From the NCBI GenBank assembly GCA_016464825.1, contig JAEKNQ010000019.1:124001-188000 (forward strand): DNA of 64,000 nt, written 5' to 3'. Below the pieces are notes generated by a model. That model saw only the letters and a list, made by a program, of their open reading frames with translations, made no database searches and had not been told where the DNA came from. Of this stretch, positions 1 through 64,000 are shown piece after piece. Each line of letters begins with the position of its first letter. Position 1 is the stretch's first letter. A program made the position numbers and the translations under genes. Source of the stretch: Candidatus Dormiibacter inghamiae (GTDB lineage: Bacteria > Chloroflexota > Dormibacteria > Dormibacterales > Dormibacteraceae).

Positions 1-702
1 GCAGGCGAAGGCGGCCGTCAGGTGCTGCCGTACGGGATCGTTCGTCATCGGATAGGCGTGAGGCCCGATGAAGTCCACGATCCTGCTCAGGTCCCGGAGC
101 CTGAAACCGTTGTCGACCCCGGTCAGCTCGATACCCCAGGCCCCGTCGCCGAGGGAGACCGGTTGCCTCGCCCCAGCCGCCCTGACGGCCTGCACCATCA
201 GCCGCGCCCAACTCCGACCGTACTCAGCGCTGGTGGCTCCGCCGTAGATCGGCATCTCGTTGGATATGAGCCACGCGCTGATGGCGGGATGGTGGTAGAA
301 GCGACTGGCCAGCTCCTGGATGAAGAACGCCTGCTGCGCAAGCATCCAGCCGTCCTGGTAGAGGTCCCGGCCGGCGCGCCAGGGGACGTCCCAGTTCTCA
401 CCTGACATATGGCCGACGATGAAGGTCGGAATGGTGAGCATGCCTTCTGCCAGCGTCAGGTCCAGAAAGCGGCCGAGACGCTCAACGAACGGCTCCGCGA
501 TGGTGTCCGGCGCTGGCATGAAGTCCGGCCAGTAGCAGAAGGACCGCGTCACGGTTACGCCATGGCGCCGAAGGACCCTCAACTCCTGCCGGACCACTGC
601 TTCGTCAAAGCGTCGCCACATGAGTGGGCCGCCCGCCCGCGACCAGAAGTTGGCGCCGATCCAGATGTCCTTGAGCTTGGGTGCCGGCCGGTCCACCACC
701 AT
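1..702 (-). CDS. GH5-like glycoside hydrolase (cellulase/mannanase superfamily), truncated by window edge
   Basis: Reading the minus strand from ATG at 702 gives an uninterrupted 234-codon frame that runs off position 1, so only the N-terminal part is present. It begins MVVDRPAPKLKDIWIGANFW and has a TIM-barrel look: an alternating pattern with VTRSFCYWPDFMP near residue 54, FIVGHMSGENW near 94 and the segment AWLISNEMP with Glu149. A Glu after Asn at the end of a beta strand is the acid/base position of clan GH-A (GH5 and relatives). It is divergent from the GH130 phosphorylase at 723, with 20 bases between the starts, so the two may share a promoter region and act on the same beta-mannoside or glucan. 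The nucleophile half and the exact family lie outside the window. Confidence 0.75.
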   Translation of the reverse strand, partial: MVVDRPAPKLKDIWIGANFWSRAGGPLMWRRFDEAVVRQELRVLRRHGVTVTRSFCYWPDFMPAPDTIAEPFVERLGRFLDLTLAEGMLTIPTFIVGHMSGENWDVPWRAGRDLYQDGWMLAQQAFFIQELASRFYHHPAISAWLISNEMPIYGGATSAEYGRSWARLMVQAVRAAGARQPVSLGDGAWGIELTGVDNGFRLRDLSRIVDFIGPHAYPMTNDPVRQHLTAAFAC

Positions 703-722
703 CCATACTGAGTGAAGCACGG

Positions 723-1775
723 ATGAGCGACCTCGCGAAACGGTTTCCCTCCAATCCGCTCATCGCTCCCAGGGACCTGGCGCCGTCGCGTCCCGGATTG
801 AGTGTCATAGGCGTCCTGAACCCAGCCTCCTTTCGGTTCCAAGAGAAGACCTTTCTGTTGCTGCGGGTCGCGGAGGGAGTGCCTACCGGAGCGGGAGGTG
901 TCAGCGCACCGCTGCTCGACGCCACCGCCCCGGGAGGAATGCGGATCATCGAGGTTCGGCACGGCGACCCTCAGCTCGTGGCCAGCACCGATCCTCGCGG
1001 CTTCGTCTGGTCCGGCGACAGCTACCTGACCACCATCTCTCACTTCCGCCTTGCCTCGAGCGCAGATGGCGTCCACTTCCAGGTTGAGGCCGAGCCAGCG
1101 CTGGAGGGGCAGGGGAAGCTGGAAAGCTACGGAATCGAGGACTGTCGTGTGGCCGAAATCGACGGCCGCTTTTACCTGGCCTACACCGCTGTGTCACCCT
1201 ACGGCTTCGGCGTCAGTCTCGCCAGCACAGTCGATTGGCGAAGGCTCGACCGCCACGGCATGATTCTCGCGCCACCCAACAAGGACTGCGTGCTCTTCCC
1301 CGAAAAGATCGGAGGTTCCTATCTGGCGCTGCACCGGCCAGTCAGTGAAGGCCTGGGCGGCAAGTACATCTGGCTAGCCAGCTCACCTGACCTGGTGCAC
1401 TGGGGAGACCATAAATGCGTCCTCCGACCCCGGCGGGGCGCTTGGGATTCGGCGAAGGTGGGAGCCGGCGCGCCTCCCATCCGCATCAATGAAGGGTGGT
1501 TGGAGATCTACCACGGCGTCGACGACAACAACCGCTACTGTCTCGGTGCGGTGCTCCTTGACTTGAAGGACACGGCACTCGTCGTCGGTCGCTCGTCCGC
1601 CCCCATCATGGAGCCGCTGGCCGAATATGAACGCGGCGGTTTCTACGGCAACGTCGTCTTCGCGACTGGCGCCATGGCGACGGGCGATGAGATCACGGTC
1701 TACTATGGCGCCGCCGACGAGTGGACCTGCGGGGCCACAATGTCAATCCGAGAGATTCTCGCCAACCTGACCTGA
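723..1775 (+). CDS. GH130-family beta-mannoside phosphorylase-like protein
   Basis: Predicted five-bladed propeller enzyme of 350 residues, the usual GH130 size. GH130 members reversibly phosphorolyse beta-mannosides to mannose 1-phosphate. Seen here: GIEDCR, matching the family segment with the catalytic Asp, then FYLAYTAVSPYG, LHRP, and GAGAPPIRINEGWLEIYHGV, the hallmark PPI/YHGV stretch. A GTG at 681 would extend the frame by 14 codons but would overlap the divergent hydrolase start, so ATG at 723 is preferred. No signal peptide is visible, so the enzyme is probably cytosolic and would act on imported oligosaccharides. Substrate linkage cannot be decided from sequence alone. Confidence 0.85.
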   Translation: MSDLAKRFPSNPLIAPRDLAPSRPGLSVIGVLNPASFRFQEKTFLLLRVAEGVPTGAGGVSAPLLDATAPGGMRIIEVRHGDPQLVASTDPRGFVWSGDSYLTTISHFRLASSADGVHFQVEAEPALEGQGKLESYGIEDCRVAEIDGRFYLAYTAVSPYGFGVSLASTVDWRRLDRHGMILAPPNKDCVLFPEKIGGSYLALHRPVSEGLGGKYIWLASSPDLVHWGDHKCVLRPRRGAWDSAKVGAGAPPIRINEGWLEIYHGVDDNNRYCLGAVLLDLKDTALVVGRSSAPIMEPLAEYERGGFYGNVVFATGAMATGDEITVYYGAADEWTCGATMSIREILANLT

Positions 1776-1804
1776 CCACACGCCGCCGGAGTAAATTGAG
1801 CGGC

Positions 1805-2647
1805 GTGGATCATAGACCACAGGATGGCGGTTTGATCGCGGTGACCCCATACTCGGATGTCAATGTAGCAGTGAGCTTGCTGTTAGGAAATGTGCGACGG
1901 ATTCTGGGGGTCGAATTCGTGGGTCTGTACCTGTATGGCTCACTCGCCGCCGGAGATTTCGACCCGGTCGCGAGCGACATTGATTTTCTGGTCGTCACCA
2001 AGGCGGAGCTCTCCGGTGGGGTGCTAACTCAACTTCGTGAAATGCACCGGCAGATAGGCACTGGAGGGACGGGCTATGCCAACCGTCTCGAGGGTTCCTA
2101 CATCCCTGTGAAGGCACTGCGTCACTATGACAACTCGAACGCTTCGCACCCATCGATCGGGGTGGACTGGGAGTTCGGTGTTGGTCACCATGGACCGGCG
2201 TGGGTGCTGGAGCGACACTCACTGAGCCGCCAGGGCGTGGTGGTGTCGGGCCCTTCGCTGGGGACACTAATTGATAATGTCAGTCCGCGAGAACTTCGCA
2301 TAGCAGTTACCGATCTAGTGCGGGACTTCTGGCAGCGCCAGGTTGACGGAGCGGATTGGCTTCGTCCTCGGGCTTATCAGGCTTTCGCCATTTTGACTCT
2401 CTGCCGGGCATTGAACACACTGGAGTGCGGAACCCTGGTGTCCAAGCGGGTCGCGGTCGAGTGGGCTCGTCAGAGTTTGGAAATGAAGTGGATTCCTCAC
2501 CTGGACCGAGCCTGGCAGTGGCGGCATGATCACACCAAAGATGATATGACGGATACGCTGGAGTTTCTGCGTTACGCCATAGCTCGCAGTCGGCCGTCTT
2601 GGATCACTCCCCAGCCGGAGAAAACTGACCTGGCCGGCCGGGGTTGA
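1805..2647 (+). CDS. Aminoglycoside nucleotidyltransferase-like protein (AadA / DUF4111 type)
   Basis: N-terminal nucleotidyltransferase fold with the signature YGSLAAGDFDPVASDIDFLV: GS followed by D-x-D, the metal-binding motif of the ANT/KNTase superfamily. The C-terminal half (SPRELRIAVTDLVRDFW, AILTLCRALNTLECG, VAVEWARQ) matches the helical domain of AadA-type streptomycin/spectinomycin adenylyltransferases. The start is uncertain: GTG 1805 is used here, while GTG 1841 (VTPYSDVN) would give an N-terminus closer to AadA. Local GC is visibly lower (mid-50s percent) than in flanking genes, consistent with acquisition. Whether it confers resistance cannot be told from the sequence; many chromosomal homologues have no known substrate. 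Confidence 0.75.
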   Translation: MDHRPQDGGLIAVTPYSDVNVAVSLLLGNVRRILGVEFVGLYLYGSLAAGDFDPVASDIDFLVVTKAELSGGVLTQLREMHRQIGTGGTGYANRLEGSYIPVKALRHYDNSNASHPSIGVDWEFGVGHHGPAWVLERHSLSRQGVVVSGPSLGTLIDNVSPRELRIAVTDLVRDFWQRQVDGADWLRPRAYQAFAILTLCRALNTLECGTLVSKRVAVEWARQSLEMKWIPHLDRAWQWRHDHTKDDMTDTLEFLRYAIARSRPSWITPQPEKTDLAGRG

Positions 2648-2669
2648 TGGCGGACGCGCTAACCCAGTC

Positions 2670-3932
2670 GTGAGCGCGCTTGACGAACGAACCAACTGGG
2701 CGGGAAACTATTCATACCGAGCCAAGAAGCTTCACCGACCGTCCACAGTTCAGCAGCTGCAGGAGATAATCGCCCAGGCATCCAAGGTGCGGGTGCTCGG
2801 CTCCCGGCACTCGTTCAACGGCATCGCCGACTCCGACGAGCTGATCACGCTCGCCCAGCTGCCCCACGATGTGACTGTCGACCGGTTGGCTGCAACGGTC
2901 TCCCTGAGCGCAGGCGTGACCTACGGCCAGCTTGCCGAGGCGTTGAAGCCCGAAGGTGTTGCCCTCCACAACCTGGCGTCCTTGCCCCACATCTCCGTCG
3001 CCGGAGCCGTCAGCAGTGGAAGCCACGGGTCGGGCGACACGAACGGCAACCTCGCGACCGCCGTGGCGTCGGTTGAGATAGTTACATCGAGCGGCGAGAT
3101 CGTTCGAGTAGCACGGGGTGACGCCGACTTCGAGGGCTTCGTAGTGGGGCTGGGGGCGCTCGGTGCTGTCACTCGTCTTTCCCTGGACGTGGAATCCGGC
3201 TACCACATTCGACAGCGAGTGTTCGAGGGATTGGCCTGGGACTCGCTTTTTGAGCACTTTGACGAAATCACCGCGTACGGCTACAGCGTGAGCTTGTTCA
3301 CAGACTGGGGCGCGACAGTCGACCAGGTCTGGGTCAAGAGCCGCGTGACGGATGGGCCCGAACATGTGCCAACCGACCTCTTCGGCGCGGTCGCCGCCAC
3401 GGTGACCAGGCATCCGATCCTCGGGCTCGATCCGGTCAACTGCACAGCCCAACTTGGCCGGACCGGTCTTTGGTCCGACCGCCTGCCGCACTTCCGCGTG
3501 GGTTTCACGCCGAGCAGCGGTAAGGAGCTTCAATCGGAGTACCTGGTGCCGCGGCGACACGGCATCGCCGCGATCGAGTCGGTGCGTGCTTTGGCGGATC
3601 GACTCCGACCTCTGTTGCAGGTGAGCGAGATCCGCACTGTGGCCGCCGACCACCTCTGGATGAGCCCGCAGTACGGGCGGGACACAATCGGCATCCACTT
3701 CACGTGGAAGCCCGATCAGGATGCGGTCGAGCGGGCCCTCATCGATGTGGAGGCGGCTCTGGCGCCGCTGGAGGGCCGGCCCCACTGGGGTAAGGTCTTC
3801 CTCGCCGGAGCAGACGCAACAGCCCCGCTCTACGAGCGGCAGTCCGACTTCGTCCGTCTGATCGGGCGGTTGGACTCGCGCGCGGCGTTCCGCAACCCGT
3901 GGTTAGAGGGGCACGTGCTCGGGCGCGCCTAA
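2670..3932 (+). CDS. FAD-dependent alditol oxidase-like oxidoreductase
   Basis: 420-residue VAO/PCMH flavoprotein. The N-terminal FAD domain contains VLGSRHSFNGIAD; His47 matches the position of the covalent flavin His46 of Streptomyces coelicolor alditol oxidase. PHISVAGAVSSGSHGSG near residue 110 is the second FAD-binding loop. The C-terminal part ends with RPHWGKVF, the His-Trp-x-Lys element of the D-arabinono-lactone oxidase domain. Length and motifs fit AldO/xylitol oxidase, which oxidises terminal hydroxyls of sugar alcohols with O2, giving H2O2. GTG at 2670 is the start. The gene follows the nucleotidyltransferase by 22 bases. An L-gulono/arabinono-lactone oxidase role is the main alternative. 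Confidence 0.85.
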   Translation: MSALDERTNWAGNYSYRAKKLHRPSTVQQLQEIIAQASKVRVLGSRHSFNGIADSDELITLAQLPHDVTVDRLAATVSLSAGVTYGQLAEALKPEGVALHNLASLPHISVAGAVSSGSHGSGDTNGNLATAVASVEIVTSSGEIVRVARGDADFEGFVVGLGALGAVTRLSLDVESGYHIRQRVFEGLAWDSLFEHFDEITAYGYSVSLFTDWGATVDQVWVKSRVTDGPEHVPTDLFGAVAATVTRHPILGLDPVNCTAQLGRTGLWSDRLPHFRVGFTPSSGKELQSEYLVPRRHGIAAIESVRALADRLRPLLQVSEIRTVAADHLWMSPQYGRDTIGIHFTWKPDQDAVERALIDVEAALAPLEGRPHWGKVFLAGADATAPLYERQSDFVRLIGRLDSRAAFRNPWLEGHVLGRA

Positions 3933-4212
3933 CTCCGGAGGCGGACAGGTGACCTTTGGCGCGCAGGCGACCATCTTGGGAACCCCTCCAGTTTGTAGAG
4001 AAGGGAGGCCTGCGTCGGGCTTTGGCCGAAAAGAAGAGGCGACCCGGCTGGTTTGGAGCCGGGCCGCCCGGTTAGGGAGGGAGAGATCTTGGTCGGGAAG
4101 GCAAGCGCCTTCTGAATCCACTACGCATTCGGCCTCGCTTCAGCACAATCTGCCGACTGTCGTTCGGCGGGCAGCTCTCGCTCTGCCTGTTGCGGAGCTA
4201 CAGTCCACTGGC
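3933..4212. other. Intergenic region with a small hairpin
   Basis: 280 bases between the alditol oxidase and the DUF4392 gene. The plus frame stays open through it, but the translated residues look non-coding (basic, low similarity to any domain). One perfect 7-bp stem is visible, CCCGGCT at 4043-4049 with AGCCGGG at 4057-4063 around a 7-base loop. It lacks a T-run, so it is only a weak candidate for a transcript end. No other element was recognised. Confidence 0.4.
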
Positions 4213-5178
4213 ATGCGCGGGCTACCTGAGGCGATCGATCACCTGCTGGCAGTGGAGTTCCGCCCCGACGGGTTCCGCGACGGAGTGGTCGAACCGCTCT
4301 GGCAGGCCGCCCGCCGGCTCCTGGGGGAGCCAATGGCCTGGACCGCCGCTGTTCGCCTGCTCCAGGTAGCGGAAGCCGGGCTGCCTGTCTATCTGACGAC
4401 GGGCGTAGTGAGCCCCCCCTCGCTGCCTCGGGGGGAAACCGACGGCCCGCTCGGGCTGGCCGCTGTGGCGAGGGCGCTCTCCCTGCGCACTTCCGCCGGC
4501 CTGGTGGTGCTGACTGAGGAGGCCGGACTCGAGCCGCTCAGGGCGACCCTTGACGCGGCCGGCGCCGGCGAGAGCTGCGAGGTGTGCTCCTTCCCGATCG
4601 ACCCCCAGCTGGCGCAAGCGCAGGCTGAGGCGCTCGCGCCTCAAATCGGCGCGCTCTTCGTGATCGAGAAGATCGGTCCCACGCCGGACGGCAGCCTGCG
4701 CCGGGCCGGCGGCCAGGACGTCAGCCAGCACCTGGCCCGGGTTGATCTTCTGATGGCCGAGCTGCGACGCCGAAAAGTGCTGACCATCGGGGTTGGAGAT
4801 CTGGGCAACGAGATAGGACTGGGCGGCATCCGCAGGGCGGCGGTCGCGGCTCAGCCGCTGGGTGAGCTCATCGCAACTGTCACCGAATGCGACGTGCCGG
4901 TCGTGGCCACCTGCTCCAATTGGGCCGGTTTCGGCGTCGCAGCTGCCATGGCGGGGCTGCGGCGAGACCTGAGCCTGCTCGTCGACGGCCGCCTGCACAA
5001 GGCCATGCTGAACGCCTGTTGTGACGCGGGCGGCCACGACAGCGCCGCCGAAGCACCAATCCCGGCGGTGGACGGTATTCCGGCCGCCAGCAACGAATTG
5101 TTCTGCGACCTGCTCTGCGGCCTGGTCGACTTCAACTTGAGCCGCCGCCTGCCGGCGCAGGCGGCCGAAACCGCCTGA
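4213..5178 (+). CDS. DUF4392 / D-glutamate cyclase-like protein
   Basis: 321 residues from ATG 4213. Family signature blocks are present: FVIEKIGPTPDG near residue 155 and TIGVGDLGNEIGLGGI near 200, followed by VPVVATCSNWAGFGVAAA. DUF4392 proteins include the C-terminal domain of mammalian D-glutamate cyclase (DGLUCY), which converts D-glutamate to 5-oxo-D-proline. The open frame extends upstream to 3949, but that part lacks family similarity, so the internal ATG before GLPEAIDHLL is chosen. Free-standing bacterial members are known; a role in D-amino acid handling here is inference. Convergent with the hydrolase at 5192. Confidence 0.7.
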   Translation: MRGLPEAIDHLLAVEFRPDGFRDGVVEPLWQAARRLLGEPMAWTAAVRLLQVAEAGLPVYLTTGVVSPPSLPRGETDGPLGLAAVARALSLRTSAGLVVLTEEAGLEPLRATLDAAGAGESCEVCSFPIDPQLAQAQAEALAPQIGALFVIEKIGPTPDGSLRRAGGQDVSQHLARVDLLMAELRRRKVLTIGVGDLGNEIGLGGIRRAAVAAQPLGELIATVTECDVPVVATCSNWAGFGVAAAMAGLRRDLSLLVDGRLHKAMLNACCDAGGHDSAAEAPIPAVDGIPAASNELFCDLLCGLVDFNLSRRLPAQAAETA

Positions 5179-5191
5179 CGCCCAATCAGCG

Positions 5192-5800
5192 CTAGCCGCG
5201 GCTCGGCGCTGTAGCGATGGTGGGTGGATTGGCGCAGAAGTCGAGCACACGGCGCCAGAGCAGCTCGGCTGCGTCCGCGTCGTATTCCTCGGGCAGCGAG
5301 GGGTCGGTGAACAGATGACCGCTCCCCGGGTAGTCGAACATCTGAAGGGATGCGCCCGCAGCCCGGATGGTCGCCGCGAGGGTGTCGATCCCCTCCTGTC
5401 GGCGAAGGGGATCCTCGCGGGTGTAGTGAATCTGCGCAGGTGTTCCCGGCGGCCAGGCGTCGGCGCCCAGCATCTCCAGCGGCAGAGCCCCTGAGAGCAT
5501 CAGGACGCCTGACAAGCGGCGGCGGAGAGCGACGAATTCAGCCATGCCAGCGCCGTTCGAGAATCCCGCGGCGAGGAACCCATCCGGCAGGTCCGCCACC
5601 GCCTCCTGGGCCCGCTCCATCAGCAGGGGATAGCCCAACCCTTCGGCGTACTCGCCAGCCACCGCGTAGTCAGCAAAGACTCTGCCTTCGTACTGATCGA
5701 CCACGCGAACACGATGCCCGGCGGCCCGCAGTCGCCTCGCGGCTTCCTGGACGCCGGGCCGAACGCCGAGGACCGAATGGAAAAGAGCGATCTCACTCAT
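5192..5800 (-). CDS. Dienelactone hydrolase family protein
   Basis: 202-residue alpha/beta hydrolase. It has the nucleophile elbow AAGFSNGAGMAEF (Ser81), the acid region IHYTREDPL, and YPGSGHLFTD with the catalytic His near residue 170. Classical dienelactone hydrolases use Cys in the elbow; this one has Ser, as in many uncharacterised family members, so the lactone-opening reaction should not be assumed. No signal peptide, so it is likely cytosolic. It reads in the same direction as the cupin gene upstream (63-base gap). Confidence 0.75.
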   Translation of the reverse strand: MSEIALFHSVLGVRPGVQEAARRLRAAGHRVRVVDQYEGRVFADYAVAGEYAEGLGYPLLMERAQEAVADLPDGFLAAGFSNGAGMAEFVALRRRLSGVLMLSGALPLEMLGADAWPPGTPAQIHYTREDPLRRQEGIDTLAATIRAAGASLQMFDYPGSGHLFTDPSLPEEYDADAAELLWRRVLDFCANPPTIATAPSRG

Positions 5801-5863
5801 GTGGGGTGGGGGTCCACTGCGCCGTGTCGGGACGGGCCGGCGCGAGGGCTGATGCGGTTTGGG

Positions 5864-6244
5864 TCACCTCTGCGGAGGGCTGGGCTCCAGCCATTCGGTC
5901 TCGCCCAGCGAGATGGCTAAGTGAGCCATGGAGGACTGGGCAGTCGCCCCATGCCAGTGCTCCTCGCCGCCGGCGGTGGACACGCTGTCGCCGGGGTGGA
6001 GGCGGATCGGCGCAGCGCTGCGGGCCTGGACCCAGCCCTCACCTTCCACCACATGCAGCAGCTGGCCGCCCTCGTGGCGGTGCCAGTTGTTCTGAACCCC
6101 CCGCTCGAACCTCACCAAGCTGACGTTGATAGCATGCGGCGTGTCGCTTCGGTGCAGCGGCGCACCCGTCGCGCCTCCGGAGAAGTGCTCGGTTCCCATG
6201 GACTGTGCCGCCGATCCCGCCTGCTCAATCGTGATGTGCTTCAT
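5864..6244 (-). CDS. Small cupin-domain protein
   Basis: 126 residues forming a single RmlC-like cupin barrel. The metal-binding motif 1 is seen as NNWHRHEGGQLLHVVEGEGW and motif 2 as HPGDSVSTAGGEEHWHGA, with three His and a Gln/Glu in the usual places. Such stand-alone cupins often accompany detoxification or lactone enzymes, and this one is followed on the same strand by a dienelactone hydrolase. The substrate is unknown. A dispersed inverted-repeat element ends 5 bases before the start codon and must lie in its 5' leader. Confidence 0.8.
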   Translation of the reverse strand: MKHITIEQAGSAAQSMGTEHFSGGATGAPLHRSDTPHAINVSLVRFERGVQNNWHRHEGGQLLHVVEGEGWVQARSAAPIRLHPGDSVSTAGGEEHWHGATAQSSMAHLAISLGETEWLEPSPPQR

Positions 6245-6248
6245 TCCC

Positions 6249-6465
6249 CTAGTGTCCTGGAACTGAGGTCCGCGGCATATTCGCGGGATCGGCGGTCGGA
6301 GTCAGGGAAAGGGTGGCGCAAGGAGGAACGCACTTCCAGCCGGGGGCCCCCGCGGAGCGGGGACGTGCGACGCAGTGCCGGGTCCCTTGACGCAGGCTTC
6401 AGCGTCGCAGGCGCCCGGCCGCCTAGCCCGCGAAGATGCAAGGAACTTCTGTTCCAGGACACTAG
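6249..6465. repeat. MITE-like inverted-repeat element, copy 1
   Basis: About 217 bases bounded by perfect 15-bp inverted repeats, CTAGTGTCCTGGAAC at 6249-6263 and GTTCCAGGACACTAG at 6451-6465. The termini sit at TA dinucleotides (6250-6251 and 6463-6464), the duplication expected for IS630/Tc1-mariner type insertion. The interior has no convincing coding frame and carries a CCCCGC-GGA-GCGGGG hairpin (about 6348-6362) and a GGAAC-TTCT-GTTCC hairpin near the right end. A related copy is at 41226-41488. The element lies between two minus-strand genes, and the stop codon of the RDD gene falls inside its right repeat. Confidence 0.7.
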
Positions 6466-7199
6466 ATGGTCGCGCTTTCGATCACGTCGGTGCCAGCGCG
6501 CTCGTCGTGGAGCGCCCGCCGCGCCCTGACAGCCAAAGGCACGGCTGTCAGCCTGAGCACCGCCTGGAGCAAGCTCGGCCGGCGCCCGTCGAGGCCCACC
6601 ACGCGCTGGCCGAGCGCGCGTCCGCCTGGCGTTGACGCCGCGAGACACCAGAAGCCGACGTGATAAACGCTGGTCACACCAGCCAGGAGCGGCAGGAAGC
6701 GTCGGGCCGGCGGCCTGGCCAGCACTGTGCCGGCGGCGCAAAGCGCGAGGTCAAGGGCGGCGGCGGCGAGCCGTTGGGCTGCTCCTACCGGCAGACCGGG
6801 CGGCGGCACCCGGCCGCGCAGGCCCAGCAGGTACAGGCGCATAAGCGCATGGTGCAGAGGCAGTTGGGTCAGCTCATAGAGCCGGGGGGGCAGCCGGGGT
6901 GAGTAGCCGGCCACTTCACCGACCAGCCGGCCGTCCTGCCAGCCAACGCTCAGCGTGCCTCCTGGCTGTCGGGCCAGCAGTCCACCTTGGATCACCCATC
7001 GCCAACCAGACCCCTGCGGGCTGGGTGGTTCGAAGCGCAACAGCGTGACCGGGCCCAGGCTGAGGCAGTCCCCTCTCGCCCTGACCAGGCCGTAGGTCAG
7101 CCGCTGCATAGCTGGCAGGTAGTCGTCAGGAATGACCGCTGGCGGGCGGGACCTGAGGGTGTCGACGACGGTGACGGTTTCGCAGGTTGTCACTACCAA
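6462..7199 (-). CDS. RDD-family membrane protein with N-terminal domain of unknown function
   Basis: The C-terminal third (residues about 140-225) is an RDD domain: hydrophobic segments AAAALDLALCAAGTVLA and FLPLLAGVTSVYHVGFWCLA, then TPGGRALGQRVVGLDGRRPS, the conserved Gly-Arg-x-x-Leu-Gly stretch. Residues 1-125 are soluble and beta-rich and match nothing I recognise. RDD proteins are membrane proteins of varied or unknown function. The start is TTG 7199, or GTG 7193. The last codons overlap the terminal repeat of the MITE-like element, so the original C-terminus may have been altered by the insertion. Confidence 0.65.
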   Translation of the reverse strand: MVVTTCETVTVVDTLRSRPPAVIPDDYLPAMQRLTYGLVRARGDCLSLGPVTLLRFEPPSPQGSGWRWVIQGGLLARQPGGTLSVGWQDGRLVGEVAGYSPRLPPRLYELTQLPLHHALMRLYLLGLRGRVPPPGLPVGAAQRLAAAALDLALCAAGTVLARPPARRFLPLLAGVTSVYHVGFWCLAASTPGGRALGQRVVGLDGRRPSLLQAVLRLTAVPLAVRARRALHDERAGTDVIESATI

Positions 7200-7278
7200 T
7201 CCATGATGAACGTCGCCGAGATCGAGCGCCCGCGGGCCCTCGCGCGCCTACCGAAGGTTGATCAGTAACACTCAGCCG

Positions 7279-7734
7279 ATGGCCGAACGTCGCTTCACCG
7301 CCAGGCGCGTCATCGGCGTACGACCAGAGGTGGCGTTCGACTGGGTAGCCGACTATCGGAACGCACCCCGAGTGCTGGAGGGCATCAGCGAGTGGCAGCC
7401 TGTCAGTTCTCGAACCAGAGCTGTGGGCGCTCGCTTTCGGGTGAGGATGAATGCGCTCGGCGTCGGCTACGAAACGACGCTGGTCCTCGACTCCTGGGAC
7501 CCGCCTCGTGGTCTCGGCTGGCGCTCGGAACGCGGTCTGGTCCCTCAGAGGGGCGCCTGGCGCTTCCGCGCCCTTGGCGGCGGCACCGAAGTTTCGCTGG
7601 AGATCGCCTACGATCCCCCGGGCGGCGCGCTCGGTGGACTTCTGGCCGCCCGAGCGGACGGTGTTGTCCGCGCGCGACTGCGCCGTGCGCTGGAACGAAT
7701 GCGCCAGCAGCTGGAGTCCGAGCGGCCCCCGTGA
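7279..7734 (+). CDS. SRPBCC (polyketide cyclase/dehydrase-type) protein
   Basis: 151 residues from ATG 7279. The START/SRPBCC helix-grip pattern is visible: ARRVIGVRPEVAFDWVADYRNAPRVL at the start, WRSERGLVPQRGAWRFRALGGGTEV in the strands, and the long C-terminal helix VRARLRRALERMRQQLE. These proteins bind hydrophobic ligands; function here is unknown. An upstream in-frame TTG at 7258 is possible but less likely. It is divergent from the RDD gene, and the 79-base gap should hold both promoters. Confidence 0.7.
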   Translation: MAERRFTARRVIGVRPEVAFDWVADYRNAPRVLEGISEWQPVSSRTRAVGARFRVRMNALGVGYETTLVLDSWDPPRGLGWRSERGLVPQRGAWRFRALGGGTEVSLEIAYDPPGGALGGLLAARADGVVRARLRRALERMRQQLESERPP

Positions 7735-7761
7735 GCAGCTGCCATCGGTAGTCTCCCCAGA

Positions 7762-8655
7762 GTGGCCGCAGCCGTGCATCTCGATGCCCAGGCTCATGAG
7801 CTCTTGACCGGAGCTCAGCTGGGCATGCTGGCAGTCAGCGGCCAGCAGCTGCCGCTCGTGAACCCGACTGCCTTCCACTTCGCCGGCCAGCGAATCCTCA
7901 CTACCACCTCGCGCCACGCTGTCAAGCTGCGGCTGGCGCGCCGGCAGGCCAGGGCGGCCTTCCTCGTCTCCTCCGGCCAGCGGGCGCTCAGCTTTGAAGG
8001 CCGGCTCGAGATCTTCGATCCGCTGGATCTGCGCAGTCAGCTCAGGGCTGCTCGGGAGGGACCCAGTTTCGCCCTGGGCTTGGCCGGCTATGCCCTGAAG
8101 CAGGCCGCGTACGCCGGCGGCTATCTGCTCGACCTCCCAGCGGTGCCCGGCCAGTGGTGGCCGCAGAACCGCATACTCCTGCGCTTCACCCCCGAGCGGG
8201 CGCGGGAATCGGGCCTGGACGCATCGGCGGAGGACGCCCTGCCGGCCAGATTGAAGCACCTGCCGCCCGGCTTCGCCTCTCCCCTGGCCGGCGAGGGGGA
8301 GGCCGCTCTCGCCTGGTGGGGAACTGGCGGGCTCGTGCTGACACCGGCGCTGTGGGCGGCCGCGCCGGACGGCGCCTTCCTCTGGGCCAACGGCCCGGCC
8401 GGCCGGGGGCCGTTTGCTGCCGCAGTGGCGATTGAGCACCGCCATCGTTTTCGGGCCAGCCGTCAGCTGGGAGTCTGCCTCAGAGGTCACCTGGCACCTG
8501 ACGACGAGGCAGCTGAGCGAGTGGCGGCGCGTTATCCAGTCCACGAGCTCGGCCAAGGCCGGGGCTATCGCCTGGACCTGGTCAAGGTCAGCTGGTGGCG
8601 CGGGTTTGGGGTCGGCACGCTCCCTGTGCTTTCGGCTGTGCGGGAGACCCGATGA
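7762..8655 (+). CDS. FMN-binding split-barrel (PNPOx-like) protein, probably two barrels
   Basis: 297 residues from GTG 7762. The first half reads like a pyridoxamine-phosphate-oxidase type barrel: GMLAVSGQQLPLVNPTAF, TTTSRHAVKLRLARRQARAAFL, then ALSFEGRLEIFDPLD. The second half (GTGGLVLTPALW, HRHRFRASRQLGVCLRG) has the strand pattern of a second, diverged barrel. Such proteins bind FMN, F420 or haem; cofactor and substrate are not evident. The stop overlaps the start of fdhD (ATGA), so the two are translationally coupled, but a functional link to formate dehydrogenase is only inference. Confidence 0.55.
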   Translation: MAAAVHLDAQAHELLTGAQLGMLAVSGQQLPLVNPTAFHFAGQRILTTTSRHAVKLRLARRQARAAFLVSSGQRALSFEGRLEIFDPLDLRSQLRAAREGPSFALGLAGYALKQAAYAGGYLLDLPAVPGQWWPQNRILLRFTPERARESGLDASAEDALPARLKHLPPGFASPLAGEGEAALAWWGTGGLVLTPALWAAAPDGAFLWANGPAGRGPFAAAVAIEHRHRFRASRQLGVCLRGHLAPDDEAAERVAARYPVHELGQGRGYRLDLVKVSWWRGFGVGTLPVLSAVRETR

Positions 8656-9482
8656 GAGAGGGTGAGGCCAGGGCCGTAACTGTCCGCTGGTCGGGCCAAG
8701 GTTGGCAGGAGCGAGCCGACCTGGTGGCAGTTGAGGAACCGCTCGAACTTCTGCTGGACGGCAGCCCGCTGACCCTTCTCATGCGCACGCCAGGAAACGA
8801 CGTGGAGTTGGCTTTGGGCCTGCTCTGGGCGGAGAGACTGGTGACTGCGCGTGAGCAGGTTAGCTCAGTTCGCCTGAGTGCCGACATCGGCGACCAGGGC
8901 GGCTTTGGTGAACCGGTTCTGCTGGAGTCGAATCGAGTGGACGTCTGGCTTTCGGGTGCCGCCGGCCGGCGGCCCGAGCGGTCGTTTCTCAGCAGCTCGG
9001 CCTGCGGAGTCTGCGGCGCCACCTCGCTGGCGGACCTGGCTCAGGACTTTCCAGTCCTTGATTCGGGTCTGTGCTTAGAGCCTGCGGCGCTGCTAAGGAT
9101 GGGCGAGGAGCTGCGCGGCGGTCAACCGAGCTTTCAGCGCACAGGCGGTCTGCATGCGGCGGCGCTGTTCGATGGGGCCGGACGGATGCAGACGGCGCGG
9201 GAGGACATCGGGCGTCACAACGCGGTGGACAAGGTCGTCGGCCGAGCGCTCCTCGACGGCCGACTGCCCTGCGCCGACTCGGTTCTTGTTGTCAGCGGCC
9301 GTGGTGGTTACGAGATCGTCCAGAAAGCAGTGGCGGCCGGCATCCCGTTAGTCGCCGCGGTTGGCGCTCCGTCCAGCCTCGCAGTTGCGGTGGCGGACAG
9401 ATTTCGGCTGACGCTGGTCGGCTTCCTCCGCGATGGCCGTTTCAACGTCTACAGCGCCCCGGAGCGGCTCCAGCCGGACTAG
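8652..9482 (+). CDS. fdhD: Formate dehydrogenase accessory sulfurtransferase FdhD
   Basis: 276 residues. FdhD moves sulfur from a cysteine desulfurase to the molybdenum (bis-MGD) cofactor of formate dehydrogenase. The conserved SSSACGVCG holds the paired active-site cysteines, and TAREDIGRHNAVDKVVG is the family's most conserved block, followed by VVSGRGGYEIVQKA. ATG 8652 overlaps the preceding stop. No formate dehydrogenase is encoded in the window, so the client enzyme is elsewhere; the xanthine dehydrogenase at 21.7-25.3 kb uses a different molybdenum cofactor form. Confidence 0.93.
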   Translation: MREGEARAVTVRWSGQGWQERADLVAVEEPLELLLDGSPLTLLMRTPGNDVELALGLLWAERLVTAREQVSSVRLSADIGDQGGFGEPVLLESNRVDVWLSGAAGRRPERSFLSSSACGVCGATSLADLAQDFPVLDSGLCLEPAALLRMGEELRGGQPSFQRTGGLHAAALFDGAGRMQTAREDIGRHNAVDKVVGRALLDGRLPCADSVLVVSGRGGYEIVQKAVAAGIPLVAAVGAPSSLAVAVADRFRLTLVGFLRDGRFNVYSAPERLQPD

Positions 9483-9556
9483 CCTATTCGCGGTTGCCCA
9501 AGTGTCACGTTCTGCGTTCAGGACTCTGGATGGCCTGCGGGTGGCATCATTGGCTC

Positions 9557-10249
9557 ATGCCCTACCACGAGCGCCCGACCCCGGTGGCGGGCGCCGTGCT
9601 CTGGCGCCGCAGCGTGGGGTCTGCACCGGAGCTGACGCGAATCCTGCCCGACGGTTGTGTCGATCTCTTATGGGACGGGCGCCGCCTTTTCGTCGCGGGA
9701 CCAGACACTGCAGCCCGCCGGCACCAGAGCGAAGCTGGCGCGTCCTACGTCGGGCTCCGCTTCTCTGGGGGGACCGGTCCGGCCCTGCTCGGCGTGCCGG
9801 CTGACCAGGTCCGCGACCAGACGCCGAACCTAGAGGAGTTATGGCCTTTGCGCCAGGCGCGATGTTTGGCCGAGCGGGTGGCGAACAACCCCGAGGCAGC
9901 CCTGGAGGCGTGGGCGATCGAACGCGCCAGGTCCTCCGAGATCGACCCGCTCGGACCGCGAGTCCTCGGGCTGGCGGCGGCTGGGACACCGGTCGCGGTG
10001 ATGGCCGAGCGACTGGACCTCAGCCCCCGGCATCTGTACCGGCGCTGCCTGCCCATCTTCGGCTATGGGCCTCGCCGGCTGGCGCGGGTGCTGCGGCTGG
10101 GCCGAGCCGTCGGCGAAGTGCGGATGGGCCTGCCGTTGGCTCAGGTCGCGGCAGGGTGCGGCTACGTCGACCAGGCGCACCTGTCGAGAGAGATGCGGGC
10201 GCTGAAGACGACGCCGGGCGGACTACTTCGGGAGCTAGCTGGGCGGTAG
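9557..10249 (+). CDS. AraC-family transcriptional regulator
   Basis: 230 residues from ATG 9557. The N-terminal half (ELTRILPDGCVDLLWDGRRLFVAGPD) is the DUF6597-like sensor found in many small AraC regulators. The C-terminal AraC double helix-turn-helix is clear: PVAVMAERLDLSPRHLYRRC for the first and LAQVAAGCGYVDQAHLSREM for the second, with the typical GYVDQAHLSREMR turn. It binds DNA and likely controls neighbouring genes. Its 3' end overlaps the convergent VOC gene by 15 bases, making that gene a plausible target. Confidence 0.85.
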   Translation: MPYHERPTPVAGAVLWRRSVGSAPELTRILPDGCVDLLWDGRRLFVAGPDTAARRHQSEAGASYVGLRFSGGTGPALLGVPADQVRDQTPNLEELWPLRQARCLAERVANNPEAALEAWAIERARSSEIDPLGPRVLGLAAAGTPVAVMAERLDLSPRHLYRRCLPIFGYGPRRLARVLRLGRAVGEVRMGLPLAQVAAGCGYVDQAHLSREMRALKTTPGGLLRELAGR

Positions 10250-10636
10250 CGGAGCGAACAGGTCGACCGGCGTGCCATCGGGATCGTGCACTACGGAGTA
10301 GCGCATGCCCCAGAAGGCATCCCAGGGCGCGAGGTGACCTTCGTAGCCGGCTCCGATGAGCTCGGCCCAGGCAGCGTCGACCTCGGCCGGGCTGTCACAG
10401 GCGAAGGCCAGGGCGGCCCGGTGGCCGCCTCTCCCAGGCGGGGACCATCCCGGATCGAAAGAGCGGATGGTTTCCTCGGTGTCCCAGGCCAGGCGCATGC
10501 CGCCGCCGAACTCGGCATCCACGTGCGGCTGTCCGTCCGCCTCCGGTGGGACGTCGAGACCCAAGCGGCGGTAGAAGGCAAGGGTGGCGGCCATGTCAGA
10601 CACCACCAGCTCGATAAGGGCAGGGCGAAGTTTCAT
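10235..10636 (-). CDS. VOC-superfamily (glyoxalase/bleomycin-resistance-like) protein
   Basis: 133 residues with two beta-alpha-beta-beta-beta modules: IELVVSDMAATLAFYRRLGLDVP at the N-terminus and VHDPDGTPVDLFAPL at the C-terminus, the common VOC ending. Metal ligands are partly conserved (E9, H39-type position, D near 120), so enzymatic function is uncertain; antibiotic-binding or dioxygenase-like roles are also possible. It is convergent with and overlaps the AraC regulator gene. Confidence 0.8.
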   Translation of the reverse strand: MKLRPALIELVVSDMAATLAFYRRLGLDVPPEADGQPHVDAEFGGGMRLAWDTEETIRSFDPGWSPPGRGGHRAALAFACDSPAEVDAAWAELIGAGYEGHLAPWDAFWGMRYSVVHDPDGTPVDLFAPLPPS

Positions 10637-10744
10637 GCTTCGGACAGTAGCTGGCTTCGGGCGTTGATGTATTGGACGCTTCGGACGGGACGACCAGGCT
10701 GCCCGCCGGCCATCTTCACCGCCGATCCTCAGCGCACTGTGGAG

Positions 10745-11704
10745 CTAAGGGCGCGAGCAGAAGTGATTGGTGGCGGTGATCAGAGCCTGGCGCGTGCCGG
10801 CGCAGTCCGCGCCATGTCCCGCGTCACCGACGAGCACGAGCTCGGAGTCGGGCCACACCTGCGCGAGTTCCCACGCAATGTCCGGCGGACCGCTCACATC
10901 GAGGCGGCCTTGGATCATCGCGCCCGGGATGCCCGCCAGCTTGCTCGCCTCCCGGAGGAGCTGCCCGTCCTCGAGCCACGCGGCATGTCTCCAATAGTGG
11001 GTGACCAAGCGCGCAAAGCCGAGACGGAACACCGGATCTTCGTACCGGGGGTCCGGGCCGTGATTCGAGGCCAGGGCGACGTGAGAATCCTCCCAGTCAC
11101 ACCAGTCCTTGGCAGCCTTCTCATGCACGCCGGGATCGGGATCATGCAGCAGCCGGCTGTACGCCTCCACAAGGTCGCCCTCGCGATCAGCTGCCGGGAC
11201 GCCATCTCGAAATCGCGCCCATTCGGCCGGGAAGAACCTGCGCATGTCGTGTGTTACCCAGTCCACCTCCCGACGGGTGGTCGTCACGACGCTGAAGAGG
11301 ATTAGCTCCGACACGCGCTGTGGATGCGCCTCGGCGTAAGCCAAGCCAAGCGTTGCACCCCACGAGCCCCCAAAGACCAGCCACCGCTCGATACCGAGGT
11401 ATCGGCGCAGACGCTCCAAGTCAGCCAGCAGGTGCCCGGTGGTGTTGGTGGACAGGTCAGCCGCGGGATCGCTCGCTCGCGGCGTGCTCCGGCCGCAGCC
11501 GCGCTGGTCGAAGAGGATGATCCGGTAGGCGACCGGGTCGAAGTATCGACGCCAGGGGGGCGCGCTCCCCGACCCGGGGCCACCGTGCAGCACAACTGCA
11601 GGCTTGCCGCCGGGGTTGCCACTGGCTTCCCAGTACACGCGGTTGCCGTCGCCCACGTCGAGCCGGCCTTGGTCGTATGGCTCGATGTCGGGGTACAGCT
11701 CCAC
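10745..11704 (-). CDS. pip: Prolyl aminopeptidase (proline iminopeptidase)
   Basis: 319 residues, the normal size for the S33 family, which removes N-terminal proline from peptides in the cytosol. HGGPGSG near residue 40 forms the oxyanion hole, VFGGSWGATLGLAYA carries the nucleophile Ser114, GRLDVSGPPD holds the catalytic Asp and VGDAGHG the His. The start is GTG at 11704, since no in-frame ATG lies upstream before a stop. It follows the RibD-like gene on the same strand with a 24-base gap. Confidence 0.92.
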   Translation of the reverse strand: MELYPDIEPYDQGRLDVGDGNRVYWEASGNPGGKPAVVLHGGPGSGSAPPWRRYFDPVAYRIILFDQRGCGRSTPRASDPAADLSTNTTGHLLADLERLRRYLGIERWLVFGGSWGATLGLAYAEAHPQRVSELILFSVVTTTRREVDWVTHDMRRFFPAEWARFRDGVPAADREGDLVEAYSRLLHDPDPGVHEKAAKDWCDWEDSHVALASNHGPDPRYEDPVFRLGFARLVTHYWRHAAWLEDGQLLREASKLAGIPGAMIQGRLDVSGPPDIAWELAQVWPDSELVLVGDAGHGADCAGTRQALITATNHFCSRP

Positions 11705-11728
11705 CAGTGTCCCGTCCAGATCCAGCGC

Positions 11729-12520
11729 CTAGTCGGGTTGATTGAGACCGTAGCGCAGGAATAGGTACGAGCCGCTGGTCTTGACGGTGCGGAGCCGAGC
11801 CTGAGCGAAGCTGCCGACCGGCAGCGCCAAGCCTTCGAGGAGGCCGAGCCGGTTCGCATCAGCCTGACGGCCGGCCAGAACCGGGGCGACTGTCAGGAAC
11901 AGCTCGTCCACCGCTCCATCCGCGACAAAACTCCCCACGAGATGCGGGCCACCCTCGGTCAGTAGGCGGCGGCAACCGTGGGCCAGCACTGCCTCTTTGA
12001 TGGTGCCGCCTCTCAGAGGCGCGGTGCCCAGCGACTTCACCTCGCACTTCGCCGGCAAGCGGCGCCGCAGGCTGGCAGCGGCCTCGTCGCTGGTGAGTAC
12101 CAGCGCTCCCTGACCAAGGGCTGGTTCGGCCGGGTCGACCTCCCCGCGGGCGGTGACGACCACCAGCAGGGGATCAGGCTTTGCCAGCGACCTGTAACCG
12201 TCGGCTTCCGGCGGCCCCAGCTGCGCAGCTGACCAGAGTTGGCCGCCCTCGCTGCGAAGGGTGGCGGCGCCGGTGATGACCGCATCCGCAAGCGCCCGGA
12301 GCAGGCCCATGATGAAGCGGTCGGCAGGGTTTCGGTCGGAGACGGCGGAGCCCGAGCGGCGACGGCGCTCGAGGGCAGCCACTCCGTCGATGCTGGTGAC
12401 AAAGTTCGCGCTCAGGCTGCCCGTGGCCAGCTGGAGCCCACCGCCGTAGAGGCGGCTCAAGTCGGGGGGCAGTTCGCCATCGGCTGTCGGCTCAGTGACA
12501 AGCGTCAGCAGCGGCTCCAT
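11729..12520 (-). CDS. RibD C-terminal / dihydrofolate-reductase-like pyrimidine reductase
   Basis: 263 residues from ATG 12520. The DHFR-like fold of the RibD reductase domain is recognisable: SANFVTSIDGVAAL near residue 40, RNPADRFIMGLLRALADAVITGAATLRSEG for the NADPH-side helix and Gly loop, and RRLLTEGGPHLVGSFVADGAVDELFLTVAPVL, the family's EGGP motif. RibD reductases make the ribitylaminopyrimidine of riboflavin synthesis; stand-alone members like this often have other or unknown substrates. No riboflavin genes are nearby. Divergent from the CPBP gene. Confidence 0.82.
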   Translation of the reverse strand: MEPLLTLVTEPTADGELPPDLSRLYGGGLQLATGSLSANFVTSIDGVAALERRRRSGSAVSDRNPADRFIMGLLRALADAVITGAATLRSEGGQLWSAAQLGPPEADGYRSLAKPDPLLVVVTARGEVDPAEPALGQGALVLTSDEAAASLRRRLPAKCEVKSLGTAPLRGGTIKEAVLAHGCRRLLTEGGPHLVGSFVADGAVDELFLTVAPVLAGRQADANRLGLLEGLALPVGSFAQARLRTVKTSGSYLFLRYGLNQPD

Positions 12521-12563
12521 GCAGCCCAAGCATGCAGCACCGCGGCTCCACTACCTTTCAGCC

Positions 12564-13133
12564 ATGTATTGGCTGGCCGCGCACACCGCGACGGCTCCCT
12601 GGCGTCGCGCGTTGTGGCTGGCGCTGCTGGTGTTGGCCCTGGAGGCAGTCCGCACCCTGGCCGGCCGGGGGCCGGGTTGGGCCAGCGTGTCGCTCCTGGT
12701 CGGCGGCCTGGCGCTGTGCCTGACAGCTGTGCGGAGCACGCCGGCGGCTCTCGGCCTGGGCTGGGATCGGCTTCCTGAGCGGCTGCTGGGCGGTCTCGGC
12801 CTGGCGGTCGTGCTACTCCTGCCGGCAGCTGCGCGGTGGGGTGGCGGACCCACGCTGGGGCCTGAGCTGGCCCTGGCCGCGATAGCTGTCTCGGTCGGCG
12901 AGGAGATCGCATTTCGCGGCGTCCTCTTCAGCACCCTGCTCGAGGTGGGTGGTCCAGCGCTGGCGGTTCTCGGCAGCACAGCGCTCTGGACACTTGCCCA
13001 CGCTCTGGCACATCCACCCCAATTTCTGCCGGCGGTCGCCGGGGCAGGCCTACTCCTCAGTCTCTGGCGCTGGGCCTGCCGAGACCTGGTAGGGCCGGTC
13101 GTCGGCCACGTGTTGGCTGATCTCGCCCTGTGA
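12564..13133 (+). CDS. CPBP-family intramembrane metalloprotease
   Basis: 189 residues with several hydrophobic segments and the CPBP/Rce1 motif VGEEIAFRGVLFSTLLE (Glu-Glu-x-x-x-Arg) near residue 113, followed by LWTLAHALAHPPQFLP (the second motif with conserved His) and VVGHVLADLAL at the end. The family includes prenyl-CAAX proteases and bacterial immunity or processing proteases within the membrane. ATG 12564 is the start. Its stop overlaps the GTG of the next gene (GTGA), which encodes a membrane-anchored extracytoplasmic protein and could be a partner. Confidence 0.82.
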   Translation: MYWLAAHTATAPWRRALWLALLVLALEAVRTLAGRGPGWASVSLLVGGLALCLTAVRSTPAALGLGWDRLPERLLGGLGLAVVLLLPAAARWGGGPTLGPELALAAIAVSVGEEIAFRGVLFSTLLEVGGPALAVLGSTALWTLAHALAHPPQFLPAVAGAGLLLSLWRWACRDLVGPVVGHVLADLAL

Positions 13134-13909
13134 GGCGGAAGCCGGCACTCCTCCTGATATTGGCAGCCGTTGCCTACGTGGTTGCGGCCTGGGCGGTGAC
13201 GCCTGGCTTCTACGACGGCTTCACGCAGCAGCAGCCCTACCGCTGGACCAATCCACCGCCCGCCTTCAAGAACAATAACCAGCCGCCGCTTTCTGGGCGC
13301 GCCCAGGCCAAGGTGGCAGCCAACGGCCAGGTGGATCCCGGCACCGTGGCGACCGACGACGGGCAGGCTTCGGTTACCTTCGCGCCTGGCGCCTTCGTCG
13401 CGCCCGCCGATCGCTCCCCGGTGACAGTCAGCATCGCACCTGTCACCAACTACCCCAATCCGAGCGGACTGCAGGTCGCCACCAATGTCTACTGCTTCAC
13501 CGCCAGCGCGGCGCTGAAGCGGGGCAAGGATGTGCTGATCACGCTCACCTACTCAGACCAGCTGCCCGCACCGGCTGACATCTACGGCTACCGCGACCAG
13601 GGACCGTGGCAGAAGCTGGGCAGCACAGGCTCGGCGGCCCCGTTCACAATCTCTGTACGCAGCGCTGGTCTGGGCTGTTTCGCCGGCGCCTACCCGGCCC
13701 AAGCGGGGCAGAACGCGCAGGGTACCCGATTGGGCGGCGGCCAGACGCTGCCGATCATAGTTGCCGCTGCGATCCTCATCCTGGTGCTGGCAGGCCTCCC
13801 GCTGGCACTCCTGCGGCGGCGCCAGAGCGAGCCACCGCCGCCTCCACCACCGGCCGACCCACCCTCCGAACCGAGGCATCGCAAGCGGCGACCAGGCAGC
13901 CGGCGCTAA
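13130..13909 (+). CDS. Unknown bitopic membrane protein with extracytoplasmic beta-rich domain
   Basis: 259 residues. An N-terminal hydrophobic segment (residues about 5-23) is followed by a proline-rich linker, a beta-rich region (QASVTFAPGAFVAP, SPVTVSIAPVT, DVLITLTYSDQLP) resembling a ZU5- or Ig-like sandwich, a second membrane segment (about 207-228) and a cytosolic tail with seven prolines in a row and many Arg/Lys. The N-terminal segment may be a signal peptide or anchor. No known family recognised. It overlaps the CPBP gene by four bases and the convergent aminotransferase by four. Confidence 0.6.
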   Translation: MRRKPALLLILAAVAYVVAAWAVTPGFYDGFTQQQPYRWTNPPPAFKNNNQPPLSGRAQAKVAANGQVDPGTVATDDGQASVTFAPGAFVAPADRSPVTVSIAPVTNYPNPSGLQVATNVYCFTASAALKRGKDVLITLTYSDQLPAPADIYGYRDQGPWQKLGSTGSAAPFTISVRSAGLGCFAGAYPAQAGQNAQGTRLGGGQTLPIIVAAAILILVLAGLPLALLRRRQSEPPPPPPPADPPSEPRHRKRRPGSRR

Positions 13910-15255
13910 TCCGCAGGCAGCAGCCTCTCGTCTCGCAGCCGGCGAAGCGACTTCTCGAAGGCGGCCGCCGTCTGCTCGATGTCGGCTTCGCTGTGAGCGC
14001 TGGAGACCAGGCCCGAATTGCCGTGAAAGATGTGCACGCCTTCCAGCAGCATGGCGGCCTGGAGAGGGTCGGCCACCTCGGTCGGGAGGCCCTGCTTCAA
14101 CTCTGCGGCTTTGGGGCCGAGAGCCCATTCGCTGGAATCACCGGCGGGGCGCTCGCCTGCCACGACCCGAAAGGTGGAGCTCTCGCCATGGACGAAGCCT
14201 TTCACCCCTGCCCTGTCAAAAGCCGCCGCCAGCTCGGTCCGCAGCCACTGGGCCAGCTCGTCGGCGCGCGACTGCTGAGAGCCGTCGGCCACCGCGTCGA
14301 GCATGGCGATCCCCGCCGCTGCGGAGATGGGATGGCCGTTGTGCGTGCCTGGGTGGCTCACCTTCACAGCGTCCCCGGCGCGGAAGCCCAGCACTTCCAT
14401 CACCTGAGCCGAGCCGGCCAGCGCCCCGCCCGGCATGCCGCCGGCCACTATCTTGGCCAGGCTGGTCAGGTCAGGAGTCACCCCGGCCACCTGCTGAACG
14501 CCGCCGGGCGACCAGCGAAAGCCTGTCACGACCTCGTCGAACATGAGCAGCGTGCCTGTCGCGGCGGTCAGCCGGCGCAGTCCTTCCAGGAATTCCCGCG
14601 AGAGCGGCAGCGCGCCCCAGCTGGCGCCGCTTGGCTCCAGGATCACCGCCGCCACCTGCCTGTCGCTGAGGGCGGTCTCGACCTCGCCCAGCTCCGGCTT
14701 GACCACCCGGGTGACCGCCAAGAGAGCGGCGGGCACCCCCGCCGGGGCCGAGCGGCCGGGCGGCAGGTCGGCGCCGATCTTGGCAGTGTCGTGCCAACCG
14801 TGGAAGTGGCCCTCGAACTTGAGCACCTGATCCCGGCCCGTGAACCCGCGCGCCACCTGGAGGCCTAGCATGGTGGCCTCGGTGCCGCTGCTCGTGAAGC
14901 AGACTCGCTCGGCGGCCGGAACCAGCCGGCAGATGCGCTCAGCCCATTCCGCCTCCAGCTCGTGGGAAGCGCCGCCGTGGAGCAGCCGATCAGCGTTGGC
15001 CCGGATCGCTTCCACCACCTGCGGCGGGTTATGCCCGAGCAGTAGAGCGCCGTGTCCCATCACGTAGCAGATGAGGTCATGCCCGTCGACGTCCTGCTTG
15101 TGGCTGCCTGCGGCTCTGCTGACCAGGAGCGGGAAGGGAGCCGCGTGCCGGATATCGTGGGTGATACCGCTGGGCAGGCTCTGGCTGGCGCGGAGGAAGA
15201 GTTCTCGAGAGCGCGGGTTCGCTGCCGCCCACTCGTCCAGGATGGGGGAGATCAT
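13906..15255 (-). CDS. Class III aminotransferase, glutamate-1-semialdehyde aminomutase-like
   Basis: 449 residues, fold type I PLP enzyme. Seen: CFTSSGTEATMLGLQVARGFTGR (phosphate-binding loop), LMFDEVVTGFRWSPGG (PLP Asp), SLAKIVAGGMPGGALAG with the Schiff-base Lys, and HPGTHNGHPISAAAG. It resembles HemL, but no other haem gene is near, and its ATG overlaps the stop of the zinc ribbon that ends the phenylacetate operon (ATGA). It may therefore be an omega-type transaminase co-expressed with paa genes. Substrate is undecided; true GSA aminomutase remains possible. Confidence 0.85.
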   Translation of the reverse strand: MISPILDEWAAANPRSRELFLRASQSLPSGITHDIRHAAPFPLLVSRAAGSHKQDVDGHDLICYVMGHGALLLGHNPPQVVEAIRANADRLLHGGASHELEAEWAERICRLVPAAERVCFTSSGTEATMLGLQVARGFTGRDQVLKFEGHFHGWHDTAKIGADLPPGRSAPAGVPAALLAVTRVVKPELGEVETALSDRQVAAVILEPSGASWGALPLSREFLEGLRRLTAATGTLLMFDEVVTGFRWSPGGVQQVAGVTPDLTSLAKIVAGGMPGGALAGSAQVMEVLGFRAGDAVKVSHPGTHNGHPISAAAGIAMLDAVADGSQQSRADELAQWLRTELAAAFDRAGVKGFVHGESSTFRVVAGERPAGDSSEWALGPKAAELKQGLPTEVADPLQAAMLLEGVHIFHGNSGLVSSAHSEADIEQTAAAFEKSLRRLRDERLLPAD

Positions 15256-15446
15256 GGCTCCTCAGTGTCGTACTTGACAGCTTCGAAAAGCGTGCCGCAC
15301 GCCTCGCAGCGAAACTGCAGCGTCATCGCCTGCGTCCCAAAGAGAGAGATGACTGCCGCGCGCTTAGAGCCGCAGTGGGGGCAGCGGGGGCTGCTCCGGG
15401 GCGGGCCTGGTTCGGCTGAAGGATCAGACTCGGGCGGCGGCGTAAC
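15252..15446 (-). CDS. Orphan PaaD-type C-terminal zinc ribbon, start unresolved
   Basis: The coding part is unmistakable: CPHCGSKRAAVISLFGTQAM, then FRCEACGTLFEAVKYD, a four-Cys ribbon that in most bacteria is the C-terminal domain of PaaD. The PaaD gene here (16367-16687) lacks it. The frame has no ATG, GTG, TTG or CTG after ATG 15524, which lies 100 bases inside paaC. A strong AGGAGG (inside paaC) precedes GTT at 15446-15444 by six bases. The coordinates given start there only as a minimum. The stop overlaps the aminotransferase start. Translation route is unknown; see the findings. Confidence 0.6.
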   Translation of the reverse strand, partial: VTPPPESDPSAEPGPPRSSPRCPHCGSKRAAVISLFGTQAMTLQFRCEACGTLFEAVKYDTEEP

Positions 15447-16134
15447 GGTTCTCCTCCAGGCCGCGCAGCATGCCGAAGGTGCGCTCGTCGATCTGACCCG
15501 GCCGGGATCGCCGGCGCCGGGCATCCCAGGACGCCCAATCGAACTGAAGTTCAGGCGCGGCGCTGTCCAACCGCTCCTCCAGCCTTGCTCGCAGTTCGCC
15601 TGGTCCCAGGGCCAGGGCGCCTGAGCTGTGAAGCTGCGCAACCTCGCCGTCGGGCGGCCCGAACCACTCCAGCGCCTCCTGCCAGGCTGCCGTCAGCGGC
15701 GCCTGGTCGATCCCAGCCCGGAGCCAGCTCCGGCCGTGCAGGAAGTGATAGCGCTCCTCCATCAGCATCTTGCGCAAGCGGGTCTTCAGCACTTCAGTGC
15801 TGCCTTCCACCATCGCCTGCAGCATCACGCTGAACGCTGTGTCCAGGACTGCATTCGCGGCAACGAAGTGGCCCCAGGAGGCGAAGGATTCGTCGAAAAA
15901 GGCAAGGTTGAGATAGCTCGCGGCATTGCTCTCCCGGACGGGGTCGCGGGGATCGTCCCCCAGCGGGTCCAGGCAGCCATATAGCACGCGCGAATGCCCC
16001 AGGTCGTCCAGGCCCATGGCGGCGGCCGCGATGTCAGCTTCCAGCGAAGGCGCGCGGGTGGCCCATTCGGCGTAGCGCAGGCCGAGCAGCTGCTTGTTGT
16101 CAGCTAGGCTCAGGACCAGCGCGCCGAGGCTCAC
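15424..16134 (-). CDS. paaC: Phenylacetyl-CoA 1,2-epoxidase structural subunit PaaC
   Basis: 236 residues, ferritin-like helical protein that pairs with PaaA in the ring-1,2-epoxidase of aerobic phenylacetate breakdown. DDLGHSRVLYG and LMEERYHFLHGRSW resemble the diiron-type helices, which in PaaC are only partly kept. DNKQLLGLRYAEWATRAPSLE at the N-terminus is the family start. GTG at 16134 overlaps the paaB stop by four bases. The C-terminal codons carry an AGGAGG that could serve the following zinc ribbon. Confidence 0.92.
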   Translation of the reverse strand: MSLGALVLSLADNKQLLGLRYAEWATRAPSLEADIAAAAMGLDDLGHSRVLYGCLDPLGDDPRDPVRESNAASYLNLAFFDESFASWGHFVAANAVLDTAFSVMLQAMVEGSTEVLKTRLRKMLMEERYHFLHGRSWLRAGIDQAPLTAAWQEALEWFGPPDGEVAQLHSSGALALGPGELRARLEERLDSAAPELQFDWASWDARRRRSRPGQIDERTFGMLRGLEENRYAAARV

Positions 16135-16358
16135 GCGGAGGCCTCCTCGCCGGGCGCCCAGAGCGTGTTGATCGCCTCCCGCGGCACGACCGCCAGCTCG
16201 ATCCAGCGCTCCTCGTCGTAGGTGGCCCGTGCGTAGGCGGCGGCCAGGTCGTCGTCCGGCGCTACCACGCTGCCGATCTGCCTGAGCGGCTCCTGCCGGA
16301 GCTTGCGGGCGAAGACCTCATAGGCCCGAACGTCGTCGTGAACTCGTTTGAACTGCAC
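16131..16358 (-). CDS. paaB: Phenylacetyl-CoA 1,2-epoxidase small subunit PaaB
   Basis: 75 residues from GTG 16358. VQFKRVHDDVRAYEVFARKL is the PaaB start (in E. coli also a short protein bridging PaaAC), followed by GSVVAPDDDLAAAYARATYDEERWIELAVVPRE. An upstream in-frame start would run back into paaD; GTG 16358 is preferred because GGAGA precedes it at good distance. PaaB is needed for full activity of the epoxidase complex. The stop overlaps the paaC start. Confidence 0.9.
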   Translation of the reverse strand: MQFKRVHDDVRAYEVFARKLRQEPLRQIGSVVAPDDDLAAAYARATYDEERWIELAVVPREAINTLWAPGEEASA

Positions 16359-16366
16359 CTGGTCTC

Positions 16367-16687
16367 CTAGACCGCCAGTCCCCACATCTCCAGTGCGTCG
16401 CGGCCGGCCTGGCTCATCCGCGCCGAGGTCCAGGGTGGGTCCCAGACGACTTGGATGGACACCTGGCGGACGCCAGGCGCCCGAAGCAACCGCTCGCGAA
16501 TGTCCTCCATGATCATGTCAGCCGCCGGACAGCCCATCGCCGTGAAGGTGAGGTCGACCTCCACCAAGCCGTCCGCCTGCTTCAGACCGTAGACCAGGCC
16601 AAGATCCACGATGTTCACAGGCATCTCGGGGTCTTCCACCCCGCGCAGCGCGTCCCAGAGTGTCGAGGCGGCCTGGGGCTCTATCAC
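16367..16687 (-). CDS. paaD: PaaD-like DUF59 (MIP18) iron-sulfur assembly protein lacking its zinc ribbon
   Basis: 106 residues from GTG 16687, which overlaps the PaaA stop (GTGA). DPEMPVNIVDLGLVYGLK and TAMGCPAADMIMEDIRERL with the single conserved Cys are the DUF59 signature; VVWDPPWTSARMSQAGRDAL completes it. PaaD helps mature the metal sites of the phenylacetyl-CoA epoxidase. Usual PaaD proteins are about 165 residues and end in a four-Cys ribbon; here that ribbon is encoded separately, after paaC. Confidence 0.9.
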   Translation of the reverse strand: MIEPQAASTLWDALRGVEDPEMPVNIVDLGLVYGLKQADGLVEVDLTFTAMGCPAADMIMEDIRERLLRAPGVRQVSIQVVWDPPWTSARMSQAGRDALEMWGLAV

Positions 16688-17628
16688 CGCGGGTGTGCCT
16701 GGCGGAACTTGTGGAACTCCTCCTGCAGGGCGCCGACCATCTCGGCGTTCCGGGGCCCGCGACCGCGCCAGCGTTTCATGACGTCGTCCCACGAGCAGGG
16801 GTCGTTCAGGTTCCAGCGCTTCAACTGCGGGTCGAAGGTGCAGGGGAAGGGATAGTCCAGGGCGTAGGTCACCTGGCCGTCACTCTCCTCTCGGTGGGCT
16901 GGCACCGTGATCCCGATCTCCTCGCAGTAGGGCACCACCAGGGAGAGCCACCACTGCCTGAGCTGATCGTTGGTCTTGCCCTTCAGGCGAAAGTCGAGCT
17001 GGGTCGAGTGCATCTTGAGCGCATCAGGCAGGCCGAACCACTCCACTGTGAGCGGGAACATCCAGTCCACCGCCCGCTGCAGGTTCGCTCGCGCCTCCCC
17101 ACCGGCGGCGGCGATTCGCTTGGCCCAGGTGCGGCCGTTGCGGAGGTGAAAGTTCTCCTCCGCCATCACCTTGTTCAAGCCGCGCTTCCAGGGCCCATAG
17201 GAGCACTCGGCGTGGATGTCGCCGAGCAGGCAGAACCCTGCCTGGTCGTAGAAGAGGTTGGCGATGATGAGCTCGGTCCAGGTCTCCAGGGGAACGTCGA
17301 ACGCGTAGGGATAGCGGAAGGACTTGGGGTCGCGCGAGAAGATGAGCTTCTCCTGGTCCTCGCCCAGCTCCTCCAGGATGTGATAGGCGATGTGGGCGTG
17401 AGCGAGCTCGTCCTGGATGATCGCCACGCCTGTCATGAAGGCGTTGATGCTCGGCGCCCGCTGCGCGGCGAGGTAGTAGGCGGGAGCGGAGATCAACTCA
17501 GTGTCACCCGAGACCGTCAGCGTGTGGCGCAGTTCCTTCTTGTACTCGGGCGTCATCTCGTTCGGCGACTCGATGAGCTCGCCGTTGCGCATCAGCTGGT
17601 CAAAGACCGGATTTGCAGTCGCCATCAT
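16684..17628 (-). CDS. paaA: Phenylacetyl-CoA 1,2-epoxidase catalytic subunit PaaA
   Basis: 314 residues, the size of E. coli PaaA. Diiron ligands are visible in IIQDELAHAHIAYHILEELG and NKVMAEENFHLRNGRTWAKR (Glu-x-x-His pairs), and KMHSTQLDFRLKGKTND is typical. The enzyme adds one oxygen of O2 to phenylacetyl-CoA. It is the first gene of the minus-strand operon paaA-paaD-paaB-paaC. The reductase PaaE, the ligase PaaK and later enzymes are not in the window. Start ATG 17628 (or 17625) follows GAGGTGA. Confidence 0.95.
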   Translation of the reverse strand: MMATANPVFDQLMRNGELIESPNEMTPEYKKELRHTLTVSGDTELISAPAYYLAAQRAPSINAFMTGVAIIQDELAHAHIAYHILEELGEDQEKLIFSRDPKSFRYPYAFDVPLETWTELIIANLFYDQAGFCLLGDIHAECSYGPWKRGLNKVMAEENFHLRNGRTWAKRIAAAGGEARANLQRAVDWMFPLTVEWFGLPDALKMHSTQLDFRLKGKTNDQLRQWWLSLVVPYCEEIGITVPAHREESDGQVTYALDYPFPCTFDPQLKRWNLNDPCSWDDVMKRWRGRGPRNAEMVGALQEEFHKFRQAHPR

Positions 17629-17794
17629 TCACCTCGCTTGGGTTGTCTCCCATTGTCGACCATCGGGCCGTTCAGGTCGACTGGGAGTGAGCGTGGGTCG
17701 CCCAGCACTCGCTGACGGACTCAAATGCGGACCGGGCGGCGCCCGGGCCGCTGGTAGAATCCTCGCCCGGCGGTGCCGGGAGACCGGCCTCACC

Positions 17795-17872
17795 GGTGGC
17801 TATAGCTCAGTAGGTTAGAGCACCAGATTGTGGTTCTGGGTGTCGCGGGTTCGAATCCCGCTAGCCACCCCA
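17795..17872 (+). tRNA. tRNA-His (anticodon GTG)
   Basis: A complete cloverleaf: G-1 at 17795, acceptor GTGGCTA (17796-17802) pairing with TAGCCAC (17862-17868), D-stem GCTC/GAGC, anticodon stem CCAGA/TCTGG with loop TTGTGGT (GTG = His), T-arm GCGGG-TTCGAAT-CCCGC, discriminator C and encoded CCA (17870-17872). G-1 opposite C73 is the specific tRNA-His identity pair. A -10-like TAGAAT at 17755-17760 lies 34 bases upstream. A decayed insertion sequence begins a few bases after the 3' end. Confidence 0.97.
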
Positions 17873-17877
17873 ATGTC

Positions 17878-18166
17878 GTGTCTCACCCCATACCGGAGAC
17901 CTGTCTCACGTCAATCGTGGACAAATTTAGGGCTGCCGAGGGGCTGATAGATCCGGTTAGGGTCCAGAGTCAGCTGGCGGATGAGCGAGCCGTCTTCGGC
18001 GAGCACCCTGACCTCGGCATCGGCGACCAGTAGCCGCACCCGCTGGCGGGCGTAAGCACGGCCGACGGCGACGTGGCGGAGCCGGCTCATGTAGCGGAGG
18101 GTGACGCGGCCACCGCTGTCATGCGGTCCTTGCGGACTCGGTAATGGATAGCCGGAGTGCGACCCA
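17878..18166 (-). pseudogene. IS481-type transposase relic (C-terminal fragment, frameshifted)
   Basis: Minus-strand translation from about 18166 gives RTPAIHYRVRKDRMTA, then after a one-base deletion (GTGGCCGCG where GTGGGCCGC is expected, near 18108) VTLRYMSRLRHVAVGRAY, RVRLLVADAEVRVLAEDG and LTLDPNRIYQPL, ending at TGA 17911-17913. This is the C-terminal tail shared by IS481-family transposases. The catalytic DDE domain is absent. Beyond the stop, GTCTCAC occurs twice in 17880-17909, as at IS481 ends. The piece abuts tRNA-His and is a dead remnant. Confidence 0.7.
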
Positions 18167-18192
18167 TTGACCCGGGAGACCGCGTGAGATTC

Positions 18193-18233
18193 TCAAGCAT
18201 CGACTTGACTTTCTCAATAATCAGGAGTAAGGT
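18193..18233 (+). promoter_or_regulatory. Sigma-70-like promoter with overlapping inverted repeat
   Basis: TTGACT at 18205-18210 and TAAGGT at 18228-18233 with a 17-base spacer, 53 bases before the SnoaL-like gene. TCAAG-CATCGA-CTTGA (18193-18208) is an inverted repeat overlapping the -35, a possible repressor or activator site. Position and spacing are seen; activity is inferred. Confidence 0.5.
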
Positions 18234-18285
18234 AAGCGACGGTCAAGGGGCCGGTCAACACACCCCACTAAAGAAAGGAGGAACC

Positions 18286-18678
18286 ATGCAAGCCGATCAG
18301 AAAACGCTAGTCAGGGACTACATCCGGGCAGTTGGAGAAGGGAGGCTCGACGAAGTCGCCCAATACCTCCGAGAAGACGTGACGTTCGACGGCCCGGGAC
18401 TGACCAGCTCCCGCGGCGCGGACGCTTACCTGGCAGCTCTGCGGCGTCTCGAGCCCATCATCGCCCGCAACGAAGTGAAGAGCATCTTAGTGGACGGCGA
18501 CGAGGCGTGCGTGCTCTACGACTTCGTTACCGATACACCGGTTGGGGCAGTTGCGTCGGCCGAATGGCTCCGCCTCGAAGGCGATCGCATCGCCTCCGTC
18601 TATCTGCTGTTCGACAAGGCGAACTGGCCTACAGTCCTCCAGGCGCTCAAGGACAGGGCTTCGGTTCCCAGCGCCTAA
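18286..18678 (+). CDS. SnoaL-like / NTF2-fold protein
   Basis: 130 residues from ATG 18286, preceded by a strong AAAGGAGGA ribosome site. It has the cone-shaped NTF2-like pattern: LVRDYIRAVGEGRLDEVAQYLREDVTFDGPG at the N-terminus, then ADAYLAALRRLEPI and a strand-rich C-terminal half (KSILVDGDEACVLYDFV, AEWLRLEGDRIASVYLLFD). Family members include isomerases, cyclases and ligand-binding proteins; no function can be set. Thirty bases separate it from the methyltransferase gene, so the two probably form one transcript. Confidence 0.75.
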   Translation: MQADQKTLVRDYIRAVGEGRLDEVAQYLREDVTFDGPGLTSSRGADAYLAALRRLEPIIARNEVKSILVDGDEACVLYDFVTDTPVGAVASAEWLRLEGDRIASVYLLFDKANWPTVLQALKDRASVPSA

Positions 18679-18707
18679 CTACTCATCACGACAGCCGGAG
18701 CAGCCCC

Positions 18708-19361
18708 ATGAATGTGAACTCGGAGGACGCTGTCCGAGACAGCTACGACGCCGCCGCCAGTGAGTACGTTGCGCACATCTATGACGAGCTGCGCCACAAG
18801 CCGCTGGACAGGAGGCTGCTCGATGAGCTGGCCGAGGAGGTCAGCGGTCGCGGACCTGTTTGCGACATCGGCTGCGGTCCCGGCCACGTTGCTCGTTACT
18901 TGCGCGAACGCGGCGCGGAAGTGACGGGCGTTGATCTCTCGCCGCGGCTGATCGAAGAGGCGCGGCGGCTGAACCCGGGTATTCGATTTGAGGTGGGTGA
19001 CATGCGCTCGCTCGAGGTTCCGGATGCCGCCTTCGCGGCGGTAGTTGCCTTCTACTCCCTCATCCACTTTGATACTGACCAGCTTCGCGAGGCGGTCCGG
19101 GAGCTGCGACGGATTCTGAGCCCGGGCGGCGTCCTGCTGGCATCTTTCCACCGAGGCTCCGAGCGGAGGCATGTCGATGACTTGTGGGGCGTCGAGGTCA
19201 ACCTCGACTTCAACTTCTTCGAGCCAGATGAGATCAAGACGGTGCTGACCGCGGAGGGGCTTGCAGCGGAGCGGATAACCGTGCGCACCCCGTACATCGG
19301 CTTCGAGGTCGAAACTGAGCGCTTCTACGTCAGCGCCCGAAGACCAGCCGAGATCTACTGA
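18708..19361 (+). CDS. Class I SAM-dependent methyltransferase
   Basis: 217 residues from ATG 18708. Rossmann motif I is VCDIGCGPGHVARYL near residue 51, followed by VTGVDLSPRLIEEAR (acidic loop), GDMRSLEVPDAAFAAVVAFYSLIHF (motifs II-III) and REAVRELRRILSPGGVLLASFHRG. It resembles methyltransferase type 11 small-molecule enzymes. The N-terminal RDSYDAAASEYVAHIYDELRHKPLD helix is the typical substrate cap. Substrate unknown. Confidence 0.85.
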   Translation: MNVNSEDAVRDSYDAAASEYVAHIYDELRHKPLDRRLLDELAEEVSGRGPVCDIGCGPGHVARYLRERGAEVTGVDLSPRLIEEARRLNPGIRFEVGDMRSLEVPDAAFAAVVAFYSLIHFDTDQLREAVRELRRILSPGGVLLASFHRGSERRHVDDLWGVEVNLDFNFFEPDEIKTVLTAEGLAAERITVRTPYIGFEVETERFYVSARRPAEIY

Positions 19362-19408
19362 GCGCTGAGCGGCGGCGGCTGCGCCGTTACTGAGACAATT
19401 CGAGAGTC

Positions 19409-20317
19409 ATGGAAGTGGGCTTCATCGGTCTCGGCAAAATGGGCCAGCCCATGGTGCGGCGGCTGCTGGGCGCCGGCCATACAGTCGTCGTCCACAACCG
19501 TTCCCGGCCGGCGGTGGAGGAGCTGGCGGCGGCGGGAGCAGTCGCCGCAGACTCTGCCGGGCAAGTGGCCGCGCGGGCCGAGCTCGTGCTCACGGCCTTG
19601 CCGACGCCGGAAGCGGTGGAGCGCGTCTATCGCGAGCTGGCGGCCGCAGGCCGAGGCGGTCAGGTCTACGCCGACCATTCCACCGTCAGCCCCGAGACAA
19701 GCCGTACTTGCGCTGCGCTCCTGGCGGTCGAACAGGCAGCTTTCCTGGACGCGCCCGTCAGCGGCGGACCTGACGGCGCGGCGGCCGGCAGCCTGACAGT
19801 GATGGCGGGAGGTGCCGAAGCCGATTTCCAACGCGCGCTGCCCGCGTTCGAGGCCTACGGCCAGAACATTCGCCTTTGCGGTCCGGTTGGCGCGGGACAG
19901 GCGGTGAAGCTGGTCAACCAGCTTCTCTGCGGGGTCCATTCGGCTGCCGCCGCCGAGGCGGCTGTGTTCGGAGCCGCACTCGGCATCGACGCCGACCTGC
20001 TGCTCGAGATGCTGGGCACCTCGTTCGGGAGCTCGCGAATGTTCACTCGCAACGTTCCGCGCTTCATCTCCCGCGACTTCTCAGGCGCGACCTCCGTCAA
20101 GCTGCTGGTCAAAGACCTGGGCTTGGTCGCCGCCGAAGCGCGCGGCGTCGGTCTGGCACTGCCGCTGGGGGAGGTGACTGGGCATTTATTCCAGGCGACG
20201 GCGGCTGCCGGCCTCGAAGATGAGGACATTGCAAGCCTGGTCAAGCTGACCGAGGAAGCGGCCGGAATCAAGGTACAGGGCCGGCTGCCGGAAGAGGGCA
20301 CCGCTCCGGCCGGCTAG
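19409..20317 (+). CDS. 3-hydroxyisobutyrate / tartronate semialdehyde reductase family protein
   Basis: 302 residues, beta-hydroxyacid dehydrogenase family. NAD(P)-binding VGFIGLGKMGQPMVRRLL at the N-terminus, substrate loop FLDAPVSGGPDGAAAGSLT near residue 112, and catalytic Lys in GAGQAVKLVNQLLCG near 171. The family covers MmsB, GarR and GlxR. Because it ends head-to-head with a purine catabolism operon, a role as tartronate semialdehyde reductase in the glyoxylate branch is attractive, but that is inference from position only. The last four bases overlap the convergent deaminase gene. Confidence 0.85.
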   Translation: MEVGFIGLGKMGQPMVRRLLGAGHTVVVHNRSRPAVEELAAAGAVAADSAGQVAARAELVLTALPTPEAVERVYRELAAAGRGGQVYADHSTVSPETSRTCAALLAVEQAAFLDAPVSGGPDGAAAGSLTVMAGGAEADFQRALPAFEAYGQNIRLCGPVGAGQAVKLVNQLLCGVHSAAAAEAAVFGAALGIDADLLLEMLGTSFGSSRMFTRNVPRFISRDFSGATSVKLLVKDLGLVAAEARGVGLALPLGEVTGHLFQATAAAGLEDEDIASLVKLTEEAAGIKVQGRLPEEGTAPAG

Positions 20318-21675
20318 ACGCCTGAGAGCTCTCGCAGGCGTTCGCTCGCCTGGCGGAGGTCGGCCGCGATCGCCCTTTCGTCCCCAGTCTCGAGCTGCCC
20401 CTCGCGGACGACGACCCGGCCCTCGATCACCACAGACTCGGCTCGCGCCGGTGGCGCCAGTGCCAGCGCGACCAGCGGATCGGCAATGCCCGTCTGAGCC
20501 AGCCCATCGAGGCGGAAGAGAGCGACGTCGGCGCGCTTGCCGACTTCGAGCGTGCCGCAGTCGTCCCGGCCCAGGCAAGCAGCGCCGCCGGCGCTCGCCA
20601 GCCGCCAGGCGCTCTGGGCGCTCAGTGCGTGGGGCGCATCCAGGCGGTGCTGCAGCGCGGCCCGCAGACGGGCCACGAACAGAGCCTCGTGAACCTCGCC
20701 GGCAAGGTTCGAGTCCTCGTTGCTGGCCGCACCGTCAACACCCAGGCCGACCCGAACCCCGGCAGCCAGGAGGTCTTCGACCCGGCAGGCGCCCGCACCC
20801 AGTCGCAGGTTGCTGGAAGGGCAGTGGACGATGCCCGACTGCTTGGCGGCGACTGCCTGCACCTCGCCATCTGTCAGGTGGATGCAGTGGGCGTACCAGA
20901 CGTCGGGACCCGTCCAGCCCAGCTCCTCCATCAGCTCCAGCGGCCGCCGGCCGAACTTCTCCTGGCAGAAGCGCTGCTCGTCGAGCGTCTCGGCGAGATG
21001 AGTGTGCAGGCGGACGGCCTTTCGCCGGGCCAGCTCGGCCGACTCCCGCATCAGCTGAGGACTGACGGAGAAGGGTGAGCACGGGGCCACCACCAGCCGG
21101 CACATGGAGCCTGGCGCGGGGTCGTGGTAGCGGGCGATCATCGCCTCGGTGTCCGCCAGGATGTGATCCTCCTGCTCGACCAGATGGTCGGGTGGGAGTC
21201 CACCCTGGGAGTGGCCGAGCGACATGGAGCCGCGGCAGGGATGAAAGCGCAGACCCAGCTCCCGCGCCGACTCGACCAGCGCAGCGAAGATCCCCGGTCG
21301 GCCGGCGGGAAAGACGTAGTGGTGGTCGGTGGAGAGGGTGCAGCCGCTCAGCAGCAGCTTCGCCATCGCGGCTCGTGCCGCGAAACGCACCAGCTCGGCG
21401 TCCAGGTGGGCCCAGACGGGATAGAGCGTGGTCAGCCACTCGAACAGCGTGCCGTCCGGCTCATAGCCGCGGGTCGCCCACTGATACATGTGGTCGTGGG
21501 CGTTGACCAGACCAGGCATCGCCACGCAGTTCGGCTCGTGCAGGTGCTCCTCGGCCTCAGGCGGCGGACCTGTGCCGATCTGCTTGATCTCGCCGCCTTC
21601 GCTCAAGAGCCAGCCGTTCTCCAGCTTCTCGCCAGTGCAGGTGACGATCGTGGCCGCCCGAATCAGCAGCGACAT
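20314..21675 (-). CDS. 8-oxoguanine deaminase-like amidohydrolase
   Basis: 453 residues from ATG 21675 (GTG 21684 is possible). Amidohydrolase superfamily: metal motif NAHDHMYQ near residue 62, GCTLSTDHHYVFP, RGSMSLGHSQGGLPPD, RLHTHLAETLDE, YAHCIHL and GLGVDGAASNEDSN with the catalytic Asp. The GSMSLG...GGLPPD block and TDHHYVFP resemble Pseudomonas 8-oxoguanine deaminase (Pa0142), which makes urate from 8-oxoguanine. It is downstream of uricase and xanthine dehydrogenase on the same strand. Guanine or other purine deaminase activity is the alternative. Confidence 0.8.
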   Translation of the reverse strand: MSLLIRAATIVTCTGEKLENGWLLSEGGEIKQIGTGPPPEAEEHLHEPNCVAMPGLVNAHDHMYQWATRGYEPDGTLFEWLTTLYPVWAHLDAELVRFAARAAMAKLLLSGCTLSTDHHYVFPAGRPGIFAALVESARELGLRFHPCRGSMSLGHSQGGLPPDHLVEQEDHILADTEAMIARYHDPAPGSMCRLVVAPCSPFSVSPQLMRESAELARRKAVRLHTHLAETLDEQRFCQEKFGRRPLELMEELGWTGPDVWYAHCIHLTDGEVQAVAAKQSGIVHCPSSNLRLGAGACRVEDLLAAGVRVGLGVDGAASNEDSNLAGEVHEALFVARLRAALQHRLDAPHALSAQSAWRLASAGGAACLGRDDCGTLEVGKRADVALFRLDGLAQTGIADPLVALALAPPARAESVVIEGRVVVREGQLETGDERAIAADLRQASERLRELSGV

Positions 21676-21683
21676 CAGCGTCA

Positions 21684-24005
21684 CTAGAGGTCGAGAAGGT
21701 CGTCCGGCCGGACGGGCACGTGGCTCACCTCCCGCCCTGTCGCGGCGCGGATCGCCGCCAGTACGGCGGGGCCTGAGGAGATCGCAGGCGGCTCCCCGAC
21801 CCCCTTTAGACCGTACGGCGAGAGGGGATCGCCGAGCTCAAGCACCTCCATGCGCACCGGGGGCATGTCGAGGATCGTGGGGATCAGGTAGTCGGTGAAG
21901 GAGGGGTTCAGGATCTTGCCGTCCGTGACCAGAACCTGCTCCATGATCGCCAGCCCCAGGCCCTGCGCAGCACCACCCTCCAGCTGTCCCTCCACCGCCT
22001 GGGGGTTGATGGCCTTGCCCACGTCCTGGGCGGTGGCCAGCTCGACCACGTGGACCAAGCCCAGCTCGACGTCCACGTCGACCACCGCCCGATGGGCGGC
22101 AAAGGCGAGCTGCAGATGCGCGTTCCCCTGACCCCGCTCGTCCAGCGGCTCGGTCGGACGAGGCCTGTATTCCCGCTCCTCGCTGACCACCTCGTCGCCG
22201 AGCAGGGTCACCAGGTCGATGACGGTCCTTCCCGACGCGTCCACCAGTCTGTCATCCGCCAATCTCCAGGTCTCGCCACGGCCGGCTCGATCTCCCAGCT
22301 CTGACCGCGCCATCTCGAGCACGCGCTCGCGCACTGCCTCACAGGCTGTCTTGACGGCACCCCCAGTGATGTACGTCTGTCGGGAAGCCGAGGAAGAACC
22401 ACCCGAGCCGACCCGGGTGTCGGCATTCAGCACCACCACCTGCGAGACGCCCAGTTCGGTGCGGGCGATCTGACCCTGGATCGTGACCAGACCCTGGCCG
22501 ACCTCGACGGACGCGGTGTGCACCTCGGCTTGCGACCGTCCCTCGACCACCCGCAGGGTCACCCGCGCCGTCGAGTAGTCGGGAAAGCCCTCGGAGTAGC
22601 CCACGTTCTTGAAACCTGCGGCGTAGCCCACGCCCCGCCTCACACCCTCACCGTGGGTGGTGTTGGAGACGCCGCCCGGCAGCTCGCGGAGATCGCGGCG
22701 GCTGGCATCGGTTGTCTCGGGCAGCGGCATCGAGAACACACGGCGGAGCAGCTCGGCGACAGGGATCGAACCCTCCAGCGGTTGGCCCGTGACGAGGCTG
22801 TCGCCGGTCTGAAAGGCGTTGCGCAACCGGAGTTCAACGGGGTCCAGTCCCAGCGCTTGAGCTAGCTTGTCCATCTGAGCTTCGTGGGCGAAGCAGTTCT
22901 GCACCGAGCCGAATCCCCGCATGGCGCCGCAGGGCGGGTTGTTCGTGTAGACCACCCAACCCTCGATGGTGGCGTTGGGGACGGCGTACGGTCCCGACGC
23001 GAAGGAGCAGGCGTTGGAGATCACCGCTGTCGAGCTGGAGGCGTAGGCCCCGCCGTCGAGCACTATCGACGCCTTGACGTAGACGAGCTTGCCATTGCTA
23101 TCTGCGCCGTGCTCGTAGCGGAGCCGGCCGGGATGCCGGTGGACGTGGCCGACGAAGGATTCCTGGCGGCCGTAGACGATCTTTACAGGTCGGCCGGTGC
23201 GAAGGGCGAGCAGGCAGGCGTGCGCCTGCATCGAGAGATCCTCACGGCCGCCGAAGGCCCCGCCGACGCCGGCCAGCGTGAGCCGCACACGCTCGGGCGG
23301 AAGCGCCAGCACAGCTGCCAGCTGATCTCGATCAACATGCAGCCACTGGGTGGCGATGTAGAGGTCAACGCCCCCCTCGCCATCCGGCACGGCAAGCCCT
23401 GACTCCGGCCCCAGCGGCGCCTGGTCCTGCATCCCGATGACGTACTCGCCGCTGACCACCACCTCCGCGGGGGCGTTCTGGTCGCCGTGCTCGATGCGCA
23501 GCCGGCGCAGGATGTTGCCGCCTTCGTGCAGGCTTGGGCCCTCGCCGCTGATCGCCAGCTCCGGATCGGTAAGTGGCTCCAGCACTTCGTAGTCCACCTT
23601 CACCTTCGCGGCTGCTCGGCGGGCCTGCTCCGGGTGCTCGGCCGCGACCAGGGCCACCGCCTCGCCCTCGTAGCGGACGCAGTCGAAGGCCAGCACAGGC
23701 TGGTCGGCGATCTCCAGGCCGTAGACCTTCCGGCCGGGCAGGTCGGCGTGGGTGAGGACTAAGTGCACGCCGGGCATCGTGGCGGCCTCTGTCGTGTCGA
23801 TCGCGCGGATCCGGGCATAAGGGTGGGGGCTGCGCAAGGTGCTGCCCCAGAGCATGCCCTCCGCCCAGAGATCGGAGGAATAGGGGAAGTCGCCGCTGAC
23901 CTTGAGCACACCCTCTGGGCGTTTGACTGATTCACCGATGCCGCCTGTGATCGCGCTCTGGGCCAGCGGACGCTGGCGGGTGGGCAGCGGCCGAGCTTCG
24001 ATCAC
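21684..24005 (-). CDS. Xanthine dehydrogenase, molybdenum-binding subunit
   Basis: 773 residues, xanthine-oxidase family large chain. Seen: the N-terminal a/b hammerhead (GSTLRSPHPYARIRAID), GVGGAFGGREDLSMQAH, CGAMRGFGSVQNCFAHE with the substrate Arg, VEVGQGLVTIQGQIA, GGSSSASRQTYITGGA for the pterin, and KGVGEPPAISSGPA with the catalytic Glu. It oxidises hypoxanthine/xanthine to urate with the FeS and FAD subunits encoded just upstream. Its GTG overlaps the FeS gene stop by four bases. Subunits are separate as in Bacillus pucCDE-type enzymes. Confidence 0.92.
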   Translation of the reverse strand: MIEARPLPTRQRPLAQSAITGGIGESVKRPEGVLKVSGDFPYSSDLWAEGMLWGSTLRSPHPYARIRAIDTTEAATMPGVHLVLTHADLPGRKVYGLEIADQPVLAFDCVRYEGEAVALVAAEHPEQARRAAAKVKVDYEVLEPLTDPELAISGEGPSLHEGGNILRRLRIEHGDQNAPAEVVVSGEYVIGMQDQAPLGPESGLAVPDGEGGVDLYIATQWLHVDRDQLAAVLALPPERVRLTLAGVGGAFGGREDLSMQAHACLLALRTGRPVKIVYGRQESFVGHVHRHPGRLRYEHGADSNGKLVYVKASIVLDGGAYASSSTAVISNACSFASGPYAVPNATIEGWVVYTNNPPCGAMRGFGSVQNCFAHEAQMDKLAQALGLDPVELRLRNAFQTGDSLVTGQPLEGSIPVAELLRRVFSMPLPETTDASRRDLRELPGGVSNTTHGEGVRRGVGYAAGFKNVGYSEGFPDYSTARVTLRVVEGRSQAEVHTASVEVGQGLVTIQGQIARTELGVSQVVVLNADTRVGSGGSSSASRQTYITGGAVKTACEAVRERVLEMARSELGDRAGRGETWRLADDRLVDASGRTVIDLVTLLGDEVVSEEREYRPRPTEPLDERGQGNAHLQLAFAAHRAVVDVDVELGLVHVVELATAQDVGKAINPQAVEGQLEGGAAQGLGLAIMEQVLVTDGKILNPSFTDYLIPTILDMPPVRMEVLELGDPLSPYGLKGVGEPPAISSGPAVLAAIRAATGREVSHVPVRPDDLLDL

Positions 24006-24475
24006 GGCGCCGACACCAGCCGACCGGCGGCCAGATGCACTGCGGCGATGATCTTGGCGTAGCCGGTGCAGCGGCAGAGGTTGCCCGCCAGAGCTTCCTT
24101 GATCTGGGCGTCAGACGGCTCTGGGTTGCGCCGCAGCAGGTCGTGCGTCGCCACTATGAGTCCAGGCGTGCAGAAGCCGCACTGCACAGCTCCGGTCTCC
24201 AGGAACGCCGCTTGGATCGGGTGCAGAGCACCCGGCTCGGCCAGCCCTTCCACTGTGACGATGTCCCGGTTCTGCGCCTGACCGGCTAGCACCAGACAGG
24301 CGCAGACCAGGTTGCCTTCCAGGTAGATCGAACAGGAGCCACACTCGCCCTGCTCGCAGGCGTTCTTGGCCCCGGGCAAGCCCAGCCGCTCGCGCAGGAA
24401 CCAGAGCAGGCTCTCGCCAGGCCAGACCTGATCCGCCTCCCGGACTTCTCCGTTCACGCGGCAGCTGATCCTCAC
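24002..24475 (-). CDS. Xanthine dehydrogenase, [2Fe-2S] subunit
   Basis: 157 residues carrying two [2Fe-2S] centres. A plant-ferredoxin-type site is formed by CEQGECGSCSIYLEG plus the C of NLVCAC, and the helical domain has CGFCTPGLIVATHDLL and LAGNLCRCTGYAKI. Electrons pass from the Mo site to FAD through these clusters. Start ATG 24475 overlaps the FAD subunit stop by four bases. Length is normal. Confidence 0.94.
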   Translation of the reverse strand: MRISCRVNGEVREADQVWPGESLLWFLRERLGLPGAKNACEQGECGSCSIYLEGNLVCACLVLAGQAQNRDIVTVEGLAEPGALHPIQAAFLETGAVQCGFCTPGLIVATHDLLRRNPEPSDAQIKEALAGNLCRCTGYAKIIAAVHLAAGRLVSAP

Positions 24476-25338
24476 TGCGCGGTGTACTCCTGCCAGGCCC
24501 AGGCGAACGTCCGCCGGGCCAGCACCGCGAGCGCCCGGCGCCGATAGGCGGCAGTACCCCTGACGTCATCGATGGGCCTGGCCGCGCGCGCCACCAGCTC
24601 ACCAAACCGCTCACGCGCGGATTCAGGCAGGGGTTGGCCAGAGCGCCAATGATCGCCCTCCCCCAATGCCTCGGCGAGGAATCGCTCAGCCTCCCCGGCG
24701 CGCAGAGGGGTGGGCCCAGCGGAGCCGATCCCGGTGCCCACAGTCTGCTGTTCCGGGTCGAGCGCCAGGCCGAAGGAGCAGACCGCGATCACCATGGCGT
24801 TGCGGGTGCCCACCTTGGCGAACTGTTGAGGACCTGGAGCGGGGCGCAGCCAGAAGCCGGCGATCAGCTCATCCGGCTTCAGAGCGTTGCGCTTGGGACC
24901 GAGGAAGAATTCGTCGACAGGGATTTCCCGGCTGCCCCGCAGCGAAGTGACCTCGATGCTGGCGCCGGCCGCCAACAGTGCGGGATGGGCGTCGCCAGCG
25001 GGTGAGGCGGAGCCCAGGTTGCCGCCCACCGTGCCCCGATTACGGATCTGGGGCGAGCCGACGCTGCGGGAGGCCATTGCCAGCCCGGGCAGGCGCTGGC
25101 CGAGCTCGGTGATGATGCGGCTGTAGGAGACGCCCGCTCCCACCCGCAGCCTGCCGTTGGCCGGCTGCCACTCGCTCAGCTCGGCCACCCGATTGAGGTC
25201 GAGGATGACCTCCGGTCGGTGGCGGTCGAAGTTCAAGTCGACCAGCACATCAGTGCCGCCCGCGATGGGGAGGGCCTCCGCCCGGGCGGTCTTCATCTCC
25301 AGCGCCTCGCGCCAACTCGTCGGCTGCAGGAACTCCAT
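24472..25338 (-). CDS. Xanthine dehydrogenase, FAD-binding subunit
   Basis: 288 residues. PIAGGTDVLVDLNFDRHRPE gives the flavin loop and ASRSVGSPQIRNRGTVGGNL the second conserved FAD motif, followed by ASPAGDAHPALLA and the CO-dehydrogenase-flavoprotein C-terminal domain. ATG 25338 overlaps the uricase stop (TGATG). It reduces the electron acceptor, probably NAD+. Order uricase-FAD-FeS-Mo-deaminase is a compact operon. Confidence 0.92.
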   Translation of the reverse strand: MEFLQPTSWREALEMKTARAEALPIAGGTDVLVDLNFDRHRPEVILDLNRVAELSEWQPANGRLRVGAGVSYSRIITELGQRLPGLAMASRSVGSPQIRNRGTVGGNLGSASPAGDAHPALLAAGASIEVTSLRGSREIPVDEFFLGPKRNALKPDELIAGFWLRPAPGPQQFAKVGTRNAMVIAVCSFGLALDPEQQTVGTGIGSAGPTPLRAGEAERFLAEALGEGDHWRSGQPLPESARERFGELVARAARPIDDVRGTAAYRRRALAVLARRTFAWAWQEYTAQ

Positions 25339-26207
25339 CACCAGGCTCGGCCGGGCGGCGGTGCCCCGTCGCGCATGAGAGAGCCCTCGATCAGGCCGTA
25401 AGGGCGGTCGGCGGCGTAATAGACCTCGTCCTGGTTGTTCAGGGCGAAAGGCGAGAGGTCGACCAGGAAGTGGTGTTTGTTGGGCATCGCCAGCCGGATC
25501 TCGGCCACCTCGGGCAGGCTCTCCAGGACCGCCCGGCCCATGTCGTAGAGCGTCTGCTGGAGGGAGAGGCTGTGGGCTTGGGCAAACGTCTCCAGCAGCC
25601 GGCTCCGAGCCGTCGCAAAGCAGGCGGCGTGATCGACCTCTGCTCTGGCGTACCGCCAGCGGGCTGTGACGGCAGTGGCGAGGATGCGGTCCTGGGTCTC
25701 CGGCAACGTCGTGTAGCGATCCTTCAAATAGCCCCAGAACTCGGAGCCAGTCGTCTTCAGGACAGTCAGCTCGGTGAGCCCGGCGACCACCCAGTCCTCC
25801 CTCTCGCTGGCGGTCACAGTGGCCAGGCGCTTCTCGGTCCCGCCGCGCACGAAGGCGTGGGGATGAGGCGTACCGTCGACACTCAGCCGCTGCCAGCTGT
25901 GCTGCTCGATGGCCACCCGGGCCTCGCGGATCGGCGCGTAGCCGCCAGCAAAGTGGCGAGCCAGGCGGAGGCCGAACTCCTCTATCTCGCCCACGCCTTC
26001 CTGGGCGAAGGCGAAGATGGTGTTCTTCTGGCTGTCGGTGGGCAGGACGTTGGAGTTGTCGCCGGTCAGGTGGACTGACTCGAAGTCGCCCGAAAGAGCG
26101 ACGCTGACGGTCAGGTCGGCCAGCTCATGCCCGCCATGCCCTCGGTCGACGCGGACGAAATGCGTCTCCGCCTTGCCGTAACGGTTGTCGCCCAGGATGA
26201 TGCTCAT
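25338..26207 (-). CDS. Urate oxidase (factor-independent uricase)
   Basis: 289 residues from ATG 26207 with GGGAGA upstream. Uricase oxidises urate to 5-hydroxyisourate and H2O2 without cofactor. The T-fold repeats are visible; THFVRVDRGHGGHELADLTV, GDNSNVLPTDSQKNTIFAFA (active-site Thr-Asp loop), KTTGSEFWGYLKDRYTTLPE and MPNKHHFLVDLSPF are diagnostic. It is the first gene of the purine operon. Genes for HIU hydrolase and OHCU decarboxylase are not within the window. Confidence 0.95.
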   Translation of the reverse strand: MSIILGDNRYGKAETHFVRVDRGHGGHELADLTVSVALSGDFESVHLTGDNSNVLPTDSQKNTIFAFAQEGVGEIEEFGLRLARHFAGGYAPIREARVAIEQHSWQRLSVDGTPHPHAFVRGGTEKRLATVTASEREDWVVAGLTELTVLKTTGSEFWGYLKDRYTTLPETQDRILATAVTARWRYARAEVDHAACFATARSRLLETFAQAHSLSLQQTLYDMGRAVLESLPEVAEIRLAMPNKHHFLVDLSPFALNNQDEVYYAADRPYGLIEGSLMRDGAPPPGRAW

Positions 26208-26317
26208 GGCGGTTCTCTCCCGATTGGAGCACAAAGCCGCTCAGCGGTGCCGTGGGCCGTGGGCCTAGGCCAGGCATAGACAGCTCGCCGGTAGGCTACG
26301 CAGCTTTTATGCGCCTG

Positions 26318-26343
26318 GCGGCTGCGGCGTTCGCCTAAGCCGC
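26318..26343 (-). terminator. Possible transcription-end hairpin after the response regulator
   Basis: Directly after the response-regulator stop, the minus strand reads GCGGC (26343-26339), an inner GGCG/CGCC and GCCGC (26322-26318), giving a nested stem. It is followed by CAGGCGCATAAAA with no T-run, so it may be a structural or weak terminator separating the regulator from the uricase operon. Confidence 0.3.
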
Positions 26344-26344
26344 T

Positions 26345-26983
26345 TCAGTCGCGCTCTTCCAGCCAGAGCCGATAGTGCCGGTTGCCGGCAGCGCGAACGC
26401 TCACGGAGGATCTTTGGCGGCGGAGCCAGGCCTCAAAGCGGCGAGCCGCCCGGGCGTCGCTTTCCGCCAGGACCAGTGTGTGGTTGGCCCGGCAGGACGC
26501 CAGGAGCGCCAGCCCTATCCGGTGGCTGAACACCTCTCCCGACGGCAGATGTACCACTGCGCCCCCGCGTCCGGCGAGGTCCCCGACGTGAGCCGCGAGC
26601 AGACCGTTCAGCCTGTGCAGCAGCCGCTGCTCGCCCTGCCGCTTGGATTGGAAGAGGCAATGAGGGTGCAGCTCGAAGAGTCGAACCTGATCCTCGATCG
26701 TCTCCACGCAGGCGGAGTAGACGAGCGGAATGCAGTTGGCGTGTCGACGGCGCAAGCGCTGGAGGACCATCTCCACTGTGATGGTCCGCTCGTCGCCAGG
26801 GACGCGGGCCATGTCGAGGTCCAGCACCGCCACCAGCGGTTCCCGCCGTTCCAGAAGCGACATCGCCCTCCGGGGACTGGGTGCGGGCAGTGCCTCCAGG
26901 CCGGCTCGGTCGACGGCAAGCGTAAGCGCCGCCAGCTCCTCCGGAGTGTCCTCCAGCAGCAGCACCTGGGGCGCCGACCACAT
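26345..26983 (-). CDS. Orphan response regulator with degenerate OmpR-like winged helix
   Basis: 212 residues if ATG 26983 is used; the frame is open to 27154. The receiver domain is complete: acidic pair in VLLLEDTPEEL, phospho-acceptor in AVLDLDM, Ser in LVYSAC and Lys in FQSKR. The C-terminal part (GEVFSHRIGLALLAS, ARRFEAWLRRQ, VRAAGNRHYRLWL) follows the spacing of a trans_reg_C winged helix with a final Tyr-Arg-Leu hairpin, but is poorly conserved. No sensor kinase is encoded nearby. The upstream 60 codons are probably not translated. Confidence 0.55.
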   Translation of the reverse strand: MWSAPQVLLLEDTPEELAALTLAVDRAGLEALPAPSPRRAMSLLERREPLVAVLDLDMARVPGDERTITVEMVLQRLRRRHANCIPLVYSACVETIEDQVRLFELHPHCLFQSKRQGEQRLLHRLNGLLAAHVGDLAGRGGAVVHLPSGEVFSHRIGLALLASCRANHTLVLAESDARAARRFEAWLRRQRSSVSVRAAGNRHYRLWLEERD

Positions 26984-27186
26984 CGGGTTAGTTGCCGCAA
27001 GGGCCAGCCGGCCCGTAGTTGAACAGAGCTGCAAACTCAGCCATGCCGCCAATGATGCGGCCTGCTCCCGGAGCGCGGCAAGGCTCTTTACAGATGTGTC
27101 CGGTCTGGTCGCTTCAACGAGCCCTAGCTGGTTTCGTGTAAAGAAGCTGGCCAACCGCTGAGCCAGCGGCTAGCGTCGCAAATGAC

Positions 27187-27843
27187 ATGAAGACGCTCTC
27201 GGCGCTGGATCAGATAACCGTGGCCAGAGAAGGGTGCGCGTCGCCCCGCCGCGTCAGCTCGCGGCGGGCACTCCCGGCTTTGCTGGCCGCGCTGCTGCTG
27301 ACAGCCTGCGCTGGTGGGAACACTTCCGGGGCCGGCCGGACTGGAAATCAGGGCCTGTCGGGCGCCGCAGCCGGGCCGGAGGTGCAGACCGCGGGCAGCT
27401 GCCGGGCGCGTCACGTCGGGCCGGGGGCGAGCGATTGGGAGCCTGATCCGCAATGCACCCCGGGGGCGACGCGGCGGGCTTCTCTGAGCGAGATCTGCCC
27501 GATCGCCCACACCCGGGCGGTGCGGCCGCCAGTCTCCTACACGGGCAGCTTGAAGCGCAAGCAGATGGCTGCCTATGGATTCAGCGACAGCCCTGCCGCC
27601 CACCAGGAGGATCACCTGATCCCGCTTGAGCTCCTCGGCCATCCCACTGATGCGCGCAACCTGTGGCCCCAGCCGTCTCCGGTGAGTCCCAACGACAAGG
27701 ACGGCTTGGAGGACTGGCTGCACGACCAGGTCTGCGAAAATCGGCTCTCGCTCGCCGACGCGCAGCACCAGATCGCCACCGATTGGTACGGCACCTGGCT
27801 GCGGGCCGGAAGGCCCCAGCCTCGCTCCTTGACCGGTGGCTGA
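27187..27843 (+). CDS. Secreted HNH-nuclease-like lipoprotein
   Basis: 218 residues. A long n-region is followed by PALLAALLLTACAGG, a lipobox with Cys41, so the mature protein is a lipid-anchored extracytoplasmic protein. The conserved domain has DWEPDPQCTPGAT, ICPIAHTRAVRPPVSYTGSL, then EDHLIPLELLGHPTDARNLWPQP and NDKDGLEDWLHDQVC. The DH...H and N residues match the beta-beta-alpha metal (HNH) core found in a known actinobacterial family of secreted proteins. Nuclease activity has not been shown for that family as far as I know. The gene may share a promoter with the following acetyltransferase. Confidence 0.7.
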   Translation: MKTLSALDQITVAREGCASPRRVSSRRALPALLAALLLTACAGGNTSGAGRTGNQGLSGAAAGPEVQTAGSCRARHVGPGASDWEPDPQCTPGATRRASLSEICPIAHTRAVRPPVSYTGSLKRKQMAAYGFSDSPAAHQEDHLIPLELLGHPTDARNLWPQPSPVSPNDKDGLEDWLHDQVCENRLSLADAQHQIATDWYGTWLRAGRPQPRSLTGG

Positions 27844-27875
27844 GACCCCTACCCGGTGGCGGTAGGATCGGGCGG

Positions 27876-28832
27876 GTGACGAGTTGGACCTGGCAGTCGT
27901 TGTCCCTCGACGACGCCGGCTGGATTTCAGAGCTGATGACGCGCTGGCGGCCGCACGACCCTGTCGATCCGGTCGTGCTGCGGCATCGCTGGGCCAACTT
28001 CCGCCTCGACCACGTGCAGGGTCGCTGGGCGCTCAGGGACGCCGCCGGCAATGTTGTTGGCTTCGGTGCCGCCAATCATCCTCCGTGGGAGCGGGAGCCC
28101 GGCCGGATCGGCGACTGGGACCTGAACCTGGCGCCGGAGGTGAGGCCCCAGGCGGACGGCATCATCGCCGCCTTGGAAGAGTGGTTGCGCCGCGACGGAG
28201 CCCGCGCCGCCGCGGCCGACGCAGAGGGAGACGAGCACTGGCTGCTGGCGGCGCTGGCTGCGCGCCGGTACGAACAGGTCTCCGCCGAGAGGTTTTGGAA
28301 GCTCGACCTGCTGAAGCGAAGAGACACCCTGCTCGAGTTGGCCCGCGAGTCTGAGGCTAAGGTCACCTCGGAGGGGCTGGCGCTGCTGACGTTCGACCGC
28401 TATCTGACCCGTCCGCAAGCCTGGGACAAGGTGGTAGCGCTCTACCAGGAGACAGAAGCCGACATCCCGCAGAACCCGGGCGATCATATGCTCACGCCAC
28501 CGGAGATAGTGGCTGAGCTGCAGGCTCCCGACGTCAGGCCGGATCGTGTCTGGGTGGTGGTTGCCGGCGACGATCTAGCTGGGCTTTCCTTCCTCAGTTT
28601 TCCCCCGATCCGGGGTCAGGTCTGGACAGGCTATACGGCCACCGCGAGGCGCTATCGCGGCCGTGGCGCCGCCTGGGCTGCCAAGATGGCGACGCTGGCG
28701 CAGGCGATCGAGCTGGGCGTGAGCGAGGTGAGAACCGGCAACGATGAGCGGAATGCGCCCATTCTCCGGATCAACGAACGCCTGGGCTATGAGCTACTAC
28801 CGGGCTGGCTTCGCTTCCGGCGCCCGCTGTAG
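27876..28832 (+). CDS. GNAT-family N-acetyltransferase, two-domain
   Basis: 318 residues from GTG 27876. The second half has clear acetyl-CoA-binding features: VWVVVAGDDLAGLSFLSFPP, then TGYTATARRYRGRGAAWAAKMATLAQAIELG (R-G-x-G type motif A) and VRTGNDERNAPILRINERLGYELL, a classic Asn-Glu-x-N...NxxLGF/Y motif B. The first half is a diverged GNAT copy lacking the Gly-rich loop. Substrate unknown. It begins 33 bases after the lipoprotein gene. Confidence 0.8.
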   Translation: MTSWTWQSLSLDDAGWISELMTRWRPHDPVDPVVLRHRWANFRLDHVQGRWALRDAAGNVVGFGAANHPPWEREPGRIGDWDLNLAPEVRPQADGIIAALEEWLRRDGARAAAADAEGDEHWLLAALAARRYEQVSAERFWKLDLLKRRDTLLELARESEAKVTSEGLALLTFDRYLTRPQAWDKVVALYQETEADIPQNPGDHMLTPPEIVAELQAPDVRPDRVWVVVAGDDLAGLSFLSFPPIRGQVWTGYTATARRYRGRGAAWAAKMATLAQAIELGVSEVRTGNDERNAPILRINERLGYELLPGWLRFRRPL

Positions 28833-28860
28833 CTCCGTGTCGCAGGAGCGAGGAGCAGGT

Positions 28861-30684
28861 TCAGCCGACCAGGCTCAGGACTTCGGCGGCGTAAAGCTGC
28901 AGCTTGGCCGGGCCGACCCCCGGCACTGAGGCCAGCTCCGCCGCAGTGCGGGGCCGGCGGGCGGCGATCTCCGCCAGCGTCCGGTCCGAGAACACGATGT
29001 AGGCAGGCATCGAAGCCTGGCGCGCCCGGCCCAAGCGCCAGGTTCGAAGTCGGGCCAGGAGTTCGGAGCTCTCGGGGCTGTTCTCCGCCAAACCGTCGGC
29101 GGCGGCGGAGCCAGAGGCCGAGCGCACGGCTGTCGCTGTGGCCGCTGGCAGGCTCAGCGCGACGGTTGTCTCGCCGTTCAGCATCCGGCTGCCCAGCTCG
29201 GTGAGGGCAAGCCTCGGATACTCGCCGGAGGTCTGTCGCGCCAGGCCGACCTCGACCATCTCGGTCAGCAGTTCCCGCAGCCTGGCGGGCGGCCAGCGCA
29301 GCGAGCCGAAGAACTCGAGCTCCTTCAGCCAGGGCTGGCTGCGCACCCAACTGGTTTCCTGCCCGGCGACGATGGCGGAGATCTTCTCAGCGCCCAATCG
29401 GTCGGAGAAACGGCGCAGCGCGGCCAGCATCCGGCGCAGATCCTCGGCTGCTATCGATTGCTCTCGCCGCCGCCCGGGATTGAGGCAATTGTCGCAGGCC
29501 GAGCAGGTCCGCGGCACTCCCGGCTCCCCGAAATAGTCGCCGATCCGCGCGTGCCGGCAGGTCCGCAGCCGTGCATAGCCGAGACTCTGGGCCAGGCGGG
29601 CATAGATGCCTTCGCGGATCCGGGTCGGCTTGGGCGGGTTCTCGGCGAAGTAGGCATGCAGATCCCGATCGGCCGGCGACCACAGCAGCACACATTTGGC
29701 CGGCTCCCCGTCACGACCGGCTCGGCCGGCCTCCTGATAGTAGGCCTCAATGCTGCCGGGCAGGTGGTGGTGGATGACCTGGCGGATGTCCGGCAGGTCG
29801 ATGCCCATGCCGAAAGCGGTGGTGGCGACCACCACACGCAGAGCGCCGGCAGCGAACCCTTCCTGGACGGAGCGACGATCCCGGTCCGCCAGGCCGGCGT
29901 GGTAGGCGGCGGCTGGCAGGCCACGAGCGGTGATCAGCTCCGCCAGCTGCTCCGAGTCGGCGCGCCGCCCTGTGTAGATGAGGGCCCGCCCGCTGCCGGG
30001 GTCGAGCGCCGCCAGAAGCGCGTCTTGCTTGCCCCTCTCACCCCTGCACTGGCGCGCGGAGAGCCGCAGGTTGGGGCGGTTGAAGCCGGTGACGAAGACC
30101 TCCGGGTCCCGCAGGTCGAGGCTGGCCGCGATGTCTGCCCGCACCTGGGGCGTGGCGGTCGCCGTGAAGGCGGCGATCGGTGGGCGGCCGCAGGCAGCTA
30201 TGGCGCCGCCGAGCTGCCTGTAGTCCTCACGGAAGTCGTGGCCCCAGCTGGAGATGCAGTGGGCTTCGTCGACCACCACGCGGCGCAACCCTATCCGGTT
30301 CAGGCGACCCACGAAGCCCTTGGCGGAGAACCGCTCAGGCGCCACGTAGAGCAGCTTCACCTCGCCAGCCTCGGCCAGCTCCAGCTGCAGCACCTGGGTG
30401 GCCCGATCCAAACTGGAGTTGATACAGCCAGCCGCGACGCCGAGCTGGCGAAGCCGGTCGACCTGGTCCTTCATCAGCGCGATGAGGGGCGAGACGACCA
30501 GCGTCAGTCCTGGAGCGGTCAGGGCGGGAACCCAGTAGCTGATGCTCTTGCCGGCGCCGGTGGGGGCCACCGAGAGAACGTCCCTTCCCTTCAGCTGGGC
30601 CTCCACCACTTCCCTCTGGCCGGCCCGAAAAGACTGCAGCTGGAAGACTTCCTGCAGCGCCTGGAGCGGTTCAGAGAGGGCCAA
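28861..30684 (-). CDS. recQ: ATP-dependent DNA helicase RecQ
   Basis: 607 residues if TTG 30684 is the start. Superfamily 2 helicase for recombination repair and fork restart. Motifs: FRAGQREVVEAQLKG (Q motif), APTGAGKSISYW (Walker A), DEAHCISSWGHDFREDY (Walker B), GMGIDLPDIRQVIHHHLPGS and QEAGRAGRDGEPAKC (V and VI), the RecQ zinc site CRHARIGDYF...CSACDNC, and an HRDC domain at the C-terminus with a GVGPAKLQLY hairpin. An upstream frame continues to 30879 but overlaps the antiporter gene and lacks similarity; no ATG or GTG fits the true N-terminus. Confidence 0.93.
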   Translation of the reverse strand: MALSEPLQALQEVFQLQSFRAGQREVVEAQLKGRDVLSVAPTGAGKSISYWVPALTAPGLTLVVSPLIALMKDQVDRLRQLGVAAGCINSSLDRATQVLQLELAEAGEVKLLYVAPERFSAKGFVGRLNRIGLRRVVVDEAHCISSWGHDFREDYRQLGGAIAACGRPPIAAFTATATPQVRADIAASLDLRDPEVFVTGFNRPNLRLSARQCRGERGKQDALLAALDPGSGRALIYTGRRADSEQLAELITARGLPAAAYHAGLADRDRRSVQEGFAAGALRVVVATTAFGMGIDLPDIRQVIHHHLPGSIEAYYQEAGRAGRDGEPAKCVLLWSPADRDLHAYFAENPPKPTRIREGIYARLAQSLGYARLRTCRHARIGDYFGEPGVPRTCSACDNCLNPGRRREQSIAAEDLRRMLAALRRFSDRLGAEKISAIVAGQETSWVRSQPWLKELEFFGSLRWPPARLRELLTEMVEVGLARQTSGEYPRLALTELGSRMLNGETTVALSLPAATATAVRSASGSAAADGLAENSPESSELLARLRTWRLGRARQASMPAYIVFSDRTLAEIAARRPRTAAELASVPGVGPAKLQLYAAEVLSLVG

Positions 30685-30808
30685 GTCGCTTTCAGTCTGC
30701 CCCTCCTGGGCCCGTTGCCCAACCTGGCCGGTAAAGAGGCAGCGTGGGTAAGTTGCTGGCCGCAAGATCAAGCGCGAGCCGGGGCTGGATCTGACAAGCT
30801 TGCACGCG

Positions 30809-31999
30809 ATGCTGCAAGCGAACCTCACGACGTTCGTGGTCCTGCTCGTGGTGGCCAGCGCGGTGGCGATCCTCGTCAAGGCCGTGCCGGTCCCTTACGA
30901 GGTGGCACTGGCGGTGGTCGGCCTCGTGGCCGGCAGCTTGGCAGCCCCGATTCCCTTCCAGCTCACGCCCACGGTGATCTTGGCGGCCTTCCTGCCCGGC
31001 CTGCTCTTCGAAGCCGCCTACCGGCTGGACTGGCGCCTGCTCCGCCAGAACCTGGTAGCAGTGATCGCGTTGGCCACAGCCGGCGTGCTGCTGACGAGTT
31101 TGTTGGTGGGCGGCCTGGTCCACCTGCTGCTTGGCCTCAGCCTGCCGATTGCGTTTCTGATCGGCACCATGCTGGCGCCAACCGATCCAGTCGCCGTGCT
31201 GGCGGTGTTTCGGCGGCTGGGGCTGCCCGAGCGCCTGACCAACCTGGTGGAGGCCGAAAGCTTGGCCAATGATGGCACGGGGCTGGTTCTCTTCAGCCTG
31301 GCGTTGGCATTCATGACCGCCGCCGGCTCCGGCTTGGACCTGGCCGAATCCTTCCTGCGCCTGGTCCTGGGCGGTCTCGGGCTGGGGGCTTTGATCGGCT
31401 TTGCAGCTTCGCTCCTGATCAGCCGCGTGGACGACTTCACAGTGGAGATGACTGTTACAGCGATAGCAGCCTACGGTGGCTACCTGCTGGCGGATTCCCT
31501 CCGCTTCTCGGGCATTCTGGCCGTCGTGGCAGCCGCGGTCATCATGGGCAACTACGGACGCCGCCACGGCATGTCTGACGAAACGCGCCAGGCGGTCGAC
31601 CTCTCCTGGGAATACGTGGCCTTCTTGCTCAACTCGCTGCTTTTCCTGCTCATCGGGCTCGCCGTGGCACTGCCACAGCTCCTGGCTGCCGCCGGCCTGG
31701 TGCTGGCAGTCGCAGCCATCGCGCTCTTCGCCCGAGCCGCGGCGGTGTACGCGGTGCTCAATCTGCTGCGCCCGCTGGGCCAGTCGGTGCCACTGCGCTG
31801 GCAACACCTGCTGGTCTGGGGCGGGATGCGGGGAGCGATAGCTGTGGCCCTGGTCCTCTCACTCCAGGGAAGGGGCGGAGCCTATGACCTGGTGGAGACG
31901 CTTGTCTACGGCGCTGCTCTGCTCTCCCTCTTGGTCCAGGGACTCACTATCGGCCCGCTGGCTCGCCGGCTGCTGAGCCGCCCAGAGGCTCTGGCGTAA
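30809..31999 (+). CDS. CPA1-family Na+(K+)/H+ antiporter
   Basis: 396 residues with about 11-12 membrane segments. Family motifs include GTMLAPTDPVAVLAVFRRLG and VEAESLANDGTGLVLFSLAL, the Asn-Asp ion-binding pair of the electroneutral CPA1 group, and LVWGGMRGAIAVALVLSL in the last third. It exchanges monovalent cations for protons for pH and salt homeostasis. ATG 30809 is preferred over TTG 30800. No long cytosolic C-terminal tail is present. Ends 50 bases before the sigma factor gene. Confidence 0.88.
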   Translation: MLQANLTTFVVLLVVASAVAILVKAVPVPYEVALAVVGLVAGSLAAPIPFQLTPTVILAAFLPGLLFEAAYRLDWRLLRQNLVAVIALATAGVLLTSLLVGGLVHLLLGLSLPIAFLIGTMLAPTDPVAVLAVFRRLGLPERLTNLVEAESLANDGTGLVLFSLALAFMTAAGSGLDLAESFLRLVLGGLGLGALIGFAASLLISRVDDFTVEMTVTAIAAYGGYLLADSLRFSGILAVVAAAVIMGNYGRRHGMSDETRQAVDLSWEYVAFLLNSLLFLLIGLAVALPQLLAAAGLVLAVAAIALFARAAAVYAVLNLLRPLGQSVPLRWQHLLVWGGMRGAIAVALVLSLQGRGGAYDLVETLVYGAALLSLLVQGLTIGPLARRLLSRPEALA

Positions 32000-32023
32000 C
32001 TTCGCGTAACCCCCCGGCGTATC
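31996..32023 (+). promoter_or_regulatory. Candidate ECF-type promoter of the sigma/Rieske operon
   Basis: GTAAC at 31996-32000 (spanning the antiporter stop) and CGTATC at 32018-32023 are 17 bases apart, similar in form to ECF -35 'AAC' and -10 'CGT' elements, and lie just before the sigma gene. A second GCGTAAC repeats at 32004-32010. Autoregulation by this sigma factor is a guess from position. Confidence 0.3.
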
Positions 32024-32049
32024 TACTCTCAGATCGCGATGAGTGGATC

Positions 32050-32616
32050 TTGCCGGACCCCGCCCAATCCGAAATCCTGTCCCGGGCGCCAGCAGCTATG
32101 AAACCGGCTGAACAGCCCGGTCAGATCTATGAGCTGCCGGCTGTGCCGGATCCGACCGAGCAGGCGCTTGAGGACCTCGATCTCATTTACGCCTATCTGT
32201 ACGCTCGGGTCGGCAACCGGCCTGACGCGGAGGACCTGACCCAGCAGGTGGCGCTGAAGGCCATCCCCCGTCTCAAGCCGGATGCCGCTCCGGCGGCAGT
32301 TCGGGCCTACCTCTTCGCCACGGCTCGCACGGTCCTCGCCAGGCACTGGTCTCGCCGCCTGGGAGTGCCGGAGGAGCAGCTGCTCGACGATCTCTCGCAG
32401 ACGGAAGGCGGCGGGGAAGAGCCGGAGCCGATCGAGCGGGTCCGCCGCATCCTCGACGCCCTGCCGGCCAACTACCGGCGTCTTCTGGAGTTGCGCTTCC
32501 TGCGCGGCTACTCGTTGAAAGAGGTAGCCCGAGAGACCAGCACCACCCCGGGCGCGGCGAAGATCATGCAGTGGCGGGCGCTGCGCGCCGCGGCGAAGGT
32601 GAGCGATGCCCGATAG
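32050..32616 (+). CDS. ECF-type RNA polymerase sigma factor
   Basis: 188 residues from TTG 32050; ATG 32098 is an alternative. Region 2 is LDLIYAYLYARVGNRPDAEDLTQQVALKAI with the DAEDLTQ core, region 4 is DALPANYRRLLELRFLRGY followed by SLKEVARETSTTPGAAKIMQWRALRAA. No region 3, so an ECF (group IV) factor. The 3' end overlaps the next gene by 11 bases, and that gene encodes a membrane protein with a Rieske domain, in the place where an anti-sigma factor normally sits. Confidence 0.88.
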   Translation: MPDPAQSEILSRAPAAMKPAEQPGQIYELPAVPDPTEQALEDLDLIYAYLYARVGNRPDAEDLTQQVALKAIPRLKPDAAPAAVRAYLFATARTVLARHWSRRLGVPEEQLLDDLSQTEGGGEEPEPIERVRRILDALPANYRRLLELRFLRGYSLKEVARETSTTPGAAKIMQWRALRAAAKVSDAR

Positions 32617-33301
32617 CGAAGAACAGAGGCTGGCCGACCGGCTGGAAGCACTGGTCCGCCAGCTCCTCGCCGGCCGCAGCCCTCACCTGCACGTGAGCGA
32701 CGCCTCGGAGCGTCGGGCCCTCATGGTGGCGGCTCGGCTGGCGGGTGCGCGCGAGGCGTTTCCCCGACCGACGCCCGAATTCAAGCGCCGCCTGGCCGCC
32801 GAGCTGGGGCACTCGGCGCCGGTGGCGGAACGCGGACTCTCACGCCGCGCGGCCCTGGTCGCAGGCGCCGGCGTGGCGCTCGGCGCGTTGGGCGGAGCCA
32901 GCGCCCAGCGTTTGGCCGACTTGCTGCCCAAGGCTGCGCCAGGGCCGACCAAGACGGCGGCTGAGCGAGCGATCCTCGAACCGCAGCCCGACACCGCACG
33001 CTGGTACGACACGGGCATCCGCTTCGCTGAAATGTCGGAGAGCCAACCGCACCGGGTGACGGCGGGTGCGATCAGTGCCTTTGTCATCCGTCAGGGCGAG
33101 CAACTGACGGCGATGTCCTCTTACTGCACGCACATGCCCTGTGAGCTCGTGCCCACCGGTTCTCAACTCCGCTGTCCCTGTCACAATCTCAGCTTTTCGC
33201 TGCAAGGCCAGTCGCTGGCGGACGGTTACGACCTGCCCTCGCTACCGCTGGTCAGGGTGAGGGTGAAGAACGGTCGAGTCGAGGTGATGGGGACCGCATG
33301 A
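32606..33301 (+). CDS. Membrane-anchored Rieske [2Fe-2S] protein, candidate redox-sensing anti-sigma factor
   Basis: 231 residues. Residues 1-75 are a helical cytosolic region (RRALMVAARLAGAREAFPRPTPEFKRRLAAEL) of the kind seen at the N-terminus of membrane anti-sigma factors, without a zinc motif. SRRAALVAGAGVALGALGGA (79-98) is a Tat-like twin-Arg plus single membrane segment. Residues 130-230 form a Rieske domain with Cys174-x-His176-x-x-Cys179 and Cys190-x-Cys192-His193: all four ligands and both disulfide cysteines of the bc1 type. No cytochrome b is nearby. The start overlaps the sigma gene; the anti-sigma role is inferred. Confidence 0.75.
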   Translation: MPDSEEQRLADRLEALVRQLLAGRSPHLHVSDASERRALMVAARLAGAREAFPRPTPEFKRRLAAELGHSAPVAERGLSRRAALVAGAGVALGALGGASAQRLADLLPKAAPGPTKTAAERAILEPQPDTARWYDTGIRFAEMSESQPHRVTAGAISAFVIRQGEQLTAMSSYCTHMPCELVPTGSQLRCPCHNLSFSLQGQSLADGYDLPSLPLVRVRVKNGRVEVMGTA

Positions 33302-33543
33302 CGAACCTGCAGCGGCGTCGCCTGCATGCGCTGGACGGCTGCCTCAACCTCCTGGAGGACGCGCTGGAGAGGGGTGTGCACCGTATCAACGGCCCGGTGG
33401 GTCGCGAGCTCAAGCTCCGACTGGGGATGGCCGGGCTCATCCCCGACCACCGGCTGGAGGGGCGGCTGACGGAGCGAGTCCTGGACGACGTCTTTCGGCT
33501 CCAGGGCCAGCTGATCGGCGAGGACGACGAGCTGGCCGGCTAG
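33298..33543 (+). CDS. Small helical protein in the sigma/Rieske operon
   Basis: 81 residues, starting on the ATGA overlap with the Rieske gene. Charged and helical (RRLHALDGCLNLLEDALERG, LTERVLDDVFRLQGQLIGE), no membrane segment, one Cys. I do not recognise the family. The coupling suggests it acts with the sigma/Rieske pair, for instance as a cytosolic adaptor, but nothing in the sequence proves this. metK begins 47 bases later. Confidence 0.6.
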   Translation: MTNLQRRRLHALDGCLNLLEDALERGVHRINGPVGRELKLRLGMAGLIPDHRLEGRLTERVLDDVFRLQGQLIGEDDELAG

Positions 33544-33590
33544 GCCTGCCCCCGTCGCCTGGAGGCCGCTGAGTAGAATTCGCTGCGGCC

Positions 33591-34805
33591 ATGACATCCT
33601 TCCTCAACGCAAGCTCTTACCTGCTCACCTCCGAGTCCGTCACTGAGGGACATCCCGACAAGATCTGCGACCAGGTCTCCGACGCCATCCTCGACGCCAT
33701 GCTGGCCGAGGACCCGAACTCGCGCGTGGCCTGCGAGACGGCCGTCACCAAGGACTTCCTGGCGGTGATCGGCGAGGTGACCACCCATGCCGACGTGGCG
33801 ATCGAGAACCTGATCCGACAGACGGTGTCGGGAATCGGCTACAGGGGCGGTGTCAGCGGCTTCGATCCTGACCATGCGCTGCTCAGCGTGTACCTGAAGG
33901 AACAGTCTCCCGACATCGCCGCCGGCGTCGACACTTCGCTGGAGGCGCGTCACGGCGACTTGGATCCGTTCGAGCTGCAGGGCGCCGGTGACCAGGGCAT
34001 GATGATCGGCTTCGCCTGCGATGAGACGCCTGAGCTGATGCCGCTCACGATCTCGCTCGCCCACCGGCTGGCTCGTCGCCTGGCAGAGGTTCGCAAGGAC
34101 GGCTCGCTGCCGATGCTGCTGCCCGACGGCAAGACGCAGGTCACAGTCGAGTACGAGTTCGGGCGGCCGAAGCGGATCGAGGCGGTGGTCATCTCCAGCC
34201 ACCACGAGCGGGCGCTCAGCTCCGCCCAGCTGGAGGAGGGCGTCCGCCGGCTGGTGGTGGATCAAGTATTGCCAGCGGAGCTGGTCGACTCTCAGACCAA
34301 GATCTTTGTCAATCCCAGCGGCCGATTCGAGATCGGCGGCCCGGAGGCCGACGCCGGCCTCACCGGCCGCAAGATCATCGTCGACACTTATGGCGGCGTG
34401 GCCCGTCACGGCGGGGGCGCGTTCAGCGGCAAGGATCCCTCCAAGGTGGACCGCTCCGCCGCCTATGCCGCCCGGCACGTGGCCAAGAACATAGTGGCCG
34501 CTCAGCTGGCGGCGCGGTGTGAGGTGCAGGTCTCCTACGCCATCGGCCGGGCCGAGCCCACCTCCGTGTCGGTGGAGACGTTTGGCACGGGCCGCATCTC
34601 TGAGGAGGAGATGCTCCGCCTCATCCGGGCGAACTTCGACCTGCGGCCGGCGGCGATCGTCCACCACCTGCGCCTCCGGCGGCCCATCTACGGCCGGACC
34701 GCCGCCTACGGCCATTTCGGCCGGGACGACCTAGATCTCCCCTGGGAGAGGACTGACCGGCTGTCGGCGCTCCAAGAGCGCAGCGCTGCCACCATCCGGG
34801 AGTAG
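33591..34805 (+). CDS. metK: S-adenosylmethionine synthetase
   Basis: 404 residues, normal length. MetK makes SAM from methionine and [22 protein letters not shown] is the N-terminal signature, [12 protein letters not shown] binds ATP, and [19 protein letters not shown] is the glycine-rich loop. ATG 33591 is the start. It precedes the MshC-like gene by a few dozen bases. Two SAM-dependent methyltransferases in the window would use its product. Confidence 0.97.
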
Positions 34806-34839
34806 CACCGTAGCCAGCGAGCTCAGCTCGAAGGCTGCG

Positions 34840-36063
34840 CTGCAGGTCTACGACACCCTGCAGCGCCGGCTCCTGCCGATCCCACTCTCCAAGACGAAAT
34901 CGGGGCGGCCAGAGCTGAAGCTGTATGTCTGCGGCATAACCCCTTACGACTCGGGTCATCTTGGCCACGCCTTCACCTTCTGCGCGTTCGACATTCTGGT
35001 CAGATGGCTGGAAGCTTCCGGGGTGGTGGTTAGCTATGTCCAGAACGTGACCGACGTGGACGATCCGCTCTTCGCGCGCGCCCGTCGGGACGGAGTCGAT
35101 TGGAGCCAGCTCGCCCAGCGCGAAACCGAGAGGTATGTAGGCCAGATGGAGGCGCTTGGCTGGCGGCCGCCGGACGTGATGCCCAAGGTTTCCGACGAGA
35201 TTCCAGGCATCGCGGCAGCTGTCAGCTCGCTGCTGCAGAACGGCTACGCGTACCTGAGTGACGCCTGCTACTTCGAGGTGGAGCGCTATCCCAGCTACGG
35301 TGCCCTTTCCCACCGCAGCCGGCGCTCCATGATCCGCAAGCTCCGAGAGGAGGGCCTGCTGGGCGACGTCGGTCCGGGCCGCAAGAGGAACCCACTCGAC
35401 TTTCCGCTCTGGCGACGGTCGGAGCCGGGGGAGCCGGCCTGGGCCTCAGCGGCAGGAGCGGGTCGGCCGGGCTGGCACATCGAGTGCTCAGCCATGTCCA
35501 CGCGCTATCTGGGTCCGCAGATCGATGTGCACGGAGGGGGGCGGGACCTGATCTTCTCGCACCATGAGTCGGAAAGGGCACAATCGGAATCGTTAACAGG
35601 CACGGTTCCATTCGCCCGCGCCTGGTTGCACACTGGGATGGTCAGGTTCCACGGCCGCAAGATGTCCAAGAGTCTGGGCAATCTGGTGGTCGTCGAGGAC
35701 ACGCTGGGGAGGGCGTCCGCGGCCGCGGTTCGCCTCTATCTGGCGTCCCATCGGTACCGAAGGGACTGGAGCTTCCGCTGGGAAGGGCTGGCCGGCGCCG
35801 CGCGCCTCGCCGACCGCCTGGCCGAGCTCGTCGGTCTGTATCCGAGAGGAGGCGGCGGGGGCGGGGCGGGCCCGCAGGGCCTGGAATCGGTGGTGGCGGC
35901 CGGGGCTGATCGGCAGCTTGTCGATGACTTTGCGGCTGCCCTTGACAACGACCTAGACACGCCCGCCGCAGTCCGGGTTCTGAGGCGAGCGGTGCGCCGG
36001 CAGGATGCGCCGGCAGCAGCCTGGATGGCCGGCATTCTGTGCGGGACCGCGCGACTCAGCTAG
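34840..36063 (+). CDS. Cysteinyl-tRNA synthetase-like ligase, MshC type
   Basis: About 407 residues. The N-terminal part LYVCGITPYDSGHLGHAFTF contains the zinc Cys and the HIGH motif (HLGH); later come NVTDVDDPLF, GWHIECSAMSTRYLG, DVHGGGRDLIFSHHE and KMSKSLGNLV. CysS is usually about 460 residues with a C-terminal anticodon domain; this is the length of mycothiol ligase MshC (cysteine to GlcN-inositol) and lacks that domain. No ATG, GTG or TTG precedes the HIGH motif in frame; GTG 35023 is too late. CTG 34840 with GAAGG upstream is the best candidate start. Other mycothiol genes are not in view. Confidence 0.72.
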   Translation: MQVYDTLQRRLLPIPLSKTKSGRPELKLYVCGITPYDSGHLGHAFTFCAFDILVRWLEASGVVVSYVQNVTDVDDPLFARARRDGVDWSQLAQRETERYVGQMEALGWRPPDVMPKVSDEIPGIAAAVSSLLQNGYAYLSDACYFEVERYPSYGALSHRSRRSMIRKLREEGLLGDVGPGRKRNPLDFPLWRRSEPGEPAWASAAGAGRPGWHIECSAMSTRYLGPQIDVHGGGRDLIFSHHESERAQSESLTGTVPFARAWLHTGMVRFHGRKMSKSLGNLVVVEDTLGRASAAAVRLYLASHRYRRDWSFRWEGLAGAARLADRLAELVGLYPRGGGGGGAGPQGLESVVAAGADRQLVDDFAAALDNDLDTPAAVRVLRRAVRRQDAPAAAWMAGILCGTARLS

Positions 36064-36122
36064 CCCCAGGTCAACGTCCTCGGGTACAGCTTGGGCGCAG
36101 CCCTCACCACAGGGCAGGCACC

Positions 36123-36599
36123 TTAGTCCAGGGGAGTTTCGGACCGCATCGCTGCTTCGGCGCAAGCCTTCAGCCGAGCCAGTGAGTCGGCCGGCCCGCG
36201 TTGCAGCTCACGGCTGAGGAGCAGCTTGACCAGGCGGCCCCGCCATCCAGGCGGAAGCGTGAAGTGTCAATTGAAGCTGACTCGAGTTTCCCGCCTACCC
36301 AGCGGGAGTACGTTGATGTGCTCGGAGTTGATGATCCCCAGCGGCAGCTGAACTCTCAGTTCCAAACCGTGCGGCGGGTCTACCGTCCCAACCTCCATCA
36401 CTACCGGCCACCAGCGGCCCAGGGCGCGCGTCCGGAAGAAGATCTTTTGGCCCTCCGCGGCGGCCCCTGACGGTTCAGCACGAAGGAACTCGGCGTCGGT
36501 CCAGGCGGCATACTCCGCAGGGCTGGCTAGAAACTGCCAGACAATGTCGATGGGCGCATTCACCAGGGCGATCGGACAACTGTAACGGCCACACGACAA
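36123..36599 (-). pseudogene. SRPBCC-family gene interrupted by an in-frame TGA
   Basis: Translation from ATG 36599 gives a START/SRPBCC protein (PIALVNAPIDIVWQFLASP, EFLRAEP, LGRWWPVVMEVG) that stops at TGA 36269-36267 after 110 codons. In the same frame it continues HFTLPPGWRGRLVKLLLSRE and GPADSLARLKACAEAAMRSE to TAA at 36125-36123. The continuation is the normal C-terminal helix of such proteins and the TGA sits where Trp (TGG) is plausible. Total 158 codons, family-typical. It is either a nonsense mutation, a base-call error or read-through. Confidence 0.65.
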
Positions 36600-36728
36600 G
36601 ACTAATCGTGGGCCGGCAAGCTCGCCTTATCCTTACTCTGCACGGAGGCGGGAGGCGTGAGGGGAGACGTGCCAGCCGGGACCTGGAGGGCCGGCAGCTC
36701 GTCTCGGGCGGCCGTTTACGCTGGAACC

Positions 36729-37928
36729 TCAGCCCGCCGCGGCCGGGCCATCGCTGTCCGCCGGCTGACCATGAAACCGCCGCCGGGCCACCGCGCCAAC
36801 CGCTATCGTTGGCGCTGTCACGGCCACTCCCAGCCAGAACAGCAGTGCATAATCTCCGGCGCCCGCAAGCCCGCCCACTCCTGCCGTCGCCAGGCCGCCA
36901 CCTAGAAAGACTGCGCTTACGAAGAGAGCTGTGCCTATGCCGCGGGCCTGCGGCGCCACCTCGGTCGCCCAGGTCTGGAACGTGGAGTGCATAACTGCGT
37001 AACCAGTGCCGGCGAGGAAGCTTGCGCTGAGGATGCCGGGGATTGTGGGTGAGAGCGCAGCGACCGCGTAGCAGAGCGTCAACGCCGCTCCGCCGCTCAC
37101 GATCAGCCAATGAGCCCCGACAACCGGCGCTATCCGCTTCACGACCTGCGTGCCAGCCAGCACCGCAACGCCGTAGAAGCCCGTCACGATCCCGGCCACA
37201 GCTGCGTTCTGACCGTGCGCTTCCAGGGTCGGGGCGAGAAACGTGAAGAAGCCCAGCATGGCGGCTCCCTCGGGAATTGCAAAGAGAGTCAGGAAAACCA
37301 GCCATGGTCGCCGTGCCAGCCCGGCCAGCTGCCGTATAGCGGGTTCCCTCGTTGGTTGCCTGCTCAGCGTTTCGGGAAGCCAGCGCAGCACGTAGGCCAG
37401 GCCCAGCGCCGCCAGCGCGGGCAGGAGAAAGGCGACCCGCCAGCTGAGATAATGCGCAAGCAGGCCGGCGCTGAACGTGGCGGCGGCCGTGCCCAAGCCC
37501 ACAGCTGCCAATAGGTCTGCGATCGCCCGCTGGCGCATCTCAAACGGAAAGCTGTCGGCCACGTAGACCACTGAAGTCGGAATGATGGCGCAGATGACGC
37601 AGCCCGTCAGAGCCCTACCCGCAATGAGCACTCGCAGGTCGGGTGCGAAGGCAGAGACCAGGCCTGCCACGGCCGCCCCGACGCAGGTGACCCGCAGCAG
37701 CAGAACCCGACCGATCCGATCCGAGATCAGCCCGTAGACCACCTGCATCGCGCCGTAGAGCAGGAAGTAGGCGGTCGCCACCACCGTCACCTGCGCCACG
37801 GTCACCCGTAGGTCATGAGCAATCGGCAGCAGAAGCGGCGCGATGGAGAAGCGGTCGAACATGCTCAGGAAGGGGCCCAGGTAGAGGATCCGCGAGCGTC
37901 CGCTAAGTCTCGTCGCCTGGGCGTTCAT
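36729..37928 (-). CDS. MFS transporter (drug/metabolite efflux type)
   Basis: 399 residues from ATG 37928, 12 predicted membrane segments. Typical MFS loop motif YGLISDRIGRVLLLRV after TM2, and PTSVVYVADSFPFEMRQRAIADLLAA around TM4-5. Resembles the YdhP/AraJ-like efflux group. Substrate not deducible. The frame extends to 38030, but the first 34 codons are non-hydrophobic and unlike the family. Followed by the interrupted SRPBCC gene on the same strand. Confidence 0.85.
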   Translation of the reverse strand: MNAQATRLSGRSRILYLGPFLSMFDRFSIAPLLLPIAHDLRVTVAQVTVVATAYFLLYGAMQVVYGLISDRIGRVLLLRVTCVGAAVAGLVSAFAPDLRVLIAGRALTGCVICAIIPTSVVYVADSFPFEMRQRAIADLLAAVGLGTAAATFSAGLLAHYLSWRVAFLLPALAALGLAYVLRWLPETLSRQPTREPAIRQLAGLARRPWLVFLTLFAIPEGAAMLGFFTFLAPTLEAHGQNAAVAGIVTGFYGVAVLAGTQVVKRIAPVVGAHWLIVSGGAALTLCYAVAALSPTIPGILSASFLAGTGYAVMHSTFQTWATEVAPQARGIGTALFVSAVFLGGGLATAGVGGLAGAGDYALLFWLGVAVTAPTIAVGAVARRRFHGQPADSDGPAAAG

Positions 37929-38108
37929 GACAGCGAACTTAGGGCTACCGGCTGCCGGGTCCTGGGCAAGCAGCATTGCTGCGGCCCATGCGGGCAGACC
38001 GATGTTCGTAGCTCGGCGGCGGCCCGCCACTGTGAGAGGGCCAGCTGCTGGCCGCCACCGCAGATTGTCGGGGCCGCGGCCCGGTCAGAAGTGCAGCTAA
38101 CGCGCGGC

Positions 38109-38441
38109 TCAGGAGATCAGCGCCGCGCCGCAGTTGGGGCATTCATCGCCGGGCAGGATCGAGACCCCCGTCTCACACATGGGGCAGAGGACGTCGACGG
38201 CGACAGGCGCAAGGTCCTCCGCCGCCTCCAGCTCCAATTCACCGGGTACTGCGCTCAGATCGAGCGCCGGAGCACCACAGTTGAGGCAGGCGTAGCCGGC
38301 CAGGGTGATCTCATGATCTTGATACCGCCCGGCCGAGTCGACGGTCACCTCGGCCGAAAGCGCCTTGAACAGCTCGCCGCCGCAGTGCCGGGTGCATCTC
38401 AGCCACACCCTCGCCAGACTACCTGCCTGGCGCCGGCTCAC
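38109..38441 (-). CDS. Small protein with two zinc-ribbon pairs
   Basis: 110 residues from GTG 38441. Four cysteine pairs are spaced as two ribbons: CTRHC near residue 16 with CLNC near 53, then CPMC near 87 with CPNC near 102. The middle is acidic (ELELEAAEDLAP). No catalytic domain is present and no name can be given. A role as a metal-stabilised nucleic-acid or protein-binding module is typical for such arrangements. It is divergent from the small membrane protein gene. Confidence 0.6.
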   Translation of the reverse strand: MSRRQAGSLARVWLRCTRHCGGELFKALSAEVTVDSAGRYQDHEITLAGYACLNCGAPALDLSAVPGELELEAAEDLAPVAVDVLCPMCETGVSILPGDECPNCGAALIS

Positions 38442-38494
38442 TGCCTTTCCCGAGCCCGTGCGGCCAGAACATTGGGCACACTTCTTCTAGTCAA

Positions 38495-38788
38495 ATGCGC
38501 GGATACTTCATAGGCCTGCTCCTGCTGGTCGTGCTCGTCGTATCAGTCCTCTCGCTTCGGCCTGGTGGCTTGCGCAACCAGCTGCGAAACGTCGCCCGGC
38601 GCTTGAAGCTCGCCCTCGGTCTGGCCGGCGTTTATCTGGCCGTCTCGACAGTTCTGCGAATCACCCTTCCGGGCGACAGTCGAGCCGAGTGGGGCTCGAT
38701 CGCGCTGGCGGTGGTGTTGGGCGCTGTCTTTCTCGTGCTCTCGCGGGATCGGCCGCTCGATGCGGAGCGGCCCGCCAGCCGGCGTTGA
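38495..38788 (+). CDS. Small membrane protein of unknown function
   Basis: 97 residues with three predicted hydrophobic segments (about 3-21, 40-56, 66-83) and a basic loop RNVARRLKLALG between the first two; ends in an Arg-rich tail. No family recognised. Start ATG 38495 at 53 bases from the divergent zinc-ribbon gene; the coding pattern is consistent with neighbours. Confidence 0.5.
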   Translation: MRGYFIGLLLLVVLVVSVLSLRPGGLRNQLRNVARRLKLALGLAGVYLAVSTVLRITLPGDSRAEWGSIALAVVLGAVFLVLSRDRPLDAERPASRR

Positions 38789-38859
38789 TGCCTGGCTCGC
38801 CTCCGCTCAGCAGTGGTCTCTGAAACCTGGTTCACAGCCGACCTGTCAGCTGCCGAGAC

Positions 38860-39975
38860 TCAACCGCCGGTTCGCAGTCTGAGCGCCACTAGACCGATGA
38901 GAGAGGGGAGGCCGACCACCAGCCAGGCACCACGGCCGGCGCCCGCGAGTGCGCCCACCAAGGGTCCTGACAGCGCGCCTGTCGCGTAGGCGGCGAAGAC
39001 CAGGCCGAAGGCGGAGTTGGGCGCCTCCGGCACCGCCTCCCGAGCCAGCCGGGAAACGAGCCCGGCTGAGCCCCCGAGCCCCAGCCCCGCCACACCGCCG
39101 ACGGTCAGATAGGTGGCAACGGAGGCGCTCCCCGCTGCCACCAGTAACATCGCGACCAGATTCGCGGCGACCACGCCGAGACCCGCCACTGTGACGCTCC
39201 AGTGGTCGGCGCTGGCGCCGGCCGCCAGACGGCCGGCGGTGTTGCCCAGCGAGAAGCAGAGCAGGACGATCGCCACCACCACCACCGCCAACCCGGCATC
39301 GCGTGCCTGCGGAGCTAGGTTGACGGCGGCGTAAGGGCCCAGACACGCGGTCGTCAAGGCCAGCAGGCAGCCGGCCCAGACCGGACGGCGCCGCAGCAGC
39401 GTCAGGGGATCTGCCAAGGGAGCCGCCCGGGTTCTCTTCAGCGTCGCGGTTGCCGGCATGGCCATCACGGCGGCGATTCCCAGCAGCGCGAAGGCGGCGC
39501 CGACGACGCGCAGGGCGGCGATCCAGCCGACGCGGTCGGTCAGCAGGCTGAGCAGCGGCGCCTGGAAGACTGCCGCGGCTGCATAGGCGGCTGTGATGGC
39601 GCCGCCGACGAGTCCGCTGCGAGCGGGGAAGAGGGCGACCGACGCGGCCACCGAGCCCGATAGCGCCATGCCGCCCCCCAGCCCCAGGGCGAGCCAGCCG
39701 TAGGCCACAACGAAGCTCCAGCCCGAGGGCAGCGAGAGCGCGACCGCGAAGCCCAACAGCAGCAGGGCCACGCCGCCCGCACAGACCGCTCGGGCCGAGA
39801 CGCGATCCGACAGGCGGCCGCCGATCAGCGTTCCCATCCCGTATCCCAAGGGCGTGGCCGAGAAGACGGCTCCCGTCAGCAGTGGGCTCCAACCCTCCGC
39901 CCGGACGTGGGGCACAACCGCGCCCCACGCGAAGACGAGCCCGAACGGCAGCTGAAGCAGCAGCCCAGCCACCAC
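38860..39975 (-). CDS. MFS transporter (OFA/monocarboxylate-like)
   Basis: 371 residues with about 12 membrane segments; first segment GLLLQLPFGLVFAWGAVVP resembles oxalate/formate antiporters and monocarboxylate permeases, and GTLIGGRLSDRVSARAV is the inter-helix MFS motif. Start GTG 39975 gives only a very short N-terminus before TM1; no better start codon exists before the DinB gene stop. Substrate probably an organic acid anion; not decidable. Confidence 0.8.
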   Translation of the reverse strand: MVAGLLLQLPFGLVFAWGAVVPHVRAEGWSPLLTGAVFSATPLGYGMGTLIGGRLSDRVSARAVCAGGVALLLLGFAVALSLPSGWSFVVAYGWLALGLGGGMALSGSVAASVALFPARSGLVGGAITAAYAAAAVFQAPLLSLLTDRVGWIAALRVVGAAFALLGIAAVMAMPATATLKRTRAAPLADPLTLLRRRPVWAGCLLALTTACLGPYAAVNLAPQARDAGLAVVVVAIVLLCFSLGNTAGRLAAGASADHWSVTVAGLGVVAANLVAMLLVAAGSASVATYLTVGGVAGLGLGGSAGLVSRLAREAVPEAPNSAFGLVFAAYATGALSGPLVGALAGAGRGAWLVVGLPSLIGLVALRLRTGG

Positions 39976-40031
39976 AGTGCGCGCTGCCAGTCGTCTGGGC
40001 GCGGCTGTGGCGGCGACCGCCAGCGGGTGGT

Positions 40032-40793
40032 TCAGCTCGCACCCGTCAGTTCCGCCGCTCGCCGCAGGTGCAGCGCATCTAAGGCAGCCGGGACCTCAGG
40101 CTTGCTCCAGAGCTCGTGCCCTGCCCGGGCCGCAGAGATGCGCCTGACCAGTCGCTGGGCTTCTGAAGGTTGCCAGCCGACCGCCGCCAGGGTCTTCTCC
40201 AGCTGGATGGTGTGCTCGGCCAGATGTCCAGCGAATCTCGCCAGGCGGAAGCGGACATCCACCTCGAAACCCACCCACACGGTGGGCCTGTGCAGGAGTG
40301 TCTCGGCGCCTGTGGTCGCTGCCGCCGTCTCCCGGCGCTCTGCGACCAGGCGCTCGATCCAGGCCAGGACACCGCCCTGCTGCTCCGGCTCACTCAATTG
40401 CAATTCGAGCTTCTGATAAAGCGGCTGGTCGTCCCCCCTCTCCAACGCGTAGACAGTCTGAGCCCGGTAGCGCCGCTCGACGAGCAGCAGGTGGGCAAGA
40501 GTCTGGCGCAGCGTCCACTCCTCCCCGCCTGGCTGAGCGTCCAGCAGCTGGTCAGGCACGCCTGCCAGCAGCCCGCGCAGCTCGCCGAAGGCACGCTGGC
40601 CTTCTGTTATCAGCCGCTGGGCCTGGCCTCGCAGCTGCACCTCGGCTGAGAGTTCGGCCTCGTGCGACAGCAGCAGCGCGTCCCGGCCGCGCAGTTCTTC
40701 ACCCTGCCGCTCACGCCAGCTCCAGGGAGCCTCGCACCGCTCAGCGCTGACCTGGGCCAGCAGCAGGAGTGCGGTGACGAACTGGTGGCTCAT
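40032..40793 (-). CDS. DinB-like four-helix protein
   Basis: 253 residues. The conserved core LLDAQPGGEEWTLRQTLAHLLLVERRY (DinB helix with metal His) and RFAGHLAEHTIQLEKTL (second metal His cluster) show the DinB/mycothiol-dependent maleylpyruvate isomerase fold. The N-terminal 60 residues are extra and helical. DinB-family proteins often use bacillithiol or mycothiol as thiol cofactor, which would fit the MshC-like gene at 34.8 kb, but that link is inference. Confidence 0.75.
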   Translation of the reverse strand: MSHQFVTALLLLAQVSAERCEAPWSWRERQGEELRGRDALLLSHEAELSAEVQLRGQAQRLITEGQRAFGELRGLLAGVPDQLLDAQPGGEEWTLRQTLAHLLLVERRYRAQTVYALERGDDQPLYQKLELQLSEPEQQGGVLAWIERLVAERRETAAATTGAETLLHRPTVWVGFEVDVRFRLARFAGHLAEHTIQLEKTLAAVGWQPSEAQRLVRRISAARAGHELWSKPEVPAALDALHLRRAAELTGAS

Positions 40794-40802
40794 GGCCAGA
40801 GC

Positions 40803-41225
40803 TTAGTGCGCGTTGATTGAGGGAGGCCAAGCTGACCACTCATCGATGGTGATCCTCACGAAGGGTCCGGCCGGTGCCTGCGCTGCATACTGCGGGTACT
40901 TGGCCCGGAGCAATTCCAGCGCGCTTGCCTGCTCTGGCCCCGGTTCGAGGACCGTGGCGCGGCCCTGGATGCGAACCCACCAGAGGCGGTCCCAGTCGGG
41001 TTCATAGTGGTCGACCAGCAGGGTGGCGCGCGGGTCCCGGATCAGGTTGGCGAGGCGGCGGAGCTGCCGCGTCCGCTTCGGCTTCTGATCGACGGCCCAA
41101 TAGATCCGGTCTTGAGCGAGCACGAAGCAGAGCGGCACCACATGGGCTGAGCCGTCGGGATTGAGGGTGGCCAGGCGGCCCACCGGGGCAGCCAACACCT
41201 CCACCTCCCGCTGCCTTTCGCGCAT
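40803..41225 (-). CDS. PPOX-class F420-type oxidoreductase (TIGR03668-like)
   Basis: 140 residues, a single split barrel. LAAPVGRLATLNPDGSAHVVPLCFVL at the start, then YWAVDQKPKRTRQLRRLANL, then LLVDHYEPDWDRLWWVRIQG: these blocks define the TIGR03668 PPOX group, mostly found in F420-producing lineages. Likely binds coenzyme F420 or FMN in the cytosol. The start codon lies directly against copy 2 of the MITE-like repeat, so its promoter must be in or beyond that element. Confidence 0.88.
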   Translation of the reverse strand: MRERQREVEVLAAPVGRLATLNPDGSAHVVPLCFVLAQDRIYWAVDQKPKRTRQLRRLANLIRDPRATLLVDHYEPDWDRLWWVRIQGRATVLEPGPEQASALELLRAKYPQYAAQAPAGPFVRITIDEWSAWPPSINAH

Positions 41226-41488
41226 TAGTGGCCTGTAACGGCCGATTGCGCCGTAGCTCGGGGCAGGCGCCCGGTCAGGGGGCCGAGGCGAGATCCGGGG
41301 TCGCCGCGAAACCAGAGGTTTCGTGGGGTGGGAAGGAAAGGGTGGAACGAGGAGGAGCGGATCTGAAGATCCGTGACGACGCAGGGCCGGGCCCCGCGCT
41401 CAGGGGGCCCCGCGAAGCGGGGAATGCTGCGCCCGCATCGGCGCCCTGAGCCCCGAGATACTGTCTTTTCGGCTGGTCCAGGCAAGTA
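41226..41488. repeat. MITE-like inverted-repeat element, copy 2
   Basis: About 263 bases filling most of a gap between divergent genes. Left end TAGTGGCCTGTAAC (41226-41239) and right end GGTCCAGGCAAGTA (41475-41488) are imperfect inverted repeats (10 of 14), and the left end matches copy 1 at 12 of 14. The core shares GGAAAGGGTGG...AGGAGGA and the CCCCGC-GAA-GCGGGG hairpin with copy 1. Extra hairpins: CGAAACC-AGA-GGTTTCG (near 41307) and CGGATC-TGAA-GATCCG (near 41358). No coding frame. Same orientation as copy 1. Confidence 0.65.
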
Positions 41489-41546
41489 GAAAAGCAGGCT
41501 ACGACCGGAAAGCCGGCAGGGCGCGTTCTCTAGGCAGGATGGATGG

Positions 41547-41987
41547 ATGGCTCTGATCTGGATAGCCGTCGCCCTGGTGCTGGCGGTGTCGGAGGTGGCG
41601 ACAGTGGCGCTGTTTGCCAGCTTTCTCGCGCTGGGCGCCTTCGCGGCGGCCGTCGCCGCCTATCTGGGCGCGGGCATCCCGCTCCAGGTGGGGGTCTTCG
41701 GCGCTGTCTCGATGCTCGGCATCATCGCCGTGCGTCCCGGGCTTTTGGGCTATTTGAAGCGCCGCAGCGAGCCTTCCCAGCAGTCCGGCGCCTGGGGCAT
41801 GGTGGGGCAGACTGCGCTGGTGGTCGACGCCATCAAGGGGCCAGACGAGCGCGGCCACGTGGAGATAGCCGGGGAGAACTGGCCGGCTCTGGCGGTCGAC
41901 GGCTCGGCAGTTGCCGAGGGTCGCAGAGTGTTGATAGTGGACATTCACCGGACCACTCTCGTAGTGGATCCGAAGGTTAGAGGTTGA
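41547..41987 (+). CDS. NfeD-family membrane protein
   Basis: 146 residues: two or three N-terminal membrane helices (IWIAVALVLAVSEVATVALF, GIPLQVGVFGAVSMLGIIAV) and a C-terminal OB-fold domain with GMVGQTALVVDAIKGPDERG and VEIAGENWPALAVDG, the NfeD signature. NfeD proteins are genetic and physical partners of SPFH/stomatin proteins; here the SPFH gene follows with the stop and start 5 bases apart. The pair forms an operon for membrane-domain organisation. Confidence 0.9.
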   Translation: MALIWIAVALVLAVSEVATVALFASFLALGAFAAAVAAYLGAGIPLQVGVFGAVSMLGIIAVRPGLLGYLKRRSEPSQQSGAWGMVGQTALVVDAIKGPDERGHVEIAGENWPALAVDGSAVAEGRRVLIVDIHRTTLVVDPKVRG

Positions 41988-41992
41988 ATGAA

Positions 41993-42922
41993 ATGAGCAT
42001 AGTTCTTGCCGTCATAGTCGGGCTCGCGCTGCTTTTCGTCGTGGTGGCGATCATCCGCACCATCCGCGTGATCCAGCAGGGCTACGTAGGGGTCGTGAAA
42101 CGCCTCGGCCAGCTGCATTCCGTGCGCAATCCCGGCGTTGCCTTTCTCGTCCCCTTCGTCGACGTCATGGAGTTGGTGGACGTGCGGGAGGTGCCCCGCA
42201 CAGGCGACCGTCAGGACGTGATCAGCAAGGACAACGTGTCGCTCCAGGTGAACGCCACGATCTTCAGCCAGGTGGTCGATCCCCGGCTGGCGCTGTTCGG
42301 CGTCAGCAACTACTTCGTGGCGGTCGATCAGCTCGCCCGAGCGTCGCTGCGCGCGGTCTTGGGTGAGATGAGCCTGGACGACGCCCTGAGTCAGCGGGAG
42401 GCGATCAACGCGCGCCTGCAGGAGCGGATGGAGCGCGAGACCGACAAGTGGGGCGTCAGGATCAATCGGGTCGAGATCATCGACATAGTGCCGCCCGCCC
42501 CGGTGCTGCAGGCGATGGCGCTGCAGAAGCAGGCAGATCAGGAGAAGCGGGCGGCCATCCTGCAATCGGAAGGCCAGCAGACGTCAGCGATCAATGTCGC
42601 GGAAGGCCAGAAGCAGTCGCAGATCAAGCAGGCGGAAGGCCAAAAGACTGCCGCCATCCTCTACGCCGAAGGTCAGCGGCAGGCGCAGATCCTGGAGGCC
42701 GAGGGTCGGGCGCAGGCGGTCAGCACCGTCTACTCCGCCATCAAGGCCGGCGCCCCCACGCCGGAGCTGCTGGCTGTGCTGCAGCTGGACACGCTCTCCC
42801 GCTTCGCCAACAGCCCCAACGCCAAGATTGTGGTGCCGGTGGAGACAGCCGGACTCCTTGGGGCGGCCCAGGCGCTGCGCAGCGTGCTCGATGGCGTCCC
42901 AGCGGCCGCCGCGGGCAGGTGA
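41993..42922 (+). CDS. SPFH/band 7 (stomatin-like) protein
   Basis: 309 residues from ATG 41993 (TTG 41984 possible). One N-terminal membrane segment is followed by the band 7 domain: IQQGYVGVVKRLGQLHSVRNPGVAF, DVREVPRTGDRQDVISKDNV, SLRAVLGEMSLDDALSQR. Residues 170-250 are a coiled coil with imperfect repeats of ...EGQQ/EGQK...AAIL and the C-terminus has NAKIVVPVE. Such proteins form oligomeric cages in the membrane, working with NfeD. Confidence 0.92.
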   Translation: MSIVLAVIVGLALLFVVVAIIRTIRVIQQGYVGVVKRLGQLHSVRNPGVAFLVPFVDVMELVDVREVPRTGDRQDVISKDNVSLQVNATIFSQVVDPRLALFGVSNYFVAVDQLARASLRAVLGEMSLDDALSQREAINARLQERMERETDKWGVRINRVEIIDIVPPAPVLQAMALQKQADQEKRAAILQSEGQQTSAINVAEGQKQSQIKQAEGQKTAAILYAEGQRQAQILEAEGRAQAVSTVYSAIKAGAPTPELLAVLQLDTLSRFANSPNAKIVVPVETAGLLGAAQALRSVLDGVPAAAAGR

Positions 42923-42965
42923 GAACCGGCGGCAGACCGTAGCCGAGCCGGCAGCAGGCTATTTC

Positions 42966-43646
42966 CTACGGGGTCGCCGGCAGGACGTCGAGCTGCTCGA
43001 AGCCGGAATCGGACCGAGTGGCTCCGGGACGCCAGCGGATCTGGTGGGAGAACACAGGGCCCTGGAATGCGTATGAGTGGTACTCGCCGTTTTCGCCACA
43101 GGGATCGATCCCGGTCGCGCCGATCTCCTCGAGAAAGCGCTCATCGATGATGCGGCCCAGCCAGGAAGCATCCAATCTGCTCAGGTCTACGCAGGTGATG
43201 ACGGCGCGACCGCCGCTTTCGACAAACTCCCGGATGAGCTCCTTCGGCGGCCGGCCCCAGATCGGCTCTACGTGCTTCAACCCTGCGGCTGTCACCCGTT
43301 CCTCGTACCAGGCCCGAACGTCGGCCAGGTGGATGTCACCCAGCACGACGCCGGCGAAGCCCTCCTTCCGACACTGGCCGAGCTCTTGGAGCAGCCGTCC
43401 CTCCATCTCCGACCAGCTGGTGCCGATCCCGCGCAGCTCGATCCCCATCGCGTCAGCTTGGACCTGAAGCATCTCGACCCGCGTCGCATGGAACCGGACT
43501 CGGCCAGTCGTGGCGTCGTGGAAGTTGAGCAGACGATCGACCGCGATGCCTGAGCTGGTCGCTCGATCCAGGGCGAGAGCGCTGTCCTTGCCGCCCGACC
43601 ACATCAGCACATAGCGCTCCTCCACCTGGTAAGAATGACCGCTCAC
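42966..43646 (-). CDS. Dph6-type ATP pyrophosphatase (diphthine-ammonia-ligase family)
   Basis: 226 residues from GTG 43646 (GTG 43625 also possible). PP-loop VLMWSGGKDSALALDRA at the N-terminus, then GVVLGDIHLADVRAWYEERV, EPIWGRPPKELIREFV and GIDPCGENGEYHSYAF, which match the MJ0570/Dph6 family. In eukaryotes and archaea Dph6 amidates diphthine on EF2; bacteria have no diphthamide, so the bacterial substrate is unknown. It is divergent from the cobalamin-type binding protein with 65 bases between starts. Confidence 0.85.
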   Translation of the reverse strand: MSGHSYQVEERYVLMWSGGKDSALALDRATSSGIAVDRLLNFHDATTGRVRFHATRVEMLQVQADAMGIELRGIGTSWSEMEGRLLQELGQCRKEGFAGVVLGDIHLADVRAWYEERVTAAGLKHVEPIWGRPPKELIREFVESGGRAVITCVDLSRLDASWLGRIIDERFLEEIGATGIDPCGENGEYHSYAFQGPVFSHQIRWRPGATRSDSGFEQLDVLPATP

Positions 43647-43711
43647 GTTGTCTGTAACCGTCGAGCTTTCGGCTGGTACAGCCAACCATGCTTTGTGGTC
43701 TGCTTGATGCG

Positions 43712-44536
43712 ATGAGGATCGTATCCCTGCTGCCAAGCGCGACCGAGGCGCTGTTCGCCCTGGGCCTCGGCGACCGGCTGGTGGCGGTGACTCACGAGTG
43801 CGACCACCCCCCGGCGGCGGCGGCGCTGCCGGTGGCGACCCGGCCCAGCCTCCGCCTGGAGGCGGAGGACAGCGGCGGCATCGAGATGGCTGTGTCACTG
43901 GCCGCGACGGAGGGACGCTCCCTCTACCAGATCGACATCGATGCCATTCGTGCCTTGCAACCCGACCTGGTGGTGGCGCAGGATGTCTGCCGCGTCTGCG
44001 CGGTGTCGGCCGCCGAGGTCGCCGAAGACCTGGAGGGCATCCGGATGCTCCGCCAGCACCCGCATTCGCTGGAGGACGTGCTGGGCGACATCGAGCGCTT
44101 GGCAGTCGCCTGTGGCAGGGACGCAACGCCATTGTTGGGCCGCCTCCGCGTCCGCCTCGACGCCGCCTCGCAGACGGCGCGGCGGCTGCCAAGGGTTCGC
44201 GGGGTCTTCCTGGAATGGCTCGATCCGCCCTACCCGGCTGGCCACTGGACCCCTGACCTGCTGGCGCTGGCCGGCGTCGATGACCCGCTCGCTCGGCCCG
44301 GCCTGCCCTCGGTCGCCGGCTCTTGGGCCGAGGTGGCCGCCAGCCGGCCCGAGGTCCTGATTCTGGCGCCCTGCGGGTTCAATCGCGACCGGGCGGCGGC
44401 GGAGGCCGCCAGGCTCCGCACTCAGATCGACTCAGTGGGTGCAGCTCGCGTGGTGGTCCTCGACGGCTCCGCGTACTTCAACCGGCCGGGGCCTCGCCTG
44501 GTGGATTCGCTGGAGGTGCTGGTCGCCAGTCGCTGA
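43712..44536 (+). CDS. Cobalamin/iron-siderophore-type binding protein without signal peptide
   Basis: 274 residues from ATG 43712. MRIVSLLPSATEALFALGLG is the common start of BtuF-like periplasmic-binding proteins; then VAVTHECDHPPA, LQPDLVVAQDVCRVCAVS and LEWLDPPYPAGHWTPDLL. No signal peptide or lipobox precedes the binding fold, and no permease or ATPase of that type lies adjacent, so a cytosolic cobalamin- or metal-binding role is likely. CVCAVS has two Cys that may bind a ligand. Confidence 0.8.
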   Translation: MRIVSLLPSATEALFALGLGDRLVAVTHECDHPPAAAALPVATRPSLRLEAEDSGGIEMAVSLAATEGRSLYQIDIDAIRALQPDLVVAQDVCRVCAVSAAEVAEDLEGIRMLRQHPHSLEDVLGDIERLAVACGRDATPLLGRLRVRLDAASQTARRLPRVRGVFLEWLDPPYPAGHWTPDLLALAGVDDPLARPGLPSVAGSWAEVAASRPEVLILAPCGFNRDRAAAEAARLRTQIDSVGAARVVVLDGSAYFNRPGPRLVDSLEVLVASR

Positions 44537-44694
44537 CAAAAAGTGGCTGACACCACTGATCGGTGGCCGCCCCGCCGGCTTCACGCGCTGAGCGAGGAAC
44601 AGGCACTGGGCAGCCTGGGTCGAGCGCGTCCCCGTGGCCGGCGCCAGCCCCTGAAGCGAAGCTGCACTACCGATTCAATCGGGCGGCGCTTCCG

Positions 44695-45357
44695 TCAGGC
44701 GGATGTCAGCACGCCGTCGTCTAACCGGAGCACGCGATCGGCGACCTCAGCCGCCAGCTCGTCGTGCGTCGCCATCAGAACCGGGATGCCGGAATCCGCT
44801 GACTCCCGGATGAGCGACAGGATCGCGCCACCCGTCTCGCTGTCCAGCTGCGCGGTCGGCTCGTCGGCGTAGAGCAGGGCCGGCCCCTTGGCCAGCGCCC
44901 GAGCCAGAGCGACACGGTGCTGCTCACCACCTGACAGCTCGTTGCCACGGTGGGCCCTCCGCTCGCCCAGGCCAACCACAGTGAGCGCGTCGCGGGCTGC
45001 CCGCAGCGCGGCAGCCTCCGGTGCGCCGGCCAGGCGCAGGCCCAGCGCCACATTCTCCTCGGCCGTCAGCAGCGGCAGCAGGCCCGCCGTCTGAAACACC
45101 CAGCCGGCAGTCGTGGCCAGAAAGCGCTGCAGCTGTCCGTCACGCAGCTGGTCGACGCGCTGACCCGCCACGAGCACGCTTCCGCTGTCAGGTCGGTCGA
45201 GCCCACCGCAGACGCTGAGGAGCGTCGTCTTCCCAGCGCCTGAGCGGCCCAGCACCACCACCAGCTCCGAGTCGGCGACTGTCAGGCTGGCCTGTCGGAG
45301 TGCCTCAACGCGAGCCGCGCCGGCGCCGAAGCCACGGCTCAATCCGGTGGCGACCAA
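44695..45357 (-). CDS. ABC transporter ATP-binding protein (FtsX/MacB partner type)
   Basis: 220 residues from TTG 45357. Walker A VLGRSGAGKTTLLS, Q-loop WVFQTAGLLP, signature ELSGGEQHRVALARALA, Walker B LLYADEPTAQLD, and switch MATHDELA. The LolD/MacB-like subgroup drives FtsX-type permeases, which fits the large permease upstream on the same strand. It is the last gene of the minus-strand operon. Confidence 0.9.
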   Translation of the reverse strand: MVATGLSRGFGAGAARVEALRQASLTVADSELVVVLGRSGAGKTTLLSVCGGLDRPDSGSVLVAGQRVDQLRDGQLQRFLATTAGWVFQTAGLLPLLTAEENVALGLRLAGAPEAAALRAARDALTVVGLGERRAHRGNELSGGEQHRVALARALAKGPALLYADEPTAQLDSETGGAILSLIRESADSGIPVLMATHDELAAEVADRVLRLDDGVLTSA

Positions 45358-45374
45358 GACTTGGCCCTGGGCGC

Positions 45375-46244
45375 TCAGCGCAGCGCCGGTCCGTTCAGAG
45401 GCGAGATGCGCAGGGAACCGCCGTCGCTGTGGACCCGCACTCGCTCGCGGAGGCCGAGCTCCTCGATCAAGTGGCGGGGCAGCTGCAGACGGCCGGCGCG
45501 ATCCAGGATCACCACTTCGTCGGCGATGAGGTCGCCCTCATGTTCGACGTAGCGGGTCTCGGTGGAAGTCCTGCCATCGCGGATCTGCACCACGCGGTCC
45601 ACAAAGCGGGCCACCTGGCGGTCATGGGTGACGAGTATGGCGGCGGTCTCCAGCTCCTGCAGGAGCCGACTGAGATCGGCCAGCACCAAGCGCGCGGTCA
45701 CGCCGTCCAGCTCTGCGGTGGGCTCGTCTGCCAGCAGGAGCGCGGGGCGGTTGGCCAGGGCCACCGCCAAGGCCAGGCGCTGATTCTCGCCACCGGTGAG
45801 CTGGGCCGGCTTCCGGCTTGCATGGTGTTCCAGCCCCAGCGCGGCCAGCAGCCGACCTGCCTGGTCCGCCCGCTGGCGGGCCGCGCCAGAGCCGATCATG
45901 GGCATCTGGACGTTCTGCTCGGCACTGAGCTCAGGCAGCAGATTGGCGTTGGCGTGCTGCCAGAGGTAGCCGATCACCTCCCGCCGGTAGGCCTCGCCTT
46001 GGGCCGCCGTCAGTCGGGTGAGATCGTGACCGGCGACGGTGACCCGCCCGGCGGAGGGCCTCTCGACTCCTGCCAGAACGTTCATCAGCGTGGTCTTGCC
46101 GCTGCCCGATCGGCCCACCACCGCTACAGTCTCGCCCGCAGCCACAGTCAGGTCGAGCCCCTGCAGCGCCACGACCTCCAGGTCGGCGGCCTTGTAGATG
46201 TGGACCAGCCCCTCGACCTGGACCAGAGGCACACCCGCGCTCAT
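45375..46244 (-). CDS. ABC ATP-binding protein fused to an AbrB/SpoVT-like domain
   Basis: 289 residues. ATPase: Walker A AVVGRSGSGKTTLMN, signature QLTGGENQRLALAVALA (Leu-Thr instead of Leu-Ser), Walker B LLLADEPTAELD, switch LVTHDRQVA. After residue about 235 comes DEVVILDRAGRLQLPRHLIE and LGLRERVRVHSDGGSLRI, the swapped-hairpin AbrB fold normally seen in DNA-binding or antitoxin proteins. ATGA overlap with the permease stop. The extra domain may give an interface or regulatory DNA contact; similar fusions are known in actinobacterial ABC ATPases. Confidence 0.87.
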   Translation of the reverse strand: MSAGVPLVQVEGLVHIYKAADLEVVALQGLDLTVAAGETVAVVGRSGSGKTTLMNVLAGVERPSAGRVTVAGHDLTRLTAAQGEAYRREVIGYLWQHANANLLPELSAEQNVQMPMIGSGAARQRADQAGRLLAALGLEHHASRKPAQLTGGENQRLALAVALANRPALLLADEPTAELDGVTARLVLADLSRLLQELETAAILVTHDRQVARFVDRVVQIRDGRTSTETRYVEHEGDLIADEVVILDRAGRLQLPRHLIEELGLRERVRVHSDGGSLRISPLNGPALR

Positions 46245-49200
46245 CCCAGCTGGCGCAATCTGTCGAGCGGCCGGCTGCTGGTCAGCGTCCGCCCGACCAG
46301 CCAGCCGGCGAGGAAGACCGTCACCAGTACAGCCGCCAGGGCCGAAGCCAGAGTCAACCAGCTGGCTCTGACCACTGTGGGCGGGACGGTGTCGGCGGCC
46401 GTGCTGCCCAACTGCAGCGCTGGCAGCACTGTGATCGCCAGCACAGTCCCCAGCACAGCGCCGGCCAGCAGGCTTTGAGCGATCAGCAGCCGCTCCTCTA
46501 TAGCCAGGCTGCGCCGCACCAGCCGCGGGCTGAGCCCGTTGGCCTGAAGGATCACGTAATCGTCCAGGCGAGTGCGCACGGCGCCGAGAAAGTGCAGGCT
46601 GAAACCGATTGCGGCGACCAGCAGGGAGGCGGCAAAGCCGATCACCAGTGTTGAATTCAAAGTCAGGCGGAGCGGGTTGGCAAGCGCTTGCGCCTCCAGC
46701 TCGGAGCGGCTCAACACCTGAAGCACGCCCGGCTGGTCCGAAAGTGCGCCGGCGGCCCCCGCTGAGTCGCCGGGCGCCGCCGCCAGCCAGAGCTCGTTGG
46801 GCCAGACTTGGCCGCCGTCCTTGACCAGGCGCGCCACCAGCGAGTCGAGCGGGGCGACCAGGTAGTCCTCAGCGCCGGGATAGAGCGTCGGAAAGCCCTC
46901 GAGGGCTCCCACCGCTGTGACGGTTGTGCCGGGGACGTCCAGGTGAAGCGGAAACGAATCCCGCAGGGAGATACCGAGCTTGGCCAGCGTGGACTGGCCG
47001 GCCAGTATGGGCAGGGGCTGAGTGGACAGTTGGGGACGGACGACGATGTCGCCCGCCCTGGTTTCGAGGGGCAGATCAGTCGCCGGTCGCCCCTCACGGT
47101 CGTGCCGGGCCGACACCGTCAGGTCCGCGATCTCGGTCTGTACGGCTACGGCGGCCCGCCACCAGCCGCGCGGCTCGGCCAGGGAGTCGACGATCGTGCC
47201 ATCGAGTGCCAGATCGCTGAGGGCCAGCTCGCCCTGATCGCGGCCGCCGGCGTGGCGCAGCACTGTCAAGCTCCGCAGTTTGAGCGGATAGGCGGGCGAG
47301 CTGGCGCCGAAGGAGATCGGCACCGAGAGCTGTTGGTAACCGCTGAAGCCGAGGTCGCCCAGCTTCAGGTCCGCCTGCTGACCGTCAGCAGCCGTTAGCC
47401 GAGCGCTGAGAGCCGTGTCCAGACCCGAGCTGTAGACCCAGATCGAGAGGTTGTGCGGCTGTCCCGGCAGCCGCAGGCCGTCGGGATCCTCTCGGACCAG
47501 CGGCCGTAGCTGGCCGCTGAGCTCGGCTGAGCCGCCCCGGCTCCAGGCCACCTTGGCGAAGGAGGTCGGCTCGACCGCCAGCAGCGTGGCCTGCAGGTTG
47601 GAGCGGCCGGGATTGGCGCTGGTGCGCAGTACCAGTGAGGACGATCTCACACCGCGAAGGGAGGCGAGAACCTGCTGCAGGGGCGGTGGCTGCTGGCCGA
47701 GCTCATAGGTTGCGCGAACGTCGGCGCCAGCCTGGTAGCGCGCCCGGTCAAGGGCATTCTGGCGCTCGCTGCTGGCGTATAGGCTGGTGAAGACACCCAC
47801 CGCCACAGCGAACGTCAAGAGCAGCGCCACGCGTGCGTGCTGCCCCGGCTGCCGGCTCACCTGAGCGGCGGCCAGAGCGCCGGCTATGCTCCTGTCCAGC
47901 CGGCGAGCCGCAAGCGCCGCCAATGGCAGCAGGCGAAGCGAGGCCATGGCGAGGAAGGTCAGCGCCAGGGACGGCAGCAGGAGGCTCAACGGGTCATCGG
48001 AGGCGGCCACGTCGCGCAGCCGGCCAGAGCCGCGCAGCCTCGCCTCGGCTAGGAGCGGGAGCGCCAGCAAAGCCAGGATGAGATCGAACGCACCTCGGCG
48101 CCACCATTGGCCGCCAGAGCGAGATGCGGCGCGGCGGATCTCCAGCACATCCCGCCGGCTGGCAAGTGCGGCCAGCAGGGCCAGCAGACCCACTGCCGCC
48201 GCCACTGCCAGGGCCACTGTGGGTGCGGCGGACGCGACATCAGGCAGGGAGAGCGTCTGCGCTGAGGCACCATAGACGTTTCGCGAAACGAGCCAGGTCA
48301 GCAGCCAGGCGAGGGCCAGTCCGGTGGGAACGGCGATGAGCGCGAGCAGAAGCTGTTCCAGCATCAGCAGCCACCAGACCCTGGCGGGCGACCAGCCGCG
48401 AGCGCGCAGCAGTGCGGCGCCGGCAGCCTGGCCTTCCAGAAAATAGGTGGCAGCGAAGGCGACCGAATAGAGCGCGATCAGGAGCAGAGCCGCGGCGACC
48501 AGCTGGATGGTGAAAGCGGCCACCCTCTGCCGCTCCTGGAGGCTCTTCAGCTCCGTATCCAACCCTGTGCTGAAGAGGCCCTCTCGGCGGACCTGGAAGT
48601 AGCCGCGCAGGCTGTTCAGGCGCTGGACGATGTCCTCTGCGTTGGTCGCATCGATGCGGCTCGCATCAGTGGCGAAGTAGTGACCGGTGCTCGGGTTCCG
48701 GCTCAGCCCCGTACTGGTGAAGCGGAAATAGTCGTCGCGGCTCAGCATCAGGAATAGATTTGGCACGCTTCCGGCCCAGTAGTCCTCGCCCAGGCGCCTG
48801 GGCTCCCAGGCCGCCGCGACTTTGAGACATATCTCCGGGCTGGGTTCGCCCCGGTTGGCGCCAAAGCGGTCGATGACAGGCAGGCAGGCGCGATCGCCGA
48901 CGGTGAGGTAAAGAAGCTGGGCACCCTGGGCAGAGAGCGAGATGGGTAGATCCCCGGATGGCGTCGCCGCGTCTTGCGGTAGGACGCCGGCCTTGACACT
49001 CACATGCTGGGCCAAGTCGCGGTAGTAAGCGAGTGAGGGCTCGGGCGCGCCGCCCTCGTAGATCTGCTGCTTCCCATTGACTGTGCTGAAACGCACGGTT
49101 CCGTATTCGGAGAACTGGGCTGCAGGGATCGCAACCGAGCCCAGCCCCCGAGTCACCCGCTGACCGGCGTCAGTCTGAAAGGCCTCGAACGCCTTGGCAT

Positions 49201-49414
49201 CCCTGACCGAGAACTGCTCGACAGTGATGTAGCGCTTGCTGCCCAGCGAACCCAGAACCGAGTGAAGGGCGACCTCCTTCGCCTCCGCCTGAAGAAGAGG
49301 GACGCTTGCGGCCAGCGCGACCGCTGCAAGAAGGCCCACTCCCAAGGCTGCGGCGAGCACCCGCTGGTGACCCAATCGCGCCAGCGCGATCCGGGTCAAT
49401 CCGACTCGGTGCAC
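46241..49414 (-). CDS. Large FtsX/MacB-like ABC permease
   Basis: 1057 residues from GTG 49414. The N-terminal membrane helix (VLAAALGVGLLAAVALAA) leads to an extracytoplasmic region, then a cluster of helices (TIQLVAAALLLIALYSVAFA, LLMLEQLLLALIAVPTGLALA, LTFAVAVGVFTSLYAS), a second large extracytoplasmic region rich in beta strands, and three C-terminal FtsX helices. It is a two-unit permease in one chain and would act with two ATPases as a lipid or lipoprotein export or mechanotransmission system. Begins 4 bases after coaA. Confidence 0.87.
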   Translation of the reverse strand: MHRVGLTRIALARLGHQRVLAAALGVGLLAAVALAASVPLLQAEAKEVALHSVLGSLGSKRYITVEQFSVRDAKAFEAFQTDAGQRVTRGLGSVAIPAAQFSEYGTVRFSTVNGKQQIYEGGAPEPSLAYYRDLAQHVSVKAGVLPQDAATPSGDLPISLSAQGAQLLYLTVGDRACLPVIDRFGANRGEPSPEICLKVAAAWEPRRLGEDYWAGSVPNLFLMLSRDDYFRFTSTGLSRNPSTGHYFATDASRIDATNAEDIVQRLNSLRGYFQVRREGLFSTGLDTELKSLQERQRVAAFTIQLVAAALLLIALYSVAFAATYFLEGQAAGAALLRARGWSPARVWWLLMLEQLLLALIAVPTGLALAWLLTWLVSRNVYGASAQTLSLPDVASAAPTVALAVAAAVGLLALLAALASRRDVLEIRRAASRSGGQWWRRGAFDLILALLALPLLAEARLRGSGRLRDVAASDDPLSLLLPSLALTFLAMASLRLLPLAALAARRLDRSIAGALAAAQVSRQPGQHARVALLLTFAVAVGVFTSLYASSERQNALDRARYQAGADVRATYELGQQPPPLQQVLASLRGVRSSSLVLRTSANPGRSNLQATLLAVEPTSFAKVAWSRGGSAELSGQLRPLVREDPDGLRLPGQPHNLSIWVYSSGLDTALSARLTAADGQQADLKLGDLGFSGYQQLSVPISFGASSPAYPLKLRSLTVLRHAGGRDQGELALSDLALDGTIVDSLAEPRGWWRAAVAVQTEIADLTVSARHDREGRPATDLPLETRAGDIVVRPQLSTQPLPILAGQSTLAKLGISLRDSFPLHLDVPGTTVTAVGALEGFPTLYPGAEDYLVAPLDSLVARLVKDGGQVWPNELWLAAAPGDSAGAAGALSDQPGVLQVLSRSELEAQALANPLRLTLNSTLVIGFAASLLVAAIGFSLHFLGAVRTRLDDYVILQANGLSPRLVRRSLAIEERLLIAQSLLAGAVLGTVLAITVLPALQLGSTAADTVPPTVVRASWLTLASALAAVLVTVFLAGWLVGRTLTSSRPLDRLRQLG

Positions 49415-49418
49415 TTGC

Positions 49419-50363
49419 TCAAAGCCGGCGAAGCCGGACTTCGCTGACGGAATGATCGCGCTTTTGGCGCAGCACGAGCCGGGCGCGGTCGCGCGTCGGC
49501 ACTATGTTTTCGCGCAAGTTGGGGCCGTTGATGTCAGCCCAGACCTGCCGCGCAAAGTTGACAGCCTCTGCCTCCGAGAGGGCGGCGAACTGGCGGAAAA
49601 AGGAGCTGGGATCCCTGAACGCGGTCTCCCGCAGCTTCAAGAAGCGCTCGGTGAACCAGGCGAGGATGTCCTCCTCTTCGGCGTCGACGTAGATGGAGAA
49701 GTCGAAGAAGTCCGAAACGAAGGGGGCGCTACTGCGCTGCGCCCCCGGCGTCTGCAGCACGTTGAGGCCTTCCAGCAGCACTATGTCAGGCTGATTCAAA
49801 ACCGTCTCCTCGCCGGGCAGGATGTCGTAGATGAGGTGCGAGTAGACAGGCGCGCGCACGTCGGACGCTCCCGACTTCAGATCCGAGAGAAACCGGAGCA
49901 GGCGGCGCAGATCGTAGCTCTCGGGGAAGCCCTTGCGGTTCATCAGTCCCCGCGCTTCGAGCACCCGGTTGGGGAAGAGGAAGCCGTCGGTTGTGACCAA
50001 GTCCACCTTGGGGTGGTTGGGCCAGCGCGCCAGCAGCGCCCGCAGGATGCGGGCGAAGGTGCTCTTGCCGACGGCGACGCTGCCGCCGATGCCGATCACG
50101 TACGGCACTGGCGTGGCGGGCTTGCCGAGGAAGAGATCAGCCACTACGTGAAGGCTCTGCGCTGCGCCCACGTAGAGGTTGAGCAGCCGGGACAGGGGCA
50201 GGTAGACGTCGCGCACCTCGTCCAGCGAGACATAGTCGTTCACTCCCCGCAGCTGGACCAGGTCTTGGTCGGTGAGGGTCAGAGGGGTTGCCGCGCGCAG
50301 CCGCGCCCACTCCTCCCGCGTGAAGCACACATAGGGTGAAGAGTCTGAGGGCGGCTCACGCAT
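49419..50363 (-). CDS. coaA: Pantothenate kinase, type I
   Basis: 314 residues from ATG 50363; TTG 50375 would add 4. First step of CoA synthesis. [16 protein letters not shown] is the P-loop, [19 protein letters not shown] the substrate loop, [23 protein letters not shown] and [17 protein letters not shown] follow the E. coli CoaA pattern. The P-loop kinase fold and dimer interface are intact. It lies between dxs and the FtsX permease in one minus-strand series. Confidence 0.95.
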
Positions 50364-50479
50364 GGGCACCCGCAAGCTAATCAGATTTCAGGCACCCGAC
50401 GCCAAAAGCCGGTGCGGCGGGCCCAATCGCCCCGTTCTTCCTTCGGCGAGCTTGCCCGACCTCGCCCGAGGTGCGCCGC

Positions 50480-52378
50480 TTAGGTGGCGGCCGGCGGGGC
50501 AGCCTCGGCTGCGGTAGCGGACTGGCGGGCTGCCTTGACCCGCTTGGCCAGACCGTCGGGGTCGAGGCCGTGCTGCGAGAGGATCGCCGCCTGCTTGCCA
50601 TGGGCCAGGAATCCGTCTGGGAGCGCAGCCACACGCACTTTGCCGGCCAGCCCGTGGGGCGCCAGCGCCTCCAGCACGCCCGCGCCGAAGCCCCCCGTGC
50701 CCAGGTTGTCTTCGGCGGTGATGAGCAGCGGATAGCGCTGGGCCCATTCACTGATGAGTCGGGGATCCATCGGCTTCAGCCAGCGTGAGTTCACCACTCC
50801 GCAGGAGATGCCCTCGGCAGCCAGCTGGTCGGCAGCCACAATCGCAACCTCCACCATCCGGCCGGTCGCCAGGAGGCAGGCGTCGCTCCCCCGCCGCAGC
50901 TCCTCCCAGCGGCCCACTGGAATCGGCTCGACCGGCAGGTCGGGAGTCGCGGGCACAGTCCCGCGCGGATAGCGGATGGCGATCGGCCCATCCGCCGCCA
51001 GCGCGGTGGCGAGCAGCGCGCACAGCTCAGTGGCGTCGGACGCCGCCGCCACCTTCAGGTTGGGGATGAGGCGCAGGTAGGAGAGATCAAAGATGCCGTG
51101 GTGTGACGAGCCGTCAGGCCCGGTGACGCCTGCGCGGTCCAAGATGAAGACGACAGGCAGCTTGTGCATCGCCACGTCGGTGATGATCTGATCGAACGCT
51201 CGCTGCAGGAAAGTCGAGTAGATGCATACCACAGGCCGCATGCCGGCCAGGGCCAGGCCGGCGGCAAAGGTCACTGCGTGCTGCTCGCAGATGCCGACGT
51301 CGAAGAAGCGCTCGGGGAACTCCAGCGCAAACGGGAGTAGGCCGGTGGACGAGCCCATGGCGGCCGTGATGGCCACCACTTTGGGATCGCGCGCCGCTGC
51401 CGCCAGGAGGGCCTCGCCGAAGACGTCGGTGTAGGTGAGCTCGGTGCTGCGCGGGCGGCCGGTGAGCGGGTCGCTCTGGGCGCTGACTGCGTGGAGGCGG
51501 TCGATCTCGTCCTCGGCCGCGGGTCCGTAGCCCCTACCCTTCTCGGTCACGGCGTGAAGAACCGTCGGCGCGCGCAGGCGCTTGGCCCGGCGAAGTAGGT
51601 CTTCCAGCGCCCGGATGTCGTGGCCGTCGACGGGCCCGGCGTACTTGAGTCCCAGGCTGTCGAACACAGTGTTGGGCTGGAGCAGCTGCTTCATCGACTC
51701 CTTCAGCCGGAAGGCCGCCTGATCGGCGCGCGAGCCCACGGCCGGCAGCTGCTTCAGGGCGTGGCTGACCTCTCCCTTGAGGCGCTCATAGCGCGGGTCG
51801 ATCTGCAGCTGAGCCAGATGCCGGGCCAGACCGCCCACCGTGGGCGCGTAGGAACGGCCGTTGTCGTTCAGCACCAGCACCAGGTTGGGCGGCTGCAGAT
51901 GCGCTATCTGGTTCAGCGCCTCCCAGGCCATACCGCCGGTAAGCGCCCCGTCGCCGATCACCGCCACCACGTGGCCGGGGGTTCCGGACCGCAGCCGGGC
52001 CTGCGCCAAGCCCAGGGCGTAGGAGAGCGAGGTGGAGGCGTGGCTGTTCTCGATGACGTCGTGCGGTGACTCAGCCCGGCTGGGATAACCGGAGAGGCCG
52101 CCGGGCTGGCGCAGAGTGTCGAACGCTGGCGCCCGCCCGGTGAGGAGCTTGTGCACGTAAGCCTGGTGACCGGTGTCCCAGACGATCGCGTCAGCCGGGC
52201 TGTGGAAGACTCGATGCAAGGCGATGGTCAGCTCGACCACGCCGAGGTTCGGCGAAAGGTGGCCGCCTGTGCGGGAGACCTTCTCGATCAGAAAGCTCCT
52301 GATCTCCGCCGCCAGCGACTCCAGTTCGGGCGGCTTCAGCCGGCGCAGGTCGGCCGGCGACGTAAGCGACTCCAGCAC
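50480..52378 (-). CDS. dxs: 1-deoxy-D-xylulose-5-phosphate synthase
   Basis: 632 residues, usual size. Thiamine-diphosphate enzyme opening the MEP isoprenoid pathway. HLSPNLGVVELTIALHRVF at the N-terminus, VIGDGALTGGMAWEALNQ (ThDP), VDGHDIRALEDLLRRA, and GVTGPDGSSHHGIFDLSYLR plus GICEQHAVTFAAGLA in the second half. GTG 52378 starts 9 bases after pepA. Thiamine import is encoded at 61.7-63.1 kb, so its cofactor supply is local. Confidence 0.97.
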   Translation of the reverse strand: MLESLTSPADLRRLKPPELESLAAEIRSFLIEKVSRTGGHLSPNLGVVELTIALHRVFHSPADAIVWDTGHQAYVHKLLTGRAPAFDTLRQPGGLSGYPSRAESPHDVIENSHASTSLSYALGLAQARLRSGTPGHVVAVIGDGALTGGMAWEALNQIAHLQPPNLVLVLNDNGRSYAPTVGGLARHLAQLQIDPRYERLKGEVSHALKQLPAVGSRADQAAFRLKESMKQLLQPNTVFDSLGLKYAGPVDGHDIRALEDLLRRAKRLRAPTVLHAVTEKGRGYGPAAEDEIDRLHAVSAQSDPLTGRPRSTELTYTDVFGEALLAAAARDPKVVAITAAMGSSTGLLPFALEFPERFFDVGICEQHAVTFAAGLALAGMRPVVCIYSTFLQRAFDQIITDVAMHKLPVVFILDRAGVTGPDGSSHHGIFDLSYLRLIPNLKVAAASDATELCALLATALAADGPIAIRYPRGTVPATPDLPVEPIPVGRWEELRRGSDACLLATGRMVEVAIVAADQLAAEGISCGVVNSRWLKPMDPRLISEWAQRYPLLITAEDNLGTGGFGAGVLEALAPHGLAGKVRVAALPDGFLAHGKQAAILSQHGLDPDGLAKRVKAARQSATAAEAAPPAAT

Positions 52379-52387
52379 TGCCTAAAC

Positions 52388-53866
52388 CTAACGGTCGCCG
52401 GCGGCCAGGAGTTCCGCCAGCTTCACGACCAGCCGGGCGCCGCTGCCCAGCGGGCCTCGAGGGATGCTGGTCAGGTCGTCGTTGTCGTTCCAGCTGCTGG
52501 CGGCTATGTCGAGATGGACCCAGGGCCGGTTCTCAACGAACTGCTCCAGGAACATGCCTGCGCAGATGGCGCCAGCCTCACCGTAGCCGGAGTTTCGCAG
52601 GTCAGCTATCCGGCTTCGCAGCAGCCCCCTGTACTCCGGGTAGAGCGGCAGCCGCCAGGCGCGGTCGCCGGCCAGCTCGGCAGCCCGCTCGGTCAGACCC
52701 CAGAGCTCCTCGTCGTTGCTGACAGCGACAGTGCCGGCGTGACCGAGCGCAGTGCCCGCCGCACCTGTCAGGGTGGCCAGGTCGACCAAATGAGTGGCGC
52801 CGCGGCGGAGGGCGAGCGTCAGGGCGTCCGCCAGGACCAGGCGGCCTTCGGCGTCGGTGTTGGTGATCTCGACCGACTTGCCGCCGGCGCCGACCACCAC
52901 GTCACCCGGCCGCTGGGCCGCCGGGCCTGTCATGTTCTCGGTTGCCGCGACAACGGCCATCACGTCCAGCGGGAGGCGGCGCGCGGCAATCACGTCCAGT
53001 GCTGAGAGAACCACCGCGGCGCCGGCCATGTCCGCCTTCATGGTCTCCATGCCAGTCGCCGTTTTGAGCGAAAGGCCGCCGGAGTCGAAGGTGATGCCCT
53101 TGCCGACCAGCGCCAGGCGGGGACCGCTGCCGCCCGCTCCCCGATGTTCCAAGCGCAGCAACCGGGGCGGCTGGGCCGAACCGGCGGCCACGCCGAGCAG
53201 GAGCCGGTAACCGCCGGCGCGGAGCTCATCCGGGCCGAGCACCTCCAGGTCCAGTCCATGCCGGCCGGCGACCTCGCGCCCGATGCCGGCCAGCGCGTCC
53301 GGCGTCAGCTCGTTGGGCGGCAGGTTCTGCCATTCGCGGACGCGGTTGGTCGCCTCGCCCATCTGCAAGGCTGCTGCCACGTCGTCCCCTCGACCGGTTC
53401 CGAACCCGGTCACCTGGAGCTCGTCCAGGCTGGTCGCGCGGCTGCCTGTCTGCCGGCTGCGGCGCTCCCAGGCGCCCATGACGCAGCCTTCAACCACCGC
53501 ACCCAGCTGGCCCGCGCTGAGCGGCGGTGCGCAGACGACGCCGAGCCGGCGGTAACCATAATTGCGCGCCGCGCGCACCATTTCATGGTGGGCGTAGCGC
53601 AGTCGTTGACCATCCAGATCGGACCCCGAGCCGACGCCGTACAGGAGCAGCCGGCGGGCGCTGATGCGTCCACCGGTGGGCAGAGGCAGCACCTCGTTGG
53701 GGCGCCCTCGGTGCTCGCCCGCACCGAGAACCTCCGAGATCAGCCCCCCGAGGAGCCTGTCCAGCTCCAATGCGGCGCCGGCGAGCGGCTGGCCGCCGGC
53801 AAGAGCCACTGCCACCGCGTCCACGGCGAGCTGCTGAGGCGGGACGTCTAGGGCCAGCGCTCTCAT
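52388..53866 (-). CDS. pepA: Leucyl aminopeptidase (M17)
   Basis: 492 residues. M17 peptidase with two Zn/Mn ions. VGKGITFDSGGLSLKTATGM and SVEITNTDAEGRLVLADAL carry the metal ligands and catalytic Lys/Arg, HLVDLATLTGAAGTALG and RPWVHLDIAASSW complete the active site. The N-terminal macro-like domain is diverged. The gene is followed closely by dxs, an unrelated function, so linkage is probably transcriptional only. Confidence 0.94.
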   Translation of the reverse strand: MRALALDVPPQQLAVDAVAVALAGGQPLAGAALELDRLLGGLISEVLGAGEHRGRPNEVLPLPTGGRISARRLLLYGVGSGSDLDGQRLRYAHHEMVRAARNYGYRRLGVVCAPPLSAGQLGAVVEGCVMGAWERRSRQTGSRATSLDELQVTGFGTGRGDDVAAALQMGEATNRVREWQNLPPNELTPDALAGIGREVAGRHGLDLEVLGPDELRAGGYRLLLGVAAGSAQPPRLLRLEHRGAGGSGPRLALVGKGITFDSGGLSLKTATGMETMKADMAGAAVVLSALDVIAARRLPLDVMAVVAATENMTGPAAQRPGDVVVGAGGKSVEITNTDAEGRLVLADALTLALRRGATHLVDLATLTGAAGTALGHAGTVAVSNDEELWGLTERAAELAGDRAWRLPLYPEYRGLLRSRIADLRNSGYGEAGAICAGMFLEQFVENRPWVHLDIAASSWNDNDDLTSIPRGPLGSGARLVVKLAELLAAGDR

Positions 53867-53907
53867 CGGGCAACCAGGCTACCGGCTGGCCCGTCCGGCC
53901 TGTCCGA

Positions 53908-55263
53908 CTAAGGCTGGCTGATCACAGTGTCGCCGATCTGAACCCAGTCGTACAGCTTGTTGATGGCGTAGCTGGGGACGTGCACGCAGCCGTGGCTGGA
54001 GTAGCCAGCGTTCTGTGAACCGGGGCCGTACGCCGAGTCAGGCTCCCAGGGTGCGTCGTGCAGGAAGGTCCCGTCGGAGACGAACTCCATGACGTGGGGC
54101 ACCATCGTCGTCGGGTACCAGTAGGGGCTGCCCTTGGGCCAGGGTGAGATCATCTTGTAGTTGGTGGTCTTGTAGAAGACGTGAAAAGTGCCCTGGTCGG
54201 TTGGCAGCGCCGGTCGACCGCTCGTGATGGGAATCGACATGAATAGGCAGCCGTTGTCGTAGGCGTCAAGATGCTGCGTCGCCAGGTGGATGATGATCAC
54301 GTGGCCGGCGCTCAGGTCGGCCAGGCAGCCGCCCGTGGCGGGCGGCGGCGGGGTGTCGGCGGCCTTGATCTTCTTCTGCAGCGAGGCGCTCTGAGCGTCG
54401 ATGCTCCCTCCTACCGCCGGTGCCTGCTGCCCGGCCTGATCGGGCGGCAGGTCCTTCAACGCGTCGTAGGCGGCGACTGCCTTCTGGGCGTCGTCGACAG
54501 CGATGTTCTTGGCCTTGGCTTTGACGATCAGCGCTGCCAGCGCATCACGCTTGGTCTGCAGGTCGGCCAAAGTCTGCCGGCCTCCCAGGCTGGCCGTTTC
54601 GGCATCGATTGCTTGGCCCACTGCCGCTGGCCGCTGGCCGATCTGGTCGGCCGGCAGCGCCGCCAGGGCGTCGTAATCGGCCACCGCCTTTTGGGCCGCG
54701 TCAACCTGCAGGCCGCGCCCCTTCGCCTTTTCAATGGCCGCGGCTAGCGCGTCCCGCTTTGGCTGCAGGTCGCTCACGCTCTTGCGGGCGGCCGTGGCGA
54801 AGTTGGCCTTGTCCCGGAGCTCGGACGCCAGCTGGACCAGGACCGCAGGGCTGTCCGCCCTGTCGATGCGCTGCTGGTAGGACGCCTTGGTCGCCGCCTG
54901 GAGGTTCGGGTCGGCCTGGGCCAATGCCTGCAGCGAGGCCGCGGCGAGCGGCCGGTCCTGCGCGATCGTACGGTCCCAAACTGCGCGTGCCTCGCGGATC
55001 ACCGCGTCTATCTGGGCACTGGGGCTGCCGTAGGGAAGCCAGCCGGCGGGTACGGGTCCGAAGCGGGCCTGCTCGATGCCGTGCAGCTTGTCACGAAGAG
55101 GGCTGAGTGCCTCCGCCGGAACGCCGCCCTGCTGCTCCTGGTCCAGCTGGTGCTGGGCGGCCGCAAGCTTGACCTGGAAGCCTGTGTCCGCGGCGTGGGC
55201 GGTTACGCCGCCGGCGGCGAACAGGACTGCCACCACGCCCACGAGGAGCGCGAATCGCCTCAA
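53908..55263 (-). CDS. Secreted L,D-transpeptidase with two internal helical repeats
   Basis: 451 residues from TTG 55263, preceded by GGGGG at 9 bases. Signal peptide (residues about 3-24) ends in TAHA. Residues 60-160 are helical; two tandem repeats of about 68 residues follow, about 163-230 and 232-299, both containing Leu-Q-x-K-R-D-A-L-A-A and QKAVA-x-YDAL. The YkuD domain is 318-450 with YSSHGCVHVP and Cys426, His424. It would cross-link peptidoglycan 3-3 or anchor proteins. The YkuD domain ends with VQIGDTVI. A promoter is visible upstream. Confidence 0.88.
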   Translation of the reverse strand: MRRFALLVGVVAVLFAAGGVTAHAADTGFQVKLAAAQHQLDQEQQGGVPAEALSPLRDKLHGIEQARFGPVPAGWLPYGSPSAQIDAVIREARAVWDRTIAQDRPLAAASLQALAQADPNLQAATKASYQQRIDRADSPAVLVQLASELRDKANFATAARKSVSDLQPKRDALAAAIEKAKGRGLQVDAAQKAVADYDALAALPADQIGQRPAAVGQAIDAETASLGGRQTLADLQTKRDALAALIVKAKAKNIAVDDAQKAVAAYDALKDLPPDQAGQQAPAVGGSIDAQSASLQKKIKAADTPPPPATGGCLADLSAGHVIIIHLATQHLDAYDNGCLFMSIPITSGRPALPTDQGTFHVFYKTTNYKMISPWPKGSPYWYPTTMVPHVMEFVSDGTFLHDAPWEPDSAYGPGSQNAGYSSHGCVHVPSYAINKLYDWVQIGDTVISQP

Positions 55264-55600
55264 ATTGATCGATCCCCCGTAGAGGCCATTCGAGCAGCCA
55301 GGCCCGGACCGCCCGCGGGCGGATGAAAGCGCTGGTCTTCGAGACCCCCGCGTACATGGTACCCGGGCAAACTCGAGTTGACAAGCGCGTTCAAGGGCAC
55401 GGTGGGGAAGCCAAGCACCGGGGCGGAACTGCGGCGCAGGGAGCAGGGCCTTCCGCAGACCTAGGTCGAGACGAAACCGTCGGACCATTCGACGAAGCTG
55501 TCGAGGACAGGTTTGACGGCGCTGCTCGCGTGGCAGGGTGAAAAGTTGCGAGACGAATAGGCTGCGTGAACAGGACGCACGTCCTCGGGTCGAGAGACGT
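55264..55600. other. Intergenic region upstream of the transpeptidase
   Basis: 337 bases between the L,D-transpeptidase start and the methyltransferase stop. A promoter for the transpeptidase is annotated separately. On the minus strand a 60-codon frame (55461-55643) overlaps the methyltransferase end and lacks coding features. No other element was recognised. Confidence 0.4.
55356..55384 (-). promoter_or_regulatory. Sigma-70-like promoter of the L,D-transpeptidase
   Basis: On the minus strand TTGTCA (55384-55379) and TACCAT (55361-55356) with a 17-base spacer, 93 bases before the TTG start codon. Spacing and sequences fit a vegetative promoter. Confidence 0.5.
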
Positions 55601-56737
55601 CTACCTGGGACGTCGGGTCACGAAATAGCGGTACGCAGTCCAATCGTGGCCGCTGCGGGCGCTCGGCTCGATGGCGGCGATTTCGCCGCCCGCAGAGACC
55701 ACGGCCTCCTCAACTGTCTGGCGCGGGACGCCGCTCATCGTAAACGGCTCCGGCTCGAGTTCGCTCTTGTCCACCTGATGGCGCGCCCGCAAACTGTTCC
55801 TGCGGTCGGTCCGGAGCCGAAGGGCGTCCCGCAGCCGGCTCCGTGGCTTGCGGACTTTGACACAAGCGGTCTTCGAGTTTCCGGTACCGAACCAGCAGGC
55901 GTTTTCCTCGACAAGATCGATCTCAAGCAGGTACCTGCCAGGCTCAGTAGGGGGCGTGATGGACAGCTCCAGGTTCACGCTGGCACCCTTTCGCAGTCCA
56001 GTTTCTAACGGCGACCGTCCGTCATCCTGCACGATTATCGTCGAGTCGATGCTTCGCCAATGGTTGGCGACCTTCACCCTTGAGTCTGCTGGCCAATTGG
56101 TCGAGCTTGTGTTGGTGACTTTGACACGGACTTTGCTCGTTCTACCTGCAGTCAGTCGCCCAATTCGTTTTACTTTGATCTTCGCTACGTGGCTCCCAGC
56201 AGTCAGCCGTTGGCCAGCGGGTTCGCTTGTCATATCGAAGACGGCGACCCCGTCGGAGGTGAGAAGGCGAATAAACTCCCGTATGTAACCCAAGGCCACT
56301 TCAGGCGGATTATGCTGCAGCACGATGACTGAAAGGATGAAATCGAAGGTGGCGTCGTCGAATAGCGACAGATCCTGCCGTTGATTGATGTGCCATCTGC
56401 ACCGATCTCCGTGTTGGTCAAGTCGGCTGGCAAGATCGATCATCGTCTCGGAGATGTCAACGCCATCGGTACGATCAAAGATTTCTGCAAGCGCTTGCGT
56501 GAGGCGACCAATTCCACAGCCAAAATCGAGACAGCGACCGCGACGCAGGGTTAGACCATGTTCGGCTACCCTACGGATCACTTCCTCGACCTCGCCGGGG
56601 CCACTGGCGAAGAACTCATTCGAATCCCAGACGCCGCCCCGGCGCTGCGGATCGCTCAGGATCGCCCACATCGGATCAACCTGAGCCCACTGCTCCCAAA
56701 TAGTGTGTTGGTGGGTGATCTGCTCGCTGTCGGCCAT
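55601..56737 (-). CDS. SAM-dependent methyltransferase with inserted Ig-like (FW-like) domain
   Basis: 378 residues from ATG 56737. Rossmann motif CLDFGCGIGRLTQALAEIFD near residue 87, then GVDISETMIDLASRL, FDFILSVIVLQHNPPEVAL and LLTSDGVAVFDMTSEP. From about residue 200 a beta-sandwich follows: KIKVKRIGRLTAGRTSKVRV, NTSSTNWPADSRVKVANHW and PGRYLLEIDLVEENACWFG, whose Asn...Trp-Pro pattern recalls Nbr1 FW domains. The C-terminal GVPRQTVEEAVVSAGGE...YRYFVTR returns to the methyltransferase fold. GC is near 50%, lower than neighbours. Confidence 0.75.
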   Translation of the reverse strand: MADSEQITHQHTIWEQWAQVDPMWAILSDPQRRGGVWDSNEFFASGPGEVEEVIRRVAEHGLTLRRGRCLDFGCGIGRLTQALAEIFDRTDGVDISETMIDLASRLDQHGDRCRWHINQRQDLSLFDDATFDFILSVIVLQHNPPEVALGYIREFIRLLTSDGVAVFDMTSEPAGQRLTAGSHVAKIKVKRIGRLTAGRTSKVRVKVTNTSSTNWPADSRVKVANHWRSIDSTIIVQDDGRSPLETGLRKGASVNLELSITPPTEPGRYLLEIDLVEENACWFGTGNSKTACVKVRKPRSRLRDALRLRTDRRNSLRARHQVDKSELEPEPFTMSGVPRQTVEEAVVSAGGEIAAIEPSARSGHDWTAYRYFVTRRPR

Positions 56738-57165
56738 GAGGCATGTTAGCCTGGGGATGCGATTTTCGCCACGAGCCCGCTGGATCGTCGGAGCTGGTGG
56801 GTCGGCCGCTGTGCCGCCTTCAACAGCAACCGCCGTCCCCGCATGGCCTTCTGTCACTTACCTTCTCATCGCCAGTTGCCAGGCCTAACCCGGACGGGCG
56901 AGGTCCCGCCTCGACCTGTCCAGCCTGAGCGAAGGGTGGGTCCCGGGGTTTATCTGGCGCTGCACGCAACCAGATCGCGGTCAGTTTTTGTCTGCCCACC
57001 ATGGCCAAGACAACGTCAGCTGGGTGCTGTTCAGCGTTCTGCCGACATCGCTGGACGCCAGGTAGCGGCCGCGCACGGGAGCGGCATGATGGTGCCGGCG
57101 AAGGCAGGCTGCCGCGTCCCGCTTGGTGCGATATTGACTCCCAATGGTTGGGTGACCAGGGAGGC
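56738..57165. other. Intergenic region, nothing recognised
   Basis: 428 bases between the methyltransferase start and the LutB-LutA gene end. Short frames exist on both strands, without starts or similarity I can support. One small palindrome CGAGG-TCCCG-CCTCG lies near 56901. It should contain the methyltransferase promoter and the terminator of the long minus-strand operon that ends at 57166. Confidence 0.4.
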
Positions 57166-59274
57166 CTAGGCGGTAGGGCTTTCCAACCTTTCCGCGACAA
57201 GCTCGAGCACGTGGGCGACGCGCAAATCCAGGCCGCGCTTCTTGGCAGCGGCGGCGATGTGCATGAGGCAGCCAGGGTTGTCCGAGGCGAGCACAGTGCA
57301 GCCGGTCTTGGCCACGGCGTCCAGCTTCCACTCGGCCAGACGGTCGGCGACCTGGGGCCAGTCCATCATGAAGGTGCCGCCAAAGCCACAACAGTTGGCG
57401 ATATCGGGGAGACCGATGACCTCGAAGCCGGCCAGCTCCAGTACGCGCCGCGGCTCCTCCACCAAGCCAAGCTGGCGCTTGCTCTGGCAGGAATCGTGGT
57501 AGGCGACCTGCAGCCTTTCGCCAGGCGAGCTGGCGACCAGCTCCGGCCGCTCCTCCAGCAGTTGCAGCACGAAGCGCGTGGAGTCGCGCATCCGCTCGGC
57601 CACCTGCTCCGCCTGGGGCGACCTCTCGCCCCACTCACCAGCGTCCATTGTGAAGGCGCCATAGCAGGAGGCGGAGGGCGTGACGATCGGTCCTTCAGAC
57701 TCTGCCAGAGCCCGCGTCAGCTGTCTGTCGAGCCGGCTGCCCTTGGCGAAGTCACCGGCATTGGCGCAGATCAAGCCACAGCACCATTGTTTCCGGGGGA
57801 ATTCGACCCGAAAGCCGGCCGCTCGCAGGATGCGGTTCAGCGCCAGCCCCGCTTCCGGCAGGACCCGGTCGACCAAACAGGAAGCGAAGATGGTGACCGG
57901 CGCCGCTGCTTCAGGGCCGCCCGGAAGAAGGCGGCGACGCAGCGGCGGGCTGGCGAGCTGGACAGGGCCGGCCGGCACCAGGTGGCTCAGCGGCGCCGCC
58001 AGCCCGATCGACGCCTGACCCAGGGCGCCGGCCGCCCATGTGGTGAGCAGAGCGCGCTTGGTCAGCGTCTTCCGATGCGTGTGGCGGCGGTGCTCCAGGA
58101 TCTGGCGCGGCAGGGGGATGTCGACGGGGCAGATCTCCTGGCAGGCATTGCACTGGGTGCAGAGCGACTGGGGCAGCTCGTCGGCTTCCAGGCCGTGGTG
58201 GAAGGGAGTGAGCACCAGTCCGATCGGCCCGTTGTAGATGTGGCCGAACTGATGACCACCGACTGCCATGAAGCTGGGGCAGGCGTTGGAGCAGGCGCCG
58301 CAGCGGACACAGGTCAGCGCCGTCGCGAACAGAGGGTCCGCCAGCATCTCGCTGCGGCCGTTGTCGATGACCACACAGTGCATCTCGCGCGGACCATGGG
58401 CGCCCGTCTGGAGGATGCCACCGATGTCGGCGGAGCGCGAGGGCCCTGTCACCCAGTTGACGTAGCTAGTCATCTTCTGACCGGTCGCCGAGCGGGGCAG
58501 CATGCGGAGCATGGCGACTGCGTCGTCGAGGCTGGCGGTCAGCTTGTCAAGGCCGAAAACCGCTATGTGAACGCGAGGCAGCGTGATGGTGAGATCGGCG
58601 TTGCCCTCATTGGTGACGATCATCACAGTGCCGGTCTCCGCGATGGCCGCATTGGCGCCGGAGATGCCGACGGCCGCGTCGATGAACTTCTGCCGCAGCA
58701 GGGTCCGCGCCTGCGTCAGGATGGCTGCCTTGTCAGGCTCCGTTCCCAACTCATCCGCCCAGTCCTGCACAGTTAGGTGCAGGGCGGGGGCGACCAGGTG
58801 GGAGGGGTGCTGGTGCAGCCGCTGGACTATGAACTCGCCCAGGTCAGTCTCCACCACCTCCATGCCCAGCGCTTCCAGGTGTTGGTTGAGCTGGATCTCT
58901 TCTGTCGCCATCGACTTGGACTTGGTGACGATCCCGGCTCCTGCCGCCTGGCAGATGCGGGCGATGGTCGCGCGCGCCTCCGCCGCGTCGCGGGCTCGAT
59001 GGTAGACGCCGCCGACCGCCTCCAGGTTCTCCCGAAACTCGCGCGCCAGCTCCTCCAACCGGGGCAGGTTGGCCCGGCGGCGCGCCTTGAGATCAGCCCG
59101 CCCAGCCTCGAAGTCCTGGGAGAGGAAGCCGACGTCCCGCCGGTCGCGCATCCCGGGCAGGGAGCCGGTCAGCGCCTCCTGCAGCCGCGGGCTCTCCAGC
59201 GCCTGCTCCACGCGCTGCCGGAAATGCCGCCGGCTCTCCCGCTTGTAGGTCGACCGACCGATATCGCTAGCCAA
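57166..59274 (-). CDS. LutB-LutA fusion, iron-sulfur lactate-utilisation-type oxidoreductase
   Basis: 702 residues from TTG 59274. Residues 1-430 match LutB/LldF: TKSKSMATEEIQLNQHLEALG, ETGTVMIVTNEGN, and two [4Fe-4S] motifs CVRCGACSNACP and CTQCNACQEICP. Residues about 450-690 match LutA/GlpC with paired CCG domains: FASCLVDRVLPEAG, QWCCGLICANAGD, HDSCQSKRQLG and NCCGFGGTFMMDW. In most bacteria LutA and LutB are separate and act with LutC in L-lactate oxidation to pyruvate. LutC is not here. Overlaps the YyaL gene by 8 bases. Confidence 0.88.
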   Translation of the reverse strand: MASDIGRSTYKRESRRHFRQRVEQALESPRLQEALTGSLPGMRDRRDVGFLSQDFEAGRADLKARRRANLPRLEELAREFRENLEAVGGVYHRARDAAEARATIARICQAAGAGIVTKSKSMATEEIQLNQHLEALGMEVVETDLGEFIVQRLHQHPSHLVAPALHLTVQDWADELGTEPDKAAILTQARTLLRQKFIDAAVGISGANAAIAETGTVMIVTNEGNADLTITLPRVHIAVFGLDKLTASLDDAVAMLRMLPRSATGQKMTSYVNWVTGPSRSADIGGILQTGAHGPREMHCVVIDNGRSEMLADPLFATALTCVRCGACSNACPSFMAVGGHQFGHIYNGPIGLVLTPFHHGLEADELPQSLCTQCNACQEICPVDIPLPRQILEHRRHTHRKTLTKRALLTTWAAGALGQASIGLAAPLSHLVPAGPVQLASPPLRRRLLPGGPEAAAPVTIFASCLVDRVLPEAGLALNRILRAAGFRVEFPRKQWCCGLICANAGDFAKGSRLDRQLTRALAESEGPIVTPSASCYGAFTMDAGEWGERSPQAEQVAERMRDSTRFVLQLLEERPELVASSPGERLQVAYHDSCQSKRQLGLVEEPRRVLELAGFEVIGLPDIANCCGFGGTFMMDWPQVADRLAEWKLDAVAKTGCTVLASDNPGCLMHIAAAAKKRGLDLRVAHVLELVAERLESPTA

Positions 59275-60886
59275 CTGGCGAGCCGATCTTGGCGAGGCGT
59301 TCCTTCAGCTCCGCCACCGTCGAGGCCGGCCGCAGGCAGCGGGTACCGACGCAAATCACCGCGACTTCCGCCTCACCTGGTTCGACCATCGCGTAAGGGT
59401 AGGCGTTGAGCGCGGCCCGAGCCAAATCGGGGCTGGAAGTGCTGAGCTTGACAGGTTCCCGGCCAAGCCGGTCAAAGGCACGCGCGAACACTGCCGACAT
59501 CAGCCCGTACTGGCGGAAGAGGGCGCCCACTGACTCCAGCGCCTGCCGGGCGAGGTCGCTCTCGCCCATCTCGGCCAGCGCCAGAGCCGCTATCGCGTTC
59601 TCGCCCAGTGGCTTCTGACGCTGCGCCAGGCGGGCCGTGCTGTCGACAGCTGCGTGGTCAAAGTAGCCGCCCAGCTCAGCATCGGCGTAGCGGTCGCGCA
59701 GGACCCCGAGCAGCTGGCTGGCCCGTTCTCGCTGACCGGCCCGGACGCAGGCAAGCAGACCCCAGACCTGGTCGCCCAGCTGGCCGCCTACCTCATCGGT
59801 GTGCAGCAGGCCGCCGGCAGGGTCGCTGAAACGCTGGAAGACGGCGTCGAGCACCTGCAGGGCGCGCTCCCGCAGCCGCGGCCGGTCGAGGCGCGCGTCG
59901 GCATCGAGGTAGGCGACCGCGAGGGCGCAGTTCCAGGCAACGTAGACGCGGCGGTCAACGTAGGGAGGCCGCAGCTCCTGGCGGCCGGCCTCATCCCGGG
60001 CGTAGTAATCCTCGTCGGCATCCTGGCTGCCGGCGTAGAGGCCGGTTTGCTCGTCACGCAGCACTGTCTCCAGGTAGCGGACTGCGTCGTCCAGGATCTC
60101 GGCCTGGCCGGTCAGCGCCAGCGCCGAGAGGAGACCCGCGTGGTCCTCCAGCATCTTCTCGAAGTGGGGCACCGACCAATCTCGCGTCGTCGAGTACCGA
60201 AAGAAGCCGCCTTCCACGTGGTCGTAGGTGCCGCCGCCGGCCATCTGCGCCAGGGTGTGGCGCGCCATCTCCAGCAGCCCCGGCTCGCCCCTGAGCAGCG
60301 ACTGCTCCGCCAGCAGCGCGAGGGCGTCGGTCTGGGGGAACTTGGGCGCGTCGCCGAAGCCCCCGTACTCGGCGTCGTAGGCTTGTTCCACGTTGCCCAG
60401 GATCCGGTCGACTAGCCCTGGTTGCAGCTTGCCGGCGCTGATCGCCGCCGCCTGCTGCGCTTTTTCGCGGCCCCTGGTCACCTGAGCTGCGATCTCAGTT
60501 CGGTTGTCCCGGTAATAGCCGGAGAGCTTGCTCAGAGCTGCAGTCATCTGCTCCGGCGGTAGGTAGGTGGCGCCGGTCAGGATGTCGCCCTCCGGCGTGA
60601 GAAAGGCGGTGGTCGGCCAGCCGCCCATGTTGTAGCGCTGGTTCACGTCCGGGCGGACGTCGTTGTCGACGCGGATGGGGACGTACTCGCGATTGATGAG
60701 GCCGATGACCCGGTCGTCGGAATAGCTGGTCTCGTCCATCACGTGGCACCAGTGGCACCAGACGGCCGAGATGGAGAGCAGCACAGGTTTGTCCGCCTGC
60801 TGCGCTTCTCGAAATGCTTCTTCACTCCACGGCCGCCACTCGATCTCGGCGGCGCGGTTGGGTCGCGGCGAGAAGTGAAACTCCAT
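59267..60886 (-). CDS. Thioredoxin-domain DUF255 protein (YyaL/SSP411-like)
   Basis: 539 residues from ATG 60886 with AGAGGG upstream. N-terminal thioredoxin-like DUF255 domain: WRPWSEEAFREAQQADKPVLLS and AVWCHWCHVMDETSYSDDRV with a CxxC, and FLTPEGDILTGATYLPPEQM. Then an alpha/alpha barrel (six-hairpin glycosidase-like) with GGFGDAPKFPQTDALAL and VEGGFFRYSTTRDWSVPHFEKMLEDHAGLL, typical of the family. Members are 600-690 residues; this one is shorter, mainly in the C-terminal part. Function unknown in bacteria. Confidence 0.88.
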   Translation of the reverse strand: MEFHFSPRPNRAAEIEWRPWSEEAFREAQQADKPVLLSISAVWCHWCHVMDETSYSDDRVIGLINREYVPIRVDNDVRPDVNQRYNMGGWPTTAFLTPEGDILTGATYLPPEQMTAALSKLSGYYRDNRTEIAAQVTRGREKAQQAAAISAGKLQPGLVDRILGNVEQAYDAEYGGFGDAPKFPQTDALALLAEQSLLRGEPGLLEMARHTLAQMAGGGTYDHVEGGFFRYSTTRDWSVPHFEKMLEDHAGLLSALALTGQAEILDDAVRYLETVLRDEQTGLYAGSQDADEDYYARDEAGRQELRPPYVDRRVYVAWNCALAVAYLDADARLDRPRLRERALQVLDAVFQRFSDPAGGLLHTDEVGGQLGDQVWGLLACVRAGQRERASQLLGVLRDRYADAELGGYFDHAAVDSTARLAQRQKPLGENAIAALALAEMGESDLARQALESVGALFRQYGLMSAVFARAFDRLGREPVKLSTSSPDLARAALNAYPYAMVEPGEAEVAVICVGTRCLRPASTVAELKERLAKIGSPVG

Positions 60887-60896
60887 GACCCTCTGG

Positions 60897-61712
60897 CTAG
60901 AGCCTACAGGTGCCACTCGCCGACCGCCATTGGCGCCAGAGCGGGTTGACCGGGCCGTGCCCGGTCCCTACTTCGAGCGCATTCTCCACCGCCCCTTGGA
61001 TGAACTCCTTGGCCTCCCGCGCCGCCGCGAGCGGAGAGCTCCCCAGCGCCAGACAGGCAGCGATGGCGGCGCCAAACGTGCAGCCGCTGCCGTGCGTATT
61101 CGCTGTCGCGACCTGACGTCCCGGCAGCTCGACCAGCTCCTCTGAGTCGCAGTAGAGGTCGAGTGCATCGGCTGAATGACCGCCCTTCAGGACGACCGCC
61201 CGGCAGCCAAGCTGGAGCAGTTCCGAGACTGCCTGCCAGCGGTCGGGCAAGTCCCGCCCGATCGGCCTCCCCAGCAGCATCTCGGCCTCGGGCAGGTTAG
61301 GGGTGAGCACCGTGGCGAGGGGGATCAGCAGCTTTGTGAGCGCGGTGACCGCGTCGTCCTGGAGCAGCTTGTGGCCGCCCTTGGCCACCATGACAGGATC
61401 GACAACCAGCGGCTGCAGGGACCTCTGGGTCAGCTCTCCGGCCACCAGCTCGATGATGGCAGCCCTGGCCAGCATGCCCGTCTTGACGGCGGCCGGCCGC
61501 AGGTCTTCCGCCACCGCCACCAGCTGGCTGCGGATCAGGTCAAGCCCGATCTCCTCGTAGCCGACCACGCCGGTGGTGTTCTGGGCGGTGACAGCTGTGA
61601 TGACGCTGGTGCCGTGCAGACCGAAGGCTGCGAAGGTCTTGAGATCGGCCTGGATGCCGGCGCCGCCGCCAGAGTCCGAGCCGGCGATGGTCAGGGCGAT
61701 GAGCGGCTTCAA
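60897..61712 (-). CDS. thiD: Hydroxymethylpyrimidine/phosphomethylpyrimidine kinase
   Basis: 271 residues from TTG 61712, which overlaps the cytX stop (TTGA). Ribokinase-like. [63 protein letters not shown] and [16 protein letters not shown] with the catalytic Asp/Cys region are all present. It phosphorylates HMP to HMP-PP for thiamine synthesis; coupling to an HMP permease under a TPP riboswitch points to salvage. Confidence 0.96.
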
Positions 61713-63085
61713 GCCCTCACCGCTCTCCGTCCGAGCCAGAAACACAGGGCTGCGACCGCCACACTTACGGCGCCGGAGAGATCGGCCCCGTGCAACGCTG
61801 AGATCAGCGTGTAGTTGAAGGCCTGGGCGCCGGGGTAGATGTTGCCGTAGTTCACGAAGCCGAAGCTGACGGCGGTGCCCAGTGCCCAGGCGAGCAGGGC
61901 GAGAGCCGGCCGCGGGCGCCCCAGGTTCAGGCCCAGCAGTACGATCGCCGCCCAGGCCGGCGCCCAGAGGTAGGTGAGGGTGAGGAACTGCTGATAGGCG
62001 TTGTGAAAGTCGCTCACAGTGACGGCGTAGGCCGCCAGCGCCGCTCCCAGCAGTCCGCAGCCAAGCGCTGTTTGCCAGCGGGGCAATCTGAGCCCCAGGG
62101 TCTGGGTGACGAGCCCCGCGGTGTAGACGTCGAGATAGTTGGAGAGCAGCTCACCGGCCACCACCAGCAGGAAGAAGAGCAGCGCGAGCCAGGCCGGCGC
62201 GTGTTTGCTGATCACTGCCAGAACGCCGCCGTTCGGGTCCGCCGCCAGCTTGGCGTCGATGCCCGGGAGCAGGAGACCCAGTAGGCCGAGCAAGACCATC
62301 GGCACGGCGACTCCCACCACCGGCCACCAGGTAAGGCCTGCTGAAGGTGTGTCCGGGCGGAGGTAGCGCGAGTAGTCGCTGGCGAACGGATACCAGGAGG
62401 CGACCAGCGCGAAGCAGGTCATGAAGCCGAGCACGAAGGCGCCCGGGTAGGCGGCGCCGGAAACAGTAGGACCGGCGGTGAACTTGAACTGGGGGGCCAG
62501 CGCGATGACCAGCACCAGCACGAGACCGCCGAACACCAGCGCTCCCCACTTCTCCAGGACCCTGATCGTGCCGTGACCGTAGATGGCGACCACCACCGAG
62601 AGGCCGGCGATGAAGAGCACGAGCGGCAGGGTGAGCTGCTGAGCCAGCTCGCCGATGCCGGCGACCTGGAGCAGCTGAGCGCCAGCTTGGGCCGCGATCA
62701 CCGTGTCCACGGCAAACCAGCCGACCGCCAAAAAGAGCGTGAGCAGGGCCGCCAGCTTCATGCCGGCCCGGCCGAAGATGCGCTCGGTGAAGGCGACCTG
62801 GGGCAGGCCCGAGCGAGCGCCGCTGTGGCTCAGGAGGCCGAGGAGCACTGCGCCCGAAACGGTGCCCAGCAGGAGGGCGAGAAGGCCATCCCAGACCCCT
62901 AGGCCAAAGCTGGCGGTCAGATAGCTGGCAGTGAGGACGCTGACGAAGTCGAAGAAGGCCCCGGCCCAGATGAAGGCCAGATCCCGAGAGCGGCCCCAAC
63001 GCTCTGAGCGTGGGATCGGATCGATGCCGTGTTCCTCGACCTGGAGGAAGCCCTCACGGGCTCCAACTGCTTCGATCGTCGCCAT
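61709..63085 (-). CDS. cytX: CytX-type NCS1 permease (HMP transporter)
   Basis: 458 residues with about 12 membrane segments. [20 protein letters not shown] at the start, [21 protein letters not shown] and [18 protein letters not shown] are NCS1 (cytosine/purine permease) hallmarks. CytX proteins sit behind TPP riboswitches and are assigned as hydroxymethylpyrimidine importers; both the riboswitch and thiD are here. ATG 63085 is 5 bases after the GGAGGG that lies inside the riboswitch. Confidence 0.9.
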
Positions 63086-63087
63086 CT

Positions 63088-63175
63088 TTTCCCTCCGCCG
63101 GCATTACCCGGATCAGGTATTGCGGTCGGACCTCTCAGAAGAAGTCCCTCTCAGCCCTGGCGAGCTCCCGCTGGT
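63088..63175 (-). ncRNA. TPP riboswitch
   Basis: Read on the minus strand, GGGCTGAGAGGGA (63157-63145), TCTGAGAGGTCCGACC and AATACCTGATCCGGGTAATGC, then CGGCGGAGGGA, are the universal TPP (THI-box) elements: the CTGAGA core, ACCTGATC.GGGTAATGCC and closing P1. The ribosome site GGAGGG for cytX is its last part, so binding of thiamine diphosphate probably hides it and blocks translation of the operon. No separate terminator is visible. Confidence 0.95.
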
Positions 63176-63224
63176 CGGCGCTGATTCTACCGCCGGCCGA
63201 GCGCGCACCAATAGACTGGGCGCC

Positions 63225-63515
63225 GTGACCGAGAAGCTGACTGACAAGCTGTTCAAGAACCGCTATGTGGAAGACAGCGGCCACCCCCACATTGAGATCG
63301 CCAATCAGGACGTCTGCCGGGACAGGTGCTCAGGCAAGTACTGCAACTATTTCTGTCCGGCCGGCGTCTATGAGTGGGACGCAGAGAAGCAGCAGACGAT
63401 CGTCAGCTTCGGCAACTGCATCGAGTGCGGCGCCTGCGCGATCGGCTGTCCCTACGACAACATCCTCTGCCAGACGCCCCGCGGCGGCTATGGGGTGCAG
63501 TTCCAACTCGGTTAG
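63225..63515 (+). CDS. FixX-like ferredoxin
   Basis: 96 residues from GTG 63225. Cysteines in VCRDRCSGKYCNYFCPAGVYEW, split as C-x3-C, C-x3-C, and in FGNCIECGACAIGCPYDNIL are arranged as in FixX/EtfX ferredoxins, which carry one or two [4Fe-4S] clusters and partner FixC/ETF-QO. FixA, FixB and FixC are not adjacent. Instead a thioredoxin-reductase-type flavoprotein begins 51 bases later. Divergent from cytX. Confidence 0.85.
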   Translation: MTEKLTDKLFKNRYVEDSGHPHIEIANQDVCRDRCSGKYCNYFCPAGVYEWDAEKQQTIVSFGNCIECGACAIGCPYDNILCQTPRGGYGVQFQLG

Positions 63516-63565
63516 CCCGGCGGCGCGGAGGGAATCGCTGTCAGGACCGTGTGGTTGGAAAAAGC

Positions 63566-64000
63566 GTGACCGAAGACTTTGACCTCGCCATCGTTGGCGG
63601 CGGCCCGGCAGGCCTCGCCGCCGGCCTCTATGCGGCCCGGATGAACCTGCGCACGGTGCTACTGGATCGCGGCCCGCTGGGCGGTCAGCTCCTCAACACT
63701 GAGCTGATCGAGGACTACCCAGGCTTCGAGTCGATCCTCGGCCATGAGCTGGCAGCCAAGATGGGGGAGCACGCGCGAAAGTTCGGCCTGGATCTGCGCG
63801 AGTTCCAGCAGGTCAGTGAAGTCGATATGGAAGGCGAGCACAAGATTGTCCGCCTGGAGGATGGCGGCGAGGTTCGAGCGCCCGCGTTGATCCTGGCCTC
63901 CGGCGGTCTGCCCCGGAAGCTGGAGGTCCCGGGCGAGGTGGAGTTCGCCGGACGCGGCGTCTCCTACTGCGCGGTCTGTGACGGCGCCTTTTTCAAGGGC
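63566..64000 (+). CDS. Thioredoxin-reductase-type flavoprotein, truncated by window edge
   Basis: 145 residues from GTG 63566 to the window end. FAD motif LAIVGGGPAGLAAGLYAARM, GGQLLNTELIEDYPGFESI, ALILASGGLPRKLEVPGE and SYCAVCDGAFFKG with the redox CxxC. This is the FAD half of a TrxB-like protein. Whether NADPH binds (second Gly-rich motif) is beyond the window, so it could be a classical TrxB or a ferredoxin-dependent flavin thioredoxin reductase, which the adjacent ferredoxin gene would suit. Confidence 0.85.
   Translation, partial: MTEDFDLAIVGGGPAGLAAGLYAARMNLRTVLLDRGPLGGQLLNTELIEDYPGFESILGHELAAKMGEHARKFGLDLREFQQVSEVDMEGEHKIVRLEDGGEVRAPALILASGGLPRKLEVPGEVEFAGRGVSYCAVCDGAFFKG

Follow-up and report, generated by a model that had tools for sequence, protein, structure and literature searches.

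Class I membrane anti-sigma factors share a plan in which the gene lies beside that of the sigma factor and the product combines a cytoplasmic helical N-terminus, one membrane helix and an extracytoplasmic part. RseA, RskA and RsiW are described as membrane-bound members of this class that act on ECF sigma factors (PMC7406223). Two further anti-sigma factors, RsmA of Streptomyces (sigma M) and the mycobacterial RshA (SigH), have been reported with a [2Fe-2S] cluster; in the text that treats them, RsmA is assigned to the HATPase_C family and RshA has an HX3CX2C motif with cysteine ligands (PMC3427169).

The locus described here lies in a 64,000-nucleotide stretch of DNA from Candidatus Dormiibacter inghamiae, hereafter the window, in which a gene for a membrane Rieske protein follows a sigma gene. 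Like RseA, RskA and RsiW, the Rieske protein is encoded beside a sigma factor and has predicted cytoplasmic helices, a membrane helix and an outer part; unlike them, it has an N-terminus for which Pfam, NCBIfam and the PDB sequences gave no anti-sigma family, and its outer part is a Tat-type Rieske domain. With RsmA and RshA, as described in the text cited for them, it would have in common an iron-sulphur cluster in an anti-sigma factor, a role that is proposed here; unlike theirs, the cluster would be of the Rieske type, with two cysteine and two histidine ligands, and is predicted to lie outside the membrane. The Rieske proteins of b6f and bc1 complexes (PetC; 8hn2, 5cxm, 7r0w) resemble it in the Rieske domain, the disulphide pair and the twin-arginine anchor, whereas the window protein has in addition an N-terminal domain linked to sigma, a sigma neighbour and no cytochrome b neighbour. 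From the comparative sequence evidence presented below, the operon probably encodes an ECF sigma factor and a membrane anti-sigma factor that senses through an extracytoplasmic Rieske cluster. No published description of a sigma/Rieske anti-sigma system was found among the literature matches listed, and a mention in the main ECF re-classification paper or its supplement is possible.

Organization of the sigma-Rieske operon

Three co-oriented, overlapping genes make up the operon, all on the plus strand: an ECF sigma factor of 188 aa with a TTG start (32050..32616), the membrane Rieske protein of 231 aa that is proposed as its anti-sigma factor (32606..33301), and a predicted helical protein of 81 aa (33298..33543). 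The Rieske gene overlaps the sigma gene by 11 bases, and the third gene overlaps the Rieske gene by 4. The coordinates and frames agree with those given by an earlier sequence-only reading of this DNA. A gene for a Na+/H+ exchanger lies upstream of the operon and metK downstream.

The first product contains Sigma70_r2 (PF04542) and Sigma70_r4 (PF08281), both above the Pfam cut-offs, and matches the NCBIfam sigma70-ECF model TIGR02937 with 54.7 bits against a cut-off of 42.9; with regions 2 and 4 only, it is identified by its domains as an ECF sigma factor. Its best NCBIfam models include those of the BldN family, which has the best E-value, and ShbA, yet both matches are far under the models' own cut-offs. 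In the sister species (G001), an ATG stands where the window sigma has its TTG start. The Rieske assignment rests on Pfam, homologue conservation, a fold model and the pairing with sigma. The 81-aa protein, which has no match in Pfam or NCBIfam, was found only in the window's closest clade: its gene lies downstream of the Rieske gene in all 30 nearest loci (L007-L036, the window's own included). Six further loci of this family contain it too, whereas the remaining loci compared gave no match, including the same family's second pairs (e.g. L003, L058 and L065).

The source genome has six Rieske matches, and a second sigma-Rieske pair is present on contig C34. Its sole Cytochrom_B_N_2 match is on another contig, beside a different Rieske gene (C16), and has one internal stop, in line with the earlier observation that no respiratory cytochrome b is near the operon.

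Domain structure of the Rieske protein

The N-terminal three-helix domain (residues 1-76; 32606..32833, plus strand) is proposed to be cytoplasmic and to bind sigma, based on the fold model and on its co-occurrence and fusion with sigma. In the AlphaFold model of the window protein, built with 49 sequences, its helices span residues 5-21, 33-49 and 57-69, which bears out the helical N-terminus of the sequence-only reading. It is followed by a twin-arginine (R80R81) signal-anchor or membrane helix (residues 78-106; 32837..32923, plus strand), assigned by conservation and by weak Pfam matches to UCR_Fe-S_N in 10 of 49 members (best E 0.0077) and to TAT_signal in 6 of 49 (best E 0.018). The model places helices at 80-95 and 97-106, from the twin arginine on and at the expected membrane segment, with low confidence. 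As a twin arginine stands before a hydrophobic helix, the pattern of a Tat substrate, transport by the Tat route is predicted.

The Rieske domain (residues 128-231; 32987..33298, plus strand) is predicted to be extracytoplasmic and is modelled with confidence; it is supported by fold, by conservation and by PF00355 at 39.7 bits against a cut-off of 20.3. The four ligands reported earlier are all present, C174 (33125-33127), H176 (33131-33133), C190 (33173-33175) and H193 (33182-33184), as are the disulphide cysteines C179 (33140-33142) and C192 (33179-33181), all on the plus strand. By profile, the best solved relatives in the PDB are b6f-type proteins of the PetC kind, and its matches by fold include both b6f-type Rieske proteins and Rieske ferredoxins, with 8hn2 and 5cxm ranking high (8hn2: Z 12.5, rmsd 3.2, 102 aligned). 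With ligands, disulphide cysteines and fold in place, the protein has the features of bc1/b6f-type Rieske [2Fe-2S] proteins, and cluster binding is predicted.

Among 125 sigma-coupled proteins, C174, C179, C190, C192, H193, W133 and R80 are invariant, and R81 is kept in 120. The Tat-like twin arginine noted earlier is conserved in all 72 rows of a smaller alignment, which represent 71 distinct genes (L003 and L096 being the identical gene), and the cluster ligands and the disulphide pair are conserved there as well. Position 176 is His in 116 of the 125, the window protein among them, and Asp in 9 (L012, L015, L034, L037, L072, L077, L080, L303 and L304), which belong to at least two families; therefore the standard Rieske cluster is apparently not always kept.

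Conservation and distribution of the pair

A match at E <= 1e-5 was found in 72 of the 101 genomes searched, the window's own included, and in the 30 best loci (L007-L036, again with the window's own) a sigma gene lies upstream every time, split over two frames in L029. When 205 de-duplicated Rieske matches were compared, 128 had the N-terminal domain and 77 did not, both groups being drawn from searches with this Rieske family; duplicates were recognized by their final 100 matched residues, Rieske matches were kept if they extended to model position 195, and several of the 77 are fragments. A related sigma gene lies just upstream in 125 of the 128 with the domain, as against 7 of the 77 lacking it. 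The three exceptions with the domain are L086, which has a run of N just upstream, L187, a shortened second copy in Solihabitans fulvus, and L205, whose locus comes from an acidobacterium and contains a cytochrome b-like gene. Of the seven rows with a short N-terminus and a sigma gene, L068 and L182 seem to reflect a disrupted gene or assembly, and in the others (L310, L311, L313-L315) the sigma gene lies 364-399 bases upstream.

Genome comparison thus establishes the sigma gene and the gene for the N-terminal-domain/Rieske protein as a conserved pair. Adjacency, common orientation and conservation, the marks of ECF sigma/anti-sigma pairs, are seen in 125/128, which answers the survey of homologues that the sequence-only reading had called for. 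Adjacency at this frequency is far beyond chance, and a chance neighbourhood of sigma and Rieske was ruled out.

A scan of named genomes with 11 sequences placed a sigma gene upstream in 24 of the best 80 loci listed. With the exception of L182, in which both genes are truncated, all of these loci encode a Rieske protein that has the N-terminal domain. Ten of the 24 loci are from Actinomycetota, hosted by MAGs of Pseudonocardiales and other groups, an Acidimicrobiaceae MAG, Pseudonocardia eucalypti DSM 45351, Actinokineospora enzanensis DSM 44649, Kribbella pratensis and Solihabitans fulvus, and the remainder are Chloroflexi MAGs. The pair therefore spans two phyla, Chloroflexota and Actinomycetota. 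The system is widespread: in a draw of 400 Chloroflexota genomes, 79 match the 11-sequence profile at E <= 1e-25, not all of them confirmed as pairs.

A search with the source genome's own cytochrome b frame found a cytochrome b-like frame in 0 of the 125 sigma-Rieske loci versus 41 of 70 Rieske loci without such a sigma. The mean lengths of the loci are 5.7 kb and 5.9 kb, respectively, and the 70 include L086, L187 and L205 along with the probable fragments L050, L081, L085 and L089. The sequence-only reading had held that homologues sitting beside cytochrome b and away from sigma would speak against it, and the opposite arrangement was found. An ordinary bc1/b6f subunit was set aside, since none of the 125 loci has a cytochrome b-like frame and the source genome's own Cytochrom_B_N_2 match is on another contig.

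Evidence on a proposed sigma binding by the N-terminal domain

In three genomes, the N-terminal domain is found at the C-terminus of a sigma-like protein that ends soon after it, and each of these fusions is encoded just upstream of a sigma-Rieske operon (G002, L058/L257; G029, L089; G023, L065/L168/L260). In another genome (G047, L078/L263), a separate frame of 78 residues with the N-terminal domain stands between sigma and Rieske. Over 120 pairs, the evolutionary distances of the N-terminus correlate with those of sigma at r 0.908, compared to 0.874 for the Rieske domain and sigma, or 0.845 (sd 0.013) when the Rieske domain is taken at equal column number; the N-terminus follows its own Rieske domain less closely, at r 0.843. 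The fusions of the domain to sigma-like proteins, together with N-terminus distances that track sigma, favour a predicted binding of sigma.

Direct coupling analysis of the 120 pairs (Neff 80) put the N-terminus in 9 of the top 20 inter-protein pairs, versus about 6.3 expected, and in 17 of the top 50, versus about 15.8 expected; the membrane part is equally enriched, and with the shallow alignment the signal looks dominated by phylogeny. The fold of the domain is likewise weakly defined: modelled alone it reaches pLDDT 68.5 and pTM 0.42, a low confidence, and a Foldseek search with this model gave nothing at E <= 0.001. The best 50 structure matches of the full model all cover the Rieske domain only and are uninformative on the N-terminus.

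The sequence-only reading had proposed a comparison of the N-terminus with anti-sigma families. No anti-sigma family was found among the matches listed for Pfam and NCBIfam (49 and 66 members) or in the PDB sequences, and no known family was assigned. The anti-sigma reading as such has gained from the sigma adjacency in 125/128, the cytochrome b count of 0/125, the fusions and the correlation of 0.908 against 0.874. An anti-sigma role of the Rieske protein, with sigma binding deduced from these patterns, is considered highly likely.

The GTAAC-N7-[CG]GTA element

A two-box element, GTAAC-N7-[CG]GTA, precedes the operon at 32006..32021 on the plus strand (1 match in the window versus 0.06 expected) and is a probable promoter or operator, with a predicted transcript start at about 32031. 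In 81 sigma-upstream stretches, each at most 600 bases long and taken from 80 loci, many of them closely related, the exact 7-base spacing is found in 65, while every other spacing from 4 to 21 occurs in at most 3; on the opposite strand the element at spacing 7 was found in none of the 81. Allowing N6 or N7, the element is found no more than 700 bp ahead of the sigma gene in 100 of the 125 loci and is absent before sigma in 25, some loci having little upstream sequence. In Actinomycetota, it precedes sigma in 4 of 10 loci (Pseudonocardia eucalypti, Kribbella, the MAG locus L179 and Solihabitans) and is absent in 6. Eighty-five diverse sites, chosen by the pattern, have weak flank preferences only, namely T or C ahead of GTAAC, C behind it and T behind GTA, and no third box emerges from them.

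In seven genes (L109, L134, L162, L163, L174, L181 and L250), the ATG lies 24-28 bases after the first G of GTAAC, leaving little room for a ribosome site; a transcript start near +25 from that G is therefore likely, which would place GTAAC near -25 and GTA near -12. GTA suits an ECF -10 box. In C. glutamicum, the ECF factor sigma D uses GTAAC as its -35 box, at a distance of 17-20 bases from the -10, and usual -35/-10 pairs are given as 16-20 apart (PMC11588781). The element shares the GTAAC box with this sigma D type as described there, but its second box is 7 bases away rather than 17-20, a predicted geometry that does not fit a normal ECF promoter with -35 and -10 about 16-20 apart. The idea that GTAAC is an ordinary -35 box whose partner lies 16-17 bases downstream was rejected, as spacing 16 occurs in 3 and spacing 17 in 2 of the 81 stretches; it is also opposed by the ATGs just 24-28 bases past the G of GTAAC. 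Since the spacing of 7 is unlike that of a normal ECF promoter, we infer rather than observe that the window sigma recognizes GTAAC-N7-SGTA, and judge it rather likely.

Genes that carry the element

Element counts per genome were not above those of a reversed-pattern control, and a single site therefore means little. Of the 7 exact sites in the source genome, 2 precede the two sigma-Rieske operons, 1 lies between the paralogous Rieske gene and a cupredoxin lipoprotein gene directly behind that pair, 1 stands before another cupredoxin gene, where the sister species has the same element, and the remaining 3 lead to no such gene. Nine genomes with the pair have 79 sites, of which 63 were inspected: 25 of these precede either a sigma gene (9) or a gene for an exported protein (16), and 38 lead into none of these classes. 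The 16 comprise Secreted-repeat proteins (7), cupredoxins (3), CHRD (2), TIGR03118-like proteins (2) and another secreted family (2), the last two labels being what we take these genes to encode. The five classes were picked after the products were seen, and 5 of the 16 sites belong to query proteins themselves (L100, L102, L125, L140 and L159), leaving 11 that are independent. In Pfam searches of sample proteins, Copper-bind was matched in four, Lipoprotein_15 in one, and CHRD in one, barely above the cut-off.

As controls, 0 of 6 sites fell into such classes in three genomes without a detected pair (G046, G050 and G054), and 0 of 23 in five of the same genomes when the spacing was set to 10. 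A further genome, G045, began as a negative control and was taken out of the negatives after its result was known: it has sigma and the N-terminal domain on a short stretch at a contig end, and 3 of its 7 element sites are in the classes, including a Secreted-repeat gene and a cupredoxin gene.

Cupredoxin, Secreted-repeat or CHRD genes are present in 48 of the 125 sigma-Rieske loci, compared to 6 of the 70 others, of which 2 (L086 and L089) are probably sigma-coupled. In Actinomycetota, a cupredoxin gene with the element follows the pair in 3 of 10 loci (Actinokineospora, Solihabitans and L179), directly so in Actinokineospora and Solihabitans, and L171 has such a gene nearby on the other strand. 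Comparison of the loci shows that the exact two-box element precedes the majority of the pairs and also several genes whose products are exported. The sequence-only reading named neither this element nor the cupredoxin and lipoprotein genes, nor the presence of the pair in Actinomycetota. Some operons (L058, L065) also have a second Rieske gene downstream.

Proposed mechanism and alternatives

In bc1 and b6f complexes, the folded domain of the Rieske protein is exported by the Tat route and anchored outside the membrane. In the proposed mechanism, the Rieske domain of the window protein would reach the same position, also folded and through Tat, while the cytoplasmic N-terminal helices would bind and silence sigma, with putative contacts to its regions 2 and 4. 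The signal would be a change in the cluster, either in its oxidation state or by its failure or loss under iron shortage or oxidative attack, and would pass through the single membrane helix or open the protein to proteolysis, so that sigma is freed. The freed sigma would then transcribe its own operon and genes for exported carriers, cupredoxins among them, and these carriers would close a feedback loop from sensor to product. Cupredoxins are natural electron acceptors of Rieske/cytochrome chains, and the cupredoxin of the locus may meet this Rieske domain. Two signals fit this scheme: the redox state of the outer electron chain, or the absence of the cluster through iron shortage, oxidative damage or failed export, the latter of which would explain a switch to copper proteins. 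That the cluster is the sensing element is regarded as fairly likely. A more specific version is offered tentatively, namely a transmembrane redox relay in which the Rieske cluster of the anti-sigma factor swaps electrons with the exported chain, and the freed sigma uses a compact GTAAC-N7-SGTA promoter, with boxes at about -25 and -13, to make the exported proteins of the chain, blue-copper proteins among them.

The Rieske protein could instead be an electron-transfer effector that is merely co-transcribed with sigma and controlled by it, sigma being self-regulated by transcription or by another factor. The frequency of exported redox-type protein genes in the loci (48/125) and the second Rieske gene downstream in L058 and L065 would suit such an effector, but it leaves unexplained the extra N-terminal domain that occurs mostly with sigma, the fusion of this domain to sigma-like proteins and the tracking of sigma by the N-terminus above the Rieske domain, and no cytochrome b gene accompanies it in the 125 loci; this explanation appears improbable. 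Somewhat more room is left for an anti-sigma factor whose Rieske domain reports Fe-S assembly or Tat export and not redox, in which a protein lacking its cluster would stay unexported and be degraded, freeing sigma for the production of copper carriers. The Tat-type twin arginine and the retention of all Rieske cysteines agree with this, and cupredoxins among the element-bearing genes suit a swap from iron to copper; against it, the targets also include Secreted-repeat proteins and CHRD lipoproteins, for which we know of no copper role, and the system persists in the variants with Asp in place of His176. These same variants, 9 of 125 and from more than one lineage, could point to a Rieske fold that is a protein- or ligand-binding module with a structural cluster, which seems unlikely given the invariance of the remaining three ligands and of the two disulphide cysteines.

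A last alternative concerns the element and not the protein. GTAAC-N7-SGTA may be the site of a separate DNA-binding regulator that acts on the sigma operon and the exported-protein genes, in keeping with the lack of a third box among the 85 diverse sites and with a spacing of 7 against the 16-20 of -35/-10 pairs in the promoter section cited (PMC11588781). The same section gives GTAAC as the -35 box of the C. glutamicum ECF factor sigma D, which speaks for sigma recognition (PMC11588781). The element also precedes sigma operons in two phyla, and its GTA, as mentioned, suits an ECF -10 box; a separate regulator is judged less likely than recognition by the sigma of the operon.

Implications

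If the redox relay is true, both the type of sensor and the geometry of the promoter would be new for ECF systems. How an ECF factor could read boxes 7 bases apart is a puzzle of its own. Direct testing is feasible, as named strains, for example Actinokineospora enzanensis DSM 44649, Kribbella pratensis and Pseudonocardia eucalypti, carry the pair. The association also points to a role of the Secreted-repeat proteins and CHRD lipoproteins, exported proteins that are little understood. With a Rieske domain for its outer sensor, an anti-sigma factor would enable the cell to follow the redox or iron-sulphur state of the outer electron chain and to respond in a single step. In many soil bacteria a sigma factor is paired with a membrane protein whose predicted outer part has the iron-sulphur redox centre known from respiration, and these bacteria may in this way switch on exported copper and other proteins in response to electron flow or iron-sulphur damage.

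Genes near the element and downstream of the pair

In many relatives the element (GTAAC-N7-[CG]GTA) is separated from the sigma gene by a gene for an exported protein that by eye resembles CHRD proteins, and in some of these relatives this intervening gene is apparently shortened or decayed, as seen when the regions 5' of sigma in L021, L026, L032, L033 and L038 were set against those in L011, L013 and L020. The element also precedes genes for mutually similar proteins of a non-exported kind in three genomes (loci L114, L119 and L121), named nucleotidyltransferase-like by eye. At locus L065, the region 3' of the pair (4192-7194) holds a second Tat-type Rieske gene, likewise present in L058 and L089, together with two genes whose products, judged by eye, are a lipoprotein of Secreted-repeat-like type and a protein resembling haloperoxidases; a gene similar to the latter, also named by eye, follows the element at L167 (3283).

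Cofactor ligands and cytochrome b

The cluster ligand His176 is replaced by Asp in L012, L015, L034, L037, L072, L077, L080, L303 and L304, a substitution seen in more than one lineage with the remaining cluster ligands retained. The sole Cytochrom_B_N_2 match of the window's own genome (L346; G000:C16:48198-48581) is reported with an internal stop, reflecting either a split gene or an assembly error.

The N-terminal domain and the third gene

The N-terminal domain of the Rieske protein occurs on its own 78-residue reading frame between the sigma and Rieske genes in L078/L263, and in L058, L089 and L065 this domain is fused to the C-terminus of a sigma-like protein encoded 5' of the sigma-Rieske operon; this fusion is possibly a single-chain, pre-assembled sigma/anti-sigma complex. 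The gene adjoining the pair (window 33298-33543) encodes an 81-aa protein, predicted to be helical, with no family match and is kept in all 30 of the 30 nearest loci, the window's closest clade; its product may be an additional modulator.
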